From positions 1 to 22,374 of the IMG/VR virus record IMGVR_UViG_3300046009_012979: DNA of 22,374 nt; one strand, 5' to 3'. The DNA comes from a virus. Positions 1-22,374 of the stretch are shown here, in pieces (position 1 is the stretch's first letter; every line of letters starts with the position of its first letter). The notes beneath the pieces are model-generated. The model searched no databases, had not been told where the DNA came from, and was given only the letters and a program-made list of their open reading frames with translations. Made by a program: the position numbers and the translations under genes.

Positions 1-150
1 ACAAACACCAAAGGTTGTATACTCCTTGGAAGAAATTTTAAAAAAGATAATAACGAGTATGTTTTATTAGATTCTGAATTGGCAATGGGTGATATGAGAG
101 AAATTTTAAAAGGTTGTGAGAAATTTTATCTTGAGGTAAAAGATGTATGA
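1..150 (+). CDS. DUF5675-like phage protein, 3' end only
   Basis: An open frame enters from the window edge and stops with TGA at 148-150, giving 49 residues that begin TNTKGCILLG and end EKFYLEVKDV. The pattern 'T-x-G-C-I-L-L-G', a short charged stretch, then 'L-L-D-S-E-L-A', an amphipathic helix and a final beta-like strand resembles the C-terminal half of DUF5675 proteins, which are common in phage lysis or tail-end regions and have no settled function. The stop overlaps the start of the next gene by 8 bases, so the two are probably co-translated. The start and N-terminal half lie outside the window. The family call rests on recollection of the pattern only. Confidence 0.6.
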   Translation, partial: TNTKGCILLGRNFKKDNNEYVLLDSELAMGDMREILKGCEKFYLEVKDV

Positions 151-715
151 ATTAAATAGATTAGCCATGCGTACTGGTGACGTTATAGCCTTTTCTGGCA
201 AAGGCCGTGTTTCGGAAGTTATAAAAACATATACTAGATCGGACATAAGTCATGTGGGGATTGTTTTTAAAAATGAAAATGGTCGTGTCATAATAATGGA
301 ATCTACAACCTTATTAGACAAACCCGATCTAGTTACAGGCGAGTTTGTAAAAGGTGTTCAACAACAGTATTTATCAGATAGAATTAAGGCATATGACGGC
401 TCAGTTTACTGGTGTGGACTTACTGAAAATATAAAAATCCAAAAACAAGCCGACATGATCAAATGGTTATCTGATATACACGGCAAGCGCACATCATATG
501 ACGCCCTGGGAGCTGTGTTAGCAGGTAGTTACGCATTAAACACTTTTGATTTTGCAAGAGATGAAGACTTTAGTAGTTTGTTTTGTTCAGAGCTTGTTAC
601 CAAAGCTTTGCAAATTGCAGGCGTTGTATCTGATAAAATTTTAGCAGCAAGTCAAACACCGCAAGATGTTTTAAACTTTAAGTGTATAGCTCCTAAAGTT
701 TTATTGACCCTTTAA
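143..715 (+). CDS. Permuted papain-like (YiiX/NlpC-P60 superfamily) hydrolase
   Basis: This 190-residue protein shows the layout of circularly permuted NlpC/P60-type cysteine hydrolases of the YiiX/YebB kind. A 'TGDVIAFSG' strand sits at residues 11-19, the histidine motif 'SHVGIV' at 36-41 (H37 likely catalytic), an acidic 'MEST' at 52-55, and the cysteine motif 'LFCSELV' at 146-152 (C148 likely nucleophile, E150 next to it). Such enzymes cleave amide or thioester bonds in peptides or lipids. In a phage this could be a cell-wall or lysis-associated hydrolase, but the substrate cannot be read from sequence. There is no signal peptide. The start at 143 is supported by GAGG seven bases upstream; a second Met at residue 9 is an alternative. 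It overlaps the preceding gene and faces the leftward early operon. Confidence 0.75.
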   Translation: MYELNRLAMRTGDVIAFSGKGRVSEVIKTYTRSDISHVGIVFKNENGRVIIMESTTLLDKPDLVTGEFVKGVQQQYLSDRIKAYDGSVYWCGLTENIKIQKQADMIKWLSDIHGKRTSYDALGAVLAGSYALNTFDFARDEDFSSLFCSELVTKALQIAGVVSDKILAASQTPQDVLNFKCIAPKVLLTL

Positions 716-753
716 TACAAGTATACTTTAACTAAATAAGTAGTCTAGTGTGG

Positions 754-948
754 TTACTCGCAATCATGTCTATCATACAATACAAATGCTTTTGCTTGTT
801 CCAAAGTCCTTATAGCGTGTGGATAAGATTTATATTTACCATAATGCCTTTCTGTTTTTATTATCGATTTATAAGGTATAGCCGAATACCCTAAACCTTC
901 CAAATATTCTATAATTTTTTCCTGTTCTTGATTTATTAAATTTATCAT
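754..948 (-). CDS. Hypothetical protein, 64 residues
   Basis: This is the last gene of the leftward early operon, just after the AAA+ ATPase. The product is soluble, has an acidic N-terminal helix (residues 1-18, 'MINLINQEQEKIIEYLEG') and a basic middle ('KTERHYGKYK'), and is not recognised. Its translation signal is the 20-base stretch CAATAGGAGTTAAAATAATG, the same junction found between the LRR-like genes near 10563 and 11150. Three to four further upstream bases also match their C-cap codons. The gene therefore sits behind what looks like the scar of a lost repeat gene, or was inserted at a cassette junction. It is a real gene judging by the strong ribosome binding site and lack of overlap; function unknown. 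Confidence 0.65.
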   Translation of the reverse strand: MINLINQEQEKIIEYLEGLGYSAIPYKSIIKTERHYGKYKSYPHAIRTLEQAKAFVLYDRHDCE

Positions 949-975
949 TATTTTAACTCCTATTGTTTTGAATTA

Positions 976-1764
976 TCAAAAAGATCGATACCCAGCTTTG
1001 AGTGCTCTTACTAAGTCATTTGTGTCTATTGTGCCATCCCTTTCTAATACTGAGGTTTTAGCAGCATCATCACATGAACGGGTAATTTCAGCGTGACTTA
1101 ATCCTGCTGCTTCTTTTTCAAGTGCATCCCAATCAATTTCTTTTAGTGTAAACTTGTATAGCCCGTTCTCAACAATCTGGCGAACTTGATTGCTTGAAGG
1201 TAATTCATATCGGATAACATCATCAAACCGTCTAAACAAGGCGAAATCTAAAAGATCAATGTGATTGGTTGCAGCTACTATAAGACTATCAGAATTATCC
1301 GCTTCCATAAATGTAAGAAAAGAATTTAACACTCTACGAATTTCTCCTACGTCATTTGAGCAATCTCTTTTCGAGCCTATGGCATCAAATTCATCAAAAA
1401 AATATAAACCCCGATCTGTTCTCATAAATTCAAATACTTGACGAAGTTTACTAGCTGTTTCACCCATATATTTGGTAATTAGTCCATCCAAACGGATAGT
1501 AAACAACGGCATGTTCAATTCACTAGCAAGGGCTGAAGCAGTCACTGTTTTACCTGTCCCAGGGGGACCGTATAATAGTAATTTCCTTCTGTTCTTAAGA
1601 CCATACTGCCGGAGCTTAGATTGTTGGCGGAATTCTAAAATTAGCCTTTTAAATACTTTATTTTGTTCTGGAGAGAAAGTAAGACTGGATAACCTAATTT
1701 TTGGCTCGGTTACGGTTAGGAGTGCATCTTTGTCCAGTTTACCATCTTTTATTGTAAGCGTCAT
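976..1764 (-). CDS. Small AAA+ ATPase sharing an N-terminal motif with the LRR-like proteins
   Basis: A single classical AAA domain fills most of this 262-residue protein. Walker A 'GPPGTGKT' is at 66-73, a pore-loop-like 'KYMGE' at 98-102, Walker B 'YFFDEFD' at 121-127 (D124, E125), sensor 1 'AATNH' at 164-168 (N167), arginine-finger candidates R178 and R179 in 'FRRFD', and a lid motif 'GLSHAEI' at 221-227. All catalytic residues are present, so it should hydrolyse ATP and remodel or unfold a protein partner; it lacks protease or substrate domains. Residues 5-15 'IKDGKLDKDAL' match the N-terminal segment of the thirteen repeat proteins, and 25 of 26 bases match the start of the neighbouring repeat gene. 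It follows the array in the same direction with a 51-base gap and a CGAGGA ribosome binding site. A functional link with the repeat proteins is inferred from this shared motif and the gene order. Confidence 0.85.
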   Translation of the reverse strand: MTLTIKDGKLDKDALLTVTEPKIRLSSLTFSPEQNKVFKRLILEFRQQSKLRQYGLKNRRKLLLYGPPGTGKTVTASALASELNMPLFTIRLDGLITKYMGETASKLRQVFEFMRTDRGLYFFDEFDAIGSKRDCSNDVGEIRRVLNSFLTFMEADNSDSLIVAATNHIDLLDFALFRRFDDVIRYELPSSNQVRQIVENGLYKFTLKEIDWDALEKEAAGLSHAEITRSCDDAAKTSVLERDGTIDTNDLVRALKAGYRSF

Positions 1765-1815
1765 TTTATATCCTCGTTTTTTTTTGCACTAATTTAACAT
1801 TATGTAAACTATATT

Positions 1816-2436
1816 TTATATCCTGTTTGTAACTCGAACATTTCCTTTAAATAATCCAAGATCAAGCGAGGCTAAAGAATTACATTTATAAAACTCAACA
1901 TCACCGTTAAAAGTAGCTTCATTTACCGAGCTTAAGTAATCGCATCCATTAAAATTAACCTTATCGTTAAAAACAGCACCAGAAACAGAAATTAAAGATC
2001 TACACCAATTAAACTCAACATAACCGTTAAAAGTAGCTCCAGTAACTGTTTTTAAAGAGGGGCAATGAGAAAAATCAACACCACCGTTAAAAGTAGCACC
2101 AGCGACAGAGGCTAAAGAATCGCACCCATAAAATTCAACATAACGATAAAAAATAATGCCGGCAACCGAGGCTAAAGAATCGCAAGCTCTAAACTTAACA
2201 TAATCGTTAAAAGTAGCACCTTCAAGCGAGGCTAAAGCATTGCAGTTATAAAACGCAACAACACCATTAAAAGTAGCACCTTCAAGCGAGGCTAAAGCAT
2301 TGCAATACGAAAACCCAACATCAATTTTAAAAATTATCTCAACGCCTTCAATTTCTACAACATCATCTCCAAATTCTGCCAAGGCTTCTTTATCCAGTTT
2401 ACCATCTTTTATGTATTCATCCGTTATTTCTATCAT
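1816..2436 (-). CDS. LRR-like repeat protein, array 1 gene 6 (8 repeats)
   Basis: The product has 206 residues: a 38-residue N-terminal segment ('MIEITDEYIKDGKLDKEALA...'), eight 20-residue repeats from residue 39, and a type-B C-cap ('LDLGLFKGNVRVTNRI') unlike the GFxAxxCPNL cap of most relatives. Here the cap ends NRI rather than IREEIK, and no ribosome binding site is built into it; the ATPase gene follows after a gap. Repeats 3-4 ('IIFYRYVEFYGC') are encoded by 59 bases identical to a block in the second array (12119-12177), so sequence has moved between arrays. Its start overlaps the stop of gene 5 as TAATG. Translation probably depends on ribosomes arriving from upstream. Confidence 0.85.
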   Translation of the reverse strand: MIEITDEYIKDGKLDKEALAEFGDDVVEIEGVEIIFKIDVGFSYCNALASLEGATFNGVVAFYNCNALASLEGATFNDYVKFRACDSLASVAGIIFYRYVEFYGCDSLASVAGATFNGGVDFSHCPSLKTVTGATFNGYVEFNWCRSLISVSGAVFNDKVNFNGCDYLSSVNEATFNGDVEFYKCNSLASLDLGLFKGNVRVTNRI

Positions 2437-3365
2437 TATTTTATCTCCTCCCTTATAATTCGAACATTTCTTTTAAACAATCCAAGATCAAGCGAGGCTA
2501 AAGAATTACATTTATAAAATTCAACATTACCGTTAAAAACGGCACCAGAAACCGAGGTTAAAGACTTGCAATACAAAAACTCAACATTACCCTTAAAAGT
2601 AGCACCTTCAAGCGAGGCTAAAGCATTGCAGTTATAAAACGCAACAACACCATTAAAAGTAGCACCAGAAACCGAGGTTAAAGAATCAGACCAGCAAAAC
2701 TTAACATTACCCTTAAAAGTAGCATCAGCAAGCGAGGCTAAAGCATTGCAGTTATAAAACGCAACAACACCATTAAAAGTAGCACCAGAAACCGAGGTTA
2801 AAGAATCAGACCAGGAAAACTTAACATTACCATTAAAAACGGCACCAGAAACAGAAATTAAAGATCTACACCAATTAAACTCAACATAACCGTTAAAAGT
2901 AGCTCCAGCAACTGAGACTAAAGAATCGCAAGCTCTAAACTTAACATAATCGTTAAAAGTAGCATCAGCAAGCGAGGCTAAAGCATTGCAGTTATAAAAC
3001 GCAACAACACCATTAAAAGTAGCACCAGAAACTGAGGCTAAAGACTCGCAATACAAAAACTCAACATAACCGTTAAAAGTAGCACCAGCAAGCGAGGCTA
3101 AAGCATTGCAGTTATAAAACGCAACAACACCATTAAAAGTAGCACCAGCAAGCGAGGTTAAAGAATAGCATTCATAAAAATAAACAACACCATTAAAAGT
3201 AGCACCTTCAAGCGAGGTTAAAGACTCGCAATACGAAAACCCAACATCAATTTTAAAAATTATCTCAACGCCTTCAATTTCTACAACATCATCTCCAAAT
3301 TCTGCCAAGGCTTCTTTATCTAGTTGACCATCTTTTATGTGTTCATCTGTTATTTTTATAATCAT
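2436..3365 (-). CDS. LRR-like repeat protein, array 1 gene 5 (13 repeats, the longest)
   Basis: At 309 residues this is the longest family member: 39 + 13 x 20 + 10. Four of its repeats (3, 5, 9 and 11) are the near-identical unit 'VVAFYNCNALASL', alternating with 'SWSDSL' or 'CWSDSL' units. Two-repeat (120 bp) blocks at about 2582-2701 and 2702-2821 differ at only a few bases, which indicates expansion by slippage or unequal recombination. It has the type-B cap 'LDLGLFKRNVRIIREEIK', whose GAG GAG codons supply the Shine-Dalgarno sequence of the next gene. In repeats 8 and 10 serine replaces the usual cysteine of the FxxC motif. The start overlaps the stop of gene 4 by one base (TAATG). No signal peptide or membrane segment is visible, so it is probably cytoplasmic. 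Confidence 0.88.
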   Translation of the reverse strand: MIIKITDEHIKDGQLDKEALAEFGDDVVEIEGVEIIFKIDVGFSYCESLTSLEGATFNGVVYFYECYSLTSLAGATFNGVVAFYNCNALASLAGATFNGYVEFLYCESLASVSGATFNGVVAFYNCNALASLADATFNDYVKFRACDSLVSVAGATFNGYVEFNWCRSLISVSGAVFNGNVKFSWSDSLTSVSGATFNGVVAFYNCNALASLADATFKGNVKFCWSDSLTSVSGATFNGVVAFYNCNALASLEGATFKGNVEFLYCKSLTSVSGAVFNGNVEFYKCNSLASLDLGLFKRNVRIIREEIK

Positions 3366-4132
3366 TATTTTAACCCCTCTTGTTTAAGGTTGGGGCAATG
3401 CTTGGCTTCAAAGCCTTTTTTAAAGGTTGCACCATCAACTGAGGCTAAAGAGTTACAATGCCAAAATTCGACATCACCGTCAAAAGTAGCACCAGAAACC
3501 GAGGTTAAAGAATCAGACCAGCAAAACTCAACATCACCATTAAAAACGGCACCAGAAACCGAGGCTAAAGAATAGCAATACCAAAACTGAACCTCACCGT
3601 TAAAGGTAGCACCAGAAACCGAGGTTAAAGACTCGCACTGCCAAAACTGAACCTCACCGTTAAAGGTAGCACCAGTAAGCGAGGCTAAAGCATTGCAGTT
3701 ATAAAACGCAACACCACCATTAAAAGTAGCACCTTCAAGCGAGGTTAAAGACTCGCAATACGAAAACCCAACATAACCGTTAAAAGTAGCACCAGAAACT
3801 GAGGCTAAACGATTGCACCACGAAAACTTAACATTACCCTTAAAAGTAGCACCAGAAACCGAGGTTAAAGAATCAGACCAGGAAAACTCAACATTACCCT
3901 TAAAAGTAGCACCTTCAAGCGAGGCTAAAGCATTGCAGTTATAAAACGCAACAACACCATTAAAAGTAGCACCTTCAAGCGAGGTTAAAGACTCGCAATA
4001 CGAAAACCCAACATCACTATTAAAAATTATTTTATCGCCTTCAATTTCTACAACATCATCTCCAAATTCTGCCAAGGCTTCTTTATCTAGTTGACCATCT
4101 TTTATGTGTTCATCTGTTATTTTTATAATCAT
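3365..4132 (-). CDS. LRR-like repeat protein, array 1 gene 4 (10 repeats)
   Basis: This 255-residue protein is exactly 39 + 10 x 20 + 16. The last five repeats and cap ('EVQFWQC...' to 'GFEAKHCPNLKQEGLK') are almost the same as those of the gene at 10569-11144 in the other array: I count about seven mismatches over some 286 bp (3405-3690 against 10597-10882). Repeats 1-2 and 5-6 are near copies of one another, pointing to an internal duplication of a multi-repeat block. The cap reads KQEGLK, with GAGGGG as the built-in Shine-Dalgarno sequence of gene 5. Repeats 3 and 9 have serine in place of cysteine ('SWSDSL', 'CWSDSL'). Confidence 0.88.
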   Translation of the reverse strand: MIIKITDEHIKDGQLDKEALAEFGDDVVEIEGDKIIFNSDVGFSYCESLTSLEGATFNGVVAFYNCNALASLEGATFKGNVEFSWSDSLTSVSGATFKGNVKFSWCNRLASVSGATFNGYVGFSYCESLTSLEGATFNGGVAFYNCNALASLTGATFNGEVQFWQCESLTSVSGATFNGEVQFWYCYSLASVSGAVFNGDVEFCWSDSLTSVSGATFDGDVEFWHCNSLASVDGATFKKGFEAKHCPNLKQEGLK

Positions 4133-4656
4133 TATTTTAACTCCTCTTGTTTAAGGTTGGGGCAACTATAAGCTTTAAAGCCCAGTTTAAAGGTTGCGCC
4201 AAAAACGGAAGCTAAAGAATCGCAGTTATTAAAAATGACTTTACCATTAAATGTAGCACCAGAAACAGATACTAAAGAATCGCAAAACAAAAACTCAACA
4301 TCACTATTAAAAACAGCACCATCAACGGAAGCTAAAGAATCGCAATCACGAAACTCAACATTACCGTTAAACGTAGCACCCTCAACCGAGGTTAAAGAAT
4401 AGCACCACGAAAAGTCAACATTACCTTTAAAAGCAGCACCAGCAACGGAACTTAAAGACCTGCAATGCAAAAACGCAACGTAACGGTTAAAAGTAACACC
4501 CGAAACCGAAGTTAAAGAATCGCATTCATAAAAATCTACATCAGTCTTAAAGACAATCCGATCACTTTCAAACGCTACCGCATCAGCCCCAAACTTTACC
4601 AAGGCTTCTCTATCTAGTTGACCATCTTTTATATAATCATCTGTAATTTCTATCAT
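4132..4656 (-). CDS. LRR-like repeat protein, array 1 gene 3 (6 repeats)
   Basis: The product has 174 residues, with an N-terminal segment one residue short ('MIEITDDYIKDGQLDREALV...'), six repeats and the type-A cap 'GFKAYSCPNLKQEELK'. Its N-terminal segment is the most divergent of this array ('KFGADAVAFESDRIVF' instead of 'EFGDDVVEIEGDKIIF'). Repeat 4 'NVEFRDCDSLASVDGAVFNS' is identical to repeat 2 of gene 2, so neighbours share modules. All six repeats keep the cysteine. The stop overlaps the start of gene 4 as TAATG, and GAG GAG in the cap provides that gene's ribosome binding site. Confidence 0.87.
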   Translation of the reverse strand: MIEITDDYIKDGQLDREALVKFGADAVAFESDRIVFKTDVDFYECDSLTSVSGVTFNRYVAFLHCRSLSSVAGAAFKGNVDFSWCYSLTSVEGATFNGNVEFRDCDSLASVDGAVFNSDVEFLFCDSLVSVSGATFNGKVIFNNCDSLASVFGATFKLGFKAYSCPNLKQEELK

Positions 4657-5120
4657 TATTTTATCTCCTCTTGTTTAAGATTAGGGCAGTCATAAGCTTC
4701 AAAGCCGCGTTTAAATGTAGCACCAGAAACAGATACTAAAGAATCGCAATCACGAAACTCAACATTACCGTTAAAAGTAGCTCCAGAAACAGATGTTAAA
4801 GAATCGCACCACCAAAACTTAACATTACCGTTAAAAGTAGCACCATCAATCGAGGCTAACAAATAGCATTTATTAAATTCAACATCACTATTAAAAACAG
4901 CACCATCAACGGAAGCTAAAGAATCGCAATCACGAAACTCAACATTACCGTTAAAAGTAACACCTTCAAGCAAAATCAAAGAATCGCACCGCCAAAACTC
5001 AACATTAGTTTTAAAAGTTATCTTATCACCTTCAAACTCTACAACATCTACCCCTAACGCAGCCAAGGCATCTTTATCGAGTTTACCGTTTTTTATGTGT
5101 TTGTTTGTTATTTCTATCAT
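4656..5120 (-). CDS. LRR-like repeat protein, array 1 gene 2 (5 repeats)
   Basis: This is the shortest member at 154 residues, with five repeats and the type-A cap 'GFEAYDCPNLKQEEIK'. Repeats 2 and 5 both carry 'NVEFRDCDSL', while repeat 4 carries 'NVKFWWCDSL', a typical case of constant framework with changed residues around the F and C. Repeat 1 departs from the framework ('SLILLEG'). It overlaps both neighbours by one base (TAATG junctions), so it is translationally coupled. Its N-terminal segment begins 'MIEITNKHIKNGKLDKDALA', close to the ATPase motif 'IKDGKLDKDAL'. Confidence 0.87.
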   Translation of the reverse strand: MIEITNKHIKNGKLDKDALAALGVDVVEFEGDKITFKTNVEFWRCDSLILLEGVTFNGNVEFRDCDSLASVDGAVFNSDVEFNKCYLLASIDGATFNGNVKFWWCDSLTSVSGATFNGNVEFRDCDSLVSVSGATFKRGFEAYDCPNLKQEEIK

Positions 5121-5587
5121 TATTTTATCTCCTCTTGTTTTAGATTAGGGCAATGGTAGGCTTTAAAGCCTTTTTTAAAGGTTGCACCAGCAACTGAGGT
5201 TAAAGAATCGCAATCCCAAAATTCGACATCACCGTTAAAAACTGCACCAGAAACCGAGGCTAAAGAATCGCACCGCAAAAAGTCAGCATTACCGTTAAAA
5301 GTAGTATTTTTAACAGAGGCCAAAGACTCGCACCAATATAATTCAGCATCACCATTAAAAATAACATCAGCAACAGAAGCTAAAAAATTACATTCACGAA
5401 ATAAAACCCTATGGTTAAAAGTAGCACCTTCAAGCGAGGTTAAAGACTCGCAATACGAAAACCCAACATCACTATTAAAAATTATCTTATCGCCTTGAAT
5501 TTCTACAACATCATCCCCTAGTAAGGCCAAAGCTTCTTTATCGGGTTTACCGTCTTTTATATGTTCATCTGTTATTCTTATAATCAT
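5120..5587 (-). CDS. LRR-like repeat protein, array 1 gene 1 (5 repeats); family description
   Basis: First gene of array 1, 155 residues. The family plan is a 39-residue N-terminal segment ('ITDEHIKDG...DKEALA..G.DVVEI...IIF'), repeats of consensus xVxFxxCxSLxSVxGATFNG, and a C-cap. The 'VxFxxCxSL' core fits the LxLxxCxxL strand of cysteine-type leucine-rich repeats, and 'FxxCxSLxSV' recalls BspA-like LRR_5 units, but 20 residues is short for that family. I infer a beta-solenoid binding protein; no enzyme motif, signal peptide or membrane segment is seen. Here the five repeats are relatively diverged ('RVLFREC', 'DAELYWC', 'NADFLRC'). It is preceded by AACAGGAGTTAGAATAATG, 21 bases after the membrane protein gene, and its cap GFKAYHCPNLKQEEIK embeds the next ribosome binding site. 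Confidence 0.87.
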   Translation of the reverse strand: MIIRITDEHIKDGKPDKEALALLGDDVVEIQGDKIIFNSDVGFSYCESLTSLEGATFNHRVLFRECNFLASVADVIFNGDAELYWCESLASVKNTTFNGNADFLRCDSLASVSGAVFNGDVEFWDCDSLTSVAGATFKKGFKAYHCPNLKQEEIK

Positions 5588-5608
5588 TATTCTAACTCCT
5601 GTTTTCTA

Positions 5609-5815
5609 TTAAAAGCATAGCTCATCTATATATTTTTTCTCAAGTCTTTTTAGTTCTTGTCCTTGTTTGTCTAGCTCTTCCACGTATTGCCTGTTAATCC
5701 TTTCCGCTTCTTGCTCTTGCCTATCTAATTCTTTTTCTAACCCTAAAAAAAAGAAAAACATTATCAGATTTACACCAATTGATATTATAATAAGTTCAAA
5801 AATAAATTTTCTCAT
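5609..5815 (-). CDS. Small membrane protein with coiled-coil tail
   Basis: The 68-residue product has one N-terminal membrane segment (about residues 5-25, 'FELIIISIGVNLIMFFFFLG') followed by a charged heptad-like stretch with many E, K, R and Q ('ELDRQEQEAERINRQYVEEL'). The layout, an uncleaved anchor with a long coiled coil, is like inner-membrane spanin or Rz-type proteins, but it lies in an early operon and lacks a partner lipoprotein, so that function is not claimed. A strong AAGGGGAAG ribosome binding site precedes the start. It lies 17 bases after the exonuclease gene and 21 before the first repeat gene, in the same transcript. Confidence 0.7.
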   Translation of the reverse strand: MRKFIFELIIISIGVNLIMFFFFLGLEKELDRQEQEAERINRQYVEELDKQGQELKRLEKKYIDELCF

Positions 5816-5832
5816 TTTGCTTCCCCTTTTGT

Positions 5833-6435
5833 TTAAAAACGTGATTTAAAATTGTTAATAATTTTATCTAGCTTTTCTTCAGAGCTTATTAGCGTCTTGG
5901 CAATTTTACTAAAAGTCTCCTCATCTTGACTCACACGGCGTACATGCAGGGGGTTGCTAAAGTTAGGATTAAATAGTACATAATCCCACCACCTGCGCCC
6001 CGAAACATACAATGCAAATTGCATTTGTGTATAATGCTCAACGTTTATAGAGTCTTGATTAACAGCTTTTAAAAAATTATGGTTATCCATGCTTTTAATC
6101 TCTACTCCACCATCTTCACCTACTAGGCCATCTGGTGAAAAACCAGTTTTATTATTCATTTCACAAAAACCGACTTCATCAACTTTCACGTTATACTCAA
6201 GTTCATAAAGCATTCTTGCGTATCTTTCCATCTCATGGCCTCTAGCCGTGTGAATAGAATTAACCTTGCTACTATCACTTTTTACGCCTGTTATGCGCTC
6301 CGCTGCTATTCCATTTAATAACGTTTCTTTCAGCTGCGAATTGCCCATTAAAGTATGAAAAATACTTGCAGTAATTTTTCCTGTTCTAATAACGTCCCAT
6401 TCAGGCGTGCCTTGTTCGAATTTATGTATTATCAT
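5833..6435 (-). CDS. YqaJ-family (lambda-exonuclease-like) recombinase exonuclease
   Basis: This 200-residue protein has the landmarks of YqaJ viral recombinases with the PD-(D/E)xK nuclease fold: 'GTPEWDVIRTGKITAS' at 9-24, 'ARGHEMERYA' at 64-73, 'GFSPDGLV' with D102, 'VEIKS' with E112 and K114, and 'QMQFALYVSG' downstream. It should digest one strand of linear duplex DNA 5' to 3' and leave a 3' tail for the annealing protein encoded just upstream. The length is normal for the family and all active-site residues are present. Its ATG lies inside the end of recT (14-base overlap), which indicates coupled translation of the pair. Confidence 0.92.
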   Translation of the reverse strand: MIIHKFEQGTPEWDVIRTGKITASIFHTLMGNSQLKETLLNGIAAERITGVKSDSSKVNSIHTARGHEMERYARMLYELEYNVKVDEVGFCEMNNKTGFSPDGLVGEDGGVEIKSMDNHNFLKAVNQDSINVEHYTQMQFALYVSGRRWWDYVLFNPNFSNPLHVRRVSQDEETFSKIAKTLISSEEKLDKIINNFKSRF

Positions 6436-7276
6436 GATTATTCCCCTCCATAAGCTCCTTTGCTTGCAAACTAACTAATTCTTGCTTGCGTAGGCTAAAA
6501 GCCTCAATAGCTGCTAATCTTTGATCTTTATCTTTCAGGCTTGCAGCGCATTCTTTCCACAGGGTATTTAAGCTTGGAATGTCACTAGTACCTTGTAGTT
6601 TAGTATTTATTTCTTCTAACAAAACATTACTACTGCTAGTATCAAAATCGTAATTTTCATTATCGATTTTATCAACTTCAACTGTAAGATCTCTAAAATG
6701 TCTTTTGCAAGCTCTTTTTATTAAGCTTTTCATGCACATTTCTTGCTCCCACATATTCCATATTGTTTTATCGGTTGCACATCTTTTTATCTGCTCAAAA
6801 TCAGCCTTAGACATTGTTTCCAAAAAATCACCAGTAGGTAATTTAATTATACAATAGCCGCCTATTATAGGGGAGTTGGAAAACGGCTTTAATATCTTAT
6901 GATCATAATGGATTTTGCCGTCAATCTTAGTAAATTCCACAGGCGCATCATCATCTCTTACTAGTTGGATATCAAATTTTGCATCTGGATATTTTTGCAG
7001 AACTAAGTTTTTATAAGCTTGATGTGTTAGGGTAATCCCACGTGATGTTACTATAACTACATCACCATCTATTCTTAATCCTGTTAATGCTACTTTCTCG
7101 TAATACTCTACCCATGTTTCATTAGATATTTTTTGCGCCCACGGATTAACTAGCGTCCCATCTTTTTTCCTGTTTGTACATAACTTGTCAATGTAGCCTT
7201 GATAGCGATTAACATAACCGCAATCGTGATGCTTTAGTAATTGCCCGAGTTTTTTTATCATTATGCTATGAGTCAT
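6422..7276 (-). CDS. recT: RecT-family single-strand annealing protein
   Basis: The 284-residue product matches RecT/Redbeta-type proteins. The diagnostic C-terminal part reads 'GGYCIIKLPTGDFLETMSKADF' near the middle followed by 'WNMWEQEMCMKSLIKRACKRHF', in which an aromatic-rich helix and the 'EM..K..IKRA' pattern are typical. RecT proteins coat 3' single-stranded DNA made by the partner exonuclease and promote annealing and strand exchange in phage replication and repair. Pairing with the YqaJ exonuclease directly downstream supports the call. The tail (residues 220-284) is charged and less conserved. TAGGAG sits a few bases before the ATG. A recombination pair encoded beside highly repetitive genes may bear on how the repeats expand. 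Confidence 0.92.
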   Translation of the reverse strand: MTHSIMIKKLGQLLKHHDCGYVNRYQGYIDKLCTNRKKDGTLVNPWAQKISNETWVEYYEKVALTGLRIDGDVVIVTSRGITLTHQAYKNLVLQKYPDAKFDIQLVRDDDAPVEFTKIDGKIHYDHKILKPFSNSPIIGGYCIIKLPTGDFLETMSKADFEQIKRCATDKTIWNMWEQEMCMKSLIKRACKRHFRDLTVEVDKIDNENYDFDTSSSNVLLEEINTKLQGTSDIPSLNTLWKECAASLKDKDQRLAAIEAFSLRKQELVSLQAKELMEGNNHDNT

Positions 7277-7286
7277 ATTTTATCTC

Positions 7287-7562
7287 CTATAAATTAAATT
7301 CGTATTTAAGATCTGCAATTAAGGCACTGCAAATGCCTTCAAGCTCACACGACCAGCCACTTGTAATATCTTCCGCTTTATTAGCTACGTCACCAAGTTG
7401 CCTTACTTCTCCTTCCACATAAGCATCAAGATCTTTAAACCTTTTTTGCAAATCTTCTATAAAATCTTCCAGAAGCCTTAAACTAGTTTCATCATAGTTA
7501 GGCTTCCAAGCTTCCTCTCTTACTGTATCTTCCATGAGATCGTCTAAAATTTGTGTATCCAT
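7287..7562 (-). CDS. Acidic early protein, 91 residues, unknown function
   Basis: First gene of the leftward early operon, about 27 bases after the predicted transcription start. The product is acidic and mostly helical, with a likely coiled-coil at residues 26-65 ('LRLLEDFIEDLQKRFKDLDA' and on). I do not recognise the family. Its place at the head of a recT/exonuclease operon suggests an early role, for example a host-nuclease inhibitor like lambda Gam, but no sequence similarity to Gam was noticed. A TAGG lies ten bases upstream of the ATG, a weaker ribosome binding site than its neighbours have. The stop is ten bases from recT. Confidence 0.75.
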   Translation of the reverse strand: MDTQILDDLMEDTVREEAWKPNYDETSLRLLEDFIEDLQKRFKDLDAYVEGEVRQLGDVANKAEDITSGWSCELEGICSALIADLKYEFNL

Positions 7563-7594
7563 AATAAAAACCTATTATTTGTTAATTGATATAA

Positions 7595-7617
7595 AATCTT
7601 ATCCTATGGTAAAGATT
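7595..7617. promoter_or_regulatory. Operator dyad 1
   Basis: Inverted arms AATCTT and AAGATT flank an 11-base centre and cover the leftward promoter's spacer and -10 box. It shares GTAAAGATT with operator dyad 2, 44 bases away. A repressor bound here would block leftward transcription. The HTH protein at 8173-8388 is a candidate ligand. Confidence 0.55.
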
Positions 7618-7624
7618 CAGTCAA
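7596..7624 (-). promoter_or_regulatory. Leftward early promoter
   Basis: Read on the - strand there is TTGACT (7624-7619), a 17-base spacer and TAAGAT (7601-7596), a near-consensus sigma70-type promoter placed to start transcription about 27 bases before the acidic early gene. Operator dyad 1 lies across its spacer and -10 box. Confidence 0.75.
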
Positions 7625-7634
7625 GTATAAAATT

Positions 7635-7661
7635 AATCTTTCTTTACCCTTAGTAAAGATT
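7635..7661. promoter_or_regulatory. Operator dyad 2
   Basis: Outer arms AATCTTT/AAAGATT with inner arms CTTTAC/GTAAAG form a nested dyad lying between the two -35 boxes, just upstream of the rightward promoter. The second arm repeats GTAAAGATT of operator dyad 1. Spacing and symmetry suggest cooperative binding of a small phage repressor. Confidence 0.55.
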
Positions 7662-7663
7662 TA

Positions 7664-7692
7664 TTGACTATTTTTTAATTTACGTATAAGAT
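7664..7692 (+). promoter_or_regulatory. Rightward early promoter for ssb operon
   Basis: TTGACT (7664-7669), a 17-base spacer and TAAGAT (7687-7692). The -35 and -10 hexamers are the same as in the opposing leftward promoter, so the two face away from each other as a matched pair. Expected transcription start is near 7699, leaving a leader of about 29 bases before ssb. Confidence 0.75.
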
Positions 7693-7727
7693 AAGTTCTT
7701 TTTTAACCTAATAAAAAGTATAGTTTT

Positions 7728-8162
7728 ATGAGTGGCTCAATTAATAAAGTAATTTTAATAGGCAATCTAGGAAAAGACCCTGAAATAAAAGCAACGCAAA
7801 ACGGAAAGGAACTAGCTAATCTTACCGTTGCGACCTCCGAATATTGGAAAGATAAAAGCACAGGCGCACGAAAAGAAAAAACCGAGTGGCACAAGGTAGT
7901 TGTCTTTAACAAAAATATTGTAGGCTTAGCAAAAACTTATCTAGCAAAGGGCGCAAAAGTATATATTGAAGGCTCTTTGCAAACAAGAAAATGGCAAGAT
8001 CAAACAGGCAAAGACTGTTATAGTACTGAAATAGTGATCCAGGAGTATGCAGGCAATCTTACTATGCTAAGTAAAAATCAAGATAGCGTAACCCCATTGC
8101 CAGCAGATCAAGCGGACACTGGATTGCCGTTTGATGATAATGATGATGAAATACCTTTTTAA
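7728..8162 (+). CDS. ssb: Single-stranded DNA-binding protein
   Basis: A 144-residue SSB with the OB fold starting 'SINKVILIGNLGKDPEIK' and containing 'KTEWHKVVVF' and 'YIEGSLQTRKW', the usual strand and loop landmarks. It ends in the acidic tip 'DDNDDEIPF', the peptide that recruits repair and replication partners. It should coat single-stranded DNA during phage replication and work beside RecT and the exonuclease encoded on the other side of the divergent promoter. It is shorter than host SSBs because the linker before the tip is brief. The ribosome binding site is poor (AAAAGTATAG), but the start is fixed by the family. Confidence 0.96.
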   Translation: MSGSINKVILIGNLGKDPEIKATQNGKELANLTVATSEYWKDKSTGARKEKTEWHKVVVFNKNIVGLAKTYLAKGAKVYIEGSLQTRKWQDQTGKDCYSTEIVIQEYAGNLTMLSKNQDSVTPLPADQADTGLPFDDNDDEIPF

Positions 8163-8172
8163 GGAGTGAAAA

Positions 8173-8388
8173 ATGAAACAAACAAAAGGCCTTAAAGCCC
8201 TTATTAAATTTTTTGAAGAAAATAAGAGAGTGAGGCAATCTGCTATTGCACAGCTTCTAGGAGTCTCAGAAGCTTATATTTCTTTGCTTGTAAGCGGTAA
8301 AAAACAGCCGTCTTTAAAAACAGCTTGCACAATAGAAGCAATAACATCTGGAAAAGTTAAAGCTTCAGATTGGTTGATACAAATATGA
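8173..8388 (+). CDS. Cro/YdaS-like HTH DNA-binding protein
   Basis: The 71-residue product is a compact helix-turn-helix protein: 'RQSAIAQLLGVSEAYISLLVSGKKQPSLKTACTIEAIT' spans the recognition unit, with the turn 'LGVSEAYIS' and the Cro/XRE-type 'SGKKQPSLKTA'. The C-terminal 'GKVKASDWL' resembles the end of YdaS/Cro family proteins. It probably represses the divergent early promoters 480-570 bases upstream, whose dyads would suit a small dimer; this is inference. A strong AAGGAG precedes the ATG. Its TGA overlaps the ATG of the resolvase gene (ATGA), so the two are coupled. Confidence 0.85.
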   Translation: MKQTKGLKALIKFFEENKRVRQSAIAQLLGVSEAYISLLVSGKKQPSLKTACTIEAITSGKVKASDWLIQI

Positions 8389-8738
8389 TAAAGCTTGTGT
8401 TTCCTTGGTTTAATCCTGTTTTAAATCCTAATGTTAAAAAATTCCACATGACTAAAGCAACGGCGCAAAAAAGCCAAAAAAAAGAATGGTATTTTTTAAC
8501 AAAAAAACAATTACCTATTACCCCTAAAAAGACAGCAGAAGAGATAGAGCTTTCTATTACTTATTATCCACCAGATAAAAGACGCAGGGATACAGATAAT
8601 TGCAAGGCAGCGATTAAAGGCGGCCTTGACGGATTAGCCTTAGCGATAGGGATTGATGATAGGTATTTTTCTTATGGCTACGAGCGCAAGGGACAAGTAA
8701 GAGAGGGCGGAGAGATAGAAATACAAATTAAATTCTAG
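8385..8738 (+). CDS. rusA: RusA-family Holliday junction resolvase
   Basis: From the ATG at 8385 the protein has 117 residues, close to the 120 of E. coli RusA. The signature 'RRRDTDNCKAAIKGGLDGLA' carries D69 and D71 and nearby lysines, and 'IGIDDRYFS' carries D91 and D92, matching the acidic cluster of RusA that binds the metal and cuts four-way junctions symmetrically. The early 'FPWFNPVLNPN' fits the usual N-terminal strand. It would resolve recombination and replication intermediates made by the RecT system. A TTG start 15 bases upstream is possible, but the ATG that overlaps the HTH gene stop is more typical. Confidence 0.93.
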   Translation: MIKLVFPWFNPVLNPNVKKFHMTKATAQKSQKKEWYFLTKKQLPITPKKTAEEIELSITYYPPDKRRRDTDNCKAAIKGGLDGLALAIGIDDRYFSYGYERKGQVREGGEIEIQIKF

Positions 8739-8811
8739 GCGCATAAAATATGCGTATAACTCAAATATAAGGAATGTATGCACCTAGATTTTACCTTAAC
8801 AAAAGGAACAA

Positions 8812-8832
8812 AAGGATTTTTATTATATCCTT
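8812..8832. terminator. Weak hairpin between converging operons
   Basis: A six-pair stem AAGGAT/ATCCTT with a nine-base AT-rich loop sits between rusA and the end of the second repeat array. On the - strand it is followed by TTGTTCCTTTTGTT, so it could end leftward transcription of the array. The stem is AT-rich and short, so confidence is low. The rest of 8739-8870 shows only a second small hairpin (GCGCATA/TATGCGT near 8740-8757). Confidence 0.3.
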
Positions 8833-8870
8833 ACCGCATAATGCTTGTCAATTACAAATTAAGCTCTACC

Positions 8871-9446
8871 CTATTGTTTTAGATTGGGGCAATGGCAGGC
8901 TTTAAAACCTTTTTTAAAGATTGCACCAGAAACGGAAGTTAAAGAATCGCAATACGAAAACACAACCTTACCGTTAAAAGTTGCACCCTCAGCCGAGGTT
9001 AAAGAATTGCAACAGTCAAACACAACCTTACCGTTAAAAGTTGCATCAGCAAGCGAAGTTAAAGAATAGCACCACGAAAACTCAACATTACCATTAAAAG
9101 TAGTGCCAGCAACCGAGGCGAAAGACTTGCAAGACACAAACTCAACATTACCATTAAAAGTAGAGCTAGCAACCGACACTAAAGAATCGCATTCATAAAA
9201 ATCAACATAAACATTAAAAGTAACACCTTCAAGCGAGGCTAAGGAATCGCACCGAAAAAAATCAACATAACCGTTAAAAGTGACACCTTCAAGCGAAGTC
9301 AAAGAATCGCACCGAAAAAACTCAACATCTTTTTTAAAAATTATCTTATCCCCTTCAACTTCTACAACATCAGCCCCAAATTCTGCCAAGGCTACTTTGT
9401 CTAGTTGGCCGTTTTTTATATCTTCATCTGTAATTTTTATAATCAT
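8871..9446 (-). CDS. LRR-like repeat protein, array 2 gene 7 (7 repeats, last)
   Basis: A protein of 191 residues (39 + 7 x 20 + 12). Repeats 1 and 2 ('DVEFFRCDSL', 'YVDFFRCDSL') are near copies. Repeats 6 and 7 start 'KVVF' and differ in the next residues (DC, SY). Repeat 4 has F where L is usual ('CKSFASV'). The cap 'GFKACHCPNLKQ' ends at a TAG and is followed by GGGTAGAGC, a degraded remnant of the CAATAGGAG junction, so another gene once followed or the array was cut here. The start overlaps the stop of gene 6 as TAATG. Confidence 0.87.
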   Translation of the reverse strand: MIIKITDEDIKNGQLDKVALAEFGADVVEVEGDKIIFKKDVEFFRCDSLTSLEGVTFNGYVDFFRCDSLASLEGVTFNVYVDFYECDSLVSVASSTFNGNVEFVSCKSFASVAGTTFNGNVEFSWCYSLTSLADATFNGKVVFDCCNSLTSAEGATFNGKVVFSYCDSLTSVSGAIFKKGFKACHCPNLKQ

Positions 9447-10030
9447 TATTTTAACTCCTCTCTTATAATTTGAACATTTCTTTTAAACAATCCAAGATCA
9501 GGCAACTTTAAAGACTTACACTTAACAAAACTAACATTATCGTAAAAAAAGGCATCATTCACCGAACGCAAGGAATCGCATCCATGAAAACTAACGCAAC
9601 CTTTAAAAATAGAGTTAGAAACTGAAGATAAAGATCTACACCAATTAACAAAAAGATGACCGTTAAAAGTAGTATCAGCAACCGAGGTTAAAGAATCGCA
9701 ATGCGCAAACTCAACATTAAGGTTAAATTGTCCGCCATGAACGGAGGCTAAAGAATTGCAATGAAGAAATTGAACATTACTGTTAAAAGTTGCGTTGCGG
9801 AGCGAGTCTAAAGAATCGCAATAGAAAAACCTAATATTGCTATTCTTATCCTCAGAACTTTGAAAAAAAACACCCTGAAGCGACTTTAAAGAGTAGCAAC
9901 AGTCAAACGTAACATCATTGTAAAAAAAAATCTTACTGCCATCAATTCTGACAGTATTACCGCTTAGCCTAGCCAAGGCTTCTTTATCTAACTTACCGCC
10001 TGTTATATATTTATCTGTTATTTCTATCAT
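9446..10030 (-). CDS. LRR-like repeat protein, array 2 gene 6 (7 repeats, divergent)
   Basis: At 194 residues this is the most divergent member: a 38-residue N-terminal segment ('MIEITDKYITGGKLDKEALARLSGN...'), seven repeats and the type-B cap 'LGLFKRNVQIIREELK'. A six-residue insertion ('SEDKNS') lies between repeats 1 and 2, one of only two breaks in the 20-residue rule across the family. Framework changes include 'HLFVNWC' in repeat 5 and 'SLKLPDLG' in repeat 7. The type-B cap is otherwise found only in genes 5 and 6 of array 1. It begins 11 bases after the stop of gene 5 behind AATAGGAGAAAAAATAATG, and its cap codes for the next ribosome binding site. Confidence 0.85.
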   Translation of the reverse strand: MIEITDKYITGGKLDKEALARLSGNTVRIDGSKIFFYNDVTFDCCYSLKSLQGVFFQSSEDKNSNIRFFYCDSLDSLRNATFNSNVQFLHCNSLASVHGGQFNLNVEFAHCDSLTSVADTTFNGHLFVNWCRSLSSVSNSIFKGCVSFHGCDSLRSVNDAFFYDNVSFVKCKSLKLPDLGLFKRNVQIIREELK

Positions 10031-10041
10031 TATTTTTTCTC

Positions 10042-10557
10042 CTATTGTTTTAGATTGGGGCAGCTATGAGCTTCAAAGCCTTTTTTAAAGGTTGCACCAG
10101 CTACTGAGGCTAAATAATTGCAATAAAAAAACTCAACGCCACCGTTAAAAACAGCATCAGAAACCGAGGCTAAAGAAATACAAGAAATAAACTCAGCATC
10201 ACCGTTAAAAGTAGCACCAGCCACTGAGCTTAAATTGCGGCACTCTCTAAACAAAATCATTTTGTTAAAAGTAGCACCAGCAGCGGAGCTTAAAGAATCG
10301 CAATCCCAAAACCTAACAGCACCGTTAAAAGTAGTACCAGCAACTGACACTAAAGAATCACAACGATCAAACTTAACATTACCGTTAAAAGTAGCACTCT
10401 CGACAGAGGTTAAAGACTTGCATTCATAAAACTCAACCTCAGTTTTAAAAATTATCTTATCGTCTTGAAACTCGACTGCATCAGCCCCTAGCAAGGCCAA
10501 GGCTTCTTTTTTTATTTTGCCGTCTTTTATATCTTCATTTGTTATTTTTATAATCAT
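10042..10557 (-). CDS. LRR-like repeat protein, array 2 gene 5 (6 repeats)
   Basis: This 171-residue protein is 39 + 6 x 20 + 12. The N-terminal segment 'ITNEDIKDGKIKKEALALLG' belongs to the 'LALLG' subgroup with array 2 gene 3 and array 1 gene 1. Exposed positions vary widely (YE, DR, WD, RE, IS, FY between F and C), and repeat 4 departs from the framework ('MILFRECRNLSSV'). The cap ends KQ with TAG, where a single base change from GAG removes the last four residues found in other caps. The ribosome binding site AATAGGAG survives as the signal for gene 6. Confidence 0.87.
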   Translation of the reverse strand: MIIKITNEDIKDGKIKKEALALLGADAVEFQDDKIIFKTEVEFYECKSLTSVESATFNGNVKFDRCDSLVSVAGTTFNGAVRFWDCDSLSSAAGATFNKMILFRECRNLSSVAGATFNGDAEFISCISLASVSDAVFNGGVEFFYCNYLASVAGATFKKGFEAHSCPNLKQ

Positions 10558-10568
10558 TATTCTAACTC

Positions 10569-11144
10569 CTATTGTTTTAGATTGGGGCAGTGTTTAGCTT
10601 CAAAGCCTTTTTTAAAGGTTGCACCATCAACTGAGGCTAAAGAGTTACAATGCCAAAATTCGACATCACCGTCAAAAGTTGCACCAGAAACCGAGGCTAA
10701 AGAATCAGACCAGGCAAACTCAACATCACCATTAAAAACGGCACCAGAAACCGAGGCTAAAGAATAGCAATACCAAAACCGAACCTCACCGTTAAAGGTA
10801 GCACCAGAAACCGAGGTTAAAGACTCGCAATGCCAAAACTGAACCTCACCGTTAAAGGTAGCACCAGTAAGCGAGGTTAAAGACTCGCAATACAAAAACT
10901 CAACATTACCATTAAAAACGGCACCAGAAACCGAGGTTAAAGAATAGCAATGTTCAAAATCAACGTCACCCTTAAAAGTTGCACCAGCAAGCGAGGTTAA
11001 AGAATAGCAACACGAAAACGCAACATCACTTTTAAAAATTATCTCAACGCCTTCAATTTCTACAACATCATCTCCAAATTCTGCCAAGGCTTCTTTATCT
11101 AGTTGACCATCTTTTATGTGTTCATCTGTTATTTTTATTATCAT
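10569..11144 (-). CDS. LRR-like repeat protein, array 2 gene 4 (7 repeats)
   Basis: I start this gene at the ATG at 11144, giving 191 residues, because the family segment 'MIIKITDEHIKDG' begins there behind AATAGGAGTTAGAATA; a frame open back to 11177 adds 11 residues that do not belong to the family. Repeats 4-7 and the cap are nearly identical to the end of array 1 gene 4 about 7.2 kb away, while repeats 1-2 ('DVAFSCCYSL', 'DVDFEHCYSL') are not, so it looks like a hybrid made by recombination between the arrays. Repeat 6 has serine for cysteine ('AWSDSL'). Confidence 0.88.
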   Translation of the reverse strand: MIIKITDEHIKDGQLDKEALAEFGDDVVEIEGVEIIFKSDVAFSCCYSLTSLAGATFKGDVDFEHCYSLTSVSGAVFNGNVEFLYCESLTSLTGATFNGEVQFWHCESLTSVSGATFNGEVRFWYCYSLASVSGAVFNGDVEFAWSDSLASVSGATFDGDVEFWHCNSLASVDGATFKKGFEAKHCPNLKQ

Positions 11145-11155
11145 TATTCTAACTC

Positions 11156-11971
11156 CTATTGTTTTAGATTGGGGCAATTGTAAGCTCTAAAGCCTTTTTT
11201 AAAGGTTGCATCAGCAACGGAGATCAAAGATTTGCAACTTTCAAATTTAACATTACCGTTAAATGTAATGTCGTAAACAAAGAATAAATTATTACACTCA
11301 AAAAATTCAACATCACCGTTAAAAGTAATCCCAGTAACAGAGGCTAAAGATTTGCAGTAAGTAAAATGAACTCTACCATTAAAAGTGGCTCCAGAAAGCG
11401 AGGTTAAAGACTCGCAAAGATAAAACTTAACATCACCGTTAAAAGTAGATCCAGCAACTGAAGTTAAATATTTGCAGTAAGAAGACTTAACATTACCGTA
11501 AAAAGTAGTACCATCAACCGACTTTAAAGAATTGCAATTTTCAAAATCAACCTCACCCTTAAAAACAGTGCCATCAACTGAGGCTAAAGAATCGCACCAC
11601 AAAAACACAACCTCACCTTTAAAAGTTACTCCAGATACCGTAGCTAACGAATTGCAATGCAAAAAAGCAACACGACGGTTGAACACAGCTCCTTTAACAG
11701 AGGTTAAAGAGTTACATCTATCAAAATATACATTATTGTTAAAAGTAGCACCATCAAGCGAGGCTAAAGAATCGCACGGCAAAAAAAGAACATTACCATT
11801 AAAAGTAGTGCCAGAAAGCGAGGTTAAAGACTTACACCAACTAAACCCTACATCACTTTTAAAAATTATCTCATCGCCTTCAATTTCTACAACATCAGCC
11901 CCTAGCAAGGCCAAGGCTTCTTTGTTTATTTTTCCGTTTTTTATGTATTTATCTGTTATTTTTATAATCAT
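11156..11971 (-). CDS. LRR-like repeat protein, array 2 gene 3 (11 repeats)
   Basis: The product has 271 residues (39 + 11 x 20 + 12) and, unlike the long genes of array 1, its eleven repeats are all different, with no near-identical units. It therefore appears older or less homogenised. Residues between F and C run SW, LP, DR, LH, LW, EN, (SY), YL, TY, FE and ES. Repeat 7 lacks the usual phenylalanine ('NVKSSYCKYL') and repeat 10 is degenerate ('CNNLFFVYDITFNG'). The cap 'GFRAYNCPNLKQ' ends with TAG 11 bases before gene 4. The start overlaps the stop of gene 2. Confidence 0.88.
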   Translation of the reverse strand: MIIKITDKYIKNGKINKEALALLGADVVEIEGDEIIFKSDVGFSWCKSLTSLSGTTFNGNVLFLPCDSLASLDGATFNNNVYFDRCNSLTSVKGAVFNRRVAFLHCNSLATVSGVTFKGEVVFLWCDSLASVDGTVFKGEVDFENCNSLKSVDGTTFYGNVKSSYCKYLTSVAGSTFNGDVKFYLCESLTSLSGATFNGRVHFTYCKSLASVTGITFNGDVEFFECNNLFFVYDITFNGNVKFESCKSLISVADATFKKGFRAYNCPNLKQ

Positions 11972-12582
11972 TATTCTAACTCCTCTTGTTTTAGATTATT
12001 GCATTTGTAAGCTTTAAAGCCACATTTAAAAATAGCATTGTCAACTGAGGCTAAAGAGTTACACCTATAAAAACTAACTTTATTATAAAAAACCGCACAA
12101 TCAACCGAGGCTAAAGACTCGCACCCATAAAATTCAACATAACGATAAAAAATAATGCCGGCAACCGAGGCTAAAGACTCGCACACCCAAAACTTAACAA
12201 TACCATTAAAAACCGTACCAGCGAGCGACGATAAAGAATCGCAAAACAAGAAAACAACATCACTATTAAAAACAGAATCAGAAACAGAAACTAAAGCAGG
12301 GCAATCCAAAAACCGAACATTACCATTAAAAGTAGCATCAGAAACAGATTTTAAATAAGTGCAATCTCTAAATAAGACCATATTGTTAAAAATTACTTTT
12401 GCAAGTGAACCTATAGAGTTAATAATCCACTCCCCATTATCTTGATAAGCATCAAACTTAACATCAGTTTTAAAAATTATTCTATCACCTTGAATTTCTA
12501 CAACATCATCTCCAAATTCTGCCAAGGCTTCTTTATCTAGTTGACCATCTTTTATGTGTTCATCTGTTATTTTTATTATCAT
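11971..12582 (-). CDS. LRR-like repeat protein, array 2 gene 2 (7 repeats, one lengthened)
   Basis: The first repeat of this 203-residue protein is enlarged by eight residues ('DVKFDAYQDNGEWIINSIGS') and lacks the cysteine, which may form a loop or a variant N-terminal cap. Six normal repeats follow, then the cap 'GFKAYKCNNLKQEELE'. The 'IIFYRYVEFYGC' unit is encoded by 59 bases identical to array 1 gene 6. The N-terminal segment matches that of array 1 gene 4 ('MIIKITDEHIKDGQLDKEAL'). It overlaps both neighbours by one base, with GAG GAG in the cap as ribosome binding site. Confidence 0.87.
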   Translation of the reverse strand: MIIKITDEHIKDGQLDKEALAEFGDDVVEIQGDRIIFKTDVKFDAYQDNGEWIINSIGSLAKVIFNNMVLFRDCTYLKSVSDATFNGNVRFLDCPALVSVSDSVFNSDVVFLFCDSLSSLAGTVFNGIVKFWVCESLASVAGIIFYRYVEFYGCESLASVDCAVFYNKVSFYRCNSLASVDNAIFKCGFKAYKCNNLKQEELE

Positions 12583-13229
12583 TATTCTAACTCCTCTATT
12601 TTAAGATTAGGGCAGCTGTCTGCCTTAAAGCTTTTTTTAAAAGTAGCACCAGCGACCGAGGTTAAAGAATAGCACCACGAAAACTTAACATTACCCTTAA
12701 AAGTAGCACCAGCAACTGAGGTTAAAGAATCGCAATCCCAAAATTCGACATCACCGTTAAGCGTAGCACCAGAAACCGAGGCTAAAGAATTGCACAAAAC
12801 AAACTCAATATTACCATTAAATGTAACACCCTCAACAGAGGTTAAAGAATCGCAATCTCTAAACTTAACATCACCGTTAAAAGTTGCACCCGAAACGGAG
12901 GCTAAAGAATAGCACCAACCAAACCAAACATCATCATTAAAAGTAACACCATCAAGCGAGGCTAAAGAATAGCACCAACCAAACCAAACATCATCATTAA
13001 AAGTAACACCATCAAGCGAGGCTAAAGAATTGCACCTCCAAAACTTAACACAACCGTTAAAAGTGACGCCTTCAAGCGAAGTCAAAGAATCGTGCCGCCA
13101 AAACTCAACACCTTTTTTAAAAATTATCTTATCCCCTTCAATTTCTACAACATCATCTCCAAATTCTGCTAAGGCTGCTCTATCTAACTGACCGTCTTTT
13201 ATATCTTGGTCTGTTATTTTTATAATCAT
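12582..13229 (-). CDS. LRR-like repeat protein, array 2 gene 1 (8 repeats, fresh duplication)
   Basis: First gene of array 2, 215 residues (39 + 8 x 20 + 16). Repeats 3 and 4 ('DVWFGWCYSLASL/V') arise from a perfect 60-bp tandem duplication (12901-12960 equals 12961-13020), the clearest sign that units are still being added. Repeat 1 has histidine in place of cysteine ('FWRHDSL') and repeat 6 reads 'ATLNG'. The cap 'SFKADSCPNLKIEELE' retains GAG GAG. The gene is headed by AACAGGAGATAAAATAATG and a leftward promoter 35-60 bases upstream. Confidence 0.88.
   Translation of the reverse strand: MIIKITDQDIKDGQLDRAALAEFGDDVVEIEGDKIIFKKGVEFWRHDSLTSLEGVTFNGCVKFWRCNSLASLDGVTFNDDVWFGWCYSLASLDGVTFNDDVWFGWCYSLASVSGATFNGDVKFRDCDSLTSVEGVTFNGNIEFVLCNSLASVSGATLNGDVEFWDCDSLTSVAGATFKGNVKFSWCYSLTSVAGATFKKSFKADSCPNLKIEELE
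12901..13020 (-). repeat. Perfect 60-bp tandem duplication
   Basis: Bases 12901-12960 and 12961-13020 are identical, and the match runs ten bases further into 13030. Each copy encodes one LRR-like repeat in frame. No base has changed, so the duplication is recent or has been homogenised. Confidence 0.98.
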
Positions 13230-13262
13230 TATTTTATCTCCTGTTGCTATTAACTTAACCGT

Positions 13263-13291
13263 AAGTTAATATATTTTAATTCCACTGTCAA
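13263..13291 (-). promoter_or_regulatory. Leftward promoter for repeat array 2
   Basis: On the - strand TTGACA (13291-13286), 17 bases, then TAACTT (13268-13263). TATATT in the spacer is an alternative -10 box. Transcription would begin near 13256, about 27 bases before array 2 gene 1. Its -35 box lies in one arm of a nine-base inverted repeat shared with the opposing promoter. Confidence 0.65.
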
Positions 13292-13326
13292 CACTAAGTT
13301 ATACTTTTTTTATATCGAGTGTTGAC
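13287..13326. promoter_or_regulatory. Inverted repeat joining two -35 boxes, with AAGTTATACTT
   Basis: GTCAACACT (13287-13295) and AGTGTTGAC (13318-13326) are perfect inverted repeats that contain the -35 boxes of the two divergent promoters. Between them lies AAGTTATACTT (13296-13306), found again at 16573-16583 inside another promoter. A regulator binding here could switch array 2 and the replication genes together. Confidence 0.5.
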
Positions 13327-13350
13327 ATTAGTTTTATAGTGGTTTATCAT
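13322..13350 (+). promoter_or_regulatory. Rightward promoter for replication genes
   Basis: TTGACA (13322-13327), 17 bases, TATCAT (13345-13350). It points at the small HTH gene and replication genes and starts about 30 bases before the ATG at 13388. Its -35 is a perfect consensus. Confidence 0.7.
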
Positions 13351-13387
13351 TTTAAGATTAGATTAATATTAATCAAGGGGTAAAATA

Positions 13388-13564
13388 ATGCTTACGTTAG
13401 AATATATACAAAAACAACTCAAGATCATAAATATCAAAAAAGCAGCGCGTGAGACAGGCATGTCTTATATGACCTTTTACAAAATCAGAGACGGGAAAAT
13501 AGCTAATCCAAAATACCATACTTTACTAGCTATTGAGGAGTATTTGAAACAAGAAGGTAAGTAA
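13388..13564 (+). CDS. Small XRE/Cro-like HTH protein, 58 residues
   Basis: Read from the ATG at 13388 to TAA at 13564, the product starts 'MLTLEYIQKQLKIINIKKAA' and contains the helix-turn-helix 'KKAARETGMSYMTFYKIRDGK'-type core (residues 17-37), followed by a short 'HTLLAIEEYLKQEGK' helix. A good AAGGGG ribosome binding site precedes it. Position directly after a divergent promoter is typical of Cro- or CII-like early regulators, so it may control array 2 and replication gene expression. Its tail codons contain AAGG, which serves the next gene four bases downstream. Confidence 0.85.
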   Translation: MLTLEYIQKQLKIINIKKAARETGMSYMTFYKIRDGKIANPKYHTLLAIEEYLKQEGK

Positions 13565-13568
13565 AATA

Positions 13569-14474
13569 ATGCAAAAAGAATTAGGCTGGATATGCTTGCA
13601 TAGAGCTTTGCTGCAGTGGGAGTATTACAGCGATATCAGCACTACAAGGCTATGGATACACTGCTTGCTAAAGGCTTCTCATAAAGATTTTATATACAAA
13701 AATATTGAAGTGCGTAAAGGCAGTTTCTGGACAACTTTACCCAAGCTTCAGAGCGAAACTAAGATGAGCACGCAAACGTTACGCAACAGCCTAAGCAAGC
13801 TAAAGTTATCGGGCAATATAGAGGATATTGCCACTAATAAATATCGTTTAATATCAGTAGTTAATTTTCAAAAATACCAATTTGGGGAATTAAGCCAACA
13901 GGCAAGCCAACAGGCAAACCAACAGGCAAACCAACAGGCAAACTACCAGCAAATCAAAGGGCGACAAGGGGATGTCCAACAGACAAACCAACAGACAAAC
14001 CAACAGACAGCTATATATATAGATAAACAACAAGATAAACAAATAAGTATTATAGAAAAAGAAATAATTAAAGAAAAAGAAACTATTTTAGGTAGCTTAA
14101 TACCACTTGCGGATATGGTTAATTCTTGGAATCAGATTATCCAAAAAACAATCGCTCCTAAGACTCGTGGAGTAATCCTCACAACACCACGCAGACAAAA
14201 ATTAACAGCACGTTGGAACAACGAATTACACAAAAATTACCAAAACTGGTTAGCTTATCTTGATCAAATCGCTGCAACCCCTTTCCTCATGGGCGATAAT
14301 ACACAAGGTTGGGCTGTTAGTTTTGATTGGGCTATAAACCCCTCAAACTTTGCCAAAGTCATGGAAGGCAGATACGGCAGAACTCTTAAAAAAGAATTGT
14401 CTAGAGAGGAAAAAATACAACAAATGCAAGCAAACTTACAGGAGAAAATAACATGCAAATTGCTGAATTCTTAG
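13569..14474 (+). CDS. Replisome-organiser-like phage replication protein
   Basis: The 301-residue product starts with a winged-helix-like region common to phage replication initiators ('WICLHRALLQWEYYSD' at 7-22, 'RLWIHCLLKASH' about 27-38, 'GSFWTTLPKLQSETKMS' and 'LRNSLSKLKLSG' further on). Residues of about 110-150 form a flexible linker of QQANQQ and QQTNQQ repeats encoded by 12-bp DNA units, and the C-terminal half ('LADMVNSWNQI', 'RRQKLTARWNNEL', 'GWAVSFDWAINPSNFAKVMEGRY') resembles the C-terminal part of phage O/DnaD-type proteins. It probably binds the phage origin and recruits the replicative helicase. No exact family is claimed. It overlaps the next gene by 22 bases. Confidence 0.75.
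   Translation: MQKELGWICLHRALLQWEYYSDISTTRLWIHCLLKASHKDFIYKNIEVRKGSFWTTLPKLQSETKMSTQTLRNSLSKLKLSGNIEDIATNKYRLISVVNFQKYQFGELSQQASQQANQQANQQANYQQIKGRQGDVQQTNQQTNQQTAIYIDKQQDKQISIIEKEIIKEKETILGSLIPLADMVNSWNQIIQKTIAPKTRGVILTTPRRQKLTARWNNELHKNYQNWLAYLDQIAATPFLMGDNTQGWAVSFDWAINPSNFAKVMEGRYGRTLKKELSREEKIQQMQANLQEKITCKLLNS
13895..14010 (+). repeat. 12-bp tandem repeats in the replication gene linker
   Basis: Four units of CCAACAGGCAAA (the first ends AAG) fill 13895-13942, and about three units of CCAACAGACAAA follow at 13976-14010. They encode a Q/N-rich linker. The unit length keeps the frame, so copy number can change without breaking the gene. Confidence 0.9.
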
Positions 14475-15004
14475 TTAATATCAATGATTTATACAGGCCA
14501 CAACTAACCAGCGCACAGCAAGAATTTTACCGCGATTTTCTTAAAAACTTTACTGATCATCAGTTAGGCGAGCTATGGACTAAAACCGCAGAAACACACC
14601 AACATACAAGCCCCCCTTCAATCGGGAAGCTTAAGGACTATTCCGCAGGAGTTAGCAAGCTTAAAGTTGTAAGCGATCAACAAAATCAAGGGTTAGAAAG
14701 ACTTACAGAGCTGGAAATACTCAACACGCCACTAGGTAGACTTGCGTTAAAAGAAGGTTGGGCAGATAGCTATATCAGATCATGCAAAGCAAACGGCATT
14801 CCAGATCAAGGATTTAATAAACACTTGGAATATCAAACGCTTAAGCATAAAGCGGAAGAAGCTTTTAAAACACTTAATCCAGATTCAATACTTGATAAGC
14901 CGTTGATAAATCTTTATAATTCCATGCGCAAGAAAAATGAAGATCTGAAAAATAAATATGCTCATTTATGGCAAGATGTTCTTATCGATTATGTAGAAAT
15001 GTAA
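14453..15004 (+). CDS. Possible helicase loader or replication accessory protein
   Basis: A 183-residue soluble protein encoded directly after, and overlapping, the replisome-organiser-like gene. The N-terminal part 'YRPQLTSAQQEFYRDFLKNFTDHQLGELWTKTAET' is helical and typical of small proteins placed second in phage replication operons, where helicase loaders (lambda P-like) or primase partners usually lie. There is no Walker motif, so an ATP-dependent DnaC-type loader is unlikely. I infer a role from position and overall look only. The start at 14453 is supported by AGGAG ten bases upstream. Confidence 0.65.
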   Translation: MQIAEFLVNINDLYRPQLTSAQQEFYRDFLKNFTDHQLGELWTKTAETHQHTSPPSIGKLKDYSAGVSKLKVVSDQQNQGLERLTELEILNTPLGRLALKEGWADSYIRSCKANGIPDQGFNKHLEYQTLKHKAEEAFKTLNPDSILDKPLINLYNSMRKKNEDLKNKYAHLWQDVLIDYVEM

Positions 15005-15110
15005 AATTGAATGTGAAGAGTGGTATTAAAATCGATTTGTTGCCACTTTTTAGAAGGATACAGAAGAAAATAAAAGGTTTTTGATAATTGGTACCAGAAA
15101 ACAAAATTAA

Positions 15111-15147
15111 GGCCTTGTAGGGGCTAAAAAGCCCCCTTAAGGTTTTT
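15111..15147. terminator. Strong terminator, probably bidirectional
   Basis: The stem GGGGCT/AGCCCC (15120-15125 and 15130-15135) closes on an AAAA loop, and flanking CCTT/AAGG can extend it. On the + strand it is followed by TTTTT (15143-15147) and ends the replication operon; on the - strand TTTTG and TTTTC follow, so it can also end the leftward microprotein operon, whose last stop codon adjoins it. The remaining bases of 15005-15110 hold nothing I can name. Confidence 0.85.
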
Positions 15148-15256
15148 ATAAAATGTTGGCAAAAAATATTATCAGTAACCACATTATCCCGATAACCGTA
15201 AAACCAGAAGCAAAAATAATACTTAAAATTTTTACTAGTTCTATATAAAATTTCAT
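15146..15256 (-). CDS. Single-pass membrane microprotein, 36 residues
   Basis: ATG at 15256 to TAA at 15146 encodes a protein starting 'MKFYIELVKILSIIFASG', with one long hydrophobic helix from about residue 11 to 36. AAGGA lies eight bases before the start. The ATG overlaps the TGA of the preceding gene (ATGA), a strong sign that both are translated. It is the last gene before the terminator. The layout would fit a holin-like or other small membrane peptide, but no family is recognised. Confidence 0.65.
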   Translation of the reverse strand: MKFYIELVKILSIIFASGFTVIGIMWLLIIFFANIL

Positions 15257-15375
15257 ATTCCGCATCCTTGTATATTGATGTAAAAAGCGTACACTTCATT
15301 TACAATTAAAACTATTGCAAGCAAAGTTAAAAAACACAAGTTAATAGTTAGTAAACAATCTATTTTTTTTGTCAT
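15253..15375 (-). CDS. Single-pass membrane microprotein, 40 residues
   Basis: The product starts 'MTKKIDCLLTINLCFLTLLA' and has a membrane segment at about residues 8-26, then a short polar tail 'NEVYAFYINIQGCGI'. An N-terminal KK followed by a hydrophobic stretch could also be a signal peptide, and the VYA at 28-30 would suit cleavage. AAGAG lies upstream with longer than ideal spacing. It overlaps the next gene by four bases. Unknown function. Confidence 0.6.
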   Translation of the reverse strand: MTKKIDCLLTINLCFLTLLAIVLIVNEVYAFYINIQGCGI

Positions 15376-15392
15376 AATTTTTCTCTTTTTTT

Positions 15393-15563
15393 TTATTGTT
15401 GTTTTATTGTTTTTCGTTTCAATGCATCGTGAAATCTGTCCAGAGTATAAAGCTTGTTTAATTGATCTTGTTTTTGATAACTTATACCTCTCATATCGTA
15501 AAACCAGTTTAGTAAATCTTTGTCTAAATCTAGAAGTTGCATTTCTTTTTTATTTTTTAACAT
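15393..15563 (-). CDS. Hypothetical protein, 56 residues
   Basis: ATG at 15563 to TAA at 15393, starting 'MLKNKKEMQLLDLDKDLLNW' and continuing with charged helical sequence to 'FHDALKRKTIKQQ'. It starts inside the last codons of the upstream gene (14-base overlap), so it is probably coupled. It is soluble and not recognised. The gene lies 17 bases before the next one. The opposite strand is also open here for 84 codons, but has no ribosome binding site. Confidence 0.55.
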   Translation of the reverse strand: MLKNKKEMQLLDLDKDLLNWFYDMRGISYQKQDQLNKLYTLDRFHDALKRKTIKQQ

Positions 15564-15702
15564 CACAAAAACCCCATGTAAAAATTTCTTTTTTTAATTC
15601 CTTGCTTGCACCATTTTTAGCACAATCAGTTAGCATCCTTAAAGCATCTAACCTTTTTTGATTAGTGCATTTTAGTATTATTTTTGTTGCTAAACTATTC
15701 AT
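15550..15702 (-). CDS. Hypothetical protein, 50 residues
   Basis: The sequence begins 'MNSLATKIILKCTNQKRLDA' and ends 'KKEIFTWGFCDVKK'. It has three cysteines (12, 27 and 46) and a basic, helical composition. The strong AAGGAG ribosome binding site lies within the last codons of the preceding gene, four bases separate the stop and the ATG. No family is recognised. Confidence 0.6.
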   Translation of the reverse strand: MNSLATKIILKCTNQKRLDALRMLTDCAKNGASKELKKEIFTWGFCDVKK

Positions 15703-15706
15703 TCTA

Positions 15707-15844
15707 TTATCTCCTTTTATTTTTAACTAATTCTAAATATTTGCGGCTACTATCGCAAGTATATACTCCATGCTGACAGGATAAACAAAATTTCATATCT
15801 GCTAACAATTCCCTTTCTGTTTTGTTTCTAATGTCTATTTTCAT
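15707..15844 (-). CDS. Small cysteine-containing protein, 45 residues
   Basis: I choose the ATG at 15844 because GGGGGAG lies nine bases upstream; an earlier in-frame ATG at 15889 has no such signal. The product has a 'CLSCQHGVYTC' motif (C20, C23, C30 with H25) that might hold a zinc ion, after an acidic-basic N-terminal helix 'MKIDIRNKTERELLADMKF'. It overlaps the end of the upstream membrane gene by 17 bases, and its tail 'NKRR' codons provide the ribosome binding site for the next gene. Confidence 0.65.
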   Translation of the reverse strand: MKIDIRNKTERELLADMKFCLSCQHGVYTCDSSRKYLELVKNKRR

Positions 15845-16004
15845 TATTTTTACTCCCCCCTCTAGTAATATCCGCAACAATCCATTCATAACGTAGCCAC
15901 GAAAATATTAAGAATATTAAGGCAACTACTAAAATTCCAATGAGAGTTGCTAACCAAAGTCCATAAGCACCGTAATTATTAATCCATTCTATTATCAGAA
16001 TCAT
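15828..16004 (-). CDS. Single-pass membrane protein, 58 residues
   Basis: The protein starts 'MILIIEWINNYGAYGLWLAT', has a long hydrophobic helix at about residues 13-38 ('GLWLATLIGILVVALIFLIF'), then 'SWLRYEWIVADITRGG' and a polar tail. AAAGGAG is positioned well before the ATG. It is a membrane microprotein of unknown role, the second gene of this leftward operon and overlapping the next one. Confidence 0.7.
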   Translation of the reverse strand: MILIIEWINNYGAYGLWLATLIGILVVALIFLIFSWLRYEWIVADITRGGSKNNENRH

Positions 16005-16057
16005 TCTAGAAGCTCCTTTTGTTTTTGTTTAAAATATAAACTATTAACTATTAACTA

Positions 16058-16525
16058 TTAACATACATAGTTACACACATGTTCTACCGCATCTTTTCGA
16101 GTCCAAGAATAATTATGATAATCATCAAAACCATTTTCACTAACAGTTTTCCATACAGTCTTTTTACCTATTTTTTCTAAAAATTTGATAGCGGCTCTAA
16201 CCATTTCTAAATCATCTAAATCTGGATTTAAATCTGGATCTAACTCTAACTCTAAATCTGGATATAACTCTAAATCTAAAAAAAGATCTTTTAAGAAAGG
16301 AATTAAATCTTCTGTCTTATCTTTAAAATCTTCTTCTGTTTCTATAAAAATTTTATCTCTTGTGATTGAGCAATTGTTATATATATCTTGTAAGATGTCT
16401 GATATTTTCAATTTAGTTGAGTGAAAAGAGCTATCATAAAATTTGCGATTGCTTGATACATTCCTGTAAACATCTATTGAAAATCCAGATTTACTTATTT
16501 TTAATTTGCTAAAACTATATGTCAT
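16058..16525 (-). CDS. Hypothetical acidic protein with LDLELDPD repeats, 155 residues
   Basis: The first gene of the leftward microprotein operon. Its N-terminal part ('MTYSFSKLKISKSGFSIDVY') looks like beta strands. The middle (about residues 82-106) is a low-complexity acidic run built from L-D/E-L-x-P-D-L units, encoded by imperfect 12-bp repeats of CTAAATCTGGAT on the + strand (about 16210-16285). The end has 'WTRKDAVEHVCNYVC'. No family is recognised. AAAGGAG supports the start, and a near-consensus promoter lies 36-65 bases upstream. Confidence 0.7.
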   Translation of the reverse strand: MTYSFSKLKISKSGFSIDVYRNVSSNRKFYDSSFHSTKLKISDILQDIYNNCSITRDKIFIETEEDFKDKTEDLIPFLKDLFLDLELYPDLELELDPDLNPDLDDLEMVRAAIKFLEKIGKKTVWKTVSENGFDDYHNYSWTRKDAVEHVCNYVC

Positions 16526-16561
16526 TTAAAATGCTCCTTTTGTTTTGTTTTCTATAAACAT

Positions 16562-16590
16562 AGAATATACTCAAGTTATACTTAAGTCAA
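16562..16590 (-). promoter_or_regulatory. Leftward promoter of the microprotein operon
   Basis: On the - strand TTGACT (16590-16585), 17 bases, TATTCT (16567-16562). AAGTTATACTT (16573-16583), also present between the divergent promoters near 13300, lies in the spacer, so the two regions may answer to one regulator. A related GGTTATACTT follows at 16596-16605. Confidence 0.65.
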
Positions 16591-16637
16591 TAGCTGGTTA
16601 TACTTTTTCTGTATTTTATTGCACTTTTTTTAATAAT

Positions 16638-16651
16638 CTTGTAATTACAAG
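16638..16651. promoter_or_regulatory. Perfect 14-base palindrome, probable operator
   Basis: CTTGTAATTACAAG is fully self-complementary and overlaps a possible rightward -35 box TTGTAA (16639-16644). With an 18-base spacer, TATGAT (16663-16668) would be the -10 box, driving the gene at 16700 and perhaps the terminase genes. A dimeric regulator binding here would control the start of late or packaging gene expression. Confidence 0.5.
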
Positions 16652-16699
16652 GGTTTATGTGATATGATTAATTATTAAAAAATGGAGGTAGTAAAAAAT

Positions 16700-17119
16700 A
16701 TGAATTATTTAATCAAAACAAAAGGACTATTTGTAACAAGTTCATCAGGCGTATTTTCAAGCAAACCATACGAACTAGACTTTTTGTTAAATATCAACGA
16801 TAAAAACTTATGTTTACAAGTCATACGTAAATCTTTACTTGATGATCGTTTGAAAGAAAGAAACGAAAACTATAGATATTTTCGAACCTGCGAAATTATA
16901 TCAATTTCAGAAGCTAACAACAAAAATAATAGTGAATTAAATGATACAGAGCTGTCCAAATTAATGGCGGATGCTATAACCTTAAATTGTGTACCGCAAA
17001 ACATTACACAATACACAACAAATGATCAAAAAGTAAAAGCGTTAAAAAAAGCTTTGCAAATGTCAAAAATGAGGGCGAAAAGAAAAGTAAATAATCAAGA
17101 TTTTAATGAATTAAATTAA
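16700..17119 (+). CDS. Conserved-looking phage protein upstream of terminase, unknown
   Basis: I start at the ATG at 16700, which gives 139 residues; the open frame reaches back to an ATG at 16682, but that codon overlaps the GGAGG that would serve the second ATG. The N-terminal part is strand-rich ('MNYLIKTKGLFVTSSSGVFS', 'ELDFLLNI', 'CEIISIS'), the C-terminal part helical and basic ('KALKKALQMSKMRAKRK'). No family is recognised. It lies 39 bases before the small terminase gene in the same direction. Confidence 0.7.
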   Translation: MNYLIKTKGLFVTSSSGVFSSKPYELDFLLNINDKNLCLQVIRKSLLDDRLKERNENYRYFRTCEIISISEANNKNNSELNDTELSKLMADAITLNCVPQNITQYTTNDQKVKALKKALQMSKMRAKRKVNNQDFNELN

Positions 17120-17158
17120 TTAATAAGTATCAAAAAACCTAAAAAATGAGTCTGTTCT

Positions 17159-17485
17159 ATGGCAAGTGGTGGAAAAAGGGAAAATTCCGGTAGAAGAAAA
17201 GGCGTAAAAAATATCTTATGCGATAAATACCGAGATTTAATAGCCGAAAGTAACCCTATTGAATTTTTAATAAACGCTTTTACAAAAGGGTATATATTAA
17301 CTCCTGACATGTCCGGACAGATTTTAACATATCGCGAACGTTGCGACATTGCTAGAGATTTGTTAAAAAAAATCATGCCGGATTTAAAAGCTATCGATCA
17401 TCAGGGAGATATTAGCCTTGACGGCAATATAGATAGCTCTATCACTGTTAAATTTATTACCGCGGAAGCAAAAAAAACAGAGTAA
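17159..17485 (+). CDS. terS: Probable small terminase subunit
   Basis: This 108-residue protein lies three bases before the large terminase gene, the usual place for TerS. It begins 'ASGGKRENSGRRKGVKN', a glycine/arginine-rich opening common in small terminases and related phage DNA-binding proteins, followed by helices ('DKYRDLIAESNPIEFLINAF', 'YRERCDIARDLLKKIMPDL'). TerS recognises the packaging site and guides the motor onto phage DNA. No clear HTH can be seen, and the call depends on position and opening motif. The ribosome binding site is weak. Confidence 0.7.
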   Translation: MASGGKRENSGRRKGVKNILCDKYRDLIAESNPIEFLINAFTKGYILTPDMSGQILTYRERCDIARDLLKKIMPDLKAIDHQGDISLDGNIDSSITVKFITAEAKKTE

Positions 17486-17488
17486 TCA

Positions 17489-18811
17489 ATGCAAATTATT
17501 GTTCCCGAAGTTTTCAAAGAGTTATTTGTACGGAATAAATACAGATATAAGGTTTTTTATGGCGGCCGCGGTGGCGCAAAGTCTCACGCGGTCGCAACTG
17601 CTTTTATTGTTATGGGTATGCAGGAAACTTTAAGGATTGTATGCGCGCGCGAAATACAGAAATCGATAAAAGGCTCAGTACACACGCTTTTAAAAGATAT
17701 TATTGTAAAATATGAGTTGCAAGCGTTTTACGAGGTCCAAGAGGCTTGCATTCGCGGCAAAAACGGCACGGAGTTTATATTTAGAGGGCTGAAACATAAC
17801 GCAGAAGATCTAAAATCGCTTGAAGGAGCTGATTTTTTGTGGATTGAAGAGGCTGCAAACGTATCAAATAAGTCTTACGAAACTGTTATACCAACTATTC
17901 GAAAAGAAAATAGCGAAATTTGGATAACTTTTAACCCAAGAAACGCAACGGATCCAACTTACAAAAGATTTATAGCTACTAAAAGCCCAGATGTTTATTG
18001 CAAAAAAGTTTCTCACGCGGACAACCCATTTTTTCCTGATGTCTTAAGAAAAGAAATGGAAAAATTAAAAGCTGATGATTTTGAGGCTTATTTGCACGTA
18101 TGGGAAGGTGAACTAGATACTAGACATTCAGGCGCAGTACATGCAAAAGCGATAGCAAAAGCGCGCGAAGAAGGGAGAGTGACAACTTTTTACTATGATC
18201 CTAACTATGAAGTGTTTACCGCTTGGGATTTAGGTTACGGAGATTCCACAACTATTTGGTGGCTGCAATTTGTCGGGAGGGAGTTACGCTGGATAGATTA
18301 TTACGAGAATAGCGGAGAATTATTAGAGCATTACGCCAAGGTAATAAAAGAAAAAGAATATAATTATATTCGTTGCGGCCATTTTTTACCGCATGACGGG
18401 GCCGCTAAAAATATACGTGGTGAATCGCCTGAGCAACAGCTTAAGCAAATGGGCATACACACAAATATTATACCAAGAGCTACAGATCTACGATCAGAAA
18501 GAGACTTACTTAATAACACAATTGCATATTCTGTATTTAATGATAAAAAATGTTCAGATGGATTACTTGCACTAGAAAGTTATCATTTTGAATATGATGA
18601 AGACAGAGGATGTTTTAAAAGAGAGCCGGAACATGATTGGTCAAGTCATGCTTGCGATGCAGCAAGATACGCAGCAATCGCCGCAAAAAAAATAAAAGGT
18701 GGTTTATTTTCTCAGACGCCTATAGAAATAAAAAATAAATCCGCAGGATTGCAGACTATTTCACGATTTAAAAATCAAGTAAAAACAAAAGAATTGAGAT
18801 CATGGCGATAA
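17489..18811 (+). CDS. terL: Terminase large subunit (PBSX-type)
   Basis: The 440-residue product has both terminase domains. The ATPase has Walker A 'GGRGGAKS' at 25-32, Walker B 'FLWIEEA' at 116-122 and the coupling-like 'WITFNP' at 145-150. The nuclease domain has 'WDLGYGDST' with D247 and D252, 'PHDG' at 301-304 and a final acid D390 in 'HACDAARYA'. It should cut concatemeric phage DNA and pump it into the prohead through the portal. Length and motif order fit the PBSX/Terminase_3 group. All key residues are intact, so packaging is likely functional. Confidence 0.95.
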   Translation: MQIIVPEVFKELFVRNKYRYKVFYGGRGGAKSHAVATAFIVMGMQETLRIVCAREIQKSIKGSVHTLLKDIIVKYELQAFYEVQEACIRGKNGTEFIFRGLKHNAEDLKSLEGADFLWIEEAANVSNKSYETVIPTIRKENSEIWITFNPRNATDPTYKRFIATKSPDVYCKKVSHADNPFFPDVLRKEMEKLKADDFEAYLHVWEGELDTRHSGAVHAKAIAKAREEGRVTTFYYDPNYEVFTAWDLGYGDSTTIWWLQFVGRELRWIDYYENSGELLEHYAKVIKEKEYNYIRCGHFLPHDGAAKNIRGESPEQQLKQMGIHTNIIPRATDLRSERDLLNNTIAYSVFNDKKCSDGLLALESYHFEYDEDRGCFKREPEHDWSSHACDAARYAAIAAKKIKGGLFSQTPIEIKNKSAGLQTISRFKNQVKTKELRSWR

Positions 18812-18848
18812 GTTGTTATTATGTATTAATTTTAATAAGGTATTTTTT

Positions 18849-19169
18849 ATGGCAGTAGCAACATCAACAGCAGTAGGAGTCGCGGCGGCGGCTGGTCTAG
18901 CTGGTGGCGCAACATATGCGAGTCGCCAGGCAGCGAGACAACAACAAAGAATGTCACGAGAGCAAGAGCAAGCAAATTCAGCGGCCGCAGCAAGAGCAGC
19001 CGCCGATAAGAAAGCAGCTGATGATAAAATAGCAAACGCAGCAGCAGAAGCAGAGAAAACGAAAGCAGCTGAATTAGAGGAAAGCAGGAGATCAGCAATT
19101 AGCAACTATCTAGCAGCTGAAGGAGATCAAGGAACATCACGCCGTAGATTTTTAGTAGGGGCAAAATAA
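18849..19169 (+). CDS. Alanine-rich coiled-coil phage protein
   Basis: The start at 18849 follows TAAGG; an upstream in-frame ATG at 18813 would add 12 residues without a ribosome binding site. The 106-residue protein has a hydrophobic small-residue opening ('VATSTAVGVAAAAGLAGGAT'), which may cross or insert into a membrane, then a long A/E/K/Q/R-rich coiled coil and a basic end 'SRRRFLVGAK'. Small proteins of this sort are found between terminase and portal in several podovirus-like genomes, but the function is not known. It abuts the portal gene, sharing one base (TAATG). Confidence 0.75.
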   Translation: MAVATSTAVGVAAAAGLAGGATYASRQAARQQQRMSREQEQANSAAAARAAADKKAADDKIANAAAEAEKTKAAELEESRRSAISNYLAAEGDQGTSRRRFLVGAK

Positions 19170-20857
19170 TGAGTCAGTATAAGTATGTGAAAGATAAGTT
19201 CGAGGCTATGAAAACTGAACGCTCTAATTTTGATGTAATGTATCAAGTACTAGGCGAATATATATCTTTGATTAAGCAAAACTTTCAAGGGCAACCAGCA
19301 AAAGGTGAATTTTTAACAGATAGAATTTATGATGCTACAGCAGTATTTGCTGCTCAAAATGCCGCGAGCTCAATTCTTGGCTTGTTATGGCCCGGAACAG
19401 CAAAGCAAGCTATAGAGCTAATAAAACCCGATGACATGGACGAAAGCACAGATTTAGACAAATTTTATGAAGATCTAACAAATATAACAGTTCGGGCAAT
19501 GGACGACCCCAAAGCAAATTTAGTTTTAGCTCTAGATGAGTATATGTTAGATCAGTTAATATTTGGTACTTCAGGCGTGGGAGTTGAGAAGGGAAAACGC
19601 TCAAAGTTATTCTATAAATCGCATGGTGTAAAAGTTGTTTATTTAGATGAGGGCCAAGACGGTATAGTAGACACCATTGCATTGTTTTATGAGTGGGAGC
19701 CGCATAGAGTAGTAGCAGAGTATGGCGAGAATAACGTATCTGAAAAAACACGCAAGGCAGCGGCGAGTAATAGCAAAGAGCCTGTACAAATATTGATAAT
19801 GATTCAGCCGCGCAAAGAAAAAAAGGCTCAGCTTGGTAAACTATCAATGACTTACGAGTCAATCCACTTGGAATATAGCACTTGTTCACTTTTGCGTGAA
19901 GAAGGTTTTCACGAGCTACCTATCGCAATGACGCGATTTAAAAAAGTGACTTATGAAAAGCAAGGCAGAAGTTTGGGCATGAATGCCATAGCTGATATCA
20001 AAGAAGCTAATATTTTAAGAGAATCATATATTGTTGCCGTTGAAAAAAATAACGATATGCCGCTTGGTGTTATGGATGACGGTATTCTTGGCGGTGGCTA
20101 TATAGACACTTCCGCAAGAGCCGTGAACGTGTTCAATGCATCTGCAAATATAGGGAATAGTCCTCCGGTTTTTGAGATAGGAACAAAGACAGATCTCGGT
20201 TATCTTGAAGCTAGGCTACAAAAATTAGAAGAAACTATCGCCAAGCATTTTGGCTTAGATAGATTGTTAGATTTCAATAACGATACTCAGATGACTTTTG
20301 GAGAAGCGCAAATCAGAGAGCAAATTAGAATGTCTTCTTTAATTGGTTTATTTGCACGACAATTAAACGAGCTGTTTACACCTCTTGTAGAGCGCACGGT
20401 AAATATTTTATGGCGCATGGGAGAGTTTGGGGTAATTAAAGGTAGTATCGAGGAAGAGGAAAGAATAGCGCAGGGTTTGCCTGTTACTTACTTACCAGAT
20501 GTGATACAAGATAGGCTAAAAAAAGGCGAGGAAGTATATAATATCAATTACAAAACTAAAGCCGCCAACGCTTCTAAAGCAGAGGAATATATAGCAATTA
20601 TTGACGTCATGACCTTTGCGAGTCAAGCAATAACTTTTGACCCTTCTATTATGCATAGAATAGATTTGCATGAGGCTATAAAAAAACTTGGTAATATCCG
20701 GGCTTTGCCGGCTGGAATAATAAGAGCAGATGATAAAGTAGAGGAACTAATGCAACAAGAACAGGAGCGTATGCAGCAACAGCAGGAATTAGCATCAGCT
20801 CAACAAATGGCAGAAACATATCAAGCGGCCGCAAAAGGAGATTCTTTACTAAAATGA
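19169..20857 (+). CDS. Head-tail connector (portal) protein, podovirus type
   Basis: The 562-residue protein matches the head-to-tail connecting portal family of T7- and BPP-1-like phages in length and in features such as 'RSNFDVMYQVLGEYI', 'TDRIYDATAVFAAQNAASSI', 'LIFGTSGVGVEKG', 'YEKQGRSLGMNAIADIKEAN' and 'MTFGEAQIREQIRM'. Twelve copies would form the ring through which TerL pumps DNA and to which the tail attaches. The C-terminal part turns into a Q/M/E-rich helix, as is usual for the barrel region. It stops four bases inside the next gene (ATGA overlap). Confidence 0.93.
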   Translation: MSQYKYVKDKFEAMKTERSNFDVMYQVLGEYISLIKQNFQGQPAKGEFLTDRIYDATAVFAAQNAASSILGLLWPGTAKQAIELIKPDDMDESTDLDKFYEDLTNITVRAMDDPKANLVLALDEYMLDQLIFGTSGVGVEKGKRSKLFYKSHGVKVVYLDEGQDGIVDTIALFYEWEPHRVVAEYGENNVSEKTRKAAASNSKEPVQILIMIQPRKEKKAQLGKLSMTYESIHLEYSTCSLLREEGFHELPIAMTRFKKVTYEKQGRSLGMNAIADIKEANILRESYIVAVEKNNDMPLGVMDDGILGGGYIDTSARAVNVFNASANIGNSPPVFEIGTKTDLGYLEARLQKLEETIAKHFGLDRLLDFNNDTQMTFGEAQIREQIRMSSLIGLFARQLNELFTPLVERTVNILWRMGEFGVIKGSIEEEERIAQGLPVTYLPDVIQDRLKKGEEVYNINYKTKAANASKAEEYIAIIDVMTFASQAITFDPSIMHRIDLHEAIKKLGNIRALPAGIIRADDKVEELMQQEQERMQQQQELASAQQMAETYQAAAKGDSLLK

Positions 20858-21183
20858 AAGAGATAGATCAAGAAAGTTTGATACAAGCAATTAATCAGGT
20901 TGCGGCAACAGCAGCAGGGAAAATACTATTTGCATCATTAAAAGATGTTTGCATGTGGGATGAGACTATACTAGCTTCAGATTGTCCGGCCACATCACAT
21001 TTTTATGCAGTTCAGCGCGGTTTATATGGGCGATTTAGAAAGCATATAAAAGTGGAATTTTTAAAAGAAATTGAGTTCAATTATTCGTTTAGGAGGAAAA
21101 ATGACGGAGACAATAGCAGCGGAAACAACACCGGTAACAGTAGATTTAGGCGCGGCGGCAAGTCAGCAGCAACAAGCGTCTAG
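20854..21183 (+). CDS. Bbp19-like small virion protein
   Basis: This 109-residue protein lies between portal and scaffold, as Bbp19 does in BPP-1-like podoviruses. Its core 'TAAGKILFASLKDVCMWDET' and 'HFYAVQRGLYGRFRKHIK' follows the family pattern of 'T..G+.+L..L...C' then a 'G.R..G..+'-type helix. The C-terminal tail from about residue 83 is basic and S/G/N-rich ('RRKNDGDNSSGNNTGNSRFR') and lies over the first 83 bases of the scaffold gene in another frame, an unusually long overlap. The family call is moderately sure; its role in the virion is not known. Confidence 0.75.
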   Translation: MKEIDQESLIQAINQVAATAAGKILFASLKDVCMWDETILASDCPATSHFYAVQRGLYGRFRKHIKVEFLKEIEFNYSFRRKNDGDNSSGNNTGNSRFRRGGKSAATSV

Positions 21184-21970
21184 TTTCTCAATCCCTGAGC
21201 AGTATCAAGGTAAAGGTTGGGCTGAAAAGATAAAATCAACAGATGATTTATTTAAGGCATACGATCACTCGCAGCAACTTATTGGAAAAAGACCGGCGGG
21301 GATACCAACAGCAGATGCTAGTGATGATGAGTGGAATCAGTTTTACAAAGCTATGGGGCGTCCTGATGAGCCTATATATGATTTTCCAGAGGTGGAGGGC
21401 TTACCAGAGGGATTTGATGCATCTGCATATAAAGAAACAGCCGCCAAGATTATGCATGAGGCAGGTTTAACGCCAAAACAAGCAAGTAAATTATATCAAT
21501 CCTTTATGAATAATGAAAAAGAAAGTGCAGGAAAGCAGCAAGAGCAGCATTTAGCGCGTCAAAAAGAATTAGATGCACAGTTTGAAAATTTAACAAAAGA
21601 ACATTTTGGAGATGATATAGACAAATATACAGAGCTAACAAAAACGGAATTTGAGAAGTTTGTACCTCAATCTTTGAAGCAATCTTTTAGTAAAATTCAA
21701 GATATGCCTGATGTGTTAACTGCATTAATGGCTTACACAAAAGGCAAGCAATCAGAAATAGAGCGCGTTAAAAAAGCGTACGGAGATGAAGGTACGGTTG
21801 TTACAGGTTCTCAAGCAAAAAGCCAAAGTATTGATGATATAAGATCAGAGTTAGCAAGTATGAACATATCGAAAGCAGCACAAGATTTTACGCATATTGA
21901 CCATAAAAAAACAATGGCAAGAATTGATGAATTAAGATCTATGGTAGCAAGACATTATGCGCCAAAGTAA
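21101..21970 (+). CDS. Capsid scaffolding protein
   Basis: The ATG at 21101 is preceded by GGAGG and gives 289 residues; an upstream in-frame ATG at 21071 lacks this. The region 'KSTDDLFKAYDHSQQLIGKR' and 'DEWNQFYKAMGRPDEPIYDF' is characteristic of phage scaffold-like proteins encoded directly before the major capsid gene. The rest is helical and charged with many Q and K ('MNNEKESAGKQQEQHLARQK'). It should direct prohead assembly and then be removed. It begins inside the Bbp19-like gene, in a different frame. Confidence 0.85.
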   Translation: MTETIAAETTPVTVDLGAAASQQQQASSFSIPEQYQGKGWAEKIKSTDDLFKAYDHSQQLIGKRPAGIPTADASDDEWNQFYKAMGRPDEPIYDFPEVEGLPEGFDASAYKETAAKIMHEAGLTPKQASKLYQSFMNNEKESAGKQQEQHLARQKELDAQFENLTKEHFGDDIDKYTELTKTEFEKFVPQSLKQSFSKIQDMPDVLTALMAYTKGKQSEIERVKKAYGDEGTVVTGSQAKSQSIDDIRSELASMNISKAAQDFTHIDHKKTMARIDELRSMVARHYAPK

Positions 21971-21976
21971 AAACTA

Positions 21977-22005
21977 TTGAAATATAGTTATTTTTTGTGT
22001 ATAAT
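21977..22005 (+). promoter_or_regulatory. Consensus promoter for the major capsid gene
   Basis: TTGAAA (21977-21982), exactly 17 bases, and a perfect TATAAT (22000-22005). Transcription should begin near 22012, leaving a leader of about 120 bases before the capsid ATG. It begins seven bases after the scaffold stop and would raise capsid expression above that of the other structural genes. Confidence 0.85.
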
Positions 22006-22012
22006 ATGCGTT

Positions 22013-22092
22013 GGTGGATACCTTATAAAGCCCACTCGAGACAGGAAAATACCTGAGATTGCGCCCGTGTTAATGGATACCGCATCGAATTA
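22013..22092 (+). ncRNA. Candidate structured leader RNA of the capsid gene
   Basis: The 5' leader is clearly less AT-rich than its surroundings and begins right at the predicted transcription start. GGATACC occurs twice (about 22016-22022 and 22075-22081), CAGG/CCTG form a hairpin around AAAATA with GAGA and AGAT on its flanks, and GTGG/CCAC can pair at the 5' end. It may stabilise the abundant capsid mRNA, control its translation, or bind a virion or host protein. No known riboswitch or ribozyme consensus fits. The fold has not been computed. Confidence 0.45.
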
Positions 22093-22132
22093 ATAATTCT
22101 TTGTAAATCAATTTAATATAGGAGTACTACTT

Positions 22133-22374
22133 ATGGTAGCTACAATAGATCAAGCTCTCATTATAGAGTTTTCAGACAAAGTTCACCTTGAAGCGCAACA
22201 AATGCAATCACGTTTAAAGCCATATGTGGAAATTAAGCAAATGACTGGGGATGTATTTGCGTATGATGGCTTAGGCCGCGTAGATGCGAGAGAAGTCGCA
22301 GAACGTAACGCGGTTGCAAGTTTCGATACTATAGCGCATAACAGACGAAAAATGATACGTAAGCGCTTTGTAAT
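22133..22374 (+). CDS. Major capsid protein, 5' end only
   Basis: The frame starts at ATG 22133 behind GGAG and runs off the window after 80 codons. The residues 'IIEFSDKVHLEAQQMQSRLK', 'FAYDGLGRVDAREVAERN' and 'AHNRRKMIRKRFV' match the opening of major capsid proteins in podovirus-like genomes, which often begin with '(V)EFSD.VH..AQQ..SRL'. Its place after the scaffold gene agrees. It builds the icosahedral head. The HK97-type core lies beyond the window. Confidence 0.85.
   Translation, partial: MVATIDQALIIEFSDKVHLEAQQMQSRLKPYVEIKQMTGDVFAYDGLGRVDAREVAERNAVASFDTIAHNRRKMIRKRFV

Follow-up and report, generated by a model that had tools for sequence, protein, structure and literature searches.

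A solo, N-terminally shortened IetA-type AAA+ ATPase with a repeat-gene start in a tailed phage, a candidate antitoxin mimic

The ATPase that closes a run of repeat genes in a tailed phage is, judged by its sequence, a homologue of IetA, the AAA+ antitoxin of the IetAS toxin-antitoxin/defence pair. It has no N-terminal domain of the IetA type and no IetS partner nearby, and it begins with a short segment related to the starts of the neighbouring repeat genes. We propose that this solo, shortened protein may act as an antitoxin mimic against a putative IetAS system of the host, and we put the probability of this reading at about 0.4.

The window, which is the whole stretch of DNA analysed here, is the complete IMG/VR record IMGVR_UViG_3300046009_012979 (22,374 bases). 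Its terminase, head-tail connector and RecT-like and RecE/YqaJ-type recombination genes identify it as a tailed phage. Promoter and terminator scans gave no signal above the shuffle level, and the Rfam search gave no matches. A 190-aa protein encoded at 143-715 of the window was weakly similar to permuted papain-like amidases of the YaeF/YiiX type, under the Pfam cut-off. The features discussed below are collected in Table 1.

Table 1. Features of the ATPase gene and of the repeat-gene array (window coordinates)
Feature	Coordinates	Strand	Remarks and basis
ATPase ORF, solo N-terminally shortened IetA-type AAA+	976..1764	(-)	262 aa; PADLOC, Pfam and NCBIfam matches
Walker B, FFDEFD	1384..1401	(-)	Sequence reading; invariant in 50 sequences
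Walker A, GPPGTGKT	1546..1569	(-)	Sequence reading; columns invariant or nearly so in 50 sequences
ATPase codons 1-14 (MTLTIKDGKLDKDA), non-IetA segment related to repeat-gene starts	1723..1764	(-)	IetA homology from residue 12-15
26-base stretch in ATPase, 25/26 match to R1	1727..1752	(-)	DNA comparison
12-base direct repeat AGGATATAAAAT, second copy, RBS/start region of ATPase	1763..1774	(-)	Sequence reading
12-base direct repeat AGGATATAAAAT, first copy, altered 3' end of R1	1813..1824	(-)	Sequence reading
Repeat genes R6-R1 in head-to-tail order, encoding pentapeptide-like beta-solenoid proteins; upstream of ATPase	1816..5587	(-)	
R1 counterpart of the ATPase 26-base stretch	2387..2412	(-)	DNA comparison
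Repeat genes R13-R7, second block of the same array	8871..13229	(-)	

The assignment to IetA came from several profiles, and all of them left the front part uncovered. PADLOC identified the ATPase as IetA (E 4.5e-71), with only positions 78-318 of the 374-position profile matched, from ATPase residue 15 onward. The NCBIfam equivalog NF042959 gave 216.3 bits over profile positions 81-322 of 367, which missed its whole-protein cut-off of 510, and the match to PHROG 3757 also started at profile position 81. Pfam AAA (PF00004) was matched with an E-value of 1.4e-31. The nearest sampled relative was the IetA of Legionella shakespearei (71-72% identity). In the tree, the window ATPase lies in the same clade as paired ietA genes and groups with this L. 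shakespearei protein, which is itself paired. Compared with known IetA (pTiC58 IetA; SgiA of SGI1; PADLOC IetA and NF042959), it has the AAA+ core of IetA, including the Walker A/B, sensor and arginine residues and nearly all conserved positions, but differs by the missing N-terminal domain, the missing IetS partner, the foreign start segment and the low equivalog score. In the tested cases, IetA homologues were experimentally the antitoxin and IetS the toxin (PMC5006074, PMC8562856). NCBIfam labels both the ATPase and the peptidase of the pair as anti-phage, under the names 'IteA/IteS'. The record of Pseudomonas phage PfAC08 (L107) swaps the two names relative to common usage, with 'IetS' for the ATPase and 'IetA' for the S8 peptidase.

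The N-termini were read in 96 first-found homologues, comprising 16 from viral contigs and the best 80 of 515 from bacterial genomes. All 96 carried an extra N-terminal domain of about 70-80 residues of the type MATAEQIKALLKSHIEGDDERFYSVAMQVAAHEAKQGHGKLAEELRDLIDAAK (MATAEQIKxLLKSH...), in which 9 columns are conserved at ≥95%, and after it a linker, PRGELAN for example, ahead of the position from which the window ATPase can be aligned. An HMM of this domain found no match in the window ORF, and the profile matches of the ORF started at 69-106. No remnant of the domain can hide upstream because R1 ends 51 bases from the ATPase. In nearly all homologue alignments, the IetA homology of the window ATPase begins at residue 12-15, and the segment related to the repeat genes sits exactly at this break. 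We conclude that the native 5' end was lost and that a repeat-gene start took its place.

The DNA comparison pointed to the same origin. The N terminus of the ATPase reads MTLTIKDGKLDKDALL, and codons 5-12 fall in the stretch shared with R1, the repeat gene directly upstream. All other copies of this stretch in the window with up to six mismatches are repeat-gene 5' ends (1 mismatch for R1, 3-6 for the rest). The best local alignment of the ATPase 5' region with the array starts scored 48, and none of 2000 dinucleotide shuffles reached this score (mean 23.8, maximum 41). The remainder of the ATPase gene scored 22, which does not exceed the shuffle level. R1 and the ATPase segment also share the leucine codon CTG, which makes up 3% of the leucine codons among the counted phage genes. 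Such a shared rare codon argues against convergence at the protein level and points to DNA ancestry in common with R1, the repeat gene nearest to the segment in sequence. The match stops after about codon 14 and has no clean extension upstream. The native IetA linker (residues PRGELANLL) was considered as the source of the segment and ruled out, given the specific DNA match to R1. An earlier, sequence-only reading had noticed that the ATPase carries the N-terminal motif of the repeat proteins, which the shuffle control bears out, and had offered the capture of a 5' end from the array as one option. This option is supported by the position at which IetA homology starts and by the missing native domain.

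We then considered the partner of IetA. The subtilase IetS was the next gene in 90 of 97 homologue entries (tblastn), and the remainder were mostly cut by contig ends. An IetS HMM from 84 sequences found no match in the window or in L020/L103. This contig derives from the same phage in a different sample (99.97% identity over 5.8 kb) and adds 8.5 kb to the right of the window's phage genome. Within the available sequence, this phage carries an antitoxin homologue and no toxin. The absence covers the near neighbourhood, with flanks of about 4 kb and an incomplete phage genome, so that a distant IetS is possible, and the HMM misses very divergent subtilases, for example in L106 and L107.

Scanning viral contigs with a profile gave 58 IetA loci. 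By the same IetS HMM, IetA was alone in 12 of 41 evaluable viral loci, whereas this was the case for 0 of the 89 bacterial ones (Fisher p 9e-8, calculated from 13/42 by including one locus whose IetA is cut). The two sets had been gathered with different search patterns; with the patterns of the bacterial scan, solo IetA made up only about 1 of 14 evaluable viral loci. The lone loci without IetS in their flanks (L128, L138, L146, L151-L154, L157, L159, L163, L164 and L168) correspond to about 10 distinct ones, since L151-L153, drawn from two records, seem to be copies of a single phage gene. Two of them, L154 and L157, are also without the N-domain and start with other short sequences, and both fall in a different clade from the window ATPase. 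The contig of L157, which also encodes a tRNA synthetase and ankyrin-repeat proteins, is possibly bacterial. Mapped on the tree, the solo state took 10 label changes, at least 6 of them forced by well-supported branches, which points to several independent origins of lone IetA.

Since lone IetA recurs in phages but was absent from the bacteria sampled, phages may be using it against a host toxin. The core would act in trans by binding or remodelling the IetS subtilase of the host, so preventing toxicity or abortive infection. The more general proposal, which we advance tentatively, is that phages repeatedly strip IetA from ietAS and keep it alone, in some cases only its AAA+ core, for counter-defence by disarming the host IetS protease; in the present case, the core would have been re-started from a repeat-gene 5' end. 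The lost N-domain could be the IetS-binding part, and the core alone might then not neutralise the toxin. Phage antitoxin mimics against toxin-antitoxin defence are known (PMC11481870), such as ICP1 Gp145 against DarT, T4 Dmd and pseudo-ToxI, and the proposed logic is alike, namely a phage antitoxin activity without the toxin. While ICP1 Gp145 has <15% similarity to DarG, the window ATPase, a putative neutraliser, is a homologue of the antitoxin itself. No description of a phage counter-measure against IetAS was found in the open-access literature searched.

The main rival to the antitoxin mimic is a decaying remnant. In this view, the phage would once have carried ietAS in full, and after the loss of the toxin and of the first antitoxin domain the rest would persist without function. 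IetS and the N-domain are indeed both gone, and an antitoxin may drift when no toxin remains to neutralise. However, the gene keeps an open frame of 262 codons and a plausible ribosome-binding site, and past the break it retains 71 of the 72 core columns conserved at ≥95% (the exception is residue 258), which leaves the catalytic core intact. Amino-acid change is strongly reduced relative to silent change (nonsynonymous distance to the L. shakespearei IetA 0.215, synonymous sites saturated). The other two solo copies without the N-domain also argue against simple decay. We regard the remnant as rather unlikely, though a serious competitor.

Another role as an AAA+ protein, unrelated to IetS, was also weighed, in which the ATPase would remodel a phage or host protein. 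Its model showed a normal AAA+ domain (mean pLDDT 87), and Foldseek placed the fold near PAN/FtsH motors (E down to 9e-20). The fold is that of a generic motor, and the protein lacks a domain that might contact IetS, both of which would suit such a role. Its nearest relatives, however, are all IetA, with none found that plays a role of this kind, which makes this alternative improbable.

The array beside the ATPase consists of thirteen tandem pentapeptide-like repeat genes in two blocks flanking the recombination genes and an SSB, and the ATPase is the final gene of the R6-R1 run. Three of four tested proteins passed the 27-bit cut-off of Pfam PF13576 (Pentapeptide_3), with 47.0 bits for R1, 57.9 for R2 and 38.0 for R11; R8 reached only 13.5 bits, under this gathering score. 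The repeat protein was modelled as a beta-solenoid (20 residues per turn), with a confident fold in the absence of any partner. The array proteins thus resemble pentapeptide repeat proteins (PF13576; AlbG, Qnr) in Pfam score and modelled fold, and only the short N-cap stretch is common to them and the ATPase. None of the solved structures was close, the best Foldseek match being AlbG (E 0.087, low TM-score). Single-protein and alignment searches of viral contigs found no relatives of the repeat proteins. Cap-profile searches of 369 genomes of the L. shakespearei class and 131 of its family gave weak matches only, and a scripted attempt to identify a weak match that recurred in proteins of about 950 aa had no result. 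In L. shakespearei family genomes L111, L112 and L115, BspA-like repeat proteins have an N-terminus, LLKVTDNDIKKDGSY, that is faintly like the N-cap IIKITDEHIKDGQL. This likeness (LLKVTDNDIKKDG) was not relied on, as the profile comparison gave a probability of 7.8%.

The sequence-only reading had also suggested that the shared segment is a functional tag or docking element, and that the ATPase could load, unfold or assemble the repeat proteins or what they bind. The shared segment itself and the position of the ATPase next to R1, the last gene of its run, could be taken in this sense. We consider it very improbable. Neither repeat genes nor the segment motif were present at any of the IetA loci fetched, and the known partner of the family is a protease toxin, IetS. 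The degenerate DNA pattern for IK[DN]G.LD[KR].AL had a single match in 2.9 million viral contigs, in a GC-rich, unrelated protein encoded next to virion genes (INPTTFIKDGKFDKDALVG, L018); among these contigs the motif is thus not widespread and sits on no other ATPase. In the R1 model (mean pLDDT 95), the segment is folded as part of the solenoid N-cap, while residues 1-10 of the ATPase are predicted to be disordered (pLDDT ~35), and the solenoid is confidently modelled without a partner. The models suggest a structural job for the segment in the repeat protein and none evident in the ATPase. Apart from the origin of the 5' end, the only tie left between ATPase and array is the position at the end of the run, and docking or servicing is not supported.

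How the gene arose can be outlined as follows. An ietAS locus, with its nearest sampled relative in L. shakespearei, would have entered the phage or its ancestor, and IetS and the N-terminal domain of IetA would have been lost. A rearrangement would have put the ietA fragment in place of the body of the repeat gene that adjoined R1, with the AAA+ core fused in frame around codon 12-14 behind the repeat-gene start. The comparison shows that this start gave the ATPase a start codon and about 14 residues; the order of events is our inference. The N-terminal segment is most likely a fusion scar that ensures translation, a by-product of the event. The 3' end of R1 diverges from its paralogue R2 (VTNRI in place of IIREEIK), and this altered C-terminus and the AGGATATAAAAT pair flanking the R1-ATPase gap are possible traces of the rearrangement. 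A chimeric assembly join that put an ietA fragment beside the array is hardly credible: the junction does lie in a repeat-rich stretch and the sister contigs L019-L021 overlap the window only from 16.5 kb onward, but the longest exact run shared by the ATPase region and any array copy is 20 bases, the sequence upstream has no exact match to any array copy, and frame, start codon and ribosome-binding site are intact.

In conclusion, the window ATPase apparently adds to the known IetA proteins a solo member without the N-domain, whose start comes from a neighbouring gene family. The case shows how a neighbouring tandem gene can lend its start to a truncated gene and so rescue it, and that the result can mimic a shared functional tag. 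IetAS is counted among the anti-phage systems, and lone IetA of phages is a concrete candidate class of counter-measure against it.
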